Both the position numbers and the translations under genes were made by a program. The notes under the pieces were generated by a model, which saw only the letters and a program-made list of their open reading frames with translations, ran no database searches and had not been told where the DNA came from. Below, in pieces: positions 1-64,000 of a stretch of 64,000 bases of DNA; positions within the stretch are counted from its first letter, which is position 1, and the number at the start of each line of letters is the position of its first letter. This DNA is from Sediminihaliea albiluteola (GTDB taxonomy: Bacteria > Pseudomonadota > Gammaproteobacteria > Pseudomonadales > Halieaceae). The stretch is from positions 186,001 through 250,000 of the forward strand of contig NZ_JACFXU010000013.1 of NCBI RefSeq assembly GCF_014077625.1, written 5' to 3'.

Positions 1-507
1 TTGGCTCTGGATAAGGTTGCCTTCTTGCCCTTTGCTTACATCATGGATAAATGGCGCTGGCAGGTATTTGCTGGGGAGCTCACGCCGGAGCAGTACAACC
101 AAGCTTGGTGGGATCTGCGCCGTAAATACCAAGGCGTGAGTAGTCCGGTAGCGCGTGCTGAGGATGCCTTTGATCCCGGTGCTAAATATCACATCCCAGC
201 TAACGTCTCCTACAGCCGCTACTTTTTAGCGCATTTGTTGCAGTTTCAGTTCCACCGCGAAATGTGTGAGAAAGCTGGCTTTAAAGGGCCACTGCACGCC
301 TGTTCAGCCTACGGTAGCAAGGAGGCCGGAGAGGCACTGAATAAGATGTTGAGTGCCGGCAAGAGCGTGCCCTGGCAGGATACGCTAGAGGCCTTTACCG
401 GTTCTAGAGACGTCGACCCCTCCGCCATGCTGGAGTACTTTGCGCCGCTTAAAACTTGGCTGGTAGAGCAAAACCGCGGTCGCCAATGTGGCTGGCAGGA
501 CGCTTAA
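1..507 (+). CDS. M2-family (ACE-like) zinc dipeptidyl carboxypeptidase, C-terminal part
   Basis: This is the last 168 or so residues of an angiotensin-converting-enzyme-type peptidase; the 5' part, including the HExxH zinc motif, lies outside the window, so the first codon is not a start. The fragment follows human ACE closely. [12 protein letters not shown] and the YNQAWW segment come first. They are followed by [19 protein letters not shown], where K61, H64, Y71, R73 and Y74 match the substrate-carboxylate, transition-state and chloride-binding residues of [16 protein letters not shown] comes after that. Family members remove C-terminal dipeptides and are usually exported. The stop codon overlaps the stop of the convergent gene at 504. 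The catalytic residues that are visible are intact, so the gene is probably functional. Confidence 0.93.
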
Positions 508-2513
508 AGCAGCACTAAGAGCGCAGCTATTGTCGTCACTGTGATCAATCCGGCACCCACAGCGAGTGGGTGCCGTGTTTCTAACAAGAGTGTCAGCACC
601 GTCGAGCGATCCGCTCTGCGGCCAAAGCGTGACAGTGGTACCACGCGACTTTTTAATTGTTCTAAGTCAAAGCCTGGCAAGCAGCTTGGGCCAGCAAATA
701 TCAACACATCGTCAATCATTAAAAACCAGTTGCGATAGCGGATTCGCTCGCTGTCAGCGTGATGATATATCCCGCGGTGGTCTACCAGTATCAGCTGTTT
801 AGCCAGCAGCCCAATATGTCCCTTAGCTTTGCGGATATAAACTTCTAGTGCCAGTGCTGGTCCAGTGAGAAATAGCACTAGGGCAGTCAGCTGCGCAGCA
901 CTGGGCATGACTAGGCCGGCAAGCAACAGTGCGCAGCTGCAACTGCTGGCAAGGTAGCGATTGGCCCAGCGCCGCAAGCGCGCTTGACGCTCTGGCTTGT
1001 GTTTTAGCCACTCGATATCTCCAGCCACAGCGTCAAGGGGCTCAGCACCTTGGATGTTCCAATCTTTGAACACATGTTGGCGCAGTGATTGTAGATAGAC
1101 CATTGCCGCGGCACAGAGAAATAGGGTTGCCAACAGAGTGCTCAGCCCCTGTTGCCAAAAATTCTGCCAGCGTTGCTGCTTTTGTCGCTCCTCAATCAGT
1201 TCTAAAAATAGATTGGATGTCAGTGCTACTTCTGCTTGTCCTTGGCTGTTGAATCGCGCGAGATCACTTTGTGATGGGTCCAGTACCAATAACTTTTGGC
1301 CCCAGACCAGCAGCTGTTCAGGCCTAAAATTGCCCTCAAATTGCAGCTCGCGGACAAAGGCCCAGCGGCTATCGAAGAGATACAGCCCTCGGTCGCCACC
1401 CTCGGGCTCGCTTAATATGACCCACCAAAACTCACCTAGCTTAGCGAAACTGAGGATGTTTTCCCGGCCGGCTTCCAGCGCTGGGGGGGCGAGCAGGAGC
1501 ACTTGGTCAAGTTGCTCGGCCAGGGCCTGGTCCTCATAGCGCAGGACACTCAGCGCTGGTCCTTCGCGACTTTGGGTATAGAGCAAGCCTTGATGCAGCA
1601 CCAGCGTTGGGGCAGTGATCAGAGGCTGCTTAGCCGTGGCTAGTATTGCGCCATCAGGCCCCAGCTTGCGCACTAGGCCTTGCTCAGAGAAGGCCTGGAA
1701 CACAACGCCGCTGTCGGGGTGGGTGGTGACTGCTTCGGGGAGTGCAGATTGAGGGCCAAAGGCTTCACAGAGACGGCTTTTCAAGGCGCATAATGCAAGC
1801 GCGGCGCCCTGATCTTCAGCTTCTTCGCTCACTGTGTTGCCGAGCAGGAAATAGCGCTCTTGGTCGCCGCTGGCGAACACTCCGCGGGCAGTGCTAAAAC
1901 CCAATTCCTGCAGCGCGATACGCTCGCTGCCAATGCCGGCGTGATTGTGCCGTAACACAGAGTCTTCAGTGAGTAGTAAGAGTTCGCCCATGCTGTTCGC
2001 TGTGAAGCTCAGTGGTCCTGTAGGCACAGTTGTTGGAGTGCTCAGCGAGCCGGCAATGACGGTGGCAATTAAGGCCAGAGCACTTGCTGCGCACAATAGC
2101 AGCCAGCGCCGCTTTGAGCTTTGCGCTTGTGCAGGGCGATTGCGGGCTGTAGCAGAGTTGCGAAAGGGGACTAGGGCATAAAAATTCGGCACTGCCAGCT
2201 GCGCACTAGTTTTAGAACGCGCTTTGCTAGGGCTCTTATTGCGGGCGTGCTTAGCGCTTAGGGCTGGCGCATCTGCTTGATCTTGACTGCGAAGTAACTC
2301 AACAACTAGGCCGAGCTGCTGGAATTGCTGATAGCGTTCAGCGGCAGATTTTCGGTCTAAACCAGAGAATAGAATAATCTTCTGGCCAGAAAAATAGTAC
2401 TCCAGACGGGCGGCATCCCTGATGCCCATTAGCTTAGCAAAGCGCTGCCGCACAGCCACAGGATCGTAAGACTTAGCTATTTGCCCTTGAAATAAGAGCT
2501 TAAAAGTGTGCAC
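504..2513 (-). CDS. Multi-domain membrane protein of unknown function
   Basis: I do not recognise a named family for the whole 669-residue protein. Residues 1-75 or so ([18 protein letters not shown]...) look like a small alpha/beta module found at the N-terminus of assorted proteobacterial membrane proteins. Its pattern is a conserved FK-x-x-F-x-G start and a [14 protein letters not shown] helix. After a basic linker comes one membrane segment (about 134-155), then about 270 residues with repeated short beta-strand blocks that could form a propeller-like extracytoplasmic domain. Further hydrophobic segments follow near 460-475, 520-560 and at the very C-terminus. The start is GTG at 2513 with a GGAG 13 nt upstream. 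It converges with the M2 peptidase gene. No catalytic motif was seen. Confidence 0.8.
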
Positions 2514-2680
2514 TCCGCTTTGTGCGCTCCGTGGTGATCGTTGTTTTGTAGGGCGAAAATGTACGGTTTTTAGTAGTTGTTTGCCAGAGTGCTGTTATTC
2601 GCTTGAGTTAATGGCCCCAGTGATAAAGCGGTTTTTTGCTTAAGCAATCTGGCCGGCGCCAGTAATTGTGGTCGCCTAAA

Positions 2681-2718
2681 ACAAAAAACTCTTGGGCCGC
2701 AAAAACAGCCCAAGAGTT
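2681..2718 (-). terminator. Rho-independent terminator of the POT transporter gene
   Basis: A perfect 11-bp inverted repeat (2687-2697 with 2708-2718, AACTCTTGGGC / GCCCAAGAGTT) has a 10-nt loop. Read on the minus strand it is followed by a T-rich run (TTTTTTGTTTT). It lies 37 nt past the stop of the peptide transporter at 2755. Confidence 0.88.
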
Positions 2719-2754
2719 CTGTTGGCAAGCTGCCTGCCTAGCAGGCACTAGCGA

Positions 2755-4290
2755 TTAAGGGGTATCAGTAGCGACCGGCACTGAGCCCTTGTGGTCGAAA
2801 CCTTCCCAGCGCTTCGCTTTTAGGCTGACTAGGCCGACGATAATGCCTACGCCAATGCTAAACAGTGCAATTTGCAGGTAAAGCTTGGGCATTTCCTGCA
2901 CATTATTGGGGTCAAAATTTCCCGCCAGCAGGCCGGCGATAATATTGCCGATGGAGTAGGTCAGTACAAATATGCCCATCATTTGTCCGGCAAAGCGGCG
3001 CGGCGACAGTTTGCTAACCGCACTCAGTGCAACTGGGCTGAGGCAGAGTTCGCCGACAGTGTGAAGGAAGTAGGTCGTGATCAACCAGTAAGGAGCGACT
3101 TTGAGGCCTTCTGCAGCAGCTTGCGCGGCAAAGAACATCACAATGAAGCCGCTGGCCATAATCAGCAAACCAACGGCACATTTCATGCCATAGGAGGGGG
3201 AAACCAAACGCTTGCCGAGGTTAATCCACAGTGCGGCAAAAAAGGGCGACAGAATGATGATAAACATCGGGTTCACATTCTGGAACCAAGAGGCTGGAAG
3301 CTCAAAAGAGCCGATCATGCGCTGTGTATAGTCTCGCCCAAACAGGTTCAGTGATGAGCCGGCCTGTTCAAAACCTGACCAGAAGCAAGCTGAGGCAACA
3401 CAGACTAAAAAGAGGGCCCACATGCGCTTCTTTTCCACTTTCGACAGCTCACCCATAAAGTAGATGTAGCCGTAGTAGAGGAAAAAGATCAGGGTAAACA
3501 CTACCGCCAGATACTGAGAAACTACTACCGGGTTAATCGTCACTCGGTCGGACAGCGCTAGCCAAGTGAACACTGCGGTGCCAGCAGCGAGCGCAGCGAT
3601 GACGCGCCAAGCGATGCGGGCGCCATTTTCTGACATGGGACTTTCCGGCTTCAAGCTAACGGTGCCCAGGTTGCCTATGGTCTTGCGGTACTGAATCAAG
3701 CCAATAGCCATGCCGACGGCGGCTGCACCAAAACCCCAGTGCCAGCCAATTTTTTCGCCGAAATAGCCACACACGGTATAGCCCAGCACTGAGCCTATAT
3801 TGATACCCATGTAATAGAGTGCGAAGCCACCGTCACGTCGGACATCTTCTTCGCTGTATAGCTTGCCCACCAGCGCGCTGATATTGGGTTTGAGTAAACC
3901 CGTGCCGCAGGCCACTAAAATCAGGCCGACAAAGAAAGTGTCGTCATTGGGTACTGCCAGAACGATATGGCCACACATAATGATAATGCCGCCGTACCAG
4001 ACCGTGCGCTGCCCCCCGAGTAAGCGGTCTGCGATCCAGCCACCGGGTAGACCTAGGAAGTAAACTGCCCCAGTGTAGAGGCCATAAATGGCGGTGGATG
4101 CCGCTACAGTAAAGGCTAAGCCTTCCTCTTGTATCGAAGCGGTCATAAACAGTACGAGCAGTGCGCGCATACCGTAATAACTCATGCGCTCCCACATTTC
4201 AGTAAAGAATAGGGTTGAGAGCCCCTTGGGGTGACCGAAGAACCCGGAATCTAGAGCAGGATCTCCAGCTGTACCTTTGGCTGTCGTCAT
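2755..4290 (-). CDS. POT/PTR2-family proton-dependent di/tripeptide transporter
   Basis: A 511-residue major-facilitator protein of the peptide:proton symporter family, placed in the inner membrane. The family signature near the N-terminus is clear: FFTEMWERMSYYGMRALLV, containing the E-x-x-E-R proton-coupling motif. The second signature, FALYYMGINIGSVLG, lies near residues 160-175. About 12-14 hydrophobic segments are visible, and the length is normal for bacterial DtpA/DtpT-type proteins. The start ATG at 4290 has a good AGGAAA ribosome site, and a strong terminator follows the gene. It lies between two dipeptide-releasing peptidases (M2 to the left, M49 to the right), which suggests it imports the products of secreted peptidases. 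Confidence 0.95.
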   Translation of the reverse strand: MTTAKGTAGDPALDSGFFGHPKGLSTLFFTEMWERMSYYGMRALLVLFMTASIQEEGLAFTVAASTAIYGLYTGAVYFLGLPGGWIADRLLGGQRTVWYGGIIIMCGHIVLAVPNDDTFFVGLILVACGTGLLKPNISALVGKLYSEEDVRRDGGFALYYMGINIGSVLGYTVCGYFGEKIGWHWGFGAAAVGMAIGLIQYRKTIGNLGTVSLKPESPMSENGARIAWRVIAALAAGTAVFTWLALSDRVTINPVVVSQYLAVVFTLIFFLYYGYIYFMGELSKVEKKRMWALFLVCVASACFWSGFEQAGSSLNLFGRDYTQRMIGSFELPASWFQNVNPMFIIILSPFFAALWINLGKRLVSPSYGMKCAVGLLIMASGFIVMFFAAQAAAEGLKVAPYWLITTYFLHTVGELCLSPVALSAVSKLSPRRFAGQMMGIFVLTYSIGNIIAGLLAGNFDPNNVQEMPKLYLQIALFSIGVGIIVGLVSLKAKRWEGFDHKGSVPVATDTP

Positions 4291-4588
4291 TATTTTAGTT
4301 TCCTGTGTAAAAATTGAGTGAGCGCGATGACTCGTGGCTGAAATTATAAAGATTATTGCCCCAAGAGGAAAAACGGAATTGAGACCGCGTTTTATTCGCC
4401 CCTCGCAGAACAGTTGCAGCCGGTCATTGGCCGTGCGTCATCCTGCCAGAGTCGGTATCATAGCCGCACTTGCCAGTGATTGGCGAAAAATTTGGTAATC
4501 ACCGGGTGTCATGGGGAGTAGCTATTATGCTTTGCTGATACTTGGTGCCCAGCCTTAGTCGCTCATTAATAACGATACGCAGGATCCC

Positions 4589-6697
4589 ATGAAAAAATTC
4601 CTTTTGCTTCCCATGGCCGCTCTGCTAGTGGCGTGTAATGACCCAGGTACTTCCGAGCAACAAACGACAGCAAGTGCTGCACAAGCCCCGATGGCTGCAG
4701 CTGTTTCCAATGCGGTGCAAAGCCCGCATGAGGCAGAGTTTAATTATGTGATTGATCGCTTTGCCGATATTCAGGTGCTGGCTTACGAGGTGCCGGGTTT
4801 TGATGAACTCAGCTTGAAGCAAAAAGAGCTGCTCTATTATCTGCATCAGGCGGCTTATGCTGGCCGCGATATTATGTGGGATCAAAACTTCAAGCATAAC
4901 TTGAAGATCCGGCGCACTTTAGAAGCCATCGTGAAGCACTACGAGGGTGAGCGAGATGTGCCAGCTTTCAAGCAATTCATGGAGTACACCAAGCAGGTGT
5001 GGTTTGCTAATGGCATCCATCATCATTACTCCACCTTGAAATTTCAGCCGCAGTTTAGCGCCCATGACTTCGCTATTTTAGTGGCTTCGGTAGCTGATTC
5101 CGGTGACCTCCCGCTAGCGCCAGGCGAGACAGCTATGGATCTAGTGTCGCAACTGATGCCCATTATCTTCGAGCCAGATGTCGCAGCTAAAAAAGTCAAC
5201 ACAGCCGCTGATGTCGATAAAGTCGCCGCTTCTGCCGTTAACTTCTATGAAGGGGTGACAGAGGAGGAGGTGCGCGCCTTTTACGCCGAGCGCGCTAAAG
5301 ATGGTGGCGATACGCCCATTTCACATGGCCTCAATTCAAAGTTGGTTAAGAACGCTGAGGGTGAGCTTGAAGAGCGAGTCTGGAAAGTTGGCGGCATGTA
5401 CAGCGAAGCGCTGGAGCAGGTCGTGCTGTGGCTGGAAAAAGCCATTACCGTGGCCGAGAACAACAAGCAGCGCAAAGCACTGGAACTCTTGGTTAAGTAC
5501 TACCGATCAGGTGACTTGCAGGACTTCGACGACTACAGCATTGCCTGGGTAGAGGACAGCGAGTCACGTATTGATGTGATAAACGGCTTTATTGAAGTCT
5601 ACAACGACCCCATCGCTTACCGTGGCTCCTTTGAGTCAGTGGTGTCGTTTCGGGATGAAGAAACCACCAAACGCATAGCGGCTATTGGTGCCCAGGCCCA
5701 GTGGTTTGAAGATAACTCGCCCATCATGGATGAGCACAAGCGCCAGACCGTTAAGGGTATCTTGGGCAAAGCTATTACAGTGGTCGCCGAATCGGGCGAT
5801 GCCTCGCCCAGCACTCCGATAGGTATCAACCTGCCCAACGCGAACTGGATTCGCGCTAATCACGGCTCTAAATCCGTCAGCTTGAGCAATATCGTGAACG
5901 CTTATAATGCCGTGCCAAGTAAGGCGCTGGCAGAATTTGCTTGGGATCAGGCAGAAATTGATCGCGCCGAGCAGTACAAGGAAATAGCAGCCGCTCTGCA
6001 CACCGATATGCACGAAGTGATTGGACATGCCTCCGGTAAGATCAATCCAGGTGTCGCTACGCCCAAGGAAACACTCAAGCAGTACAGCTCAACCTCCGAA
6101 GAGGGCCGTGCTGATCTTGTCGCCCTGTACTTCATGCTTGATCCAAAGCTGGTCGAGCTGGGCGTGATGCCCAGCCTAGAAGCCGGCAAAGCAGAGTACG
6201 ATAACTATATTCGCAACGGCATCATGACGCAGTTGTATCGCTTGAAGCCGGGTGAGTTGATTGAAGAGGCGCATATGCGCAACCGTGCCATGGTAGCGCG
6301 CTGGGCCTATGAGCAAGGTCAGGCGGACAATGTGATCGAGCGCCGCGTCCGTGATGGTAAGACCTTCTTTGTGATCAATGATTATCAGAAATTGCGTGAG
6401 CTCTTTGGGCAGTTATTGCGAGAGCTGCAGCGCATTAAATCTGAGGGAGACTTTGAGGCTATCCAGCACTTGGTCGAAAATTATGGGACTCAGGTTGATC
6501 CAGAGTTACACCAAGAAGTACTGGAGCGTTACGCCGCTCTGGATGTGGCGCCCTACAAAGGTTTCATCAATCCTTATCTAGAGCCCGTGATTGAGGATGG
6601 CAAAATCGTTGATATCATGCTCAGCTACCCCGAAAGCTTTGAACAGCAAATGCTTTACTACGCGGAGCATTTCTCCTTCTTACCGAATGAGAATTAA
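4589..6697 (+). CDS. M49-family zinc peptidase (dipeptidyl peptidase III), lipoprotein
   Basis: A 702-residue metallopeptidase. The zinc-binding motif of family M49 is present as HEVIGH (475-480), the six-residue HExxxH form that distinguishes M49 from ordinary HExxH enzymes. The second motif EEGRAD (504-509) supplies the third zinc ligand. The family removes dipeptides from peptide N-termini. The N-terminus MKKFLLLPMAALLVAC is a lipoprotein signal with the lipidated Cys at residue 16, so this copy is predicted to be membrane-anchored outside the cytoplasm, unlike eukaryotic cytosolic DPP III. An AGGA site precedes ATG 4589. It is divergent from the peptide importer with a 298-nt spacer. A hairpin lies just past the stop (6722-6743). 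Confidence 0.94.
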   Translation: MKKFLLLPMAALLVACNDPGTSEQQTTASAAQAPMAAAVSNAVQSPHEAEFNYVIDRFADIQVLAYEVPGFDELSLKQKELLYYLHQAAYAGRDIMWDQNFKHNLKIRRTLEAIVKHYEGERDVPAFKQFMEYTKQVWFANGIHHHYSTLKFQPQFSAHDFAILVASVADSGDLPLAPGETAMDLVSQLMPIIFEPDVAAKKVNTAADVDKVAASAVNFYEGVTEEEVRAFYAERAKDGGDTPISHGLNSKLVKNAEGELEERVWKVGGMYSEALEQVVLWLEKAITVAENNKQRKALELLVKYYRSGDLQDFDDYSIAWVEDSESRIDVINGFIEVYNDPIAYRGSFESVVSFRDEETTKRIAAIGAQAQWFEDNSPIMDEHKRQTVKGILGKAITVVAESGDASPSTPIGINLPNANWIRANHGSKSVSLSNIVNAYNAVPSKALAEFAWDQAEIDRAEQYKEIAAALHTDMHEVIGHASGKINPGVATPKETLKQYSSTSEEGRADLVALYFMLDPKLVELGVMPSLEAGKAEYDNYIRNGIMTQLYRLKPGELIEEAHMRNRAMVARWAYEQGQADNVIERRVRDGKTFFVINDYQKLRELFGQLLRELQRIKSEGDFEAIQHLVENYGTQVDPELHQEVLERYAALDVAPYKGFINPYLEPVIEDGKIVDIMLSYPESFEQQMLYYAEHFSFLPNEN

Positions 6698-6721
6698 AGT
6701 TTTTTGGTCGCTTTGGAGTCT

Positions 6722-6743
6722 CTGCTGGGCTTAGCCCCAGCAG
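6722..6743 (+). terminator. Hairpin after the M49 peptidase gene, weak terminator candidate
   Basis: CTGCTGGG (6722-6729) pairs with CCCAGCAG (6736-6743) across a 6-nt loop, starting 25 nt after the stop of the M49 gene. No run of T follows, so it may be only a partial terminator or a 3'-end stabiliser before the SDR gene at 6773. Confidence 0.45.
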
Positions 6744-6772
6744 GGTAGACAAATTAACAGGATAACAATCAT

Positions 6773-7528
6773 ATGAAGCAATTTGATGGGAAGGTGGCCT
6801 TTATCACCGGTGCTGCCTCGGGTATTGGTTTGGCGACTATGCAGCGCTTGGCCGCAGATGGCGCGAAAGTTTTTGCCTGCGATATTAATAGTGAGGCCTT
6901 GGAAGCCGCAGCTTCTGCACTGCGCGACAGTGGTAGCGATGTGCTGTCACTGAGTTTAGATGTCACAGATGACGCAGGTTGTCAGGCGGCAATTGCTGCT
7001 TGTGTGGAGCACTTTGGCCAGTTGGACATCCTCTGTAACATCGCTGGCATGGTTTGCACAGGACACTTTGCCGATCTCAGTATCGAGCGCTGGCGACGGG
7101 TGATGGATGTGAATGCCAACTCGGTATTTGTCCTCTGTCAGGCAGCTATGCCTCACTTGCTAGAAAGCGGCGGCAATATCGTCAATATCGCTTCGACCGC
7201 TGCTTTGGCGGGCTTGCCTTATAATTCAGCTTACTGCGCTAGCAAGGCTGCGGTACTGCAATTGTCTAAAGCGCTGGCCACCGAATATGCCCATCGAGGA
7301 GTGCGAGTTAATGCCATCTGTCCTGGTGCGGTAAACACGCCACTGGTCAAGGATGCTCAAATTCCAGAGGGGGCTGATGCGGCCCTGTTTCAGCGTATGT
7401 TCCCGCTCACTGGCACCTTTGCCGAAGCGCGGGAAATCGCTGCATCAGTAGCCTATCTGGCCTCAGATGATGCGCGCTTTGTCACTGGCTCGGCGCTGGT
7501 TATTGATGGTGGGCAAACCGCAATCTGA
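6773..7528 (+). CDS. SDR-family NAD(P)-dependent oxidoreductase
   Basis: A classical short-chain dehydrogenase of 251 residues, the normal family length. The nucleotide-binding glycine motif TGAASGIG spans residues 12-19, and the structural motif NIAG sits near 88-91. The catalytic serine is in NIASTAA, and the YxxxK pair is Y154/K158 (YCASK). The acidic residue after the second strand (FACDIN) favours NAD over NADP. It begins 75 nt after the M49 peptidase with an AGGA-type site and is convergent with dusC. The substrate cannot be told from the sequence; the closing GSALVIDGG segment is typical of FabG-like and alcohol-dehydrogenase-like SDRs. Confidence 0.92.
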   Translation: MKQFDGKVAFITGAASGIGLATMQRLAADGAKVFACDINSEALEAAASALRDSGSDVLSLSLDVTDDAGCQAAIAACVEHFGQLDILCNIAGMVCTGHFADLSIERWRRVMDVNANSVFVLCQAAMPHLLESGGNIVNIASTAALAGLPYNSAYCASKAAVLQLSKALATEYAHRGVRVNAICPGAVNTPLVKDAQIPEGADAALFQRMFPLTGTFAEAREIAASVAYLASDDARFVTGSALVIDGGQTAI

Positions 7529-7529
7529 G

Positions 7530-8510
7530 TCAAGCTGCGCTCAGTGTGGAGCAGCGGGAGCGATCCAGCTCCTGCTGCAAATGTGGCTGAATATCATCCA
7601 CATGGCGCAGCCGTTTGATGTTTTCAAATAGCACTGCGGCTTGGGGGTAGTAAGTGCGCAGGTAGACTAACCATTGTTTTAGTGGGTTGCCTACATAGTG
7701 AGCATCGTAGTTCTCGATGGTCGCTTCAAAAAAGTCTAAGAGCAGTGCTGTGATGTCTTGCCAGCTCAAGGGATTTACTGGCTGATCAGCACTGGCGCTG
7801 GCGATTAGTCGCGCTAAATCTGGGCGGCACAAGGCGCCACGACCGAGCATCAAATCTGGGCAGCGGCTGATCTCGCGGCAGCGTTTGGCATCCTCAACAC
7901 TCCAAATCTCACCGTTAGCAATTACCGGAATCGATAGCCACTCTTGTGCTAGGGCGCAGTGATCCCAATAGGCCGGTGGTCGATAGCCATCTTTTTTAGT
8001 GCGTGCATGGATGGCCAGTTCGCTAGCTCCAGCACTGCCAATGGCTTGAACGTTGTCTTTAAACAGCAGGGGGTCTTCATAGCCTAGGCGGATTTTAACC
8101 GTTACCGGCAGCTCGCTAGGAACCGCCTTGCGCACGGCTTCGACGATGCGCTGCACGCGCTCTGGCTCGCGCAATATGATGGAACCACCATCCGAGCGGT
8201 TGACGGTTTTGGCTGGGCAGCCAAAGTTAATATCGATGCCTAAAGCACCCAGTTCCGCGACCCGCGCGGCGTTTTCAGCCATCGGCTCTGGCCGGCCGCC
8301 AAGTAATTGCACATACACCGGAACCCCAGTGGCTGTGCGGCCGCCGCTATCGAGTTCTGGGCAGAGTCGTTTGAATACGCGGCTTGGCAGCAGTCGGTCA
8401 TTAATCCGCACAAATTCAGTGACGCAGCGATCGAGTCCGCCCAGTGAGGTAAGCAGATTGCGCATAGTGTGGTCAATGACACCCTCCATGGGCGCCAGTA
8501 TTAATCGCAT
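7530..8510 (-). CDS. dusC: tRNA-dihydrouridine(16) synthase DusC
   Basis: An FMN-dependent enzyme that reduces uridine 16 in the tRNA D-loop. Counting from ATG 8510 (326 residues), the start MRLILAPMEGV and the TEFVRI segment match E. coli DusC. The catalytic cysteine in GCPAKTVN falls at residue 98, the same number as in E. coli. The FMN-phosphate region SDGGSIILR and the VKIRLGY strand are present. An upstream GTG at 8519 in the same frame is possible, but the ATG agrees better with the family. The stop lies two bases from the stop of the convergent SDR. Confidence 0.95.
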   Translation of the reverse strand: MRLILAPMEGVIDHTMRNLLTSLGGLDRCVTEFVRINDRLLPSRVFKRLCPELDSGGRTATGVPVYVQLLGGRPEPMAENAARVAELGALGIDINFGCPAKTVNRSDGGSIILREPERVQRIVEAVRKAVPSELPVTVKIRLGYEDPLLFKDNVQAIGSAGASELAIHARTKKDGYRPPAYWDHCALAQEWLSIPVIANGEIWSVEDAKRCREISRCPDLMLGRGALCRPDLARLIASASADQPVNPLSWQDITALLLDFFEATIENYDAHYVGNPLKQWLVYLRTYYPQAAVLFENIKRLRHVDDIQPHLQQELDRSRCSTLSAA

Positions 8511-8714
8511 GGTAGTCACTTCGTTCTGAGAAAAGCGGGATTATACGTAGTATGTCGGCACATTACTCTGCTCTCAAAGCGGATGCGACATACTTACTAT
8601 CAGGCCGTGTGGCGAGCTCAGGAATGTGTCACAGTGCGCTATTGGCGCCCATAGGGGCTGATGATTTATCATAGGCGGCTATTTTTTGCCACAAGACCAC
8701 AGCTCGGGGGCCAA

Positions 8715-8972
8715 ATGCAGTTTGAGATCATCTATCAGGGTTTGGAGCTCTTAGTCTACGGGATGGGAACCGTAGTGCTGTTTCTCGCCCTGCTGATTTT
8801 GACTACCATGCTGATGTCGCGTGTTATCCAGCGCTACTTTCCCGAGCCGCAAGTTGAAATTGTTGCGGCCCCGGCGGCCCCAGCTCAAGCGCCTAGTGCT
8901 GCAGTCATTGATGACGAGCAGCTAGTGGCAGTGATCACTGCCGCAATCCACCAACACCGCAAAGGGCAGTAG
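8715..8972 (+). CDS. oadG: Oxaloacetate decarboxylase gamma subunit (Na+ pump), OadG
   Basis: A small (85-residue) one-helix membrane subunit. The segment LVYGMGTVVLFLALLILTTMLM is the usual OadG transmembrane helix, followed by an Ala/Pro-rich cytosolic tail that in this family helps bind the alpha subunit and zinc. I chose ATG 8715, giving MQFEIIYQGLELL, over an upstream in-frame start at 8661 because OadG proteins begin just before the helix and a G-rich stretch precedes it. It is the first gene of oadGAB, 45 nt before oadA. Confidence 0.9.
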   Translation: MQFEIIYQGLELLVYGMGTVVLFLALLILTTMLMSRVIQRYFPEPQVEIVAAPAAPAQAPSAAVIDDEQLVAVITAAIHQHRKGQ

Positions 8973-9017
8973 GCGCGTTTTCGCGCAAATTGTTTAGCCA
9001 CAAGAGGTTCAGCTCCG

Positions 9018-10835
9018 ATGGAAAGCACTAAACACCCGCTGGGTATTACCGATGTTGTATTGCGTGACGCCCACCAGTCACTGTTTGCCACGCGTCTGCG
9101 TTTGGATGACATGCTGCCGATCGCTGCCGAGTTGGACCAGATTGGTTTCTGGTCACTGGAGAGTTGGGGCGGAGCTACTTTTGATGCCTGCATACGCTAC
9201 TTAGGGGAAGACCCATGGGAGCGTATTCGCGAGCTGAAAAAGGCTATGCCCAATACACCTCAGCAGATGTTGTTTCGGGGCCAGAATATACTCGGATACA
9301 GGCACTACGCGGACGATGTCGTAGAAAAGTTTGTCGAGCGTGCGGCACACAACGGCGTAGATGTCTTTCGTATCTTTGATGCGATGAACGACATGCGCAA
9401 TATTGAAGTGGCGCTCAAGGCGGTGAATAAAGTCGGCAAGCATGCCCAGGGCACTATCTCCTATACCTTGAGCCCGGTGCACAACATCGAGACCTGGGTT
9501 GAGCAGGGTAAGCGTATCGAAGACATGGGGGCGGACTCGATTGCCATTAAAGATATGGCCGGTTTGCTGAGCCCCTACGAGGGTTATCAGCTGGTTAAGC
9601 GTTTAAAAGAGAGCTGTGATATCCCCATCCACATGCAGTGCCACGCAACCACTGGCTTGTCGACTGCCACTATTTTGAAGTGTGTAGAAGCCGGTATCGA
9701 CAATGTGGACACCTCGATCTCCTCTATGTCCATGACCTATGGCCACTCGCCGACAGAGACTGTGGTCGCCATGTTGCAGGGCACGGACCGCGATACCGGC
9801 TTAGATATTAAAAAGCTGGAAAGCATCGCCTCTTATTTTCGCCAGATCCGTAAGAAATACGCCAAATTTGAAGGTTCGCTGCGCGGTGTTGATTCGCGCA
9901 TATTGGTCGCTCAAGTGCCCGGAGGCATGCTGACTAATATGGAGAATCAACTGCGCGAGCAGGGCGCTGCTGAGCGTCTCGACGAGGTCTTGGAGGAGAT
10001 TCCCAAGGTGCGGGAAGATCTCGGTTTTATTCCCCTCGTCACTCCTACCTCACAAATTGTCGGCAGCCAGTCAGTGATTAACGTGTTGACGGGTGAGCGC
10101 TATAAGTCGATCTCCCGTGAAACAGCTGGCGTGTTAAAGGGCGAGTATGGCGCTACGCCGGCGCCAGTCAATAAGGCCTTGCAGGAGCGCGTGTTGGAAG
10201 GGGCAGAGGTGATTACCTGTCGTCCCGCCGATCTACTTGCGCCCGAAATGGATGAGCTCACTAATGAGCTGCGCAGTTTGGCCAGTGAGCAGGGCATAAG
10301 CCTCAGCGCCGGTGAGCAAGAGATCGATGATGTCTTAAGCTATGCGCTATTTCCGCAAGTGGCTTTGAAGTTTCTCGCCAATCGCGGCAACCCCGATGCT
10401 TTTGAGCCGGCTCCTGGCAGCGAAGTTGAAGTGGAGCGTTCAGCTGCTGAGCTAGTGGCGCCTGCGGCGCCAGCCACTGAGACGGGGCCAGCGCTGTATA
10501 GCGTGAAGGTCAATGGTCAAAGTTACGTAGTGGAAGTTGCTGAGGGTGGCGAGCTTAGCTCAGTTCAGGCTGCGGCCTCGCTAGAACCAGCGGCGCCAGT
10601 GGCGGCAAGCACAGCAGGGGCAGGTGAGCCTCTACCAGCGCCGCTGGCTGGGACCATTGTTAAAGTGCTGGTCTCTGCGGGACAGGTGGTGGCTTCGGGA
10701 GATGTGCTACTGATCCTCGAGGCGATGAAAATGGAAACCGAAGTACGTGCCCCTCGGGATGGCAGTATCACTGAGCTTTGCGTCAAGGCAGGAGATGCGG
10801 TCAATGTTGGTGATGCTCTGGTCAAGTTGAGTTAA
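9018..10835 (+). CDS. oadA: Oxaloacetate decarboxylase alpha subunit (biotin carboxyltransferase), OadA
   Basis: A 605-residue biotin enzyme that moves the C4 carboxylate of oxaloacetate onto its own biotin. The N-terminal carboxyltransferase domain has the metal-site start [15 protein letters not shown] and the conserved segments FRIFDAMND and [12 protein letters not shown] conserved PYC/OAD middle domain follows, then an Ala/Pro-rich linker around residues 480-540. The C-terminal biotinyl domain carries the EAMKMET motif with the biotinylated lysine at 571. An AAGAGG site precedes ATG 9018. Together with OadB and OadG it makes a membrane complex that couples decarboxylation to sodium export. 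Confidence 0.96.
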
Positions 10836-10841
10836 GCCAAG

Positions 10842-12146
10842 ATGGAAAATTTAATGACCTTGTGGGGCTCCTCTGGCCTGGCGCAGATGGAAGTTGGTCA
10901 GGGGATTATGATCCTGATTGGCCTGCTGCTACTGTTTCTTGCCATTCGCAAAGGCTTTGAGCCCTTGCTATTACTGCCTATTGGTTTTGGCGGTATTTTG
11001 GCCAACATTCCCGGTGCAGGCTTGGCTTATTCCGCCTTAGAGAACGCTTTGCACCAAGGCGATGCAGTGCTGCTAGCTGAGATTGCCAGCTATTTAGGTG
11101 TCAGTGCGGGCAGTGGTATAGAAAGCCTGATGAAGGCTTTTTACAGCGCGGCCCCTACGGCGCAATTAGCTGTGGAAAGTGTCGTGTCGGCGGCGGGTTA
11201 CAGCGATGGCATGCTGCACAGTTTCTATACTGTTGCCATTGCCAGCGGCGTGGCCCCTCTGGTGATTTTTATGGGCGTGGGGGCGATGACGGACTTCGGT
11301 CCTTTGCTGGCCAATCCCAAAACTTTATTTCTCGGTGCGGCGGCCCAGTTCGGGATTTTTGCCACGGTGATTGGCGCTGTGGGTTTAACGGCAATAGGCT
11401 GGATGGATTTTAGTATCGCTGATGCTGCTGCTATTGGCATCATTGGTGGTGCTGACGGCCCCACCGCTATTTATGTGTCCAGCGTTCTGGCCCCGGACTT
11501 GCTTGGCGCCATTGCTGTGGCGGCTTATTCTTACATGGCGCTAGTGCCGTTGATTCAGCCGCCGATTATGCGTGCCCTGACCACTAAGCGGGAGCGGGCG
11601 ATTGAAATGACTCAGCTGCGCGCCGTATCGAAACGTGAAAAGGTAGTGTTTCCCTTGCTGCTGTTAATTCTTGTCGCTCTGCTTTTACCCGCAGCTGCTC
11701 CGCTATTGGGGATGTTTTGTTTTGGCAATCTGATGAAAGAGTGCGGTGTGGTGGAGCGTTTGTCTGATACCGTGCAGAATTCTTTGATCAACATCACCAC
11801 GATCTTTTTGGGCTTGTCGGTAGGCTCCAAATTGGTGGCGGATAAGTTTCTCGACAGCAGCACCCTGGGCATTCTTGGCTTAGGCATAGTGGCCTTTGCC
11901 ATTGGCACAGCTTCTGGGGTGTTGATGGCAAAGTTGATGAACCTCTTAAGCAGGGTGCCGCTGAACCCATTGATCGGCTCAGCCGGTGTCTCTGCAGTGC
12001 CAATGGCCGCGCGAGTTTCTAATAAGGTTGGTCTTGAGGCTAACCCTCATAACTTTTTGCTGATGCATGCTATGGGCCCCAATGTGGCTGGAGTGATCGG
12101 TTCTGCGGTCGCCGCTGGGGTGATGATTAGCCTGGTTGGCAGCTAA
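10842..12146 (+). CDS. oadB: Oxaloacetate decarboxylase beta subunit (Na+-translocating), OadB
   Basis: A 434-residue integral membrane protein that decarboxylates carboxybiotin and moves sodium ions. The N-terminal [23 protein letters not shown] matches the family, as do the pore segment [16 protein letters not shown] and the second re-entrant region [14 protein letters not shown]. About nine to eleven hydrophobic helices are visible. It follows oadA by 6 nt. ATG 10842 has a poor ribosome site; ATG 10854 with a GGAAAA upstream is an alternative start. No terminator follows; the 76-nt gap to accA contains a possible promoter (TTGGTG 12159, TACACT 12183, spacer 18). Confidence 0.95.
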
Positions 12147-12222
12147 AGCCTACTACTATTGGTGCCTGCCAGATTAATTTTGTACACTGTGCGGCCATTT
12201 CCAAAAATTGAGTCGAGTACGA

Positions 12223-13170
12223 ATGAATCCCAACTACCTTGATTTTGAACAGCCTATCGCCGAGCTTGAGGTCAAGATTGAAGAGCTACAGCTTGTGGGC
12301 TCAGATGCTGAGATAAATATCAGCGATGAAATCGAGAAACTGCGTGAAAAAAGTACCCGACTGACCGAGAAAATCTACAGTAATTTAAGTGCTTGGGACA
12401 TTGTTCGAGTGGCTCGCCACCCACTGCGTCCCTACAGCCTGGATTACATTCCGCGTATTTTTACTGAGTTTGATGAACTGCACGGCGACCGCCACTTTGG
12501 CGATGACCGGGCAATCGTCGGTGGTGTGGCCAGAATTGATGGTCGGCCGGTGATGGTCATTGGCCAGGAAAAGGGCCGCGCGGTCAAAGATAAAGTGCTG
12601 CGTAACTTCGGTATGCCCAAGCCCGAAGGCTATCGCAAGGCGCTGCGACTGATGGAGATGGCCGAGCGTTTTAAAATGCCGGTGATTACCCTGATCGACA
12701 CCCCGGGAGCCTATCCCGGTATCGACTCAGAAGAGCGCGGTATCAGTGAGTCGATTGCCCAGAATCTGGCGGTGATGTCGCGTTTGGCAACGCCCATTAT
12801 TTGTATTGTGATTGGCGAGGGCAGCTCGGGTGGCGCTCTGGGTATTGGCGTGGGAGACCACTTGGCCATGCTGCAGTACTCCACTTACTTTGTGATTTCT
12901 CCCGAGGGCTGCGCCAATATTATTTGGAAGAGCACCGATTACGCGCCCGATGCTGCGCAAGCGATGGGGGTTACCTCCGCTGTACTGCAGGACTTAGGCA
13001 TTGTCGATGCCACCATTGAAGAGCCCTTAGGTGGCGCTCACCGCAATGTCGATCTGATGGCTGAGCGGGTCCGTGAACATATTATTACTGAGCTGAAGCG
13101 TCTGGAAGAAATGCCGCTGGAGGAAATGCTTGAAAAGCGTTACCAGCGCTTGATGTCCTACGGCTCATAG
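12223..13170 (+). CDS. accA: Acetyl-CoA carboxylase carboxyltransferase subunit alpha
   Basis: The alpha half of the carboxyltransferase that makes malonyl-CoA for fatty-acid synthesis; it pairs with AccD, which is not in this window. The protein is 315 residues from ATG 12223 and begins [16 protein letters not shown], the usual gammaproteobacterial AccA start. A TTG at 12208 is in frame but less likely. The crotonase-like core has [28 protein letters not shown] and the oxyanion-hole stretch [15 protein letters not shown]. It leads directly into tilS 36 nt later, as in Pseudomonas-type genomes. The usual left neighbour dnaE is replaced by oadGAB. Confidence 0.97.
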
Positions 13171-13206
13171 TCATACCCCAGCGGGCTTCGGTGGCGCCCA
13201 TAGCTT

Positions 13207-14553
13207 ATGAGCCGCTCTAAACACTTATCTGATCAAGTGCTTCCCGCTTTAGCTAGCTTGCGGGAGGCGCCACGCTGGTTAGTTGCCTTTAGTGGCGGCC
13301 TCGATTCCACTGTCCTGTTGCACCTTCTGGTCAGCCTGCGGGCTGCCAACCCAGATTTTCCGCCCTTGCAGGCGCTGCACATACACCACGGATTACAGTC
13401 TGAGGCCGATCGCTGGCAGCGTCGCTGCGAACAGTTTTGTCAAACCTTGGCAGTGCCTTTTATCTGCGAGCAAGTGAGGGTCACTGTTGAAGGTAAGGGC
13501 CTAGAGGCTGCGGCCCGCGATGCGCGATACGCGGCCTTTGAGTCCCATTTGGGCGCCGGCGAAGTGTTATTTGTCGCCCAGCATAAAGACGATCAAGTGG
13601 AAACCTTTATGCTGCGTTTGCTGCGCGGCGCTGGCGTTGAGGGCTTGGCCGCTATGCCGCCGAGTCGCCCCTTGGGGCAGGGGCAGCTGTTTCGGCCACT
13701 GCTGGATGTGACTCGCGAGCAATTGGCGCACTACGCCAAAGAGCATGGGCTGCCAAGCATCGACGACCCTTCCAATGCTGATACGACGCTGGATCGTAAT
13801 TTTCTGCGCCATGAGGTGCTGCCGCTCTTAGACAGCCGCTGGCCTGCTTATCGCGACACAGTGGCCCGTGCGGCAGCGCATCTGCGCGATGCCGCGGATC
13901 AGTTGCGCAGGGCGCTGCCGGAAGTGCCGCGCTGTTACTCGCGCTGCGGTGACCCCGGTTTGGCTTTAGCGCCTTTGTTGGATTTGCCTGATAGCGAGGC
14001 AGCCCAGGTGTTGCGCGATTGGCTGCAGCAACTGGGTCACACTCAGGCCCCTGCCAGCGCGCCTCTGTTGGAGTTTTTGCGCCAGCTGCGAGCGGGCGAT
14101 AGTTCGAGTCAGGCACAACTGCAATCTGCCGGTATTTGCTTGCAGCGCTTTCAGCAGGGCCTGTACTGCCTACCGGCTGCGCTGGATGAGGCTCTGCCTG
14201 AGTCTCAGCAGCTAGAGCTGGGGGAGTCGTATACCGACCCGGCGCTGGGTACTCTTAGCCTAGTGCAAGCGGAGGGCCCCGGCTTAGCACTGCAGGCTGG
14301 GGAAGCGCTCAGCTTGCGCTGGCGTAGTGGGGGAGAGCGCTGCCGACTCCCTGGGCGGGCTGGAACTCGCAGTTTGAAAAAATTACTGCAGGAGGCAAAA
14401 GTGCCGCCCTGGTGGCGCAATCGAGTGCCGCTGCTCTATCTCGGAGATGAGTTGCTGGCAGTTGGCGACCTGTGGCTCTGCGATTCAAGCCGATTGCAAG
14501 CCATTGGTCCCTCCTGGCAAGTGCGCTGGAAGCGAAATACTCCCACCCCCTGA
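13207..14553 (+). CDS. tilS: tRNA(Ile)-lysidine synthetase
   Basis: TilS attaches lysine to C34 of tRNA-Ile (CAU), converting its decoding from AUG to AUA. The PP-loop ATPase motif SGGLDS lies at residues 29-34. HIHHGLQ and the DDQVETFMLRLLRGAG segment that is typical of TilS follow. The middle TilS substrate-binding domain and the C-terminal domain (RCRLPGRAGTRSLKKLLQEA) are both present, so this is the long two-domain form of 448 residues. It sits in the conserved accA-tilS-pyrG order. The sequence is rich in Leu, Gln and Arg, as is common for this gene. Confidence 0.96.
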   Translation: MSRSKHLSDQVLPALASLREAPRWLVAFSGGLDSTVLLHLLVSLRAANPDFPPLQALHIHHGLQSEADRWQRRCEQFCQTLAVPFICEQVRVTVEGKGLEAAARDARYAAFESHLGAGEVLFVAQHKDDQVETFMLRLLRGAGVEGLAAMPPSRPLGQGQLFRPLLDVTREQLAHYAKEHGLPSIDDPSNADTTLDRNFLRHEVLPLLDSRWPAYRDTVARAAAHLRDAADQLRRALPEVPRCYSRCGDPGLALAPLLDLPDSEAAQVLRDWLQQLGHTQAPASAPLLEFLRQLRAGDSSSQAQLQSAGICLQRFQQGLYCLPAALDEALPESQQLELGESYTDPALGTLSLVQAEGPGLALQAGEALSLRWRSGGERCRLPGRAGTRSLKKLLQEAKVPPWWRNRVPLLYLGDELLAVGDLWLCDSSRLQAIGPSWQVRWKRNTPTP

Positions 14554-14581
14554 GATTGAGCAGAGGGCTGCTTTCCAGTAA

Positions 14582-16318
<1,737 letters not shown>

Positions 16319-16332
16319 CTAGCCTAAGCTAG

Positions 16333-18543
<2,211 letters not shown>

Positions 18544-18843
18544 GTGACCTTGCGTTGGGTTCTATCTGCTCTGCTTGTGCTCTTGCTGGTGCTGCAATAC
18601 CGCCTGTGGTTTGCCGAAGGCAGCTTGGCTGAGCAACACCGCCTAGAACAGCAAGTGCAAGAGCAGAGCCTGATCAACCATGAGTTGCGTGAACGCAACG
18701 CTGTCTTAGAGCGCGAAGTGCTGGAGTTGCAAGGTGGCAATGAGAGCGTAGAGCAGCGCGCTCGCGAGCAGTTAGGCCTGATTCGCGAAGGTGAAGTGTT
18801 TTATCAGGTCCTTGATAAAAAACAGCGGCCGACTCGTGACTAA
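18544..18843 (+). CDS. ftsB: Cell division protein FtsB
   Basis: A small bitopic division protein that forms a coiled-coil with FtsL and binds FtsQ at the septum. The 99-residue product has a short cytosolic start, a single membrane helix (about residues 4-20, WVLSALLVLLLVLQYRLWF), then a coiled-coil rich in Glu, Gln and Leu to about residue 70. The RAREQLGLIREGEVFYQ ending is the most conserved FtsB signature. The GTG start abuts the eno stop with no gap. It overlaps the start of ispD by 8 nt. Confidence 0.93.
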   Translation: MTLRWVLSALLVLLLVLQYRLWFAEGSLAEQHRLEQQVQEQSLINHELRERNAVLEREVLELQGGNESVEQRAREQLGLIREGEVFYQVLDKKQRPTRD

Positions 18844-19537
18844 GGCGCGGCTCTGGGGAGTGGTGCCAGCGGCTGGTGTTGGTCAGCGTATGGGGGCTGC
18901 CTGCCCCAAGCAGTACTTGCCTCTAGCCGGCGCAACGGTGATAGAGCACAGCGTGCAGGCGCTGCTCGATCATCCCCGGATCGAGCGCGTCGTCGTGGCG
19001 CTGCAAGCTAATGATGAGCGTGCGGCGCGACTTCCCCTGCTGAGCAACCCACGAGTCTTGCGAGCCCAAGGCGGCGCCGAGCGCTGTGACTCGGTGCTCT
19101 CCGCTTTATCTGCATTGCAAAAATTTGCATATGATGAGGACTGGGTCTTAGTGCATGACGCGGCGCGGCCCTGTGTCTCAGCCGCTGATATTGCAGCCCT
19201 AGTAGCGCGTACTCTAGAGAGTGGCTTGGGAGCGGTTCTCGCTCAGCCAGTGCTAGACACTTTAAAACAGGTGGATGTTGAGGGGCGGGTGACCACAACG
19301 GTGGATCGGCAGCAATTTTGGCGTGCACAAACGCCGCAAATGTTCCGCTTTGCTGAGCTGCGCTCTGCATTGCAACGAGCCTTAGCCCAGGGTCAGCTGA
19401 TCACCGATGAGGCCTCGGCAATGGAGTGGGCCGGCTATCCCGTGCAAGTCGTGGAAGGCAGTGCGTCGAATATAAAAATTACCCGACCGGGTGACCTAGA
19501 GTTAGCGGATTATTATTTACAACAAATAGCGCAGTAG
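18836..19537 (+). CDS. ispD: 2-C-methyl-D-erythritol 4-phosphate cytidylyltransferase
   Basis: Third enzyme of the methylerythritol phosphate route to isoprenoids, joining CTP to MEP. The protein is 233 residues from GTG 18836, a start chosen because the family N-terminal motif PAAGVGQRMG begins a few residues later; the start overlaps the ftsB stop. The CTP-binding segment continues as CPKQYLPL. VHDAARPCVS and TDEASAMEWAG are the other conserved blocks. ispF follows 12 nt later, as in most gammaproteobacteria. Confidence 0.96.
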   Translation: MTKARLWGVVPAAGVGQRMGAACPKQYLPLAGATVIEHSVQALLDHPRIERVVVALQANDERAARLPLLSNPRVLRAQGGAERCDSVLSALSALQKFAYDEDWVLVHDAARPCVSAADIAALVARTLESGLGAVLAQPVLDTLKQVDVEGRVTTTVDRQQFWRAQTPQMFRFAELRSALQRALAQGQLITDEASAMEWAGYPVQVVEGSASNIKITRPGDLELADYYLQQIAQ

Positions 19538-19549
19538 CAGGATATGACT

Positions 19550-20026
19550 ATGCGAATTGGCCACGGCTACGATGTGCACCGCTTTGGTAGTGGTGACTCA
19601 GTGGTGTTGGGCGGTGTAAGAGTTCCCCATCGGCAGGGCCTAGTGGCACACTCTGACGGCGATGTCTTACTTCACGCCATATGTGATGCCTTACTCGGCG
19701 CTATTGCGGCCGGGGATATTGGCCGTCACTTTCCCGATACCGACCCAGCCTTTGCCGGCGCCGATAGCCGGGAATTGCTGCGTGCAGTCATGGCCAAGGT
19801 GGAGCAGGCAGGTTGGCAGCTAGCTAACCTAGATGCCACTGTCATTGCTCAGGCGCCTAAGTTGGCTGGGCATATAGCGCGCATGCAACAGTACATTGCC
19901 CAAGATACCCACAGCACAGTAGAGCAGGTCAATGTGAAGGCGACCACCACTGAAAAGCTCGGCTTTGTCGGCCGTGAAGAGGGTATTGCGGCCCATGCCG
20001 TGGTCTTGCTGGTAGCGGCTAAATGA
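19550..20026 (+). CDS. ispF: 2-C-methyl-D-erythritol 2,4-cyclodiphosphate synthase
   Basis: Fifth enzyme of the methylerythritol phosphate pathway. The zinc-binding start [12 protein letters not shown] and the conserved [19 protein letters not shown] segment are diagnostic, as is the C-terminal [20 protein letters not shown] chose ATG 19550 (158 residues) over ATG 19544 because the GCAGGA ribosome site ends 7 nt before it but only 1 nt before the upstream ATG, and because E. coli IspF also begins MRIGHG. The stop overlaps the truD start as ATGA. Confidence 0.97.
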
Positions 20027-21081
20027 TAGCTAGCCCGCGCCCAGTCGCAGGTCAGGCCCCGACAGTTCAAGCTCGTATACGTACGACCCCGGAAGATTTT
20101 ATCGTGCGCGAGCAGCTCGGCTTTAGCCCAGACGGTCAGGGCGAGCACGTGTTTTTGCACTTAGAAAAGCGCGGCTTAAATACCGCTGATTTAGCTCAGC
20201 GAATTGCTGTGCTAAGCGCCACCCCACTGCGTGACATTGGTTTTAGTGGCATGAAGGATCGCCATGCGCTGACGCGGCAGTGGTTTAGCGTGGGCCTCGC
20301 TGGCCGCCCGGAGCCGGACTGGCAGGCTTTGTCTGAGCAGGGTGATGTGGCAGTACTAGAGGTCACCCGTCACCTGAAAAAACTGCGTCGCGGTGTGCAC
20401 CGCGCCAATCGTTTTATTTTGACCTTGCGCGAGCTCCGTGGCGATTTGCAGTCCCTGATGCTCAGTTTAGAGCAAGTGCGAGCCCAAGGTGTGCCAAATT
20501 ATTTTGGTGAGCAGCGCTTCGGTCACAGCGGGGCTACCTTATTGCAGGCCAGACAATGGCAAGTCCGAGGCGGGCGCCGGCTCAGTCGCAATAAACGCAG
20601 TTTGTATCTCTCAGCCCTGCGCGCCCATATCTTTAACACCCTGTTGGCGGCGCGTGTAACTGAGGGTAGCTGGGATCGTGTGCTGCCGGGCGATGTCTGT
20701 ATGCTACAGGGCACGCGCAGCCAGTTTAGTTGTGAGCAACCCGATAGCGAGATCGAGCGTCGCGCCGCCGAGGGTGATATCCATCCAGCCTTGCCGATGT
20801 GGGGTAGGGGCAAGCTTATGCAGGGCGCTGAACGCTGTGCCGAGCAGGCCGATCTGCTGGCGGCAGAACAGGATATTTGCAGCTTTCTAGAGGCCCAAGG
20901 GCTGAGCTTGGATTATCGTCCGAGCCGCGTGCTAGCAGATGACTTTTGCTGGCACTTTTGTGATGATGGCAGCTTGCGGCTGGAGTTTAGCCTTAGCCCG
21001 GGGAGCTACGCCACCGCCGTGCTGGCACAGATTGTAGAATACAAACAAGGGAATATTGGGGGTGGTGAGGGCCGTGAGTAG
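20023..21081 (+). CDS. truD: tRNA pseudouridine(13) synthase TruD
   Basis: Makes pseudouridine 13 in glutamate tRNA. The 352-residue protein has the TruD-specific N-terminal [19 protein letters not shown] and the catalytic segment [15 protein letters not shown], with the aspartate at residue 79 (D80 in E. coli). [10 protein letters not shown] and [10 protein letters not shown] are also present. The start ATG overlaps the ispF stop by 4 nt. In most relatives surE follows; here the next gene is pcm. Confidence 0.96.
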
Positions 21082-21103
21082 TGTCGACCTGAAAGGCATT
21101 GGG

Positions 21104-21736
21104 ATGACCTCTCAGCGCACGCGTGAACGATTGGTGCAGCGACTCGTCGAGCAGGGCATCCGCGATCAAGCGGTGTTAGAGGTGATGCGCACGACGCCGC
21201 GGCATTTGTTTTTGGATGAAGCCATGGCACACCGCGCTTACGAAGACACAGCGCTGCCAATTGGCTATCAGCAAACCCTGTCTCAGCCCTATATCGTCGC
21301 TCGCATGACGGAGCTTTTGCTTGAAGATGGCCCCTGTGAAAACGTCTTAGAAATTGGCGTTGGCTCTGGCTACCAGACTGCCGTACTAGCTCAGTTGGTC
21401 ACTCAGGTATACGGCGTGGAGCGGATTAAGGCCTTGCTCGATCGCGCCCGTCCCCGTATGCGCCAGCTCAAACTGCGCAACGTGCAATTACGACACAGCG
21501 ATGGGGCGCTTGGCTGGGCTGATAAAGGGCCCTTCGATGGCATCCTCAGTGCCGCTGCGCCAGAGCGTATTCCGCAAGAACTGCTGCAGCAGTTGGCACC
21601 GAATGGTCGCCTGGTGATACCTGTTGGCGGGCAGAGCCAGCACTTACAGGTTGTCAGGCGCAGCCCGGAAGGCTTCGTTACCAACATTATTGAGCCCGTC
21701 CGCTTTGTGCCGCTGCGGCCAGGGACGGTGCGCTAA
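21104..21736 (+). CDS. pcm: Protein-L-isoaspartate O-methyltransferase
   Basis: Repairs damaged proteins by methylating isoaspartyl residues with S-adenosylmethionine. From ATG 21104 (210 residues) it begins [14 protein letters not shown], nearly the same as Pseudomonas Pcm, and a GAAAGG site lies 7 nt upstream; in-frame TTG and GTG codons up to 21056 are less likely. The post-motif region [19 protein letters not shown] and the SAM-binding motif [17 protein letters not shown] are clear. surE, normally overlapping its start, is absent. The stop abuts the GTG start of the DUF368 gene. Confidence 0.96.
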
Positions 21737-22687
21737 GTGGCTAAGCAGGATCAATTGCTGACATATATTGGCGTGTTCTTGCGCGGTCTGCTGATGGGCG
21801 CGGCAGATATTGTACCGGGTGTGTCTGGCGGCACCATGGCTTTTATTACCGGCATTTATGACCGCCTATTGGCCGCTATTAAATCCTTTGATCTGGCTTT
21901 GCTGCGCCTGTTGCTGCGCGCTCGTTTTGCAGCGGCTTGGAAGCATGTGGATGCACTGTTCTTAGTTGCATTATTACTCGGCATCGCCACCAGTATGCTA
22001 TCCCTCGCGCGGCTTGTGTCCTGGTTGCTTGAAAGCCATCCAGTGCCCCTGTGGGCCTTCTTTTTTGGTTTGATACTGGCCTCTGCCCTTGTGCTGCTCA
22101 AGCAGGTGGGGCAGTGGACAGCCCAGCGGATAGTGGCACTCTTGCTCGGTATTTCGGTGGCCTTGGCGATTGCCTTGTCGCCGGCCATTGGCCTAGGTGG
22201 CGGTATGACAAGTGTATTTTTTGCTGGCTTTATCGCTATATGTGCGATGATTTTACCCGGTATTTCAGGGAGCTTTATTCTGGTCTTGCTCGGCATGTAC
22301 GCGCCAGTATTGATGGCGCTGCGGTCCTTAGATCTGCTCTTTATTCTGGTGTTTGCCACTGGTGCCGCCAGCGGTTTGATGTGCTTCTCCCGTTTGTTGC
22401 ACTACTTGCTGGAAAAGTTTCACAGTGCCACGATGGCATTGCTAACGGGCTTTTTGTTCGGCTCTTTACTGGTGGTTTGGCCCTGGAAGAGGGTCGAGAG
22501 CTGGATAAGAGCGTCAGACGGTGAAATGAAGCCGGTTCAGCAATTTCCGGTAATGCCGGCAGAGTACCTGCAGATCAGCGGTGAAAATCCGCAGCTTCTG
22601 TTGTGTATTGCGGTGGCCTTGCTGGGGGCCTTGGCAGTGTGGTTGATTGACCGGCGCTGGGGTGAGTCACCTGCTCAGCAATCATAA
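21737..22687 (+). CDS. DUF368 membrane protein (PopT-type undecaprenyl-phosphate transporter)
   Basis: A 316-residue inner-membrane protein with eight or more hydrophobic helices. Two re-entrant-looking repeats carry the DUF368 hallmarks: ADIVPGVSGGTMAFITGIY near residue 21 and the related MILPGISGSFILVLLGMY near residue 172. The internal pseudo-repeat (PGVSGG / PGISGS) is visible in the sequence. From established work on Vibrio cholerae, DUF368 proteins (PopT) return the lipid carrier undecaprenyl phosphate to the cytosolic face for reuse in peptidoglycan and LPS synthesis. The GTG start directly follows the pcm stop, and nlpD, another cell-wall gene, follows 52 nt later. The transport role is inferred from the family. 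Confidence 0.9.
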   Translation: MAKQDQLLTYIGVFLRGLLMGAADIVPGVSGGTMAFITGIYDRLLAAIKSFDLALLRLLLRARFAAAWKHVDALFLVALLLGIATSMLSLARLVSWLLESHPVPLWAFFFGLILASALVLLKQVGQWTAQRIVALLLGISVALAIALSPAIGLGGGMTSVFFAGFIAICAMILPGISGSFILVLLGMYAPVLMALRSLDLLFILVFATGAASGLMCFSRLLHYLLEKFHSATMALLTGFLFGSLLVVWPWKRVESWIRASDGEMKPVQQFPVMPAEYLQISGENPQLLLCIAVALLGALAVWLIDRRWGESPAQQS

Positions 22688-22739
22688 GCGCTGCCGGCGT
22701 GATGAATATAGCAAGCGAGGCGTAAAGGAAGGGGGTTGT

Positions 22740-23558
22740 GTGCCAAGAGCGCTGTTCTGCAGCTTACTGCTGCTTTGCCTCGCTGGCTGTGGCGGCAATC
22801 CACCGGCGCCGGTTGAAGACCGCAATTATCCTGCTGACAGCTCGCGGCCGCTGGTTCTGCAGCGCGGTGGCAGCCTCGGTTCAGGGCAGTACGCGGTAAA
22901 ACGCGGTGACACCTTGTACTCAATAGCTTGGCGGCATGGGCTCGATTTTCGCGCCTTGGCGGCGGCTAACAAAATACCTGCTCCCTATACCATTTATCCT
23001 GGGCAAATACTGCAGTTGCGTGAGGGGGCGCTCCCCTCATCTGGCAAAGTTGCCGCTAAAAAGCCTGTGGCAAAAGCGCAGCCTAAGCCGAGTACTACGA
23101 CTCAGAAAACAGCGCCACCCCCTTCAACCGTGCCTGAGGAAAAGCCCCTTAAGCCCTCACCCGCGCGCACAGCGCTTCCTCCCCGCGCTCCAGTCAGCGC
23201 TTGGCGCTGGCCCTCAAGCGGTAAAGTCGTGCGAGGATTCTCAGCTTCTCTGCACAAGGGCATCGATATTGCGGGAACGCGTGGCGAGCCGGTAGAGGCA
23301 GTTGCCGATGGTGTGGTGGTTTATGCCGGTACCGGTATAGCCGGTTTTGGTGAGCTATTAATCGTCAAACACAACGACACTTACCTCAGTGCTTATGGCC
23401 ACAATGAGCGTTTGCTGGTGCCTGAAGGCGCCACGGTTCGCGCTGGTCAGAAAATTGCTGAAAAAGGTAATACCGGCACCGACAGCGTGAAGCTACATTT
23501 TGAAATCCGTAAAGAGGGGCGGCCAGTCGACCCCCTGCGCTTGTTGCCAAAGCGTTAA
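22740..23558 (+). CDS. nlpD: NlpD-like lipoprotein, LysM plus degenerate LytM domain
   Basis: Outer-membrane lipoprotein that activates the amidase AmiC during cell separation. From GTG 22740 (272 residues; AAGGAA site 9 nt upstream) the signal ends in LAGC with the lipidated Cys near residue 17. A LysM domain follows (YAVKRGDTLYSIAWRHG to YPGQILQL), then a Pro/Lys/Thr-rich linker, then an M23-type domain (HKGIDIAGTRGEPV to LHFEIRKEGRPVDPL). The first His of the catalytic HxH motif is replaced by Lys (VKLHFE), as expected for an activator without hydrolase activity. It precedes rpoS, the standard position; rpoS promoters often lie inside this gene. Confidence 0.95.
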   Translation: MPRALFCSLLLLCLAGCGGNPPAPVEDRNYPADSSRPLVLQRGGSLGSGQYAVKRGDTLYSIAWRHGLDFRALAAANKIPAPYTIYPGQILQLREGALPSSGKVAAKKPVAKAQPKPSTTTQKTAPPPSTVPEEKPLKPSPARTALPPRAPVSAWRWPSSGKVVRGFSASLHKGIDIAGTRGEPVEAVADGVVVYAGTGIAGFGELLIVKHNDTYLSAYGHNERLLVPEGATVRAGQKIAEKGNTGTDSVKLHFEIRKEGRPVDPLRLLPKR

Positions 23559-23707
23559 ATCGCCCCCAATCCAATTATTCAGTCCAGCCGGCATTAGCTG
23601 CCACTAATCTTCCTGCGGCCTCTTGATAAAGATATTGCTCCTGAGGTATTCTGTCAGACCGGCGGTAGAAAACTCTTATTACCCGTAGAATAATAACGAG
23701 GTACATC

Positions 23708-24754
23708 ATGGAAGTGGACGCGCCAAAAAGAAGCCCGAGACGGATTTCGTCAAGGAGCAACACCCTTAGCCCCGCCAGCAAATCTGCTGCGAAGCCCCCA
23801 CACTACAATCAAAAAATAGCCTCTCCTAAACCTCCGTCAAGCACTACAACTGATCAGGCAAGCGATTTAAGTGTAGACAATAGCTTTCAGCGAGCTAAAC
23901 AACTATCACGCCGCTCTGAGAAATCCTTGGATGCAACGCAGTTGTATTTGAATGAAATTGGTTATTCGCCACTGCTCACGGCGGAGGAAGAGAAGTATTT
24001 TGCCCGGCTGGCTCGTCAGGGAGACGAGGCGAGTCGTCAGCGCATGATTGAAAGTAACTTGCGCCTTGTGGTGAAAATTTCTCGCCGCTATATCAACCGC
24101 GGGTTGACCCTACTCGACCTGATTGAAGAGGGCAATTTAGGTTTGATTCGCGCAGTGGAGAAGTTTGACCCTGAACGCGGTTTCCGTTTTTCGACTTACG
24201 CAACCTGGTGGATTAGGCAGACCATTGAGCGCGGGATTATGAACCAAACCCGTACCATTCGCCTGCCGATTCATGTGGTTAAAGAGCTCAATGTGTATTT
24301 GCGTGCGGCGCGAGAATTGACTCAAAAACTCGATCACGAACCCAGAGCTGAAGAAATTGCTGAGATGCTCGATAAGCCGCTGGAAGATGTGATTCGAGTA
24401 TTGGGTCTAAACGAGCGGGTGACCTCGGTCGACTTGCCTGTCGGGCCAGATTCCGACAAAACAGTGGTTGATACCATTGCCGATACGCAGGTTTCAGATC
24501 CCTCCAAGTTACTCCAGGAAGAGGACATGCAAGACAGTGTGAGCCTTTGGCTGGAGGCGTTGCCGGATAAGCAGCGCGAAGTGGTGTCCCGTCGTTTTGG
24601 TTTGCGCGGCCATGAAAGCAGCACCTTAGAGCAGGTTGGCCAAGAGATCGGTTTAACGCGAGAGCGTGTGCGTCAAATACAAGTTGAGGCCCTGCGCCGC
24701 TTGCGCTCTATGATAGAAACCGAGGGCTTGAGCAGCGAATCCTTGTTCAACTAG
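23708..24754 (+). CDS. rpoS: RNA polymerase sigma factor RpoS
   Basis: Stationary-phase and general-stress sigma factor. The first 75 residues are divergent, basic and Ser-rich. After them the family core starts at [19 protein letters not shown]. Region 2 ([37 protein letters not shown]), region 3 and region 4 ([31 protein letters not shown]) are complete and almost identical to Pseudomonas RpoS. ATG 23708 has an ACGAGG site. The protein is 348 residues, slightly longer than E. coli RpoS because of its N-terminal extension. A strong bidirectional terminator follows. Confidence 0.97.
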
Positions 24755-24790
24755 CAGTCTTTAGGCTTGGCTTAATATTCTGCGGGCATA

Positions 24791-24817
24791 AAAAAACCTG
24801 CTTTCGGCAGGTTTTTT
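24791..24817. terminator. Bidirectional terminator between rpoS and fdxA
   Basis: A perfect 11-bp inverted repeat (24791-24801 with 24807-24817) has the loop TTTCG. The stem is flanked by A6 on the left and T7 on the right, so it can end rpoS transcription on the plus strand and fdxA transcription on the minus strand (fdxA stop 20 nt away). Confidence 0.93.
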
Positions 24818-24836
24818 TATGATCGAGTAGCAGCGA

Positions 24837-25160
24837 TTAACGCTCGAGTAACTCAAGTTTGTTGGGCTTGTTTGCCCACTCTTCAGCGTCTGCAGGTGGC
24901 TCTTTCATCTCGGTGATGTTCGGCCACACTTCAGCGAGCTCGGCGTTCAGTTCCAGAAAGACCTGCTGATCTTCCGGTAGCTCATCTTCCGAGTAAATGG
25001 CATCCACTGGGCATTCCGGCTCACACAGTGCACAATCGATGCATTCGTCGGGATGAATTACCAGAAAGTTGGGGCCTTCGTAGAAACAATCTACGGGACA
25101 TACTTCCACACAATCAGTGTGCTTACACTTGATACACTGTTCACCAACAACAAAAGTCAT
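24837..25160 (-). CDS. fdxA: Seven-iron ferredoxin FdxA
   Basis: A small electron-transfer protein with one [3Fe-4S] and one [4Fe-4S] cluster. The two Cys motifs are [17 protein letters not shown] (the extra spacing before CPVDC marks the 7Fe type) and [16 protein letters not shown]. From ATG 25160 the protein has 107 residues and starts [12 protein letters not shown], as in Pseudomonas and Azotobacter FdxI; an upstream in-frame start at 25184 is unlikely. It lies in the usual place between rpoS and mutS and may be co-transcribed with mutS. Confidence 0.96.
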
Positions 25161-25234
25161 GCTGTAACCGCCTTCTGGGCCCAAGTTGAAAGGGCGCGTA
25201 GTGTACCCCCTGAGCCAGCAAATTTGAAGTCCCT

Positions 25235-27817
25235 TTAATTGAGCAATGCCTTTAAGCGGTAGAGTGTATCGAGTGCCGCCCGAGGGCTTAAGTCGTCAAT
25301 ATCCAGCGCTTCCAGCTCAATGACTGCCGGGTGTGGCTCGGCAGAGCCAAACAGCTCTGCCTGAGCCGGGGGCGCAGAGGCAAGGCTGGCGTTGGCTGCC
25401 GCGCGGCCAGTTTCAAGCTCTTCCAGCTTGTGCTGGGCAGCTTGCAGCACGGCATCTGGGATGCCGGCCAGCTTGGCTACTTGCAAACCGTAACTGCGGT
25501 TGGCCGGGCCCTCTTGAATGTTATGCAGGAAGACCACGTGATCTTGGTGCTCTGTGGCGCCCAGATGAACGTTAGCCATTGTTTGACACTGCTCTGGCAG
25601 GGCGGTGAGCTCAAAATAGTGAGTTGAAAACAAGGTAAAGGCCCGCACTGAGCGGGCCAGGGCGACTGCGGCCGCCCAAGCCAAGCTCAGTCCATCAAAG
25701 GTGCTGGTGCCGCGACCTACCTCATCCATGAGTACCAAACTGCGCGGCGTGGCGTTGTGCAAAATATTGGCCGTTTCGGTCATCTCCACCATAAAAGTGG
25801 AGCGGCCACTGGCTAAATCATCAGAGGAGCCAATGCGGGTAAAAATGCGGTCAATAGGGGCTAGTCGTGCCGCTTGGGCAGGGACAAAGCTGCCAATGTG
25901 AGCCAGTAGAGCGATCACCGCATTCTGGCGCATATAGGTCGATTTACCGCCCATATTGGGACCGGTAATCAGCAGCATGCGCCGCTGATCGTTGAGCAGG
26001 GTGTCATTGGCAATAAAGGGCTCTTCTAGCACTTGCTCAACCACTAAGTGGCGCCCCTGGCTAACTTCAAAGAGCTGCTCTTGGCAGAACTGTGGCCGGC
26101 ACATGCGCAGGCTGTCAGCGCGCTCGGCTAAATTCGCCAAGACATCAATTTCGGCTACAGCGGCAGCGCTATCTTGCAGGCTGGCGAGCTCTTTATTCAG
26201 CGTCTCTATTAAAGCCTCATAGAGTGCTTTTTCTCTTGCTAAGGCGCGGCTTTTACTCGATAGCGCCTTGTCCTCAAAGGTTTTTAGCTCTGGCGTAATA
26301 AAACGCTCGGCATTTTTAAGGGTTTGGCGCCGGACATAGCTGTCGGGGGCGCGGTCGGACTGGGCGCGACTGATTTCGATGTAATAGCCGTGCACCCGGT
26401 TGTAGCCGACTTTGAGTGTGGAGATGCCAGTAGCTTGGCGCTCTCGTTGTTCTATTTCCAGCAGGTAGTTGCCGGCGTTGCTACTGATCTGGCGCAGCTC
26501 ATCTAATTCGGCATCATAGCCCTCAGCGATAACGCCGCCATCGCGAATCACCACTGGCGGATTTTCGACAATGGCCCTTTGCAGCAACTCCACCAGCGCC
26601 GGGTATTCAGCACATTGTTGTGACAGCGCCTCTAGGCGCGCGGCGGCTTGCGTTTGGTCCAGCTCACTGCGCAGCTGGGGAAGTGCTGCTAAAGAGGCGC
26701 AGAGTCTGGATAAATCCCGTGGTCGGGCCGAGCGCAAGGCCACTCGGGATAGAATACGCTCCATATCACCGACCGGTTTCAGTGCCTTGCGCAAGGACTC
26801 ATAACGATAGTTGTCGCAGAGCGCGGCAATGGCCTGCTGTCGCCCTTCAAGTATTGTGATGTCGGTTAGCGGGCGGTGTAGCCAGCGCCGCAGCAGGCGA
26901 CTACCCATGGCGGTCACGCAGCGATCCATCACCGAAAGTAGGGTGTTGCTATCGCCACCGGCCAAGTTGATGTCAATTTCTAGGTTGCGCCGGGTGGCGG
27001 CATCGAGGATCACGCTGTCGGCGCGGTTTTCGTGGCTGATACTGCGGATATGGGGCAGGCTGCTGCGCTGAGTATCTTTAACGTACTGCAGTAGGCAGCC
27101 GGCGGCGCCGATGGCTAGCGGCAGAGCATCGCAGCCAAAACCCTTTAAATCATGGGTTTGAAACTGCGTGTTCAGCGCCCGACGTGCGCTTTCTAAATCA
27201 AACTCCCATTCAGGCTGCGCCCGTGCGCCGCGTCGCTCAGTCACCACCGGTAGCGACAGTGTTTCACAGTGTAGTGTTTCGGCCGGGTTGAGGCGCTGTA
27301 ATTCGCCGGCAAGGGCCTCTTCGCCCTGCAGCTCCATGGCGCGGAAGCGACCGCTGGCTAGGTCCAGATAAGCCAAGCCGTAGTGTTCCCCTTGGCTGTT
27401 AATGGCCAGCAGCAGATTCTCTACCCGGTCTTCCAGCAGTGCCTCATCACTCAAGGTGCCAGGCGTAACCACCCGCACCACCTTGCGCTCCACCGGGCCC
27501 TTACTGGTCGCCGGATCGCCGGTTTGTTCACAGATCGCCACCGAGATACCGGCGCGCACCAAGCGTGCCAGATAAGCTTCCGCAGCGTGATAGGGCACCC
27601 CAGCCATCGGGATTGGCTGGCCACTGGACTTACCCCGAGCGGTCAGAGTGATATCGAGAATCTCCGCCGCGCGCTTGGCGTCATCATTGAACAACTCGTA
27701 AAAATCCCCCATACGGTAGAACAGCAAGTCGTTGGGGTGCTCGGCTTTAATGCGCAGGTATTGGCGCATCATGGGGGTGTGTTGCTGCTCTGTGGATTTA
27801 GGGCTGTCGTTTTTCAA
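25235..27817 (-). CDS. mutS: DNA mismatch repair ATPase MutS
   Basis: Recognises mismatches and starts methyl-directed repair with MutL. The 860-residue protein has the mismatch-binding Phe-x-Glu segment in [13 protein letters not shown] near residue 35, the clamp and lever regions, and the ABC-type ATPase with Walker [10 protein letters not shown] and Walker B/D-loop [15 protein letters not shown]. The C-terminal dimer region is present. The best start is TTG 27817, which gives the E. coli-like lead-in before HTPMMRQYL, but its ribosome site is poor, so the exact start is uncertain. Confidence 0.96.
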
Positions 27818-27901
27818 GATAGGGTCTACTACTAATTACGTGGAATGGAACTCGCCGCACACAGTACCAGTTTCGGGCACTAGACAGTAGTTCCAGCTGC
27901 T

Positions 27902-29152
27902 TCAAATCTCTTGCCTGTTTGTTAGCATCAGCCTTTTATGGCCGCGGTATAAGCCATAACTGGCCGCCAAACTCAGCGCCGCAAAACTGAGCAGGACGGG
28001 CACAAAGCCGAATATATCCGCAAGGGCGCCCATGCCAAAGCTGCCCAGTGCCGGCGCGGCCATGGTGGCGACGGCCCAGAGGCTCAACACGCGGCCGCGG
28101 AACTCATCACTTACCTGCAACTGGGCCAGTGCCTGACAGCCGGTGCCGGCCATGGTGGTGGCCATAGCCAGTAGCAAAACAATGGCCCCCACGCTCCAAA
28201 TGCCACTGGCCCAGTATATGGGGGCTAGGACAAGGGAGCTGGCGGCGAGGCTAATTAGCACCATGTGCAGCAGGGCTTGATCATCACTGCGATAACGAGT
28301 CAGCAGTAGGCCGCCGCAGATTGAGCCGGCGCCAGCGGCGGCGGTCAAGGTGGCTAGCGTGGTGGCATTGCCCTCGAGCAGTCGCCCGGAAACTGCCGGC
28401 AGCAACTCGATCACGGTGCGCCCGAGGATGCCGTTGACCAAGGTAAACAACAGGATCAAGCGAATCAGTGGACTGCGCCTAGCGAAACGCAGGCCTTCGC
28501 CTAACTGTTCAAGCACTGAGCTGCGCGTGGCTTGCTGGGCGCCGCGAATACCTCGCACCCGCAGCAGTGCGGTGAAGGCGCCCGCAAAGAGTAAGGAGGA
28601 GGCCAGAAACGCGCTGGCGGCACTGGCGCTGCTGAGTAATGCACCGGCTGCGGCGGGCCCCAAAATGCGCGACAGATTGAACATGATGGCCGAGAGACCA
28701 ATGGTTCCGGGTAGGGCGTCACGGCTGACTAAGCGGGGAATGAGGGCCAGGCGCAGGGGTTGATGAGCGGCGCTGATGCTGCCTAGTAATAGGGTCATGC
28801 TCAACAGCCAAGTCAGAGAAAACCAGCCGTAGTGCATGACCAGGCCGGCGACAGCGGCCAGCACCGCTTGAGAAGAGAGTGTCACTAATAAACCGTTGCG
28901 CGGACTTACTCGGTCTGAGACCACGCCAAACAGCGGCGATAGCACAAAGCTGGGCAACAGCATCAAGGCGCTGGCAATGCCGACCCAAAGCGCTGCATGG
29001 CTTAAGTCCCAAGCGATCCAGCCGAGTAGGAAGCGAGTGATCCAAGTGCCCATGGTGGACAGCGATGAGGCTAAAAAATAGCGACGGAACAGGGGTTCGG
29101 CCAGTGCTGAAAGGCTTTTGCTAGGATGGTTTTTGGTGGCTGTAGCTGGCAT
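27902..29152 (-). CDS. MFS transporter (EntS-like MFS_3 family)
   Basis: A 416-residue major-facilitator protein with about 12 hydrophobic helices. The N-terminal FRRYFLASSLSTMGTWI and the loop GVVSDRVSPRNGLL (MFS motif A region) fit the MFS_3 group that includes EntS and several drug exporters. The C-terminal half contains FRGRVLSLWAVATMAAPALG, a second conserved MFS_3 block. The ribosome site before ATG 29152 is weak. The substrate cannot be named. It stands alone between mutS and the divergent cbpA. Confidence 0.88.
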   Translation of the reverse strand: MPATATKNHPSKSLSALAEPLFRRYFLASSLSTMGTWITRFLLGWIAWDLSHAALWVGIASALMLLPSFVLSPLFGVVSDRVSPRNGLLVTLSSQAVLAAVAGLVMHYGWFSLTWLLSMTLLLGSISAAHQPLRLALIPRLVSRDALPGTIGLSAIMFNLSRILGPAAAGALLSSASAASAFLASSLLFAGAFTALLRVRGIRGAQQATRSSVLEQLGEGLRFARRSPLIRLILLFTLVNGILGRTVIELLPAVSGRLLEGNATTLATLTAAAGAGSICGGLLLTRYRSDDQALLHMVLISLAASSLVLAPIYWASGIWSVGAIVLLLAMATTMAGTGCQALAQLQVSDEFRGRVLSLWAVATMAAPALGSFGMGALADIFGFVPVLLSFAALSLAASYGLYRGHKRLMLTNRQEI

Positions 29153-29345
29153 TCGACAGGGTGTTTTCAGTGGCTAGTCACTCTAGCGTCTACACTGTTA
29201 GCTGGCAATGCAGAGACTTGTATTTTAAGCCTTTAGCACCCATATATTAGCTATCAAATAGAGGCTGTGCTCGTTGTTGAAAGTGATTGCAGCTGCAAGG
29301 CGCTGCCCCCTTGAGGGGCGACTACAAGGATGAGTGGAAAGTACT

Positions 29346-30293
29346 ATGGAGTTTAAAGATTACTACAAGATACTTGGCGTGGAGCCGAGTGCGGAAAAGG
29401 CTGATATTAAAAAAGCCTACCGCAAGCTGGCGCGCAAATATCACCCCGATCTCAATCCGGGCGATGATGCAGAGGCCAAATTTAAGGAAGTTGCTGAGGC
29501 ATGGGAGGTGTTGGGGAATGACCAGCGCCGCGCAGAGTTTGATGAATTGCGTCGCTATGGTGGCAGACCTGGCGGGGGCTTTGAGCCGCCACCTAACTGG
29601 CGCTCTCATGCCAGAGCTGGATCTGGCGCAGAGGCGCAGTTTAGTGGCGACTTCTCTGACTTCTTTAGCTCAATATTTGGTGATGGTTTTGCCCCTGGGG
29701 CGGGCCAAACCGGCGGCGGCCTGCGTGGGCAGGATGTCGAGATAGAGATGCCCATTTTCCTCGAAGAAACCATCGAAGATACCCGCAAGCCGCTGGAATA
29801 TGACTTACCCGTGATTGAAAATGGCCGGCGTACGACTCGGCGTAAATCGCTCAAGGTCACCATTCCGGCGGGGGTTGCTGAAGGCGAGCGTATTCGCTTA
29901 AAGGGCCAGGGTGGCGCGGGGCAAGGCGGCGCGCCCGACGGCGATTTGTATTTACATATACGCTTAGTGCCTCATCCCCAGTTTGATGTGGAGGGCTCTG
30001 ATCTATTGCTCACTGTACCGCTAGCCCCTTGGGAGGCAGCATTAGGTGCTAAAGTGACGGTGCCGACCCTGGAGGGCAAGATTTCTCTAACAGTGGCGCC
30101 GGGCAGCCAGTCGGGTACTAAACTGCGTGTGAGGGGCAAGGGTTTGCGCAACAAACAGGGGCGCGGTGATTTATTTGCGGTGCTCAAAGTGGTAATGCCT
30201 ACTACGAATAACGACAAGACCCGAGATTTGTGGCGGCAGTTGAGCGAAGAGGCAGCCTTTGAGCCACGGGCTGCATGGGAGGCGAAAGCATGA
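29346..30293 (+). CDS. cbpA: Curved DNA-binding protein CbpA, DnaJ-type co-chaperone
   Basis: A class-II J-domain protein that works with DnaK and in E. coli also binds nucleoid DNA in stationary phase. Counting from ATG 29346 (315 residues), the J-domain starts [12 protein letters not shown] and has HPD at residues 33-35 plus the CbpA-like [21 protein letters not shown] Gly/Phe-rich linker follows, then two beta-sandwich client domains (the stretch [20 protein letters not shown] and the later [11 protein letters not shown]). There is no zinc finger, which separates it from DnaJ. The upstream frame start at 29334 is rejected on the basis of the E. coli start MELKDYY. cbpM overlaps its stop. 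Confidence 0.95.
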
Positions 30294-30598
30294 CCAGCAG
30301 TATTTTGCACATTAGCGTACGTGAGCTTTGCGAGCATGAAGGTATTTCAGAGCAGCAGGTAACGACCATTGTCGAGTATGGGATCGCGCGGCCACTGCGT
30401 GGGCGCAATGCGCGGGACTGGGAGTTTGATACAGCCAGCGCTGGCTGGATGCAAAAGGCCCTGCGTTTACGCAGAGACCTGGAGTTAGATTGGGTGGCGA
30501 CAGCAATGCTGATCGATCTCTTGCAACAGCGCGATCAATTACACCGGGACAATCGCAACTTAAGACAGCAATTACAGCGCTTTTTGTTAGAAGACTAA
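30290..30598 (+). CDS. cbpM: CbpA modulator CbpM (MerR-like chaperone modulator)
   Basis: Small (102-residue) protein that binds the J-domain of CbpA and inhibits its co-chaperone and DNA-binding activity. It has the MerR-like helix region [25 protein letters not shown], the [25 protein letters not shown] core typical of CbpM, and a C-terminal coiled segment. ATG 30290 overlaps the cbpA stop (ATGA), so the two are translationally coupled. This pair beside recA is stable in several Pseudomonas-like genomes as far as I recall. Confidence 0.92.
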
Positions 30599-30905
30599 GC
30601 TGCAAAAGGGCTTCGCTGACTTTATGCTTCTGCGCCACTTTACTCGACGGCCTGTTTTCGCTCAGTATTAGCCGCGAAGCTCTTGAGGGCGGCTGAGTGT
30701 GTCAATTTTAGACATTTTTTAAAAGCGGCCAAAATTCATCGATTTTTGAGCTTGCAATTCAGACTCAAAGCACTGAGTATATATACAGTAGTTGGCGGCG
30801 CTGGCTAGATGCCTGAAGTCGCCAATCCCAGATTAAGCCGAACTGTCCCGCTATCCTAGATTGACTGCGGTGAGGGTTCAGCACAGCCCCACGGAGAAAG
30901 TGATT
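30599..30905. other. Intergenic region cbpM-recA
   Basis: A 307-nt gap. It holds the recA control region with an SOS box at 30771-30790. Otherwise it is AT-rich around 30710-30750, and I see no convincing small gene or terminator for cbpM. recA starts at ATG 30906, and the upstream in-frame codon at 30861 is not favoured. Confidence 0.7.
30771..30790 (+). promoter_or_regulatory. LexA binding site (SOS box) of recA
   Basis: The 20-mer CACTGAGTATATATACAGTA matches the gammaproteobacterial LexA box (core CTGT-N8-ACAG) with one mismatch: the left half is CTGA, the right half ACAG, and the centre is the usual alternating TA run. It ends 115 nt before the recA ATG, so recA is predicted to be repressed by LexA and induced by DNA damage. 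Confidence 0.88.
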
Positions 30906-31952
30906 ATGGATGCCAATAAGCAGAAAGCCCTCGATGCAGCCCTGAGCCAAATTGAGCGACAGTTCGGTAAAGGAACTGTGATGCGCATGGGTGATAGCGA
31001 GCGCGTCGCCATTCCCGCTATTTCCACCGGCTCATTGGGCTTAGATATTGCCTTGGGTATTGGCGGCCTGCCTAAAGGCCGTATCTGTGAAATTTACGGC
31101 CCTGAGTCCTCGGGTAAAACCACGCTGACTCTGCAGGTCATCGCCGAGGCGCAAAAAGCAGGCGGCACAGCGGCTTTCATCGATGCCGAGCATGCGCTGG
31201 ATCCAATCTACGCTGAAAAACTGGGCGTAAATGTCGATGACATGCTTCTGTCACAGCCTGATACCGGTGAGCAGGCACTGGAAGTGGCAGAGATGCTGGT
31301 GCGCTCTGGGGCAGTGGATGTACTGGTGGTCGACTCCGTGGCGGCATTGACACCGAAGGCGGAAATTGAAGGTGAAATGGGTGATTCCCACGTCGGTTTG
31401 CAAGCTCGCCTGCTCAGCCAAGCCATGCGCAAGCTCACTGGCGCCATCAAGCAATCGAACTGTCTGGTGATTTTCATTAACCAGATCCGGATGAAAATTG
31501 GCGTCATGTTTGGCAACCCGGAAACCACTACAGGTGGTAACGCGCTTAAGTTCTACTCTTCTGTGCGCCTAGATATTCGCCGCATCGGTGCGGTGAAGGA
31601 TGGCGACGAAGTGATCGGCAACGAAACTCGCGTCAAGGTGGTTAAGAACAAGGTGTCACCACCCTTTAAACAGGCTGAGTTCCAGATTATGTACGGCCAG
31701 GGCATCTTCCACTTGGGCGAGGTAGTAGATTGGGGGGTGAAGTTGAATCTAATTGATAAGTCCGGTGCTTGGTACGCTTACAAGGGCGATAAAATTGGTC
31801 AGGGTAAAGCTAATGCTGCTAAGTACCTGAAAGAAAACCCCCAGATTGCCGAGGAAATCGAAGCACAGATTCGGCACCAGACCATGGGCACAGCATTACC
31901 GGAGGATGCGGTAGCGGAGGCCGAAGCAGTCGAAAAAGCTGCCGCCAAGTAA
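30906..31952 (+). CDS. recA: Recombinase RecA
   Basis: The strand-exchange protein and LexA co-protease. From ATG 30906 the protein has 348 residues and starts [23 protein letters not shown]. Walker A is GPESSGKTT, Walker B is in [10 protein letters not shown], and L1/L2 DNA-binding loops are visible ([18 protein letters not shown] and [20 protein letters not shown]). The C-terminus is acidic, as usual. A LexA box lies upstream and a GC-rich terminator downstream; recX follows 223 nt later. No cinA/pncC precedes it, unlike many relatives. Confidence 0.98.
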
Positions 31953-32056
31953 TCTCAAATAAAAGTGGCTGTCGCGGGGCTTAAGCCTTCGGCAGCCTTC
32001 AGCGCGATTGTTCAATTTGTCTACATGCTAAACACTCTCTCTAGCACTTCCCCTTG

Positions 32057-32103
32057 CGGCGCCGGGTCCACTGAGCCCACTCTCGCTCCCGGCGCCGTTT
32101 TTT
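32057..32103 (+). terminator. Rho-independent terminator of recA
   Basis: A perfect 10-bp GC-rich stem (CGGCGCCGGG 32057-32066 with CCCGGCGCCG 32088-32097) has a 21-nt loop and is followed by six T. It lies between recA and recX, so recX expression would depend on read-through, as known for E. coli recA-recX. Confidence 0.87.
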
Positions 32104-32175
32104 ATAAGCCTTCTTTGATACTCATAGCACATCAAGCTGCTCCATGGATTGCTCTTATTCAGAAAGGCTGTTGTC

Positions 32176-32670
32176 GTGCCTAAGTCGCGCAGCCAAGATG
32201 CTACAGAGGGCCGTGGGCAAGCTAATCTTAGTGCCGACAAGCCGGCCGATATCCGCTACGCGGCTATGAACTTGCTAGCTCGCCGGGAGCATTCCCGCCA
32301 GGAGTTGCGCGAAAAATTAGGGCGACGTTTTAGCGACCAACTGTTGATTGACAGTGAGTTACAGCGTTTAAGTGATGAAAACCTACAGAGTGATAGCCGC
32401 TTTGCCGAGAGTTTCGTTAGGCAGCGTGCTCTGCGTGGCTACGGCCCACTGCGACTGCGACAGGAAATGCGCCATAAAGGTCTGTCCGATGAGCAGCTAG
32501 CTCAGGCGCTAGAAGCGCTAGACATTAACTGGTATGAACTGGCCTTTGAGGTTTACCAGAAGAAATATGGCAGGAACGCCGCGCCTGATATCAAGGAAAA
32601 ATCTAAGCGTCTGCGTTTTATGCAGTACCGCGGCTTTGCCATGGAGCATTTAGAAAGCCTCTTCGATTAA
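32176..32670 (+). CDS. recX: Regulatory protein RecX
   Basis: Binds RecA filaments and limits RecA activity. From GTG 32176 (164 residues) an AGAAAGG site lies 8 nt upstream; the frame is open further to 32149 but without a better signal. The three-helix repeats typical of RecX are seen: AAMNLLARREHSRQELREKL, then SDSRFAESFVRQRALRGYGP followed by LRLRQEMRHKGLSDEQ, then the C-terminal KKYGRNA region and RFMQYRGFAMEHL. It follows recA and its terminator. Confidence 0.94.
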   Translation: MPKSRSQDATEGRGQANLSADKPADIRYAAMNLLARREHSRQELREKLGRRFSDQLLIDSELQRLSDENLQSDSRFAESFVRQRALRGYGPLRLRQEMRHKGLSDEQLAQALEALDINWYELAFEVYQKKYGRNAAPDIKEKSKRLRFMQYRGFAMEHLESLFD

Positions 32671-32783
32671 GCCTGACTAAGAATGCCTTGCAAATTTCTC
32701 TCAGGGGGCTGGGTAGAGTAAAGCTGCAAGCGTTATAATCCGACTTTGGAAAACCCTACACTTTATTCCAAAGGAGAGAATCT

Positions 32784-33233
32784 ATGTCCCTACTAGCTGA
32801 TCGACGCAAGCGGCGCATACCCTGGCATTTGTGGTTGGTTGGCGCGCTGTCGCTAGTTTGGAATAGCATTGGCGCCTTTGATTACCTAATGACAAGTACC
32901 CGCAATGAGCAGTACATGGGGCGTTTTAGTGCTGAGCTGCTTGACTACTTCTACGCGATGCCAGTTTGGGCAATTGCCTGCTGGGCCATCGCTGTTTGGT
33001 CAGGCGTATTGGGCTCTATCTTCCTGTTATTACGTAAGCGCCTTGCGGTATGGGCCTTATTTCTCTCTTTCTTGACCGCGATTGCAACAACGGTCTATGG
33101 CTTTATGTTTGCCGATCGACCGGAGGTGATGAATGAGCCCTTATCACTGCTGCTTTCAGCCATGATTGTGGTACTGGCTTTTGTGTTCTTTTTCTATGCC
33201 GGCATCATGAACAGTCGCAATATTCTGCGCTGA
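32784..33233 (+). CDS. Four-helix membrane protein of unknown function
   Basis: A 149-residue protein with a basic N-terminus (LADRRKRRIPWHLW) and four hydrophobic segments near residues 16-36, 58-80, 86-107 and 121-141. A conserved-looking NSIGAFDYLMTSTRNEQYM block comes after the first helix. Similar short proteins occur in marine proteobacteria and are sometimes labelled sugar transporter, but I see no evidence for transport. A strong AAGGAGAG ribosome site precedes ATG 32784. It is followed 39 nt later by the ThuA-like gene, with which it may form an operon. Confidence 0.82.
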   Translation: MSLLADRRKRRIPWHLWLVGALSLVWNSIGAFDYLMTSTRNEQYMGRFSAELLDYFYAMPVWAIACWAIAVWSGVLGSIFLLLRKRLAVWALFLSFLTAIATTVYGFMFADRPEVMNEPLSLLLSAMIVVLAFVFFFYAGIMNSRNILR

Positions 33234-33272
33234 GCTGATGACTGAGCATCATTGCAGGCTTTGGGGAGCACT

Positions 33273-34166
33273 ATGGCAAGCTCTTTAAAGCGCTGCTTTA
33301 AAGGCATCTTGATTGCGCTGCTAGTACTGCTATTGGCTGCTGCGGCGCTGGTCTACTATGTTGGGGCTTGGCATATTTTGTTTCCCTCTAGCCAGCACGA
33401 TGTGAAGGCGCCGACTTTGCCTGTCGCTTTGGAGTCTCCGGCTATTCTGCTGTTCAGTAAAACCAACCAGTTTCGTCATAAAGAGGGCATTGTGGCGGGG
33501 CGGGCACGTCTAGCTCAGATTGCGCAAGAGCGCGGCTGGGCAGTGTTCAGTACTGAAAATGGTGCAGTATTTAACCCAGATGACCTGCAGCGTTTTGCAG
33601 CAGTAGTGTTTCTCAATGCCACCGGCGATATGCTCAGTACAGAGCAACAGCTGGCCTTTCAGCGCTGGTTAGAGCAGGGCGGTGGCTGGCTGGGGATTCA
33701 TGCTGCAGGGGATGGCTCCCATAAGGCTTGGCCTTGGTATATGGAGAATTTGATCGGCGCCAAGTTCACTGCACATATCATGGGGCCACAATTTCAAACT
33801 GCTCGGGTGCTGGTCGAGGATGAGCAACATCCGCTCATGCTGGGCCTGCCGAGCGAGTGGGAGCATGAAGAGGAATGGTATTCCTGGGAGAGCAGCCCCA
33901 GAGTGAATGGCTTTCATGTCTTGGCCACAGTGGATGAAGATAGCTACAGCCCCGTGGTCAAACTATTCAATAAAGAGCGCAGCCTGCGGATGGATGACCA
34001 CCCAGTGATTTGGTCAAATTGTGTTGGCAAGGGTCGCAGCATTTACTCTGCGCTGGGGCACAGCGCAGAGTCCTTTGATCAAAGCGAACATCGCAAGCTG
34101 CTAGAGAACGCACTAGCCTGGACTTTAGGCTTGAGCGATAGCCATTGTCCGTCGCTGCTCAATTAG
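33273..34166 (+). CDS. ThuA-like domain protein, membrane-anchored
   Basis: From ATG 33273 (297 residues, GGGGAG site) the protein has an N-terminal membrane anchor (about residues 8-32) followed by a ThuA/class-I-glutamine-amidotransferase-like fold: LLFSKTNQFRHKEGI, VVFLNATGDML, QGGGWLGIHAAGDG and EEEWYSWESSPR. ThuA-family domains were named for trehalose utilisation, and many members are of unknown activity. The HAAGD stretch takes the place of the nucleophile elbow of true amidotransferases, so no glutaminase function is expected. The anchor and orientation suggest an extracytoplasmic domain. An upstream in-frame start at 33252 is less likely. Confidence 0.87.
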   Translation: MASSLKRCFKGILIALLVLLLAAAALVYYVGAWHILFPSSQHDVKAPTLPVALESPAILLFSKTNQFRHKEGIVAGRARLAQIAQERGWAVFSTENGAVFNPDDLQRFAAVVFLNATGDMLSTEQQLAFQRWLEQGGGWLGIHAAGDGSHKAWPWYMENLIGAKFTAHIMGPQFQTARVLVEDEQHPLMLGLPSEWEHEEEWYSWESSPRVNGFHVLATVDEDSYSPVVKLFNKERSLRMDDHPVIWSNCVGKGRSIYSALGHSAESFDQSEHRKLLENALAWTLGLSDSHCPSLLN

Positions 34167-34169
34167 TCT

Positions 34170-34598
34170 TTAATCAGCACCGGCGCCGAATGGGCGGCGT
34201 TGCCCGCGACATATGACATCGGTGACTTGCTCAGTATCCATGTACTCGCGTAAGCGGCGCAGCTTGCCCTGATCAAACTCAAATAAGAAGTGGTACTGGT
34301 TTTCGTAGTCTTGACCGGAAATGTGTTCGCCGGCGCTAGTCGCTTCGACCGCAACCTTTTCACCTTCCGCAATCATGCCGTGCACCGTAAAACGCAGCCC
34401 CTTGGGGAAAATATCGTAGATGCTGGTCAACGCCTTGGTGAGTTCGGGGCCCTTAAATTCACCGGAAATCAGTGTGTTCCCCATAGTCTCGACTGCACCG
34501 TCTTCGGCGTAGACCGAAACGACCTCGTCGACTTTGCCCGCATTGAGGTCGGCAAAAAACTGCTTCACGATTGCTTTATAGTCTGTTTTATTACTCAT
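34170..34598 (-). CDS. SnoaL/NTF2-like fold protein
   Basis: A 142-residue single-domain protein of the NTF2-like superfamily, which includes ketosteroid isomerase, limonene epoxide hydrolase and polyketide cyclases. Visible marks are the N-terminal helix IVKQFFADLNAGKVDEVVSV followed by YAEDGAVE, and the later strands KVAVEATSAGEHISGQDYENQYHFLFEF with LRRLREYMDTEQV. The REYMDT segment is common in SnoaL-like proteins. The stop lies 3 nt from the stop of the convergent ThuA-like gene. The precise reaction cannot be read from the sequence. Confidence 0.86.
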   Translation of the reverse strand: MSNKTDYKAIVKQFFADLNAGKVDEVVSVYAEDGAVETMGNTLISGEFKGPELTKALTSIYDIFPKGLRFTVHGMIAEGEKVAVEATSAGEHISGQDYENQYHFLFEFDQGKLRRLREYMDTEQVTDVICRGQRRPFGAGAD

Positions 34599-34803
34599 CG
34601 CTTATAGTGCCTCGGTCATGTTCTGCGTTGGTGTTGATTCTCTCGCATGATAGACGGATGAGATTTGACTGCCACACTGAGGAGTTCAGCATACTGAGCC
34701 GAATGACTAGATCTGCGGTTTTTTAGTTTTATTGCCGGCAGAGGGCTTATCAATTGAACTAAGTCGATGAGCTGATCTGCATCTTAGGGAGTGAAGGTGC
34801 TTA

Positions 34804-36621
34804 CTAGGTGACTGGCTCGGCAAGGTGCGCGTGAATGACATTGAGGAATTCAGCGCCGTATTTATCGAGCTTGCGCTCTCCGATACCACTGATTTGGGCC
34901 ATTTCAGCCAAGTTTTGGGGTAGGAATTGGCACATTTCTTTCAAACTTCGATCATGCAAGATGATGTAAGGGGGAATCCCTTGTTCTTCGGCGAGCTCTC
35001 GGCGGCACTCGCGCAGGGCCTCCCAAAGCGCGACATCGATATCATCGGGCAGCGCTTGTTTGGTTTGTTTACGAGCGGGGGCCTGTACTGGGTCGCGGCG
35101 TAGATCGAGCGATTCTTCCCCGCGTAGCAGAGGACGGCACTTATCTTGTAGACGCAGCGCGTTATAGCGCTCCATATCAACGCTTAGATAGCCCCTAGCG
35201 ACAAGTTGCCGAAATACTGAGCGCCATTGATTGGCGTCTAGTTTCTTGCCGATACCGTAAGTGCTGAGCTGGTCGTGCCCAAGCTGCGTTATGCGTTCGT
35301 TTTCGACGCCGCGGAGCACATCAATTAAGTGGTTAACACCAAAGCGCTGGCCGCTGCGATAAGCAGTGCTGAGGGCCATCTGAGCTGCCTCGGTACCGTC
35401 CCAAGTTGCTACCGGGTTCAGGCAGCTGTCGCAGTTGCCACAGTTTTGCGTCAAGCTGTCACCAAAGTAATGTAGCAGTGCCTGACGGCGGCAACTGGTG
35501 ATTTCGCAGAGCCCGAGCATGGCATTGAGGCGCTGTTGTTCCGCGCGCTTGTGTTCTTCACTGCCCTGAGAGTTGTCCATCATTTGCCGTAGCTTGATCA
35601 CGTCTTGCAAGCCGTAGATCATCCAGGCATTAGCCGGCTGGCCATCACGGCCGGCGCGGCCAGTTTCCTGATAGTAAGACTCCACCGTCTTAGGTAGGTC
35701 TAGGTGTGCCACAAAGCGCACATCGGGTTTATCGATACCCATCCCGAAGGCTATCGTGGCAACCATGATGATGCCTTCTTCGCGCAGAAAGCGAGACTGG
35801 TGGGTGGCTCGAAGTTTTGCATCCAGGCCTGCGTGATAAGGCAGCGCGTTAAAACCTTGGGTATTTAGCCAGGCGGCGATGTCCTCGGTTTTTTTGCGCG
35901 ATAGACAATAGATAATGCCTGCGTCTTTGGGGTGTTCGTTCTTTAAAAAGCGCAAGAGTTGCTGCCGCGGGTTGTGCTTTAGAGCAATACGGTAGCAAAT
36001 ATTGGGTCGATCAAAGCCTGCAATAAACTGTTTAGCGTCTGCTAAATCCAGCCTTTGGATGATTTCCTGTCGAGTGCGGGCATCGGCGGTCGCGGTGAGT
36101 GCAATGCGTGGGATCTGTGGAAAACGCTGATGCAAAATAGACAGTTGTAGATAATCAGCTCTAAAGTCGTGACCCCACTGGGAGACGCAGTGTGCCTCAT
36201 CAATAGCGAATAAGGCAATTTTGCTTTGTTCTAAGAGCGTCAGTGTGCGCTCTTGTATTAGGCGCTCCGGGGCGACGTAGAGCAGGTCTAGCTCACCCGT
36301 CAGCAGTGCTCGTTCTACCCGGTAGGCTTCATCTGCCGGCAGAGTGGAGTTGAGGTAGCTGGCGCGAACCCCCAGCTGTTGTAAGGCATCGACCTGGTCT
36401 TGCATTAGGGCGATTAAAGGGGATACCACGATGCCACAGCCCTCGCGAACTAGCGCGGGCACCTGGTAACACAATGATTTTCCGCCACCGGTTGGCATCA
36501 ACACGAGAGTATCGTGGCCAGCGATCAGCCCCTCGATGATCTCCTCTTGTTGCAGGCGAAAATCGCTGTAGCCAAATACGGTTTGTAGGGTGTCGAGAGC
36601 GGGGGAGAGCTGGGTAGTCAT
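34804..36621 (-). CDS. recQ: ATP-dependent DNA helicase RecQ
   Basis: A 3'-5' superfamily-2 helicase used in recombination and fork repair. The 605-residue protein has [12 protein letters not shown], Walker A TGGGKS at residues 44-49, the DEAH box in [15 protein letters not shown] and motif VI in [10 protein letters not shown]. The RecQ-C zinc site includes the cysteines in CEITSCRRQ and CGNCDSC. It ends with an HRDC domain ([23 protein letters not shown]). This is the full-length E. coli-like form. The gene stands alone, 204 nt from the NTF2-like gene. Confidence 0.97.
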
Positions 36622-36701
36622 GGCGGGCAGTATACCGGAGCTGAGAGCTCAGGGCGCCCGCCATAAACATTCATTTATCTCCCCAAGAGGAAAAGCTGAT
36701 A

Positions 36702-38174
36702 TTAGCTGGCGTATAAAGCCGCAATAATTTCATTGCGCAGTTGTCTGGGGTCGATCACGCGGTCGAAGGCCATCGCATCGGCGGGTATCCAAGCTCCGGC
36801 CTGCAGGCTTTCCATTTGCTGGGCTTCGGCCTGATCCGCACCGCTAGCAGCAGCTCCCCCTAAAGCCGGTACGCCGCCTAAGCTAACGCAGGGCAGTGCT
36901 AGGCTAGCCACCTGGTGATCAAAGGGGTTCATGCCCATCACCGAACTGCCAAAGCCGAAGGCTTTACGCAGAGTGACCACGACCTTTTTACTGCGACAGG
37001 CCCGCTGCGCACGAAACATCCGGCCGGCTGCTTTTAGTACCCCGGCTTTCTCTGATGCTGGCCCAGGCATGACGCCGGGGTTGTCGACTAGGCTAACCAG
37101 CGGCAAGCCAAAGGCAGCGGCCACTTCCAAAAAGTGGCTCGCTTTGTCGGCAGCCTCGGTAGTGATGGCTCCCGCTTGGACTGCCGGTTGGTTGGCCAAG
37201 ATCAGGCAGGGCATACCGCCAATGCGCGCTAAAGCCGTGATGATATTGCTGCCATAGAGCGGCTGGAGCTCCAATAGGCTGCCACTATCCACGGTGCGCT
37301 CTAGTACCGCATGCATGTTGTAACTCAACTGCGGTGCAGGCGGTATAATATCCAGTAAATCATCGATCTCGCGCGCTGCAGCTTCACTGGCATTGGCGTC
37401 AATGGGCAGTGGGTCACCGGCGCGTTTTGGTAAGTAGCTGAGAAAGCGCCGTGCCAAGCTGAGGCAGTCTTCGTCGCTGTCAGCCATATTATGTCCCACG
37501 CCACTAGTGGCGCAGTGCATGCTTGCGCTGCCAAGCTGCTCAGGGCTGAGTTCTTGCCCCAGAGCCGCAGCTACTAAGGGGGGGCCGGCACTGAACATAC
37601 TGGCATTGCGCGACATAATAATCAGGTCGGCGAACATACCGGTCAGTGCACCGTGACCCGCAGAGCTGCCCATCACGACTGTGACGACTGGTACCTGGCC
37701 TTTTAAGTCGGCCACTAACTGCAGGTCTCCAGGCGCGTGTGGATAGCGTTCAGACTGGTTGCTAGCGCGCTCACCAGCGCCGTCTAACAGGAGGACTAAG
37801 GGTAATTTTTGTTCGAGTGCTAAACGCACCATGCGGGCGCGTTTCGCGGCGTTGGGGTGACCGATGGAGCCACCTTTTACGGTAAAATCCTCGGCTAAAA
37901 TAACAGCGCTTGCACCGTCGATTCGACCGATCCCCGCAACGAGTGCATCAGCTGGTACGCTGGCAGCGCCAGCTGGGTGACAGCCACCGGCTAAGGCGCC
38001 GTATTCAGTAAAACTGTCGGGGTCACAAAGCTGCTCGATACGCTCCCTTGCGGTTAGGCGTTGACGCTGATGCTGTCGCGCAATACGTTCTTCACCGCCC
38101 ATGCTTTGAGCGCTGGTCTGACGCTCATGAAGTTGGCCCAGTAGGGCTTGCCACGCTGTTCGATTGTCTACCAC
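36702..38174 (-). CDS. Acyl-CoA carboxylase carboxyltransferase (beta-type) subunit
   Basis: A 490-residue carboxyltransferase of the acetyl/propionyl/methylcrotonyl-CoA carboxylase family, with both crotonase-like halves in one chain. The N-half has RLTARERIEQLCDPDSF, EDFTVKGGSIG and GSSAGHGAL. The C-half has VDNPGVMPG, a KKVVVTLRKAFGFGSSVMG-like block and GGVPALGGAA. The C-half oxyanion loop normally reads RKAYGGA or similar; here it is RKAFGFGSSVMG. The partner biotin carboxylase/biotinyl subunit is not adjacent. The start is GTG 38174. The acyl-CoA substrate cannot be decided from the sequence; the protein is a little shorter than typical propionyl-CoA carboxylase beta chains. Confidence 0.88.
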   Translation of the reverse strand: MVDNRTAWQALLGQLHERQTSAQSMGGEERIARQHQRQRLTARERIEQLCDPDSFTEYGALAGGCHPAGAASVPADALVAGIGRIDGASAVILAEDFTVKGGSIGHPNAAKRARMVRLALEQKLPLVLLLDGAGERASNQSERYPHAPGDLQLVADLKGQVPVVTVVMGSSAGHGALTGMFADLIIMSRNASMFSAGPPLVAAALGQELSPEQLGSASMHCATSGVGHNMADSDEDCLSLARRFLSYLPKRAGDPLPIDANASEAAAREIDDLLDIIPPAPQLSYNMHAVLERTVDSGSLLELQPLYGSNIITALARIGGMPCLILANQPAVQAGAITTEAADKASHFLEVAAAFGLPLVSLVDNPGVMPGPASEKAGVLKAAGRMFRAQRACRSKKVVVTLRKAFGFGSSVMGMNPFDHQVASLALPCVSLGGVPALGGAAASGADQAEAQQMESLQAGAWIPADAMAFDRVIDPRQLRNEIIAALYAS

Positions 38175-38287
38175 TGATAGTGCCTGCTATCTCTCTAGTT
38201 ATTGATAGCAGGACGTTACGGTAAGTTATGCCGGAGGACAACGCCAGCAGCGTGGCAGGGGTCTAGTATATTGTGAGCTGTGAGGGT

Positions 38288-39799
38288 TTATGTCAGCTCG
38301 GCTGCTACTTGTGCCCTGTTTTGGGCTGGAGCCTCTAAGCCAAAGGCCTGCCAGTCGGGCTCAGACATCAGCTCTACGAAGTGTGAAAAATTCCAGGGCC
38401 AGCTGGCGGGAATACCGTTTTTATCCAAGTACCAACTTACGCAGCCCCCTTTAAACCACACGGTTTCTTTTGCTGCGGCTACGCGTTTTGACTCGTAGCT
38501 ATTCATCACTTCATGGCTCGGAGCGATCTCCCTGCAATCGCCGCTGCGTAAACGCGCCAGAAGTTGCTCAATGTAGTGCCATTGATGCTCGGCAATATCG
38601 ATTAGAGAGAAGTTGCCAATTGGGCCGCAGGGGCCGTTGAGCATAAATAAGTTGGGGAAGTCTGGCATGGAGATGGCGAGATAGGCCTTGGGGTGGTCCT
38701 GCCAAAAGTCCTCGAGGTCGGCGCCGTTGCGACCAGTAATAGTCATTGGTCGCATAAAGCAGTCGGCGTGGAAGCCGGTGGCGAAAACGATGACATCTAG
38801 CTCGTGCAGTTGACCATCGCGAGTGCGTATCCCCTGGGGCTCAATCCGCTCAATGCCATCAGTCAGCAACTCGGAGTTAGGGTGCTGAATGGCTTGATAG
38901 TAGTCCGGCGAAAAGATTAGGCGCTTACATAGCGGAGTGTGATCGGGGCGCAGGCGCTCGCGCAACTCTGGATCCTTCACGCTCTGCTCGAGATTGTTCA
39001 AGCAGGCCTCGGCCAGTTGCTTGGCGCCCTCAGACTCCTGATCGGTAATAGCTTGGGTATATTGTTCCACCGAGGCCTTGTAAAGCTCGGTCTGCATGGC
39101 TTCTTCGAGTGCCGCAGGGTCTTGGAAGGCAGCGCGCTCTTGTTCAGAGAAATAGCCGTTTTCGACCGGCATAATCCACTGCGCCGTGCGTTGAAAATGC
39201 TTTAATTTGGCCACTTTCCCAGCCAGTGCAGAGACAATTTGCACGCCGGTTGAGCCATTGCCGATGATCCCGATGCGCTTGCCTTCCAGTGCCACTGAAT
39301 GATCCCAGCGGGCACTGTGGAAAATGTCCCCAGTGAAGCTATCAGCGCCTTCAATCTTGGGGTAACTGGGCTTGTGCAGCACGCCAGTGGCTGCAATCAG
39401 GACATCGGCGATATCACTGTGGCCACTGTCGAAGTCTAGGTACCAGCGGCCATCTTTGAACTTAGCGGCGGTGGCTTCTTGCTTAAACTGGATGATCTCA
39501 TTGACAGCGTATTTGGCTGCAGTGCGCTCAAAGTACTGCTGGATTTCAGCGCCGGGAGGCAGGTGCCGTGTCCAGTCTGGGTTGCGTTCAAATGAGTAAG
39601 TGTAGTGGTGGGAGGGCACATCACAGGTCAGACCCGGATAGGTGTTTTCACGCCAGGTGCCGCCCACCCGATCGGCCTTTTCGTAGATGGCGATATTGCG
39701 ATAGCCCTGCTTCATTAAGTTAATGCCAGCTAGGATGCCGGCCATGCCTGCACCGAGAACGACCACGCGTAAATCACGCTCAGTAGTGGTATCTGTCAT
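38288..39799 (-). CDS. Flavin-containing Baeyer-Villiger-type monooxygenase
   Basis: A 503-residue NAD(P)H-dependent flavoenzyme. Counting from ATG 39799, the FAD site GAGMAG is at 16-21, followed by EKADRVGGTWRENTYPGL with the Baeyer-Villiger-like active-site stretch. The type-I Baeyer-Villiger fingerprint FxGxxxHxxxW is intact as FTGDIFHSARW (155-165). The NADPH-binding Rossmann motif GNGSTG is at 180-185. Such enzymes insert oxygen next to a ketone, giving an ester or lactone. The in-frame TTG at 39814 lies inside the GGAG ribosome site and is rejected. It is divergent from an AraC regulator, with a direct repeat between them that could be the operator. Confidence 0.93.
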   Translation of the reverse strand: MTDTTTERDLRVVVLGAGMAGILAGINLMKQGYRNIAIYEKADRVGGTWRENTYPGLTCDVPSHHYTYSFERNPDWTRHLPPGAEIQQYFERTAAKYAVNEIIQFKQEATAAKFKDGRWYLDFDSGHSDIADVLIAATGVLHKPSYPKIEGADSFTGDIFHSARWDHSVALEGKRIGIIGNGSTGVQIVSALAGKVAKLKHFQRTAQWIMPVENGYFSEQERAAFQDPAALEEAMQTELYKASVEQYTQAITDQESEGAKQLAEACLNNLEQSVKDPELRERLRPDHTPLCKRLIFSPDYYQAIQHPNSELLTDGIERIEPQGIRTRDGQLHELDVIVFATGFHADCFMRPMTITGRNGADLEDFWQDHPKAYLAISMPDFPNLFMLNGPCGPIGNFSLIDIAEHQWHYIEQLLARLRSGDCREIAPSHEVMNSYESKRVAAAKETVWFKGGCVSWYLDKNGIPASWPWNFSHFVELMSEPDWQAFGLEAPAQNRAQVAAELT

Positions 39800-39867
39800 T
39801 TCGACTTGCTCCAAAGGTAAAAGTAATAGCCTCAGCTTAGCGCTTGCCTAGTAAACAAGGCATAACT

Positions 39868-39899
39868 TAAGTGATCAACTATAACTACATAAGTGCTCA
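39868..39899. promoter_or_regulatory. 22-bp-spaced direct repeat, candidate AraC-type operator
   Basis: TAAGTGATCA (39868-39877) and TAAGTGCTCA (39890-39899) are nearly identical, in the same orientation and 22 bp apart centre to centre, about two helical turns. They lie between the divergent monooxygenase and AraC-regulator starts (68 nt and 43 nt away). Direct repeats at about this spacing are typical targets of AraC-family proteins. The binding itself is inferred. Confidence 0.62.
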
Positions 39900-39941
39900 G
39901 CAATTGCTATGCTATTAGTTCCTTTATCCTAGGAGATCAGA

Positions 39942-40940
39942 ATGACGCAGCCTGCGCTTCAGACAGAGCTGTTGGCCTCATTTGAGCCACTGCTTGGGCT
40001 ACTTCGTGATGAGTTAGTGGCGGCTGATATCGCGCCACCAGCTGGGCCACCACAGAATTTAGCAGCCTTCACTCGCTGGTACCTCGATGCAGTTCAGTTA
40101 CTCGAGCAGCAAGTGACTCGCGACGAAGGTGAAGCATCGATGGCTAGGGATGCGGTTGAGATGATGTGTCGCAGCGCCCTAACTGCCCCGGACTTGGCTT
40201 CGGCGATTGATATATGCTGCCGCTTTAGCGCCATGCTTTATCCTCGTGCCGGTCAATTGAGCTTGTTGATTAAGGGCGATACAGCGCTGCTGCAACTTGA
40301 CTCTCTGCGCCTGCGAACAACTACCGCAAGTAGCTTGGTGGACATTACCGGTTTGTTTGCTTATCGGCAGTTATTACAGTGGCTGTCAGGGCGGGAGCTG
40401 CCCCTGCAGCAGGTGTTTATCGGCCCGATTGTGAGAGAGAACGTACTGCCATTTCTCAAGTTGTTTCGGGCACCTGTATTGTCCGGTGGCGAGCACTATG
40501 CATTGGTTTTTGATCGCAGGGCTATGAGCTGGCCCTGTGTGCGCAGTGGCAGTGAATTCCCCGCATTTTTTCAGGGCTTTCCCTGCGCGGTCTTTGGCCT
40601 GCACAGCGGGGATTTGAGCGAGCAGGTAAGCGCTTTGCTGAGCGCCGCTTTGGAGCGTGGCCGTGGCTTGCCCACGCAAGCTGAGATCGCCGCTACTTTA
40701 GAGATACCGCTATCCACCCTGCGCCGCCGCTTGCGTGAACGCGGCAGCAGTTTTCGCCTGCTGCGTGAGCAGTGTTTGAAGGAGGCTGCCACTAAGCTCT
40801 TACAGCGCCGGGAGTTGAGCGTCGGGCAGGTTGCTAGTCACTTGGGCTTTAGTGATAGCGCTGCCTTTCGGCGCGCCTTTCACCAGTGGTTTGCCTGCGC
40901 ACCGCTGAAGTGGCGGCAAGCTCAGCAGTTAGCAGAGTAA
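39942..40940 (+). CDS. AraC-family transcriptional regulator (arabinose-binding-type N domain)
   Basis: A 332-residue regulator. The N-terminal 200 or so residues fit the arabinose-binding-type domain of VirS/OruR-like regulators. The C-terminal double helix-turn-helix is clear: EIAATLEIPLSTLRRRLRE then SVGQVASHLGFSDSAAFRRAF and FACAPLKWR. An AGGAGA site precedes ATG 39942. It is divergent from the Baeyer-Villiger monooxygenase, the same arrangement as Mycobacterium virS-mymA, so it most likely activates that gene in response to a small ligand. The ligand is unknown. Confidence 0.92.
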   Translation: MTQPALQTELLASFEPLLGLLRDELVAADIAPPAGPPQNLAAFTRWYLDAVQLLEQQVTRDEGEASMARDAVEMMCRSALTAPDLASAIDICCRFSAMLYPRAGQLSLLIKGDTALLQLDSLRLRTTTASSLVDITGLFAYRQLLQWLSGRELPLQQVFIGPIVRENVLPFLKLFRAPVLSGGEHYALVFDRRAMSWPCVRSGSEFPAFFQGFPCAVFGLHSGDLSEQVSALLSAALERGRGLPTQAEIAATLEIPLSTLRRRLRERGSSFRLLREQCLKEAATKLLQRRELSVGQVASHLGFSDSAAFRRAFHQWFACAPLKWRQAQQLAE

Positions 40941-41027
40941 TGACATTCTCTTGGCTGCCAGAGTTGGGGTTTATTTCACAAAACAGGCCATCCTTGGGGG
41001 AGTCGGTACTTTTCCACTAATTAGGCA

Positions 41028-41055
41028 TTGACGAAGCTGTTGATGCCTTTATACT
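41028..41055 (+). promoter_or_regulatory. Sigma-70 promoter of the cold-shock gene
   Basis: TTGACG (41028-41033) and TATACT (41050-41055) are separated by 16 bp, close to consensus. Transcription would begin near 41062, giving a leader of about 148 nt before the cold-shock ATG at 41210. That length is typical of the structured, temperature-responsive cspA leader. Confidence 0.72.
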
Positions 41056-41209
41056 GAACAGGCTTGAAAGTTTTGATCTATTTATGCATTCCCGAACGAA
41101 GTCTCGCTGTTAGTACCTCGCCTGCTATTCATAAGTAACTGCAATACTCTCCAAGCTAAACCCGCCTTTGACAGGGCAATCATTATTTTTGAAATATCAG
41201 GAAGTTATT

Positions 41210-41416
41210 ATGTCTACCAGCACCGGCACCGTTAAGTGGTTTAACGAAACTAAAGGCTTCGGCTTTATTGAGCAAGAATCAGGTCCAGACGTTTTTGCCC
41301 ACTTCAGCGCCATCAGCGGCTCTGGCTTTAAAACTCTGGTCGAAGGCCAGAAAGTTGAGTTCACTGTAACTCAAGGCCAAAAAGGTCCTCAGGCAGAAAA
41401 CATCGTAGTCGTATAA
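41210..41416 (+). CDS. Cold-shock protein, CspA family
   Basis: A 68-residue single-stranded nucleic-acid-binding protein (OB-fold). RNP1 is KGFGFIEQE and RNP2 is VFAHFSAI; the start [16 protein letters not shown] is the classic signature. It acts as an RNA chaperone and transcription antiterminator. ATG 41210 has a CAGGAAG site, and the upstream in-frame codon at 41168 lies inside the predicted long leader. It is flanked by a strong promoter and a 13-bp terminator, so it is a single-gene unit. Confidence 0.96.
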
Positions 41417-41440
41417 TTCGACACCGTTTTCTCCTCGAGC

Positions 41441-41476
41441 AAAAGCCGGCGATATTTATCGCCGGCTTTTCTTTTT
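41441..41476 (+). terminator. Rho-independent terminator of the cold-shock gene
   Basis: A perfect 13-bp stem (AAAAGCCGGCGAT 41441-41453 with its complement 41458-41470) has a 4-nt loop ATTT. It is followed by CTTTTTC. It lies 25 nt after the cold-shock stop. Confidence 0.93.
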
Positions 41477-41577
41477 CCCCAGCCGGCTGCTCTAGCCCAT
41501 TGGGCGCCAGTCAGGCATCTCTTACACATTTCTATTTAGCGTTTCGCACGCTGATCTTTTCCTAACAGGAGCCTCCT

Positions 41578-42048
41578 ATGTCCTTGCTTATTGGCGATAA
41601 TGCCGTTGTTAGCCTTCACTACAAACTGTCCGATGCCCAGGGCAACGAAATTGAAAATTCCGCTGGTGCCGAGCCGTTGAAATACCTTCATGGCGCCGGT
41701 AATCTCATTATCGGTTTGGAAAACGCTTTAGTTGGCAAGGCCAGCGGTGCTCAAGTGAGTGTTGCCGTGCCGGCTGAAGAAGCCTATGGCGAAATACAAG
41801 CTGAGCTTATTCAACAAGTTGAGCGCAGCATGTTTCAAGGTATCGATACCATTGAGCCGGGTATGGCTTTTCAATCTGAAGCACCCGACGGCAGCGTACA
41901 GCGCATTGTGGTCAGGGATGTTGAAGGTGACACTGTCACAATTGATGCCAATCACCCTTTAGCAGGCGAGACCCTGCATTTTGATGTAGAAGTGCTTGAA
42001 GTTCGCAACGCCACAGAAGAAGAAATTGCTCACGGCCACGCGCACTAA
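41578..42048 (+). CDS. SlyD-like FKBP-type peptidyl-prolyl isomerase
   Basis: A 156-residue cytosolic prolyl isomerase and chaperone. The FKBP part begins GDNAVVSLHYKLSDAQGNEIE, has the YLHGAGNLIIGLENALVG segment of SlyD/SlpA proteins, then the inserted IF (insert-in-flap) chaperone domain (about residues 65-125). It returns to the FKBP core at NHPLAGETLHFDVEVLEVR. SlyD of E. coli has a long metal-binding His/Cys tail; here the tail is reduced to HGHAH, so strong nickel binding is not expected. An AGGAGC site precedes ATG 41578. It is followed 50 nt later by the SMP-30-like gene. Confidence 0.93.
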   Translation: MSLLIGDNAVVSLHYKLSDAQGNEIENSAGAEPLKYLHGAGNLIIGLENALVGKASGAQVSVAVPAEEAYGEIQAELIQQVERSMFQGIDTIEPGMAFQSEAPDGSVQRIVVRDVEGDTVTIDANHPLAGETLHFDVEVLEVRNATEEEIAHGHAH

Positions 42049-42098
42049 CAAGCTGAGCTTGGCCCCGTCGGTCTAGGAAACTCATCGAGGACTGAAGA

Positions 42099-42926
42099 AT
42101 GCGTAAAGTGACCACTGAAGTGTTAGCTGATGGCCTGACCTTTCCGGAGGGCCCTCGCTGGCGAGATGGCAAGCTTTGGTTCTCAGATTTCTATACTTAC
42201 GGGGTCTACAGCCTGAGCTTAGAGGGCGTGTTAGAGCGTCAGCTTGAGGTAGTCAATCGTCCATCTGGGCTCGGTTGGACGCCTGATGGTAAGTTACTCG
42301 TGGTTTCCATGATGGATCGCAAATTGCTGCAGTGGGATGGTGATACGCTCACTGAGTTGGCTGATTTATCAGGTCTTGCCGCAGGGCACTGCAATGATAT
42401 GTTGGTCTGCCCCGATGGCACGGCTTTCGTAGGGCACTTTGGCTACGACCTGTTTGGCGGAGAAGCGTTTAGAGAAGCTTCCCTGATTCGGGTGCGTCCT
42501 GGTGCCGAGCCTGAACTAGCCGCTGATGCCATGGCCTTTCCCAATGGCGCTGTGCTTTGCGACCAAGGGCGCACTTTAGTGGTGGCAGAGACCTTCACTA
42601 AGCAGTTGACCGCCTTTAATTTAGGGGCAGATGCGAGCTTGTCTGAGCGCCGAGTGTGGGCTGATTTAGGGGGCCGCCTTCCGGACGGTATCTGCCTCGA
42701 CGCAGAGGGTGGGATTTGGGTTGCCGCACCGGGCACTGGTCTTATTCGGGTAGAAGGGGGTGGCAAGATAAGCCACGAGCTCAGTTTAAGCCAAGACTGC
42801 TATGCCTGTGCGATAAGCGATGACGGCAACTCACTCTTAGTCTGTACCTCGGCTCATACCGCAGCAGCCGATTGTGAGAAATATAGAAGCGGTCGCATCG
42901 AGCGGGTCGACCTTAAAGCTCTGTAA
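42099..42926 (+). CDS. SMP-30/gluconolactonase-like protein
   Basis: A 275-residue six-bladed beta-propeller hydrolase of the SMP-30/LRE family, which opens sugar and other lactones with a divalent metal. The family start LTFPEGPRWRDGKLWFSDF supplies the first metal ligand Glu. CNDMLVCPDGTAFVGHFG supplies Asn and Asp ligands, and LPDGICLDAEGGIWVAAPGTG the Asp of the active site. No signal peptide is seen, so it is likely cytosolic. Given the monooxygenase 2 kb away, which would make esters or lactones, a role in ring opening is possible. It converges with the DegT-like gene. Confidence 0.9.
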   Translation: MRKVTTEVLADGLTFPEGPRWRDGKLWFSDFYTYGVYSLSLEGVLERQLEVVNRPSGLGWTPDGKLLVVSMMDRKLLQWDGDTLTELADLSGLAAGHCNDMLVCPDGTAFVGHFGYDLFGGEAFREASLIRVRPGAEPELAADAMAFPNGAVLCDQGRTLVVAETFTKQLTAFNLGADASLSERRVWADLGGRLPDGICLDAEGGIWVAAPGTGLIRVEGGGKISHELSLSQDCYACAISDDGNSLLVCTSAHTAAADCEKYRSGRIERVDLKAL

Positions 42927-42961
42927 ATCGGCCCACTCGTAAAGCGCATCTCAGCGCCGCC

Positions 42962-44227
42962 TCAAGAGCGTGCCGGCGCCCCGGGAACGGCTGCGGGTTT
43001 GCCATCGGCTTCAATAAATTCCCTCAGCACCTGTTGTACATAGGCGCAGTCATCTTCTGTCATAGTGGGGTGGCAGGGCAGCATCACACCGTTCTCCATA
43101 ATCTGATCGCAGTTGCCAAGGCCGGCTTCGTGTACCCGGTATTCCCTCCCTTGCAGCATCGGGTGACGAGTGATGTTGCCGGAGAAAATCACCCGGGAAA
43201 ATACCCCGCTGTCTTCTAAATGCATCTGCAGGCGTTTGCGACTCCAGCCAGTGCTAGGATGGATCTGTATGGGGAAACACAGCCAGGTTGTCTCGGTCTC
43301 TGGCAACAGCCGCGGGACGATGAACTGCTCAGGGTAGTCGGCGAAAAATTCATAGTAGCGCTGAAAGCGGTCGTTGCGTTTTTGCCACAGCTCATCAATG
43401 CGCTCCATTTGGGCAATACCAAAAGCTGCGCCAGCTTCATTGGGAATAAAGCCGTAAGCAAGGTCTTCAAAGATAAACAGAGAATCGTAATCCACGCCGT
43501 CAAGCTGCTCTAAAAAGCGACCATCGCTCTCGGCTACTTTGCTGCCAAACATGTATTTTTCTGAGGAGCGGCCCCAAGCGCGCAAACTCAATGCCCGATC
43601 GAGGTAGGCCTCATCGTCAAAGAACACCATACCGCCATTACCTAAGGCGGTGATAATGTGAAATATCGAGAAGCTAGTAATAGAAATGTCTGCGCGTGTT
43701 GCCGTTTTGCGCCCGCGTAGTGTGCCGCCTAAAGTGTCCGCGGAGTCGTGGATCACTAATAGATCATGCCGATCGGCGATCTCGCGCACTTTATCCCAAT
43801 CACAAATGCCACCGATTAAATCGGGGATTAGAATGGCCCGAGTATCTTCGCCAATGGCTTGTTCTATTCGATCCACTTGTATTTGGTAATCATCAAGTCC
43901 CACGTCAATGAACACTGGGCGATAACCCGCTTGATAGATGCTAGCGACGTCAGTAGAAAAGGTCAGCGCAGGAGTAATAACTTCGCTGCCGCTGGGGAGG
44001 TTGGCAAGACGCATGGCAATTAACAGCGCCGAAGACCCGGAGTTAACCATCACCCCGTGGCGTTTGCCCATAAACTGGGCGACGATTTGTTCAAACTCGC
44101 AAACTTTTTTACCCGGCACCATGCCCATTGGGTCGGCTAATACCGCATTCACTGCATCAATTTCTTCTTGACCATAGGCGGCGCCACCGTAGCGCACAAC
44201 GCGCGGGCTGAGTGTTTTGTTCTTCAT
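42962..44227 (-). CDS. DegT/DnrJ-fold PLP enzyme with His replacing the catalytic Lys (sugar 3-dehydratase-like)
   Basis: A 421-residue fold-type-I PLP protein of the DegT/DnrJ/EryC1/StrS family. NSGSSALLIAMRL (phosphate and substrate region) and HDSADTLGG (Asp161, contacting the pyridine nitrogen) are normal. The lysine that forms the Schiff base in aminotransferases lies in an S-F-x-x-x-K context; here the segment is SFSIFHIITALGNGG and the position is His190 (codon CAC). His at this site is known in the 3-dehydratases ColD and E1 (RfbH/AscC). The region after it (AWGRSSEKYMFGSK, 217-230) corresponds to the E1 iron-sulfur loop, but all cysteines there are missing. It is therefore probably not an aminotransferase; a dehydratase or a non-catalytic relative are the options. 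Confidence 0.85.
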   Translation of the reverse strand: MKNKTLSPRVVRYGGAAYGQEEIDAVNAVLADPMGMVPGKKVCEFEQIVAQFMGKRHGVMVNSGSSALLIAMRLANLPSGSEVITPALTFSTDVASIYQAGYRPVFIDVGLDDYQIQVDRIEQAIGEDTRAILIPDLIGGICDWDKVREIADRHDLLVIHDSADTLGGTLRGRKTATRADISITSFSIFHIITALGNGGMVFFDDEAYLDRALSLRAWGRSSEKYMFGSKVAESDGRFLEQLDGVDYDSLFIFEDLAYGFIPNEAGAAFGIAQMERIDELWQKRNDRFQRYYEFFADYPEQFIVPRLLPETETTWLCFPIQIHPSTGWSRKRLQMHLEDSGVFSRVIFSGNITRHPMLQGREYRVHEAGLGNCDQIMENGVMLPCHPTMTEDDCAYVQQVLREFIEADGKPAAVPGAPARS

Positions 44228-44651
44228 TGCTTGGCTTATCCTTATAAGTAATGGTGCTTTGTGAGCTTAGCTAAAAAATAGAAGCATGTAGCTCAGTGCT
44301 TTGACATAGCTTCACTGGCGACAGTGAAACAATCTAAGCGGCAGTTCAACAAATCGGTCTGGCGTATTGACCTCAGTTGGCTGCAGTTCTACTGTCCTAA
44401 GGATAAGCTAGAGAGTAGGGTGGTTTAGTCAGGGCTGCAGTGTCGCAGAGTGGCGCTGGCGGATATTAAGGGTCTGCTTGCACTTCGCCAACCTGATACA
44501 CAACCACTTCTTAGCCTTTGCTCCATCTCCCGGCAGTGGTTATTAGCTTATGCGATATTGATAGAGTGCTTAGCTCGGCGGGAGCTTGTCGCTGCCGAGT
44601 GCTTCCGCGTATCCTTTGCGGCCCTACTAGAGTTTGGTATGAGAATGCATA
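44228..44651. other. 424-nt intergenic region before the SLC13 transporter
   Basis: The gap separates the divergent DegT-like gene and SLC13 transporter. It contains an 18-bp palindrome (44311-44328) and a short open frame of 69 codons (44450-44659, GTG start). That frame has no clear ribosome site or recognisable family, and it overlaps the transporter start by 8 nt. I do not call the frame a gene. Nothing else is seen. Confidence 0.55.
44311..44328. promoter_or_regulatory. 18-bp palindrome TTCACTG-GCGA-CAGTGAA
   Basis: Two perfect 7-nt arms are separated by GCGA. A TTGACA hexamer lies just upstream (44301-44306). It could be an operator for a dimeric repressor or, as RNA, a hairpin capped by a GNRA tetraloop. 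No function is assigned. Confidence 0.4.
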
Positions 44652-46376
44652 ATGATTGACCAGCTGTTGATTTCAGGCCTGTTTCTGATTTTGTTGGGCA
44701 GTTTGATCTTCAGCGATTGGTCCGCTACGAATATTTTCGTGGGCGTTATGTTGGTAGCTTATTTCCTCGGTTTAGTTAGCACTAACGATGTGCTGTCCAA
44801 AGCCACCAACAATGGTCTGGTTACCTTGGTACTGTTGTTGCTGGTGTCAGTCGGGCTAGAGAAGTTATCCTGGCTAAATCGCCTGTCTGGCAAGCTGATC
44901 ACGCCCGGCTTTACCGCTAGCCTGCTTCGCTTAGGGGCTGTGACAGCCCTGTTTTCGGCTTTTGTGAACAATACGGCAGTGGTGGCAACCCTTGCCCAAA
45001 CCGTGCGTAATAACCGCCATCACCCGGCCTCTCGTCTACTCATTCCCTTGTCTTACGCGGCGATTTTAGGGGGCACTATGACCCTGATCGGCACCTCTAC
45101 TAACTTGATCGTCAGTAGTTTTTTGGAAGACGCGACAGGGCAGGGCTTAGCATTTTTTGATTTTCTTATCGTCGGCGGCAGTGCCACCGTGCTTGGATTG
45201 CTGGTCATGCTTGGCGCTTCGCGGCTCTTGCCCACTGACAGTGCCGAGAAGGTCGATGTCAATGAGTACGTGATCGAAGCCGAGGTCGGGGCGGAGTCCT
45301 CCCTGGTCGGTCGCACGATTGCTGAGAACCGCTTGCGCGATCTAGAGGCGCTGTTCTTAGTAGAAATTGTGCGTGATGAGCACATGATCTCGCCAGTCGC
45401 GCCGAGCGAATATATCGAGGCTGGTGACAAGCTGATTTTCTCTGGCGACATCACACAGGTCAGTGCCCTCGATGCCTTTGATGGCCTGCATCTGTTTGCG
45501 GTGGATGAAGGCTTGTTGCGAGAAAACATGATGGAAGTCATTGTCATGCCCAGTGCGACTATTGAGGGCAAGACTATTAAAGACAGTGGCTTCCGCTCTT
45601 TGTTTGATGCGGCAGTGGTTGGCATGAGCCGCGGTGGTAAGCGTTTATCGGGCAAGCTGGGGAACATTACCATCCAAGCCGGTGATAAATTGATGCTAGC
45701 CACGGGGCCCGACTTTCACGACCGCAATAACCTCGGCAAAAACTTCGTGGTGATCGATGATACGGTCAACGGAGCAAGCACTACGCCGCTACAGAACTGG
45801 TTTGTCAGTATTACCTTGCTGGCAGTAGTGGTGCTGGCCTCGATAGAGCAGCTGCCTCTCATCACGGGCCTGGCCTTTCTTTTGGTCTGCATGCTTGGCC
45901 TGAAGCTAATCCGTGCCTCAGAGCTGCGCCGCCGCTTTCCTTTTGAGATTTGGTTGATTATCGCCTCTGCCTTGACCCTCTCTCAGGCTTTAACCAACTC
46001 CGGACTGGTCGCAATAGTGGCTGACGGCCTGCACCATCATTTAGCGGTATTAGGGCCCTATGCGGCCCTGGCAGGTATTTATTTGGGAACTTTGCTGCTG
46101 ACAGAGTTGATGACCAATAATGCCGCTGCCGCACTGAGCTTTCCCATCGCTTTTGGGCTGGCGGAGAGCTTTGGTTTGAGTCACATGCCTTTTGTGATGG
46201 CAGTTGCCTACGGTGCTAGTGCTAGCTTCTTGACGCCCTATGGTTACACCACCAACCTTATGGTGCAGAACTTGGGAGGCTATGCGCTGCGAGATTATGT
46301 GCGCAGTGGTCTTCCCTTGTCGATCACTTACTCACTGGTGGTATTGACCATGCTGCCTTGGGTCTTTCCTTTCTGA
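44652..46376 (+). CDS. SLC13/DASS-family permease with paired RCK_C (TrkA-C) domains
   Basis: A 574-residue inner-membrane transporter of the divalent-anion:sodium symporter type. The N-terminal half has several helices and the two conserved re-entrant motifs around FVNNTAVVATLAQTV and GGTMTLIGTSTNLIV. A cytosolic insert from about residue 205 to 375 holds two RCK_C/TrkA-C domains (for example EAGDKLIFSGDI and QAGDKLMLATGP). The C-terminal half repeats the motif as LMTNNAAAALSFPIAFG and TPYGYTTNLMV. This architecture is common in bacterial transporters of dicarboxylates or sulfate; the substrate is not determined. ATG 44652 has only a weak ribosome site. Confidence 0.92.
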   Translation: MIDQLLISGLFLILLGSLIFSDWSATNIFVGVMLVAYFLGLVSTNDVLSKATNNGLVTLVLLLLVSVGLEKLSWLNRLSGKLITPGFTASLLRLGAVTALFSAFVNNTAVVATLAQTVRNNRHHPASRLLIPLSYAAILGGTMTLIGTSTNLIVSSFLEDATGQGLAFFDFLIVGGSATVLGLLVMLGASRLLPTDSAEKVDVNEYVIEAEVGAESSLVGRTIAENRLRDLEALFLVEIVRDEHMISPVAPSEYIEAGDKLIFSGDITQVSALDAFDGLHLFAVDEGLLRENMMEVIVMPSATIEGKTIKDSGFRSLFDAAVVGMSRGGKRLSGKLGNITIQAGDKLMLATGPDFHDRNNLGKNFVVIDDTVNGASTTPLQNWFVSITLLAVVVLASIEQLPLITGLAFLLVCMLGLKLIRASELRRRFPFEIWLIIASALTLSQALTNSGLVAIVADGLHHHLAVLGPYAALAGIYLGTLLLTELMTNNAAAALSFPIAFGLAESFGLSHMPFVMAVAYGASASFLTPYGYTTNLMVQNLGGYALRDYVRSGLPLSITYSLVVLTMLPWVFPF

Positions 46377-46429
46377 GAGCGTCTCATTAGACGCACTGCG
46401 CCTAGCGGGAGTATTTAATAGCTGGCCTA

Positions 46430-46463
46430 AAACACCAAGCCCAGCGCGGTGGCTGGGCTTGGC
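46430..46463 (-). terminator. Terminator hairpin between SLC13 and Rieske genes
   Basis: A perfect 11-bp stem (CCAAGCCCAGC 46436-46446 with GCTGGGCTTGG 46453-46463) has a 6-nt loop. Read on the minus strand it is followed by TGTTTTA, so it mainly serves the Rieske gene, whose stop is 40 nt away. It may also block read-through from the SLC13 gene. Confidence 0.75.
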
Positions 46464-46502
46464 TTGGAAGGACTTCGGGCTTAGGCCCTTAGTTGGTCGA
46501 TC

Positions 46503-47492
46503 TTAAAAATCTTCAGTGTAGAACTGGGCGTACCATTTGCGGAATTTAGCAAAGGGGCCGTCGTTGTCACAGAGCAGTGGTTTCTCGAAGTACTGCTTGC
46601 GCTCCCAGATGATGATGTCTTCTTCCATCTGTTTGTGGATATCGGCAACGATCGCATCGGCGACACCGCCAACGGGCTCTTTACCGTCCACTTTTTTCTG
46701 AATAAAGGCGTAAAACGCTTTGCTGTTCTCGCGGTCGACCGGCGTCAGGTTAGCCATCAGAACTGTGTCACAAATGCCACTGAAGCGCACAGTTGCCTGT
46801 CCTGGGCCAGTGCTGGCATTAGCGATAACACCATTGACATCGCCTTTGGGAGTTTTCAGCTTGCTGACAAAGCGACCAGAGCGGTGGATGCCATCGAAAA
46901 CCACGTCTTCGGGAGTAGGAATATCCTTGGTGCCGTGTACATAGAGGAAGTGTGCCGCATCAACAGCGTTTTCACCGACTTCCTGGGTGTGCGTAGGAAT
47001 GTCCCATGTTTTGATCTTGAAGGAGCCCCAATCGTCGTTATCGGCCGCCGCTTCAGGCACTACGTCAGGCTCAAAGGTCGGGTCGATGTTGTCCGGGTGG
47101 TACCAGACAAAAATGCACTGGTTCAGTTCGCGGACATGCCAGGGGCGAATAACTTCTTCACAGCGCGCGACTTTGGGCGGTAGGTTGGTGGCGTAGGGGA
47201 CATCGGTACATTTGCCTTCGCCGTTATAGGCCCAGCCGTGGAAGGGGCAGATAACTGAGTCGCCTTTCACTTCGGCGCCGCCACCGGCTTTGCCGCGGAT
47301 ACCATAGCCTAAGTGTGCTCCCATATGTGGGCAGTATGCATCGAGCACTTTAGCCTCACCGGATTCAGTGCGGAACATGACCAGATCGGTGTCAAAGTAG
47401 CGCAGGGGCACTGACTCATCGGATGTGAGCTCGTGGGAGTAGGCGACCTGGAACCAGCCGAAAGGGATGGGCATTGGAATGCGATTGCTCAT
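46503..47492 (-). CDS. Rieske non-heme iron oxygenase, oxygenase component
   Basis: A 329-residue oxygenase subunit. The Rieske [2Fe-2S] ligands are C54/H56 (CPHMGAHLG) and C82/H85 (CPFHGWAYN). The mononuclear iron site is in ENAVDAAHFLYVHG, with D178, H181 and H186 as bridging Asp and His ligands. The size and the AAHFLYVHG form resemble the KshA-like group that hydroxylates steroids and other alicyclic substrates, not aromatic-ring dioxygenase alpha subunits. The reductase partner is not encoded nearby. ATG 47492 starts MSNRIPMPIPFGWF. It is divergent from the SDR/NTF2/OYE operon, suggesting a shared control region at 47493-47738. Confidence 0.92.
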   Translation of the reverse strand: MSNRIPMPIPFGWFQVAYSHELTSDESVPLRYFDTDLVMFRTESGEAKVLDAYCPHMGAHLGYGIRGKAGGGAEVKGDSVICPFHGWAYNGEGKCTDVPYATNLPPKVARCEEVIRPWHVRELNQCIFVWYHPDNIDPTFEPDVVPEAAADNDDWGSFKIKTWDIPTHTQEVGENAVDAAHFLYVHGTKDIPTPEDVVFDGIHRSGRFVSKLKTPKGDVNGVIANASTGPGQATVRFSGICDTVLMANLTPVDRENSKAFYAFIQKKVDGKEPVGGVADAIVADIHKQMEEDIIIWERKQYFEKPLLCDNDGPFAKFRKWYAQFYTEDF

Positions 47493-47738
47493 GGTATAGT
47501 GACCTCGATCAATTGTGTGAATCGTAAACGAACACTTTAAGACAGAGTGCCTGTCAATGTAATGACTTGCAAAAACTGTGTGCTTCGTTACTCGCGTAAA
47601 TAGCTATACTCTCGGTGATTAATGCCTTAGGCAGCCCGAGTTACAAGGATATGCAAGCCTAGCTTTGTTGACCCACCTACAGGCGGCGCCTAAGCTCTGC
47701 AGTCCTTAGATAGCAACCCATTATAGTGGAGAAATAGG

Positions 47739-48509
47739 ATGAGATTGCAGGATAAAGTGGCCATTGTCACCGGCTCAAGCCAGGGCATTGGCGCGGCAAC
47801 CGCGCTGCGTTTGGCTCAAGAGGGTGCTCGCGTGGTACTGGCAGCCCGGCGCTTGGAAGAATTGCAAAGTGTGGTCGATCAAATTGAGTCTGCTGGCGGC
47901 ACCGCCATGGCTCATGTTACCGATATTACCAACGAAGATGCGGTCAAGGCCTTGGTTGAGGCGACTGTAGCGGCTTACGGGCGCTTAGATATCGTGGTGA
48001 ATAACGCTGTGCTGATGGTGCCTGGCATGCTGAAAAACCACGATACTAAGGCCTGGCGTCAAAACTTCATTGTATCGCTCGATGGCGCCATGTTCTTGAT
48101 GCGTGAAGCCTACCCACAGCTGAGCAAAAACCAAGGCTCAGTAGTTAACGTGTCCTCAGTTTGTGGTCTTAAGGGCTCTCCAGCGACGGCTGGCTACTCC
48201 GCGGCTAAGGCGGCGATGCTAGGCTTGTCGCGTAATGCGGCGATCGAATGGGGTGGTAAGGTTCGAGTGAACACGGTGATCCCAGGTGCCTTCTTGACCC
48301 CTCCTACAGCAGCGGTGTTGCCCGATGAGGCTGCTCAGGAAGCCACTGCTCGCTCTATTCCAATTAAGCGTATTGGCGACCCTATGGAGTGTGCTAACGC
48401 AATTCTGTTCTTGGCCAGTGACGAGGCCTCCTACATTACCGGCGCTGAGTTAGTGGTAGATGGTGGGCGCACCGCGGAGCTAAATACTGGTACAGCGAGC
48501 TGGGACTAA
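47739..48509 (+). CDS. SDR-family oxidoreductase (first gene of the SDR-NTF2-OYE operon)
   Basis: A 256-residue classical SDR. TGSSQGIG is the cofactor motif, and ARRLEELQ after the second strand carries arginines that suggest NADP. NNAVLM takes the NNAG position, and the catalytic residues are the serine in VNVSSVCG with Y153 and K157 (YSAAK). It ends in the family-typical GAELVVDGGRTAEL. ATG 47739 follows a GGAGAAATAGG site. The next gene starts 3 nt after its stop, so the three genes to 50258 are one operon. The substrate is unknown. Confidence 0.91.
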   Translation: MRLQDKVAIVTGSSQGIGAATALRLAQEGARVVLAARRLEELQSVVDQIESAGGTAMAHVTDITNEDAVKALVEATVAAYGRLDIVVNNAVLMVPGMLKNHDTKAWRQNFIVSLDGAMFLMREAYPQLSKNQGSVVNVSSVCGLKGSPATAGYSAAKAAMLGLSRNAAIEWGGKVRVNTVIPGAFLTPPTAAVLPDEAAQEATARSIPIKRIGDPMECANAILFLASDEASYITGAELVVDGGRTAELNTGTASWD

Positions 48510-48512
48510 GCT

Positions 48513-49154
48513 ATGACTGATTCACAACTACTTGCCCGTATTGACCGTTTAGAGTCGCTGGATGAAATTCGTCAGCTCGCGGCCAAATACTCCCTGTCCT
48601 TGGACATGCGTGACCTCGATGCTCACGTGAACTTGTTTGCCCACGACATCAGAGTAAGTCGCGATAAAACGGGTCGCGAGCACCTCAAGCACTGGCTGGA
48701 TGATACCTTGCGCCTGCAGTTCACTGGCACTTCTCACCACATAGGTAATCACATTATTGAGTTCGATGATCCAGATCACGCTCACGGTGTGGTGTATTCC
48801 AAGAATGAGCATGAAACCCCCTGTGCCAATGGCGATACGGAGTGGGTCATCATGCAGATGTTGTACTGGGATAACTACGAGCGCATCGATGGTCGCTGGT
48901 ACTTCCGGCGTCGTCTGCCCTGCTATTGGTATGCGACTGATCTGAACAAGCCGCCGATTGGCGACAACAAGATGCGCTGGCCTGACCGCGAGCAATATGA
49001 AGGGGCTTTTCACGCCCTGTGGCCCTCGTGGCATGAATTCTGGGACAATCCCCCGGGTGACAATGTGGCTGAAGTCGCAGCCCCGGCTCCTATAGACGAG
49101 TTCCTTAAGACAATGCGGCGCGATGCTGCTGAACCCAAAATTCGAGTGCGCTAG
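48513..49154 (+). CDS. SnoaL_4-type NTF2-like protein
   Basis: A 213-residue protein with one NTF2-like cone fold. It has the N-terminal helix pattern LESLDEIRQLAAKYSLSLDMRD, which is typical of the SnoaL_4 group often encoded with SDRs and ring-degrading enzymes, then HHIGNHIIEFDDPDHAHGVVYS and the strand YERIDGRWYFRRR. The tail from about residue 150 is Trp-rich and specific to this subgroup. Known relatives include dehydratases and isomerases, for example of steroid or bile-acid routes, but the reaction here is not decided. The start lies 3 nt after the SDR stop. Confidence 0.85.
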   Translation: MTDSQLLARIDRLESLDEIRQLAAKYSLSLDMRDLDAHVNLFAHDIRVSRDKTGREHLKHWLDDTLRLQFTGTSHHIGNHIIEFDDPDHAHGVVYSKNEHETPCANGDTEWVIMQMLYWDNYERIDGRWYFRRRLPCYWYATDLNKPPIGDNKMRWPDREQYEGAFHALWPSWHEFWDNPPGDNVAEVAAPAPIDEFLKTMRRDAAEPKIRVR

Positions 49155-49178
49155 CACTAACGCAGGAAAATAGAACAG

Positions 49179-50258
49179 ATGGATTTATTTAGTCCCGTAA
49201 AACTGGGTGAGTTATCACTCTCTAATCGTATTATTATGGCCCCAATGACGCGCAGCCGCGCGGATACCGATGGCGTACCGACCCCTGAAATGGTCGAATA
49301 CTATCGCCAGCGCGCTAGCGCCGGCATGATTATTAGTGAAGGTATTGCCCCAAGCGCAGATGGTTTGGGCTATTGCCGAACACCCGGTATATACAACGAG
49401 CAGCAAGTGGCAGCTTGGCGCGAAGTCTGTGACGCCGTTCACGCGGCAGGTGGTCGTATCACCGCTCAGCTGATGCACGTAGGCCGAGTGGCCAGCGCAT
49501 TGAATAAGCCAGCCGGTAGCGAAACCGTGGCGCCATCAGCGATCCAGGCCAAGGCTAAAATGTTTACCGACCAACAGGGCATGCAGCAGATGGAAATGCC
49601 CCGTGAACTGAAGCTAGAAGAAATTCCTAGCATTATTGAGGAGTACCGACAGGCGACGGAGAATGCCTTTGCCGCAGGTTTTGACGCGGTTGAATTGCAC
49701 TGCACCAGTGGTTACTTGCCAGCGCAATTCCTCAGCACTGGTACTAACCAGCGTCAGGATAGCTACGGTGGCTCGGTCGAGAATCGAGCGCGCTTTGTGT
49801 TGGAGGCCCTAGAGGCCATGTCCAGCGTTGGCGGCAGCGCTAAAGTGGGCATGCGTATTTGCCCAGATAACCCCTTCAACGATCTCTCCGACGAAGACCC
49901 ACAGGCCACCTTCGATTATTTACTTAGCGAAGCCGCTAAGCTGGACTTGGCTTATCTGCACGTTATTCGCATGCCTACTGGGCGGGTAGATAATATCGCA
50001 TTGGCCAAGCGCTACTTTGGTGACCGAGTCATTGCCAACGAGAGCTTCAGCTTTGACGAAGCACAAAAAGTGGTATCGGCGGGCGAAATTGCTGCGGTGT
50101 CATTTGGTCGTCCCTTCATCGCCAACCCTGATTTGGTTGAGCGTTGGCGCAGTGGGGCGTCATTAGCGGAGTTTGACCTAGCCACTATGTACACCCCGGG
50201 TCCCGAAGGCTATACCTCCTACCCAACACTGCAGGAAGAAGAGCGCGCTGGCGCTTAA
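49179..50258 (+). CDS. Old Yellow Enzyme-family NADH:flavin oxidoreductase
   Basis: A 359-residue FMN ene-reductase. The N-terminal NRIIMAPMTRSRAD and the loop RITAQLMHVGRVA are typical. The substrate-anion pair is normally His-x-x-Asn or His-x-x-His before GYL. Here it reads HCTSGYLPAQFLS, giving H174 with S177, while the proton-donor Tyr (Y179) is kept. SYGGSVENRARF and the C-terminal FMN-phosphate block AAVSFGRPFIANPDLVERW are present. It is the third gene of the SDR-NTF2-OYE operon, 24 nt after the previous stop. The substitution suggests an altered substrate pocket. Confidence 0.91.
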   Translation: MDLFSPVKLGELSLSNRIIMAPMTRSRADTDGVPTPEMVEYYRQRASAGMIISEGIAPSADGLGYCRTPGIYNEQQVAAWREVCDAVHAAGGRITAQLMHVGRVASALNKPAGSETVAPSAIQAKAKMFTDQQGMQQMEMPRELKLEEIPSIIEEYRQATENAFAAGFDAVELHCTSGYLPAQFLSTGTNQRQDSYGGSVENRARFVLEALEAMSSVGGSAKVGMRICPDNPFNDLSDEDPQATFDYLLSEAAKLDLAYLHVIRMPTGRVDNIALAKRYFGDRVIANESFSFDEAQKVVSAGEIAAVSFGRPFIANPDLVERWRSGASLAEFDLATMYTPGPEGYTSYPTLQEEERAGA

Positions 50259-50276
50259 TAACTGCTGCTAAAGCCT

Positions 50277-50294
50277 CCCCAGCCTAGGGCTGGG
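50277..50294. terminator. Hairpin between convergent OYE and PQQ-dehydrogenase genes
   Basis: CCCCAGC (50277-50283) pairs with GCTGGGG (50288-50294) around CTAG. It lies between the OYE stop and the PQQ-dehydrogenase stop, overlapping the latter. No T-run is visible on either strand, so termination efficiency is doubtful. Confidence 0.4.
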
Positions 50295-52425
50295 GTAGGG
50301 CAAAGGCCAAATAGGCATCGCCGGTGGCGGTGCCTAGCTTGCCACCGCTGCAGGTAATGACAATGTACTGTCGGCCATTGTGCATATAGGTGCTAGGTGT
50401 GGCGTAGCCCGCTGCAGGCAACTGGTATTGCCACAAGAGCTCACCACTGGTCTTGTCAAATATGCGCAGCTTTTCATCGGAGGTGGCGGCAATGATCAGC
50501 AGTCCACCCGCGGTAACCACTGGGCCACCGAAGTTGCGTGTACCGGTCGGTGCCACGCCTTCTTTAGTTAGCTCTTCGTACTCGCCCAAAGGAATTTGCC
50601 AGCGGCGCTTGCCTGAGGCCAGATCGATGGCGGTCAGAGTACCCCAGGGTGGTTTCACCGCAGGATAGTAGCGCTGGTCGACGAAATCCTTATAGCCAGC
50701 GAAGACATAGCGCGTTTCTTTTTCAGCATCCACATTTTCGGATTGGCTGCTGACGTCGCCGCGACTATGAGCGAAGACATAATCCACGATGGCATCGCGC
50801 TCATGCTGGTTGAGGTGACTGAAGGGCATCATCCGGCCTTTCCCTTCAGCTACAACCTGGTGTGCTTCGCGTTTGCCAAGGCGTTGCTCAATGCCAGTTA
50901 GCGCTGGGGCGTAGGGGTAGAAGCCCTGTAAGTCGACACCGTGACAGCCACTGCACTGCTCTCGGAACAGGTACTGCCCGAGGCCGAGTTCACTGCCTTT
51001 ATCGACTTCAATCGCTTCCATTTGCACCAAATTGGGCGCTTCCATGGCGTTGATATAGTACAGGCCTGATTCGGGGTCGTAAGCACCGCCACCCCAGTTG
51101 GCGCCGCCGTAAAAGCCAGGAAATAGTACGCTGGGTTTCAAGCCCGGTGGACGCATGTAGGCAAAATCTTGTACTTGCTGCCACTGCTCCTTGGCGTAGG
51201 CGTGGGCCTCTGGGTTGATGTCGGTGAGGTCTTCCGGCCCCATGCTCTGGCGAGTAAAGGGTTCGGGCAGGGTTACTTTAGGCTGGGTTGGATAGGCCGA
51301 TTGACCGGGAATATCTGAGGCGGGTACTGGCACTTCCTCAATGGGAAATACCGCTTGCCCAGTCTCTCGATCGAGCAGGTAGACCACGCCTTGCTTGGAA
51401 GCCTGAGCCAGCCAAGCCTGCGTTTTGCCATCAATCTCAATATCGACCAGTGTCGGTGCCGAACTTAAGTCCCTATCCCAGAGATCATGATGGACTGCTT
51501 GGTAATGCCACAAACGCTTGCCGCTGCGGGCATCGAGCGCGATAACCGTGTTGCTGAACAGATTGGCACCGTGGCGCGAGGAACCATCAAAGTCAGGGGT
51601 CGGTGAGCCTGTCGGCACGTAGACTATGCCACGGGCTTCATCGATACTCATTCCCGCCCAAGCGTTGGCGCCGCCGGCTGTTTTCCAAGCCTCTTTGGGC
51701 CAAGTATCGTAGCCAAACTCACCTGGCTGGGGGATGGTGTGGAAAGTCCACACCAAGTCCCCGCTGCGCACATCATAGGCGCGGATGTCACCGGGGGCTG
51801 CACCGGAGGTTTCGGTAACCGCCGAACCCATAATGATTAGGTTGTCAAAGATCACTCCGGGGGAGGGGGCGTTGACACTGATATCATCGATGTTACGACC
51901 CAGGCCTTGGCGCAAATCGACTCGGCCATCCTGACCAAAACTCTTTAGCAAGTGGCCCTTGTCGGCGTCCAGTGCCATCAAGAAGTGCCCAGTCGTGAAG
52001 AAGATCCGCGCCGGGAGTTCCTCGTTGCCGGGCCAATAGCTGAGGCCGCGCATGTTGGATAAGCCAACGTGCTCAGCCGGAGGGCTAAAGGTCCAGCGCT
52101 CGTTACCTGTGTCGGCATCTAAGGCAAACACGTTATACAGTGGATTACGGCCGTAGAGCACACCATCAATAACAATCGGGTTGATTTGCAGCTCGGAACT
52201 GCTTGGTAGTTCTGCTCCCGCTGCGCTGTGGTAGCTCCAGGCTAGTTGTAGCTCGCCGACGTTGTCGCGATTAACCTGATTCAGGCTGGAATAGTGGCTG
52301 TTGCCTTGATCGCCACCATAGGTTTTCCAGCCCTCGTAATCCTGAGCCTGGGCCGCGCTAGTTAATGAAGCAATTAAAAAGCAGCACTGAGCTGCAAGAG
52401 ATTTAACGTACCGCACCGCCACCAT
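50284..52425 (-). CDS. PQQ-dependent dehydrogenase with inserted cytochrome c domain
   Basis: A periplasmic quinoprotein alcohol or sugar dehydrogenase (713 residues from ATG 52425). A signal peptide ends around SAAQA. An eight-bladed propeller follows with repeated W-docking strands (GELVWTF, GKRLWHY, GKRRWQI and GELLWQY contexts). A cytochrome c domain is inserted late in the chain: CSGCH at 491-495, with a probable Met ligand in GRMMPF. The last propeller strands then finish with GGKLGTATGDAYLAFALP, as in membrane glucose dehydrogenase-like enzymes. The frame is open to 52467; ATG 52425 is preferred but overlaps the SDR gene by 23 nt, and its ribosome site is weak. No PQQ synthesis genes are in the window. 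Confidence 0.9.
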   Translation of the reverse strand: MVAVRYVKSLAAQCCFLIASLTSAAQAQDYEGWKTYGGDQGNSHYSSLNQVNRDNVGELQLAWSYHSAAGAELPSSSELQINPIVIDGVLYGRNPLYNVFALDADTGNERWTFSPPAEHVGLSNMRGLSYWPGNEELPARIFFTTGHFLMALDADKGHLLKSFGQDGRVDLRQGLGRNIDDISVNAPSPGVIFDNLIIMGSAVTETSGAAPGDIRAYDVRSGDLVWTFHTIPQPGEFGYDTWPKEAWKTAGGANAWAGMSIDEARGIVYVPTGSPTPDFDGSSRHGANLFSNTVIALDARSGKRLWHYQAVHHDLWDRDLSSAPTLVDIEIDGKTQAWLAQASKQGVVYLLDRETGQAVFPIEEVPVPASDIPGQSAYPTQPKVTLPEPFTRQSMGPEDLTDINPEAHAYAKEQWQQVQDFAYMRPPGLKPSVLFPGFYGGANWGGGAYDPESGLYYINAMEAPNLVQMEAIEVDKGSELGLGQYLFREQCSGCHGVDLQGFYPYAPALTGIEQRLGKREAHQVVAEGKGRMMPFSHLNQHERDAIVDYVFAHSRGDVSSQSENVDAEKETRYVFAGYKDFVDQRYYPAVKPPWGTLTAIDLASGKRRWQIPLGEYEELTKEGVAPTGTRNFGGPVVTAGGLLIIAATSDEKLRIFDKTSGELLWQYQLPAAGYATPSTYMHNGRQYIVITCSGGKLGTATGDAYLAFALPQP

Positions 52426-53161
52426 CCACACTGAGAATTTGTCCAGTAATAAAGGAAGCGCGATCACTGCTTAAAAAAGTAACCGCTTCGGCGATTTCAT
52501 TGGGTTCGCCCAGGCGGTTCAGGACGGCGACCTTTTTTAGGCCTTCAGCGATTTTAGGCTGTTCCTCAAAGTATTTTTCTACACCGGGAGTGCGGATAAC
52601 GCCAGGCGATACGGCGTTAATACGAATGCCTTGGCCACCGTATTCTGCTGCAGAGCTCTTGGTGAGGATGTTGACGCCCGCTTTAGCGGTGGCATAGGCG
52701 GTGTTGAAAGCCTGTCCTTTTAAGGAGGCGTTAGAGGAAATATTAACGATGGCGCCACCACCGGATTCCAGCATGGCTGGTATTTCGTACTTCATGCACA
52801 TCCAGGTGTTGGTCAGGCACATTTCTACTGTTTGGTCGAACTCTTCGCGCTGGAACTCGTGGATTGGGCCGTGGCCACGGCTTACCGCAGCACTATTACA
52901 GGCTATATCTAGACGGCCATAGGTACTGGTAGCGGCCTCGACCATGGCTTTAACAGAGTCTTCTTTGCTCACGTCACCGTGTACGAAGATGGCAGTTCCG
53001 CCATTGTCGGTAATCAGGCGAACGGTCTCGTTGCCCGCTTCTGCATTGAAGTCTGCGATCACAACCCGTGCACCTTCACGGGCGTACGATAGTGCAATGG
53101 CCCGGCCGATCCCCTGGCCAGCGCCGGTTACAATTCCTGTCTTTCCTTCCAGTAATCCCAT
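52403..53161 (-). CDS. SDR-family oxidoreductase (upstream of PQQ dehydrogenase)
   Basis: A 252-residue classical SDR. TGAGQGIG is at 12-19, and D37 in VIADFN points to NAD. The catalytic residues are Ser in NISSNAS with Y156 and K160 (YATAK), and the ending GQILSVDGGGAVR is typical. ATG 53161 has a CTGGAG site. Its 3' end overlaps the predicted start of the PQQ dehydrogenase, so the two are probably co-translated. Together they could oxidise an alcohol in two cell compartments, but that is inference. Confidence 0.91.
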   Translation of the reverse strand: MGLLEGKTGIVTGAGQGIGRAIALSYAREGARVVIADFNAEAGNETVRLITDNGGTAIFVHGDVSKEDSVKAMVEAATSTYGRLDIACNSAAVSRGHGPIHEFQREEFDQTVEMCLTNTWMCMKYEIPAMLESGGGAIVNISSNASLKGQAFNTAYATAKAGVNILTKSSAAEYGGQGIRINAVSPGVIRTPGVEKYFEEQPKIAEGLKKVAVLNRLGEPNEIAEAVTFLSSDRASFITGQILSVDGGGAVR

Positions 53162-53304
53162 TATTTTCTCCAGTTAGTGATGGCTGCTCACAAGCTGTTG
53201 GCTAGTCATGTCGTTGCGCCGCACAGTACTATAGAGCCCTTTGATATAATCTGCATTATGCCGTTCTAGCGTCACTCGAGTACAGTTTATTGATCTGAGC
53301 TAAA

Positions 53305-53324
53305 ACTCTTATCATCATAAGAGT
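53305..53324. promoter_or_regulatory. 20-bp palindrome upstream of the second AraC regulator
   Basis: ACTCTTAT (53305-53312) and ATAAGAGT (53317-53324) are perfect inverted arms around CATC. The site lies in the 259-nt divergent region between the SDR/PQQ-dehydrogenase unit and the AraC gene, 97 nt before its start. It is a candidate operator; the protein that binds is unknown. Confidence 0.45.
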
Positions 53325-53420
53325 AGCTGTATAGCATGGTACGCAGGTGGCGCCATGCTGACAGCGCCGTAGGCACCATCTTCATTGATATATTCCGCCA
53401 CATAGCATAATGGGGCATAC

Positions 53421-54515
53421 ATGAGAGACATCACAGTAAGCGCTTTCCAGTTTTCTAGGCTGGTCGGGTATCTGAGACATCTGGGTCTAGATGTGTCAGA
53501 GATCCTGCATAGCGCGGGCTTAGTTCCCGAGCGCTTAAAACACTTGCCACCGGAATATTTACTGCCTGCGCAACAGTACTGTCGCCTTTATCAAGCAGCA
53601 GCCGAGCAGTTACAAAAGCTCGGCCGGACGGTGCCTTGGGGGGCCGGTATTGGTACCGAAAGCTTTGAGCTGATGTGTCACTGCATGATCAGTGCCCGTA
53701 CGCTGGGCGATGCCCTTAAGCTAGCGCAGCGTTTTGATAACTTACTCTACCCACAACTACATCGTCGCATGCGACTGAGTGAAGATAAGGACTCGGTCAG
53801 TTTAATTTATGATTTAGACCTAGACGATGCCAGCGAGGCTCTGATGCTCGATAGCTGGGATCGAGAAGGTTTTCAGGAGCCGGTGGCCCGGGCCTCGGGC
53901 TTATTGGTCTGGCACGCCCTCTGTGGCTGGCTCACTGGACAGCCGATAGAGGTGGAAGCGGTGACTGTGGCAGCGCCAGCGCGCAACGACAGCTACACTC
54001 AGCGGCTCGAGGCCGTGTTCCATTGCCCGGTTGAGTTTAATGCGGATCAAACCGCACTGTTGATGTCGGCCGAGCACTTATCTCGCCGAGTGGTGCAAAC
54101 GGAAGGCTCCCTAAAGGGCTTTCTGGCCAATGCGGTGTACCAGTTGATTGCTATTGATCAACAGCCCTTTAGTACCAGTGTGGCGATCAAGTCTTTGATT
54201 ACGATAGACCTTCCTGGCCCACTGCCATCGCTAGAAGAAGTAGCGGCACAGTTGATGATGTCTGAGTCCAGTGTGCGCAGGCGCTTGCAGCGTGAGGGCA
54301 CCAATTATCAAAACCTCAAAGACGAAGTGCGCTGCTATGTCGCGATTGATAAGTTACTCAATGAAGGCGCTAAAGTTTCCGCTGTGGCGGAATATCTGGG
54401 TTTTACCGAGCCGAGCTCCTTTGTGCGCTCATTTAAATCATGGACTGGTCAGACCCCTAAAGCCTATCGCGACCGGATGGTGAGCTTAGGAGAAGCTTGG
54501 GATAGTAGCCATTGA
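53421..54515 (+). CDS. AraC-family transcriptional regulator (arabinose-binding-type N domain)
   Basis: A 364-residue regulator of the same group as the one at 39942, with a large N-terminal ligand domain (ISARTLGDALKLAQRFDNLLYP is a conserved segment of this family). The C-terminal tandem helix-turn-helix is EEVAAQLMMSESSVRRRLQR and SAVAEYLGFTEPSSFVRSF, ending in WTGQTPKAYRD. It is divergent from the SDR/PQQ-dehydrogenase genes and upstream of another SDR, so it probably controls one or both. The ATG at 53421 has no strong ribosome site. Confidence 0.92.
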   Translation: MRDITVSAFQFSRLVGYLRHLGLDVSEILHSAGLVPERLKHLPPEYLLPAQQYCRLYQAAAEQLQKLGRTVPWGAGIGTESFELMCHCMISARTLGDALKLAQRFDNLLYPQLHRRMRLSEDKDSVSLIYDLDLDDASEALMLDSWDREGFQEPVARASGLLVWHALCGWLTGQPIEVEAVTVAAPARNDSYTQRLEAVFHCPVEFNADQTALLMSAEHLSRRVVQTEGSLKGFLANAVYQLIAIDQQPFSTSVAIKSLITIDLPGPLPSLEEVAAQLMMSESSVRRRLQREGTNYQNLKDEVRCYVAIDKLLNEGAKVSAVAEYLGFTEPSSFVRSFKSWTGQTPKAYRDRMVSLGEAWDSSH

Positions 54516-54631
54516 TTAACCCAAGGGGATAATTTTTCTCCCTGAGGGGTTGTTCACTGTCATTCTTTTAGACCCTGTCTTACTCTGGGCCCTTGATAAA
54601 CGAAAACCAAAGATTGCTGGGAGAAGCGTAA

Positions 54632-55384
54632 ATGTTATTACAGAACAAGGTTGCTCTAATTACAGGTGCCGGTCAGGGCGTGGGGCAGGGTATCGCTCTG
54701 GCTTTAGCGAGCGAAGGGGCCAAGGTGGTTGTCACTGGTCGAACACTGGAGAAGCTGGAAACAACCTGCGAACTGGTCAGAGAGCGTGGTGTAGAAGCAC
54801 TGCCACTGGTCTGTGATGTTAAAGATGCACAGTCGATGAAGGAGACCGTCGAACAGGCTGTCGCTCACTTTGGTGCTCTGAACATTCTGGTCAACAATGC
54901 TCAAGAAGTGCCGCTGGGAACTTTGCATGACCTGGATGATGAGAAATTCAACCGCGGCTGGGAGTCTGGTCCGCTGGCGACTTTCCGTCTGATGAAACTG
55001 TGCTATCCGCACCTCAAAGGTGACGGCGTGATCATCAATCTAGCCAGTAGTGCGGCCAAACGATGGGATATGACGGGCTACGGTGGCTATGCAGCCACTA
55101 AAGAGGCTATTCGTTCGCTTACCCGTGCCGCGGCCTGTGAATGGGGACACGAAGGTATTCGTTGCAATGCGATTCTGCCACATGCAATGTCCCCAGGCTT
55201 GGAGTGGTGGACCACCAATCGCCCCGAAGAAGCGAAAGAATTTATTGCTAGCATTCCACAGCGCCGCATTGGGCACTGTGAAGATGATATTGGTCGTTTT
55301 GTGGCAATTTTATGCAGCGACTACTCAGCCTATGTCAACGGCCAGAGTATTGCGCTCGATGGCGGTCAAGCTTATCTAGGCTAA
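54632..55384 (+). CDS. SDR-family oxidoreductase (downstream of AraC regulator)
   Basis: A 250-residue SDR. TGAGQGVG is at 11-18, TGRTLEKLE after the second strand suggests NADP, and NNAQE replaces NNAG. The catalytic residues are the serines in NLASSAA with Y153 and K157 (YAATK). The ending NGQSIALDGGQAYL is standard. A GGGAGA site precedes ATG 54632. A perfect hairpin follows the stop. It is 116 nt after the AraC gene and may be in the same unit. Confidence 0.91.
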   Translation: MLLQNKVALITGAGQGVGQGIALALASEGAKVVVTGRTLEKLETTCELVRERGVEALPLVCDVKDAQSMKETVEQAVAHFGALNILVNNAQEVPLGTLHDLDDEKFNRGWESGPLATFRLMKLCYPHLKGDGVIINLASSAAKRWDMTGYGGYAATKEAIRSLTRAAACEWGHEGIRCNAILPHAMSPGLEWWTTNRPEEAKEFIASIPQRRIGHCEDDIGRFVAILCSDYSAYVNGQSIALDGGQAYLG

Positions 55385-55396
55385 TTGATCGCACAA

Positions 55397-55430
55397 CTGT
55401 GTAGGGCCTGTTTTGCTGCGCCCTACACAG
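55397..55430. terminator. Hairpin between convergent SDR and sensor-kinase genes
   Basis: A perfect 11-bp stem (CTGTGTAGGGC 55397-55407 with GCCCTACACAG 55420-55430) has a 12-nt loop. It starts 13 nt after the SDR stop and ends 11 nt before the kinase stop. No T-run is seen on either strand, so it is a likely bidirectional 3' end but not a classic intrinsic terminator. Confidence 0.55.
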
Positions 55431-55440
55431 TCCATTGCAG

Positions 55441-56796
55441 CTAAGATTCGCGATACCTAGGTAACAGCACTAGTACTAGCAGACCTGCAGCGGTATTTTC
55501 AGCTCGTATGCTTCCCGAGTGCTGATTAATGGCTCGCTGCGCAATCGAGAGCCCTAAGCCGTAACCACCGCTAGTGCGTGAACGAGTATCATCAACTCGG
55601 TAAAACGCATCAAAAATGCGATCTAACTCTGACTCTGGAATGCCAGGTCCGGCATCCTGAATGCTGACTTCATAGTGGTTGGCTACAGTCTTTAACTGCA
55701 CCTGTACCCTGCTATTAACTGCAGTGTGCTGGACAGCGTTACGCAAAATATTCTCGAAGCTCTTGCGCAGTAAGTCGCCTCGAGTAGTCACGAGTGCTTG
55801 TGCTAAATCTGTGCTGAAACTTACCCCGCGCTCTTTGGAGTGCGCTTCAAAGTCGGCATCAGCACAGAGACTTTGCAGCAGAGTCACTAGGTCTATGTGC
55901 TCGTCCATCACTTGATTAGCTGCCTGAGTACTGAGTAACTGCTCGATTAACTCTTCCAATCTATCCGCTTCTCGCTCGATACGCTGCAATTGCAAAGGCC
56001 TTTGTGAGGGAGCTTGTTGGGCGAGCGCGAGGGCAATTTTTAAGCGCGCTAAAGGTGAGCGCAATTCGTGAGAGACGTCACTGAGGAGTCTTTTTTGGGC
56101 ATTGATCCGGCGCTGCAGTTGTTCGGCCATGGTATTAAAACTGCGCGCCAAGTCATCGGTCTCATCGCCGCCACTGTCGCGTACCGCAATGCGACTGTCT
56201 AAGTGACCTGCGGCGAGTTCGCCGGCAGTGTGCTTTAGTTGCTCTAAGCGCCGGGTCATTAAGCGCGACAGTAGGTAACACAGCAAGCCACTCATCAGCA
56301 CTGCCAATAGGGCGCGTAACCATAGCTTGTCACCTAAGGCACGCAGGACAGAGTGTCGCTGAGCTTTAAACTGCAGTACTACACGTAACAAGCCCTGTTC
56401 TTGACGGTAAATAGCATAGCCGGCAACGGGTGGCCTGCCATCGGCTTTTAGTACGGTGCTGCGCTGCTGAGGAGTAATTTGCTGGGCGGCCAGCTGTACG
56501 ATATCCGGCACAGTACGCCCAAGCATATCCCGACCTTGAAGATCAATGAGATAGATATCCATGCGCTTTGACTGCTGCTCGCTCAGCAGTGCGGGCAGCT
56601 CGCTCTCGGGTAGGTTTTGCAATTGATAGATTAGGCGTAACACAAAGCGAGGTGGCGGCCCCGGTTTGTTAATTTCGACTACTTGCCGTGGCTGTGAATC
56701 GAGGTAGCTTGCGACGAGTAGCCAGCTGGCAAGAATGCCGCTACTGATTAGCCAGAAACCGACAAAAAGTTTCAAATATAAGCTGTTGCGCAGCAT
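55441..56796 (-). CDS. cpxA: Cpx-like sensor histidine kinase
   Basis: A 451-residue inner-membrane kinase. TM1 spans about 8-30, followed by a periplasmic sensor of about 125 residues and TM2 about 160-177. A HAMP domain comes next, then the H-box DVSHELRSPLARL with the phosphorylated His243. The N, G1 and G2 boxes are FENILRNAVQHT, DAGPGIPE and GGYGLGLSIA. The domain order and the adjacent regulator and CpxP-like gene support CpxA over other OmpR-partner kinases. Its ATG shares one base with the regulator stop (TAATG), so the two are translationally coupled. Confidence 0.88.
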   Translation of the reverse strand: MLRNSLYLKLFVGFWLISSGILASWLLVASYLDSQPRQVVEINKPGPPPRFVLRLIYQLQNLPESELPALLSEQQSKRMDIYLIDLQGRDMLGRTVPDIVQLAAQQITPQQRSTVLKADGRPPVAGYAIYRQEQGLLRVVLQFKAQRHSVLRALGDKLWLRALLAVLMSGLLCYLLSRLMTRRLEQLKHTAGELAAGHLDSRIAVRDSGGDETDDLARSFNTMAEQLQRRINAQKRLLSDVSHELRSPLARLKIALALAQQAPSQRPLQLQRIEREADRLEELIEQLLSTQAANQVMDEHIDLVTLLQSLCADADFEAHSKERGVSFSTDLAQALVTTRGDLLRKSFENILRNAVQHTAVNSRVQVQLKTVANHYEVSIQDAGPGIPESELDRIFDAFYRVDDTRSRTSGGYGLGLSIAQRAINQHSGSIRAENTAAGLLVLVLLPRYRES

Positions 56797-57494
56797 TACT
56801 GGCCGCGCTCTTGGCTATCTGCCGCATATTGGTAACCAACACCTCGCACACTCAGTACTAACTGTTCGCCACCGAGCTCGGCCAGCTTGCGACGAATTTT
56901 ACTGATGTGTACATCGATACTGCGGTCATAGGCAGAGAGCGGGCGACCCAAAGCTTCACGGCACAGCGTGTCTTTATCCACTACTTGTCCAGCGCGGGAC
57001 AGCAAGCTGAAGAGCACATTAAACTCAGCACTGGTGAGCGGTAGCTCGGCATTGGCGTAACTAGCTTGGCGTTGACTGCTGTTGAGTTGTAGTTCACCGA
57101 CGCGCAGTTCAGTGCTGTGCTCTTGAGTGGGTCGTACCCGGCGTAAAATGGCGCGTAGGCGAGCAGCTAATTCACGCGGGTTACAGGGTTTGGCTAAGTA
57201 GTCGTCAGCACCGAGCTCCAGCCCTACGATGCGGTCGGTATCCTCACCGCGGGCGGTAAGCATTAACACCGGAGTTTGCGTGAACTTGCGCAAAGCACGC
57301 AATACATCCAAGCCCTGCATGCCCGGCAGCATGACATCGAGAATGATGAGCTCATAGTGATGTTCTTTGCAGTGTTCGAGAGCTTCTTGGCCGTTGTGGA
57401 TAGCGTGGCTAAGAAAACCTTCTAAGGCGAGGAACTCACTGAGCAGTTCACATAGCTCCACGTCATCGTCTATGATGAGGACCTTAATATCCAT
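56796..57494 (-). CDS. cpxR: CpxR-like response regulator
   Basis: A 232-residue OmpR-family regulator. The receiver begins MDIKVLIIDDDVELCELLSEFL, with the phospho-acceptor Asp53 in LIILDVMLPG and a conserved Lys in GADDYLAKPCNPRELAARLRAIL, a close match to CpxR. The C-terminal winged helix ends with DVHISKIRRKLAELGGE and VRGVGYQYA. It is the first gene of the cpxRA-like operon and is divergent from a CpxP/Spy-like gene. GTAAA/GTTAA repeats 63-97 nt upstream are likely its own binding sites. Confidence 0.9.
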   Translation of the reverse strand: MDIKVLIIDDDVELCELLSEFLALEGFLSHAIHNGQEALEHCKEHHYELIILDVMLPGMQGLDVLRALRKFTQTPVLMLTARGEDTDRIVGLELGADDYLAKPCNPRELAARLRAILRRVRPTQEHSTELRVGELQLNSSQRQASYANAELPLTSAEFNVLFSLLSRAGQVVDKDTLCREALGRPLSAYDRSIDVHISKIRRKLAELGGEQLVLSVRGVGYQYAADSQERGQ

Positions 57495-57556
57495 TTATCG
57501 AGCCCGCGTTAATAGTGCTGAAATTGTCGTCAATCAGCCACAGATTGTCACGCGGC

Positions 57557-57591
57557 TTAACTTTTCCTACCTTAACTTAACCTATCTTTAC
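57557..57591. promoter_or_regulatory. Tandem CpxR-type repeats in the cpxR/cpxP-like intergenic region
   Basis: On the minus strand the order is GTAAA (57591-57587), N5, GTTAA (57581-57577), GTTAA (57576-57572), N10, GTTAA (57561-57557). The first two half-sites match the E. coli CpxR box GTAAA-N5-GTAAA with one change. Downstream on the plus strand, TATACT (57625-57630) is a likely -10 for the CpxP-like gene, with no good -35, as expected for an activated promoter. Confidence 0.7.
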
Positions 57592-57686
57592 ATCTTAGTT
57601 GCAGAGTTTAGGCTGAGTAGCTCCTATACTGTTTAGCAAGTCCTGCCTACAAGGCAGGGTCTGATCTGCATACAAGGAGAATGACG

Positions 57687-58157
57687 ATGCAAAGGATATT
57701 AAAGAAAAGTCTAGTTAGTGCAGCCTTAAGTGTGGCGCTACTAGGTGCGGCTGTGAGTTACGCGCAAGTTCCCCACAGTGGTGAGCATTCTCACGAGGCT
57801 AAACTGGAGCGCATGACGAAACTACTTGATTTGAGCGAAAGCCAGCAAAGCGAGATCAAGCAAGTGTTTCAGTCAAATATGAGCCAAAAGCAAGCTGATC
57901 GTAAACGCTTGATGGAATTGAAGCGAGAGCTGCGGGACTTTGACGGGGACTTTGATGCAGCTGCAGTACAGGCTAAGGCAGATGAAATTGGTCAGATTAC
58001 CAGCCGCATGACCTTTCAAAGTGTCAAAGCTAAGCAGCAATTGCGGGAGTTGCTGAGCGAAGAACAGCGTAGCAAGCTGAAACAGCATCACGCTGACCGA
58101 AAAGGACACGCTAAGCGCGGCCATCACAAGAAAGGCCAGCACAAGATGGATCACTAA
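57687..58157 (+). CDS. CpxP/Spy-family periplasmic stress protein
   Basis: From ATG 57687 (156 residues) the AAGGAGA site is 7 nt away; the ATG at 57681 is only 1 nt from it. A Sec signal peptide ends around AVSYAQ. The mature part is helical and has two LTxxQ-like motifs (LSESQQ near residue 50 and LSEEQR near 120), the mark of CpxP, Spy and CnrX-like proteins. The tail is rich in His and Lys (HHADRKGHAKRGHHKKG), which could bind metal. In the Cpx system CpxP restrains CpxA; here divergence from cpxRA and the operator repeats support that role. Confidence 0.87.
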   Translation: MQRILKKSLVSAALSVALLGAAVSYAQVPHSGEHSHEAKLERMTKLLDLSESQQSEIKQVFQSNMSQKQADRKRLMELKRELRDFDGDFDAAAVQAKADEIGQITSRMTFQSVKAKQQLRELLSEEQRSKLKQHHADRKGHAKRGHHKKGQHKMDH

Positions 58158-58215
58158 GCAGAGCCAGCCACTCAGGCTAGCTCCGTTTTCTTAACAGGGA
58201 CCCCTGTAGCGCTCT

Positions 58216-58242
58216 GGGTGGCAATAAATGCCACCCTTTTTT
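58216..58242 (+). terminator. Rho-independent terminator of the CpxP-like gene
   Basis: GGGTGGCA (58216-58223) pairs with TGCCACCC (58229-58236) across the loop ATAAA and is followed by T6. It lies 59 nt after the stop and 3 nt before the stop of the convergent M16C peptidase. Confidence 0.92.
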
Positions 58243-58244
58243 GA

Positions 58245-61181
58245 TTAAAGTTCTTTTCGCGTCAAACCGAGATCGCCAATGGCATCAGCTTGGGCGGCGC
58301 TAGTAATGACCGCGGTGCTAGCTAGCTCTGGCTGTAAGTAGGTCTCAGTCACGCGGCGCAGGTCATCGAGTGTCACGGCAAGGATTCGCTGACGGAACTG
58401 CACCCGCTGTTCATGAGTGCGTCCGAACAAGCGATTGTGAAAGTGCTGCTTTGCCTCACCTGCCGGAGAGCCGGGTTTGTCCATGCTGCCAATCACGCCG
58501 AGGATAGCCTCTTCCAGACTGCGTGGCTGGTGGCTGCTAGTTAATAACCACTTCAGCGATGCATCAAAGTCATCTAAAGTGCCAGCTAAGCGTGGGTCGC
58601 GGTAGGAGTAAAAGCGGAATGCTGCAATACCGCTATCCTGCGTTGCGCCGCCGCCATAGGCTCCGCCTTTTTCGCGGATACTGCGATGGAGGAAACCATT
58701 GCGAAGAAAGCCACCCAGCACGATTAAAGGTGCTGCATCGGGGTGTTGAACAGGCACCGTGGGATAGGCGCGCGCGCAGAAGTTAACCTGTGTATTGGTG
58801 ACCCATAGCTCACGGATTTGTTCGCGCAGTGCAGGCAGACTAAAGGCGCTGTTGGATGAGTCGCCTGGCTTTTGCCAAGTATTTAAGGCCAGTTCTGAGA
58901 GCTCAGCGAGCTGCTGCTCATCAGCGATGGTTAACAATTGTCGCGGCATGGCGATAATTTTGTCGTGCAGGGCCTCGAGCTTGCTGGCAAGTTGCGCCAG
59001 CTCATCGGAATTTTTCAGTGAGTCGTCTAGCGCGCGCAAGGACTTGATGCCCGCAATACCCGCTAAGTGATGGTTCAGCTTGGCCAGCGGAGACATGCCC
59101 GCACAAGCAGCTGCCATGGCCAAGCCATGACCATTGCCGGTCACAGATTGTTCGCGCCGTGCTCGCTGTTGGCTAATCAGTTCGCGAATGCGAGCGTGCT
59201 CCTTAAAGCTTGGCTGCAGCAGGGTGTCGCGCATTAGCGCTGTTTGTTCTGCACCGTGGCGCGCCAAGGCCTTAGAAGACAGCACAAAGTTGGCAGTTAA
59301 GTTTTGCTCATCATCGACACTGCCACGCATGGAAGTGAAGGCATTGAGTGAGCCGACGCTAGCTGACTGACGCTGCTGAGTGCTCAAATAGTCCTCTCCA
59401 GCAACCCCCACCTCGCTCAGTACACTGGTGTAAAGCGGGAGCGTTTGCAGTTCTTCTGGCTCGAGCTGGGGCAGTGGCGATACCACTTGTTGGTAGACTA
59501 GGCCGTTGGTGCCCTGGGCGTAACGCGTCAGACGTATGCCATTGCGCTCTTGCTCGACAAACTCAAGTTCCGGTAAATCAGCAGGAACATCGGATAGCTC
59601 GACTCGCGGTAACACATCGGGGTCATCCACTTGCTGCTGTCGTTGCTCTAGTTTTTGAGTCTGTTCGATCACTCGCTGCTTGTCTTGCTCAGTCATGCTC
59701 GCCTTCATTTCGGCTAGGCGCTGGGCTTCAGCAGCAGCTCGCTGTGCCGACAGTTCTTTGTCTGGGTGCATCACCAGAGTCACCCGGTGCGGATTGTCTA
59801 GCAACAGAGTCCGGGCCAGCTTTTTGATGTAGTTTGGGTCAGCAATATTGTGACGCAGCTGGGCGATAACCGGATCAAGGTCGAGAACGCCAATTGGATC
59901 AGCGTAGTGGGTGGCACAGCCCAAAGCCTGTAAAATTAACTGCAGTCCATAGGGGAAGCCATCGCCACTGACTTCACGCTGATGCAGCTCCAGTTGGTGC
60001 AATACCGCTTCGAGACGCTCTTGCGCAATTCCCTCATCGGCTAATTTAGTAATGGTATCTAGAACCAGGGTTTCAACAGCCTCGGCCCGATCGGCTTCGG
60101 AACCTTCCAAGCCACAGCAAAACACCATTTGACGCATCGAGTCTTCCAAGCCACAGAGCGGGGAGGGCGCTTGGCCTAGGCTGCTGGTTTCCAAAGCTTG
60201 CATCAGCGGCGAGGCGCTGTTGTCGATCAGTACGCTGGCTAGCAATTGTGCTTCTAGCATTTGCATCAGGTCGGTACTTTCACCGAGCATCCAGCCAATG
60301 ACGATGTGAGTTTTGTTGTCGGTCGAGGCGCTGTCATCAAAGGCATAGGGCTTATTGACGTACAGCGGCTTGCTCAGGCGCTGCTCTGCAGGTACCTCAA
60401 TGCGGCCTTCAAGGCGCTCAAAGTGTCGGAGGGCGCGGTCCTCAAACACGGCTTGGTGCTCAGCGGCTGCTATGTTGCCAAAAGTCATGAAGATGGCATT
60501 ACTGGGGTGGTAGTGACTGCGATAGAATTCTTTCAGCTGCTCATAGCTCAGGTCGGGAATGTGCGCTGGGTCGCCGCCGCTGTTGTAGTGATAGGTGGTG
60601 GTAGGGAACAGGTGCTCACTGAGTGTTTGCCACAAAGTGCTGCTAACTGAGCTCATAGCTCCTTTCATTTCATTGAATACCACACCCTTGTAAACCAGTG
60701 GACTGTTGCTGTCCGTGGGCTCGGCAAATTCGACTCGGTGACCTTCTTGAGCGAAGTCTAGCTGGTCTAAGTTGGAGAAAAATACCGCGTCGAGATAGAC
60801 CTGCAGTAGATTGTCAAAATCCTTGCGGTTCTGACTGGCAAAGGGGTAGGCGGTCCAGTCGCTACTGGTGAAGGCGTTCATGAAGGTGTTGAGCGATCGC
60901 CTTAGCATCATGAAAAACGGATCGCGCACAGGGTAGCGCTGGCTGCCGCAGAGTGCAGTGTGTTCGAGTATATGGGCTACCCCGGTGGAGTCCATCGGCA
61001 CTGTACGCAGGGCTACTAAAAATACATTCTCAGTGTTTTCTGAGGCGAGGTGATAGTGCGCTGCGCCGGTCGCTTTGTGGCGGTATTCCTCAACACAGAG
61101 CTTGAGGGAGTCAATGTGGACCTGGCGAATGGCCTCGAAGGCCGAGTGGGCAGTAGGTAGGGAAACAGCAGTTTTGGTCAT
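58245..61181 (-). CDS. M16C-family zinc peptidase (PreP-like)
   Basis: A 978-residue inverzincin-type metallopeptidase. The inverted zinc motif HxxEH is HILEH at residues 70-74, followed by TALCGSQRYPVRDPFFMMLRR, which is typical of presequence-protease-like M16C enzymes. The distal Glu ligand lies in the GVVFNEMKGAMSS block. The second half holds the inactive repeats that complete the chamber, with KGGAYGGGA near the C-terminus for substrate binding. The family degrades short unstructured peptides. No signal peptide is evident, so it is probably cytosolic. The N-terminal MTKTAVSLPTAH is short, and the length is normal for the family. Confidence 0.94.
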   Translation of the reverse strand: MTKTAVSLPTAHSAFEAIRQVHIDSLKLCVEEYRHKATGAAHYHLASENTENVFLVALRTVPMDSTGVAHILEHTALCGSQRYPVRDPFFMMLRRSLNTFMNAFTSSDWTAYPFASQNRKDFDNLLQVYLDAVFFSNLDQLDFAQEGHRVEFAEPTDSNSPLVYKGVVFNEMKGAMSSVSSTLWQTLSEHLFPTTTYHYNSGGDPAHIPDLSYEQLKEFYRSHYHPSNAIFMTFGNIAAAEHQAVFEDRALRHFERLEGRIEVPAEQRLSKPLYVNKPYAFDDSASTDNKTHIVIGWMLGESTDLMQMLEAQLLASVLIDNSASPLMQALETSSLGQAPSPLCGLEDSMRQMVFCCGLEGSEADRAEAVETLVLDTITKLADEGIAQERLEAVLHQLELHQREVSGDGFPYGLQLILQALGCATHYADPIGVLDLDPVIAQLRHNIADPNYIKKLARTLLLDNPHRVTLVMHPDKELSAQRAAAEAQRLAEMKASMTEQDKQRVIEQTQKLEQRQQQVDDPDVLPRVELSDVPADLPELEFVEQERNGIRLTRYAQGTNGLVYQQVVSPLPQLEPEELQTLPLYTSVLSEVGVAGEDYLSTQQRQSASVGSLNAFTSMRGSVDDEQNLTANFVLSSKALARHGAEQTALMRDTLLQPSFKEHARIRELISQQRARREQSVTGNGHGLAMAAACAGMSPLAKLNHHLAGIAGIKSLRALDDSLKNSDELAQLASKLEALHDKIIAMPRQLLTIADEQQLAELSELALNTWQKPGDSSNSAFSLPALREQIRELWVTNTQVNFCARAYPTVPVQHPDAAPLIVLGGFLRNGFLHRSIREKGGAYGGGATQDSGIAAFRFYSYRDPRLAGTLDDFDASLKWLLTSSHQPRSLEEAILGVIGSMDKPGSPAGEAKQHFHNRLFGRTHEQRVQFRQRILAVTLDDLRRVTETYLQPELASTAVITSAAQADAIGDLGLTRKEL

Positions 61182-61259
61182 AGAATTCTCATGTTGTGCG
61201 CCCTTAGCGACGCAAATATATCTTGAATGAATAATTTTGGCTGTGACAACAGCCCTAGC

Positions 61260-62036
61260 TTAGTCTGTAGTTTTTTGCTCAGGCCGCTCTACTAGCTCAA
61301 TACGATAGAGCCATGGCCAGCGCTTTCCGGTGACCCAAATACCCCCATCTTGCGGGTTCTGAGCGATACCGTTGAGTACGTCGGTGTTTCGTTGCCTGTC
61401 ACTGTCGGGCAGTAGTCCGCTGAGGTCAAGCCGCCCGGTGACTCGGCCGCTGTCAGGGTCGATGATCACTATCTCGTCACTTTGCCAGATGTTGGCCCAA
61501 ACCTTGCCATCAATCCACTCCAGTTCATTGAGTCGGGTGACTGCTTGGCCCCCCGCAGTCACTCGAATGGAATCGGTGATTTCGCCGCTGTCAGGCTGCA
61601 TAAAAAACAGTTGATCACTGCCATCGCTATAGATCAATTGCTCACCGTTCCAAGTGAGGCCCCAGCCTTCACCGGGTATGCGAAACCAGCGCAGAGGTTT
61701 GAAGCTGTCTCGCTCATACACCAGCATCAGACGCGCGCGCCAGGTCAGCTGATAGATTTCATTCCCAACAACTGTCAGGCCTTCGCCGAACAGGCGCGGA
61801 TGCAAGCGCTGGGAGGCTTCTAGCTGGCCGCTGTCGAAGCTATAACGCAGCAGCTGAGACTCACCATAGCCACCGGTGCTGACGTACCACTTGCCATCGA
61901 CAATTTGCAGGCCCTGAACAAAGTTTTGTCGGGATTGGGCTTGCTTGTCCACCACCCGATAGTCGTAGAGGCTTTGGGCGCCCAACTGAACTGTCCACAG
62001 GAGGGACAGCAGGGCTATAAGCAGGTTTTTTTTCAC
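61260..62036 (-). CDS. Secreted glutaminyl-peptide cyclotransferase (plant/papaya-type, five-bladed propeller)
   Basis: A 258-residue protein of the glutamine-cyclotransferase family, which converts N-terminal Gln to pyroglutamate. Signal peptide MKKNLLIALLSLLWTVQLGAQ. The repeated propeller motifs are FVQGLQIVDGKWYVSTGGYG, LFGEGLTVVGNEIYQLTWR, GEGWGLTWNGEQLIYSDGSD and the LNELEWIDGKVWANIWQSD block, plus DVLNGIAQN; these Glu/Asn/Trp positions build the active site. The start is GTG at 62036, overlapping the mnmC stop (GTGA). It follows mnmC and may be co-transcribed with it. Confidence 0.92.
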   Translation of the reverse strand: MKKNLLIALLSLLWTVQLGAQSLYDYRVVDKQAQSRQNFVQGLQIVDGKWYVSTGGYGESQLLRYSFDSGQLEASQRLHPRLFGEGLTVVGNEIYQLTWRARLMLVYERDSFKPLRWFRIPGEGWGLTWNGEQLIYSDGSDQLFFMQPDSGEITDSIRVTAGGQAVTRLNELEWIDGKVWANIWQSDEIVIIDPDSGRVTGRLDLSGLLPDSDRQRNTDVLNGIAQNPQDGGIWVTGKRWPWLYRIELVERPEQKTTD

Positions 62037-64000
62037 AGTCGTTTACGTCCTAAATCTCGGATCAAAAACCGCGCGGGCGCTAGCGCGCGGGCTAGTTCGC
62101 GCGTCATGGGCAGTGGCTCGTGGCAAATCTGGCTGGCCAGTAGCTCCGCCGCTAAGGGTGTTGAGCTGAGGCCGCGGGAGCCGTGGCCAGTATTGAGGTA
62201 GAGGCCTTGCTCAAAAATACCACAGGCGGGGATGTCACGTTTAGCGTTGCGGCGCAGCGCGGCAAATTGTGCAACAAAGTCGTCTAGCTTGGGCACTGGC
62301 CCCACTAAGGGCAGGTAATCTGGGCTGGCACAGCGAAAGCCCACGCGGCCCTCTAGTGTGGCGGGGTTTAGAGCCTCTAAAGCGGCTGACCACTGAGGTA
62401 GCGCCTGAGACAGTTGCTGCAAGTTGTGTTGATGGTCTTTGATGCTGAGGTCTTGGCTGCTGTCATTGAGGTTAAAAGTGGCGCCAATGCAATGCTGGCC
62501 ATCTCGAGCCGGTGCGATGTAGCCATCGTGGCACAAGGCAGCGCGCAGCTGCTCGAAGGGTTGTCCAGCAGGCAGTGAGCTGGTCTGGCCGCGAATCGCC
62601 TGCAGCGGCAGCCACTCTAAGCCGCTCTGCGCCGCGCTGTGATGGCCACAGGCGATAACCGCACAGTCTGCTTCGGCCAGTAGTTCGCCACTATGGTTGC
62701 GTGCTTGCCACTGCCCCGCGTGCTTGCTAACTGTCACTTGTCCGCAGTGCTCTAGCAGAGTGATCTTGCTTTGACTCAGCCAGTGGCGGCAAATCGCCGG
62801 TGGCGATAGCCAGCCAGAATGCGGGTACCAGAAACCAGGGCTCGCTAGCTCTACCCCCAAGCGAGCACTGGCAGCGTCGGCGCTGAGTACCTCTGCCAGA
62901 TCTGGGAGCTCAGTGAGCAGCTCTTTCAGCAAAGCGAGTTCGCTGTTGTCTCGATGTAGATGAAAGCTGCCACAGAGCTGCCCGTCACGGCCTGCTATGA
63001 GTTCACCGCTGGCTAACAATGCGCGATACAGGGCAGCAGCGTGGCTAAAGCTTAAGACGCTAAAGTCTGCCAAGGGGGAGTGCTGCCGCGATAAACGGGT
63101 GTACAGAATGCCCTGTTGGTTGCCGGATGCAGCACCGGCCACCTCGGCGCTCTCCAGAACGGTGACGTGAATGCCGCGCTTGGCAAGTGCCGCAGCGGTA
63201 GCTGTACCGGCTAGCCCCGCCCCGAGGACGATAGCGCTGCTGGGGATTGCACCGGAGCTCGCGGGTATATCCCAGGGCGTGCCCAGCAGCGGTGCCGGCT
63301 CAGCGGGCTGGGCCAGCTGGCCTAGTAGGCGCTCACGTTTGCGGCCAAAGCCCGGGCCCTTGTGCATCTCAAAGCCAGCCGCTTGTAGCCCTCTGCGCAC
63401 CGCACTGGCGGCGGTGAAGGTGGCCAGTGTGGCGCCGGGTTTGCTCAGTTGTCCTAGTTGCTTTAGTAGGCTTTCCTGCCACAGTGCGCTGTTGCGCGAA
63501 GGGGCAAAACCATCCAGATACCAAGCGTCTACTAAAGGCTGCTGGCGAGCGAGCATGTCAGTCAAAGCCTCATTGGCTTCGGCCCACCACAAGTCTAAGA
63601 TGACATTGCCGCCTTCAAAAGTCATTCGGTGAACCCCGGGTATGGGCTCAGGGTACTGGGCGATCAATTGCTCACTCAGCCTTGCCAGCTGGGGCCAGTT
63701 AGCGAGTGCGCGAGCCAATTCATCGCGGCGCAGTGGAAAGCACTCCATAGACAGAAAGTGCAGGCGAGGCGGCGCTTCAGCTTGCTCTAACCAAGCCTGC
63801 CAGGTCATCAAAAAGTTCAGACCGCTGCCAAAACCTGTCTCGCCGATCACGAAGCTGTCATCGCGCTGGTGTTGCCAGCGATCGGGCAGCTGGTTGCCCT
63901 GTAAAAACACGTAGTGACTTTCAGCTAAGCCATTGCTGCGATCGTAATAGATATCTTCAAACTGACGGCTATTGGGGATGCCTTGGGCATCCCAGTCCAG
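62033..64000 (-). CDS. mnmC: Bifunctional tRNA wobble-uridine enzyme MnmC, start beyond the window
   Basis: Carries out the last two steps of 5-methylaminomethyl-(2-thio)uridine formation at tRNA position 34. The C-terminal FAD oxidoreductase (MnmC1 activity) has AIVLGAGLAGTATAAALAKRG and AGAASGNQQG. The N-terminal methyltransferase (MnmC2 activity) has FVIGETGFGSGLNFLMTWQ and YLDGFAPSRNSALW. The frame stays open to base 64000: the leading codons read LDWDAQGIPNSRQFEDIYYD, which matches E. coli MnmC near residue 10, so only about the first ten residues and the start codon are missing. An in-frame GTG at 63910 is internal, not the start. Confidence 0.96.
   Translation of the reverse strand: MDWDAQGIPNSRQFEDIYYDRSNGLAESHYVFLQGNQLPDRWQHQRDDSFVIGETGFGSGLNFLMTWQAWLEQAEAPPRLHFLSMECFPLRRDELARALANWPQLARLSEQLIAQYPEPIPGVHRMTFEGGNVILDLWWAEANEALTDMLARQQPLVDAWYLDGFAPSRNSALWQESLLKQLGQLSKPGATLATFTAASAVRRGLQAAGFEMHKGPGFGRKRERLLGQLAQPAEPAPLLGTPWDIPASSGAIPSSAIVLGAGLAGTATAAALAKRGIHVTVLESAEVAGAASGNQQGILYTRLSRQHSPLADFSVLSFSHAAALYRALLASGELIAGRDGQLCGSFHLHRDNSELALLKELLTELPDLAEVLSADAASARLGVELASPGFWYPHSGWLSPPAICRHWLSQSKITLLEHCGQVTVSKHAGQWQARNHSGELLAEADCAVIACGHHSAAQSGLEWLPLQAIRGQTSSLPAGQPFEQLRAALCHDGYIAPARDGQHCIGATFNLNDSSQDLSIKDHQHNLQQLSQALPQWSAALEALNPATLEGRVGFRCASPDYLPLVGPVPKLDDFVAQFAALRRNAKRDIPACGIFEQGLYLNTGHGSRGLSSTPLAAELLASQICHEPLPMTRELARALAPARFLIRDLGRKRL

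Follow-up and report, generated by a model that had tools for sequence, protein, structure and literature searches.

A gene in a 64,000-nucleotide stretch of DNA from Sediminihaliea albiluteola (the whole stretch analyzed, referred to here as the window) raises the question of whether a DegT-fold protein with histidine in place of the aminotransferase lysine, and without the loop cysteines of its nearest solved relative, is an active enzyme and what it might act on. The gene (42962..44227, minus strand) codes for a 3-dehydratase-like protein of 421 amino acids (P0001) with an ATG start, and AAGGA, read from the sequence as a possible ribosome-binding site, lies 11 nt before this start (44239..44243, minus strand). 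The protein scores 270 bits against Pfam PF01041, above the gathering score of 19.8, which makes it a member of the DegT/DnrJ/EryC1/StrS family in the fold sense. Its top NCBIfam model is RfbH (NF011936) at 268.4 bits, below the cut-off of 423, and the nearest solved proteins by sequence are E1 (3bcx, 1.2e-51) and then ColD (2gms, 5e-37). When the whole genome of the window (G000) was searched at E ≤ 1e-3, the single match was the window protein itself, so no DegT aminotransferase was close enough to appear.

An alignment of 56 proteins was constructed from 18 W-type, 7 B-type, 2 actinobacterial (ACT), and 13 CDP-type (sugar) proteins, with 4 E1, 4 ColD, and 8 DegT aminotransferase references. 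The W type comprises the window protein and relatives that share 72–82% identity with it on the alignment; the corresponding values are 55–60% for B, 44–46% for ACT (47–48% by tblastn), and 37–43% for CDP. W and B are together called window-type, and the four types, window protein included, make up its own clade of 40. Loci L002–L010, L021–L028, and L051–L063 carried the same genes as longer loci or were set aside. From 73 plasmid records at E ≤ 1e-30, 12 were taken along with one E. coli region, and 80 of 574 viral loci were kept (33 in the model alignment, 26 scanned for sugar genes).

Codon 190 (CAC, 43658..43660, minus strand) encodes histidine in the column of the aminotransferase Schiff-base lysine, as the preliminary description had it. 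This column holds Lys in all eight DegT aminotransferases and His in 40/40 members of the clade, 4/4 E1, and 4/4 ColD. Because the whole clade shares it, His190 is not a chance substitution, and chance loss of the lysine in one genome is ruled out. Another lysine at the Schiff-base position is likewise ruled out by the alignment, where none from the window protein falls in that column; with His190 in place of the internal-aldimine lysine, the protein is not a DegT aminotransferase in the enzymatic sense. Codon 161 (43745..43747, minus strand) encodes an aspartate found in 56/56 rows, which we take to be the residue that pairs with the pyridine nitrogen in the DegT fold. D161, S185, H190, and R345 are each present in 40/40 clade members. 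R345 also occurs in 4/4 E1 and 4/4 ColD but in 0/8 aminotransferases, and belongs to a stretch common to the 3-dehydratases (residues 342–358, VFSRVIFSGNITRHPML; 43154..43204, minus strand) with the pattern R..F.GN.TR.P shared with E1; the GN.xR part of this signature is altered to GH and Leu in 6/7 B-type proteins.

Past the active site is a loop of the E1 type (residues 213–245; 43493..43591, minus strand), of which residues 221–240 have low model confidence. Residues 216–230 read RAWGRSSEKYMFGSK and residues 258–266 read YGFIPNEAG (43430..43456, minus strand; G259 in place of Asn), both as reported earlier. The loop contains no cysteine in 40/40 clade rows and three to four in 4/4 E1 references. 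The complete cysteine set of the window protein (43, 142, 317, 373, 385, and 394) bears out the earlier statement that residues 215–245 contain none. A second cluster formed from other cysteines was considered and rejected; only C317 and C385 are invariant in W and B. The window protein carries Ala at position 163, presumably the column of the fourth E1 cluster cysteine (going by the E1 motif and cysteine spacing); clade members carry either Ala or Cys there, and 4/4 ColD carry Cys. Since ColD has Cys there, the position does not track the cluster.

The loop also holds a lysine (codon 224; 43556..43558, minus strand) that is invariant in the 25 W- and B-type proteins and lies at a column that is Cys in 4/4 E1 rows. 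An aminotransferase that uses K224 instead of the usual lysine is nevertheless most improbable: the residue falls 34 positions after the Schiff-base column, it is absent from the ACT and CDP types that share the histidine, and it sits within the least certain loop of the model.

A phylogenetic tree was constructed with IQ-TREE (LG+C20 PMSF), from which the split gene of G427 (L074, L075) was excluded. The 40 clade members are split off by one branch with support of 100/100, and outside them E1 (100/99), ColD (100/100), and the aminotransferases (100/100) are each separate. The window protein thus did not cluster with the aminotransferases, the outcome that, like a lysine at the Schiff-base column, would have spoken against the original assignment. 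W, B, and ACT (27 proteins, window protein included) form a clade at 100/98, within which W is supported at 100/100 and B as one group is weak (73/31). The sugar type does not hold together cleanly; 12 of its 13 members group at 91/96, and L050, on a long branch, is placed on the side of the window protein (89/71). When the 40 are forced together with E1, the likelihood drops by 1.67 log units (AU P = 0.306; long branches are flagged in the tree), so the tree is compatible with either E1 or ColD as their nearer relative. The relatives in sugar cassettes are cysteine-free too, so the missing iron-sulfur ligands characterize a large clade as a whole rather than this one protein. As classified by residues and branching, the clade is a new, unnamed, cysteine-free branch of 3-dehydratase-like enzymes that includes a stand-alone subclade, and it supplies sequences for asking whether the E1 cluster was gained or lost.

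A structural model was predicted with AlphaFold2 from 38 sequences, as had been proposed, and was confident overall (mean pLDDT 90.3, pTM 0.90; weakest at the ends and at residues 221–250). Foldseek placed E1 first (5.8e-38), and E1 was also the best structural match by VIA-align (Z 51.6, rmsd 2.0 over 385 residues), followed by ColD (Z 49.6) and the aminotransferase GDP-perosamine synthase (48.6). These last two differ by a Z of 1, so the fold alone cannot split dehydratase from aminotransferase; it is the residues and the tree that tell them apart and point to the dehydratases.

Compared with known systems, the window protein resembles E1/RfbH/AscC (CDP-4-keto-6-deoxyglucose 3-dehydrase, PDB 3BCX) in fold, in its 30–32% identity, and in its catalytic histidine, loop, and R345. 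It differs in having no loop cysteines, and with them none of the four-cysteine [2Fe-2S] site, in Ala163, in its score under the RfbH cut-off and its own clade, and in that the partner genes rfbF and rfbG are absent from the 64-kb window. ColD (GDP-4-keto-6-deoxymannose 3-dehydratase, PDB 2GMS and 3B8X) is similar in fold (Z 48.7–49.6), in the histidine, and in having no iron-sulfur ligands. It shares only 26% identity with the window protein, which has the longer, E1-kind loop; ColD forms a separate 100/100 clade, with which the window protein does not group, and gmd and a GDP-fucose/colitose synthase gene are not beside the window gene, gmd and an fcl-like gene being on another contig. Judged from sequence, the window protein is neither an E1, which has the cluster cysteines, nor a ColD by clade, nor an aminotransferase by residue. 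The earlier suggestion of a new 3-dehydratase subgroup is accordingly supported as far as sequence, tree, and fold go, with the 100/100 clade, the histidine, and R345 behind it.

The sugar-type relatives are mostly found where E1 would be expected. In 12/13 CDP-type loci, the fetched stretch includes rfbF and rfbG homologs, the thirteenth (L050) adjoins rmlA- and rmlB-like genes, and a CDP-glucose 4,6-dehydratase was above the cut-off in 7/8 CDP-type genomes searched. In plasmids of Palleronia, Leisingera, and Labrenzia, the annotated order is rfbF, rfbG, the cysteine-free gene, a SAM methyltransferase, an NAD(P) oxidoreductase, and glycosyltransferases; in Azospirillum, the slot behind rfbF-rfbG is held by a cysteine-bearing RfbH. 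Because they occupy the RfbH slot, the cysteine-free proteins appear to be natural iron-free substitutes for E1, and we infer that they act without iron. With a cysteine-free branch taking the place of E1 in these cassettes, a simple way of making CDP-3,6-dideoxysugars, driven by glutamate, is predicted.

The nearest sugar-type relatives with named hosts are the cysteine-free proteins behind rfbF-rfbG in Palleronia (L080), Leisingera (L081), Labrenzia (L082), and Ensifer (L079). They share ~41–45% identity with the window protein by tblastn, the histidine, and the cysteine-free loop, but they sit in CDP-hexose cassettes and retain T93, N140, N259, and Y187. All four sites are changed in the window protein. 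Position 93 (43949..43951, minus strand) is Asp in 27/27 W, B, and ACT proteins and Thr or Ser in 21/21 E1, ColD, and CDP-type rows. Position 140 is Gly in 25/25 W and B proteins and Asn in the same 21 rows and in 2/2 ACT; position 187 is Ser in 25/25 W and B, Tyr in CDP and E1, and Phe in ColD; and position 259 is Gly in 25/25 W and B and Asn in 12/13 CDP, 4/4 E1, 4/4 ColD, and 2/2 ACT rows. Among the matches listed, the nearest named relative outside W and B is WP_030003097.1 of Rhodococcus erythropolis R138 (L076), which resembles the window protein in its identity (48% by tblastn), in D93, and in having no rfbF-rfbG nearby, and differs in retaining N140 and N259 and in having no K224. Going by their place in the sequence, the changed sites would sit in the pocket, and they argue for an altered substrate or an altered grip on it, and cofactor or substrate binding may differ in W and B as a result of N140G, N259G, and Y/F187S.

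A non-catalytic PLP-fold protein, the other possibility raised in the preliminary description, could have a binding or regulatory role; the loss of the lysine and the absence of a conserved operon speak for it. Neither a decayed active site nor relaxed selection was found. The active-site Asp, Ser, His, and Arg persist throughout the clade, and 12 pairs of W- or B-type genes gave Nei-Gojobori dN/dS values of 0.013–0.083, which indicates strong purifying selection on the window-type proteins. In three pairs that include the window gene, dS is saturated (pN 0.12–0.14, pS 0.76–0.90), and a CDP-type pair (L078/L079) has a dN/dS of 0.161. The exchange of Lys for His is moreover the catalytic state of E1 and ColD according to one review (PMC8987622), and we consider a non-catalytic protein improbable.

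In the same review, three 3-dehydratases, E1, ColD, and SpnQ, are treated as well characterized. In all three, PMP and a 4-keto sugar are joined as a Schiff base, the C4' proton is taken up by the histidine that replaces lysine, and the hydroxyl at C3 is lost (PMC8987622). ColD then releases the enamine, which is hydrolyzed, and glutamate remakes PMP, whereas E1 and SpnQ use a reductase and a [2Fe-2S] cluster (PMC8987622). Other papers describe a ColD-type enzyme of C. jejuni that was assayed with added PLP and glutamate (PMC10440746) and recombinant E1/E3 that one group could not make work, with the clusters blamed as the probable cause (PMC7851689). With the histidine present and the loop cysteines absent, only the course of ColD, of those described, is open to the window protein, which likely works in the same way. 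On balance, we favor an active PMP- and glutamate-dependent, ColD-like 3-dehydratase without iron that belongs to the nucleotide-sugar 3-dehydratase group, the cofactor state, reaction, substrate, and role of glutamate as reductant being what we infer for this protein. It would combine ColD-like working with an E1-like scaffold. PMP would be held without an internal lysine aldimine and form a ketimine with a ketone substrate; His190 would take the C4' proton of PMP and the neighboring hydroxyl would leave; the enamine would be released and then hydrolyzed, and glutamate would convert PLP back to PMP, with no iron-sulfur cluster and no reductase required. By analogy, the protein may be dimeric. 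The stand-alone clade of W, B, and ACT would have moved out of the sugar cassettes and diverged at positions fixed in the known enzymes. Given these changes and the missing cassette, the substrate would be either a nucleotide 4-keto-6-deoxysugar made at a distant locus or a different alpha-hydroxyketone from catabolism.

Genomic context was examined for both. The window gene converges with an SMP-30/gluconolactonase-like gene (42099..42926, plus strand; Pfam PF08450) and diverges from a gene for a CitMHS-type anion transporter with TrkA_C domains (44652..46376, plus strand), which confirms the lactonase and the anion transporter named earlier as neighbors; a homolog of the transporter is also near the gene in L033 and L064. 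AraC and FKBP genes flank the window gene on one side (AraC-type regulator at 39942..40940, plus strand) and KshA-type Rieske, SDR, SnoaL-like, and OYE genes on the other, with the KshA-type Rieske, SnoaL-like, and OYE genes at a distance of 2–6 kb. The 64-kb window contains no homologs of seven sugar references (rfbF, rfbG, rmlA, rmlB, RmlC-like, NAD-epimerase, and TPP-enzyme; tblastn, E ≤ 1e-25), in line with the earlier claim that LPS and deoxysugar genes are missing nearby, although that claim has to allow for a KdsA-like gene (by eye; 16375–17226) at a distance of ~26 kb, flanked by CTP-synthase-like and enolase-like genes. The same references had no match at this threshold in the fetched flanks of 26 window-type and two actinobacterial loci; these flanks range from almost nothing (contig ends) to ~10 kb, and the absence holds for those stretches. 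Across 27 locus rows (26 genes, one split over two contigs), there is no conserved operon partner, only loose themes.

The substrate could be a standard dTDP- or GDP-linked 4-keto-6-deoxysugar that is supplied in trans and converted to a 3,6-dideoxysugar for the cell surface, which would make this an ordinary unlinked deoxysugar gene. The genome of the window could provide for it, with rmlD-, rmlB-, rmlC-, and rmlA-like genes together on contig C9 (names by eye except rmlB) and, on the same contig and away from that of the window, gmd followed by a GDP-fucose-synthase-like (fcl-like) gene (fcl name by eye). RmlB was above the cut-off in 9/10 window-type carriers, and the relative L050, as noted, adjoins rmlA- and rmlB-like genes. 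RmlB was also above the cut-off in 10/14 control genomes, so its presence says little, and the G000 copy is in a rhamnose-type locus. Gmd was above the cut-off in 3/10 carriers only, and a colitose role through gmd was set aside as not general. CDP-glucose 4,6-dehydratase was above the cut-off in 0/10 carriers, G000 among them, and so was PseB, for which reason substrate supply of the PseB type was rejected. One carrier (G218) has no RmlB match at E ≤ 1e-30 and neither Gmd nor CDP-glucose 4,6-dehydratase above the cut-off, which leaves none of the four kinds of 4,6-dehydratase common to all carriers, with the proviso that a gene could be absent from the G218 assembly, which is 95% complete. 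No glycosyltransferase cassette was seen beside window-type genes in the ORFs read (for L064–L075, a subset of the ORFs), and D93, G140, and G259 stand at sites fixed in the sugar enzymes. We hold supply in trans to be possible, at somewhat short of an even chance.

In another reading, suggested by the neighborhood of the gene, the protein would be an enzyme of degradation whose PMP chemistry strips a hydroxyl adjacent to a ketone from a non-nucleotide compound such as a steroid, terpenoid, or cyclitol. In addition to the Rieske, SnoaL-like, and OYE genes of the window, neighbors of window-type genes, identified by eye, include acyl-CoA ligases (L035, L069), a P450 (L041), a KstD-like flavoprotein downstream in L033 and L064 (with a 4-base overlap in L033), TonB receptors in various loci, SDRs in several, TetR regulators (L037, L070, L071), and AraC-type regulators directly divergent from the gene (L038, L039, L040). 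Actinobacterial relatives have comparable surroundings, with annotated VOC and TetR genes upstream in R. erythropolis R138 and, by eye, a VOC-like ORF, a hydrolase, and an acyl-CoA (AMP) ligase nearby in Embleya. Set against this, the clade has no conserved partner gene, and genes of these kinds seem abundant in the genomes concerned. SDRs make up 8/51 adjacent ORFs compared to 21/344 other ORFs (P = 0.02, with loci that are not independent), a weak lead. A literature search, covering titles and the starts of abstracts with subscription papers thinly represented, turned up no such reaction by the DegT family and no description of a cysteine-free E1 or of a 3-dehydratase outside sugar synthesis. 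No member of the family is known to remove a hydroxyl from such a compound, and a degradative role is rather doubtful. Its fullest version would have W, B, and ACT as a glutamate-driven, PMP-dependent dehydroxylase recruited from nucleotide-sugar synthesis into catabolism, where it would act on a compound of the steroid, terpenoid, or cyclitol type. Its active site would have been rebuilt (D93, together with G140, S187, and G259 in W and B), and in W and B, K224 would stand where E1 has an iron-sulfur ligand; this version we consider unlikely. If the substrate of the stand-alone branch is not a nucleotide sugar, the chemistry of the family would be extended beyond sugars.

Window-type genes occur in 9/58 genomes of the relatives search and in 19/140 genomes of the family (E ≤ 1e-60), the genome of the window included in both counts. 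In the class sample, 9/369 genomes had matches, comprising its own genome, one further window-type gene (60%), and seven at 40–43%; in the phylum sample, the match was to the window's own genome (1/398). Phage records gave seven matches, all at 29–30% only. One relative with 73% identity is in a MAG named Deltaproteobacteria and is nested within W in the tree, which would reflect either transfer or a binning error.

Every one of the 33 aligned relatives from viral contigs (alignment A2, rows L089–L162) carries histidine at column 190, numbered as in the window protein. Three or four cysteines are present in the loop in 16 of them and none in the other 17, so both cysteine-bearing and cysteine-free types occur in viral contigs. 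The CDP-hexose cassette genes rfbF and rfbG were found in seven of the 26 viral loci scanned and not found in the remaining 19, in a mixed set that is not cysteine-free throughout and in which some flanks are short. Cysteine-free His 3-dehydratase-like genes lie on the IMG/VR contigs L100 (5989–7254), L091 (3484–4701), and L098 (2436–3662). Judged by eye, phage-structural-like ORFs surround the gene on all three contigs, and a small glycosyltransferase-like ORF adjoins it.

A gene of the W type (the window protein and its close relatives), with 73% identity, occurs in a MAG labelled Deltaproteobacteria (locus L032, JAJDAQ010000161.1); the tree placed it within an otherwise gammaproteobacterial clade, reflecting either inter-phylum transfer or contamination. 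Genome G015 holds two W-type copies (L035 and L036) with dissimilar neighborhoods. Within genus g27, the gene occupies two alternative settings (L065–L068 versus L037 and L071), one flanked by hydroxyacid-dehydrogenase-like and RimK-like genes and the other some genes off, beside a TetR-like gene, an apparent local relocation.

By-eye inspection of the window recognized a single LPS-related gene, a KdsA-like gene (16375–17226) neighbored by CTP-synthase-like and enolase-like genes. Consecutive genes for a KshA-type Rieske oxygenase, an SDR, a SnoaL-like protein, and an OYE (window 46503–50258) possibly form a steroid or terpenoid degradation group. In genome G026 (contig C11, 86595–87337), a sequence resembling gmd is interrupted by several stop codons and is apparently a decayed copy. 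In the actinobacterial locus L076 (Rhodococcus erythropolis pLRE138), the 3-dehydratase-like gene lies 7–11 kb from annotated iolC, Gfo/Idh/MocA oxidoreductase, and sugar phosphate isomerase/epimerase genes (1243–4459).
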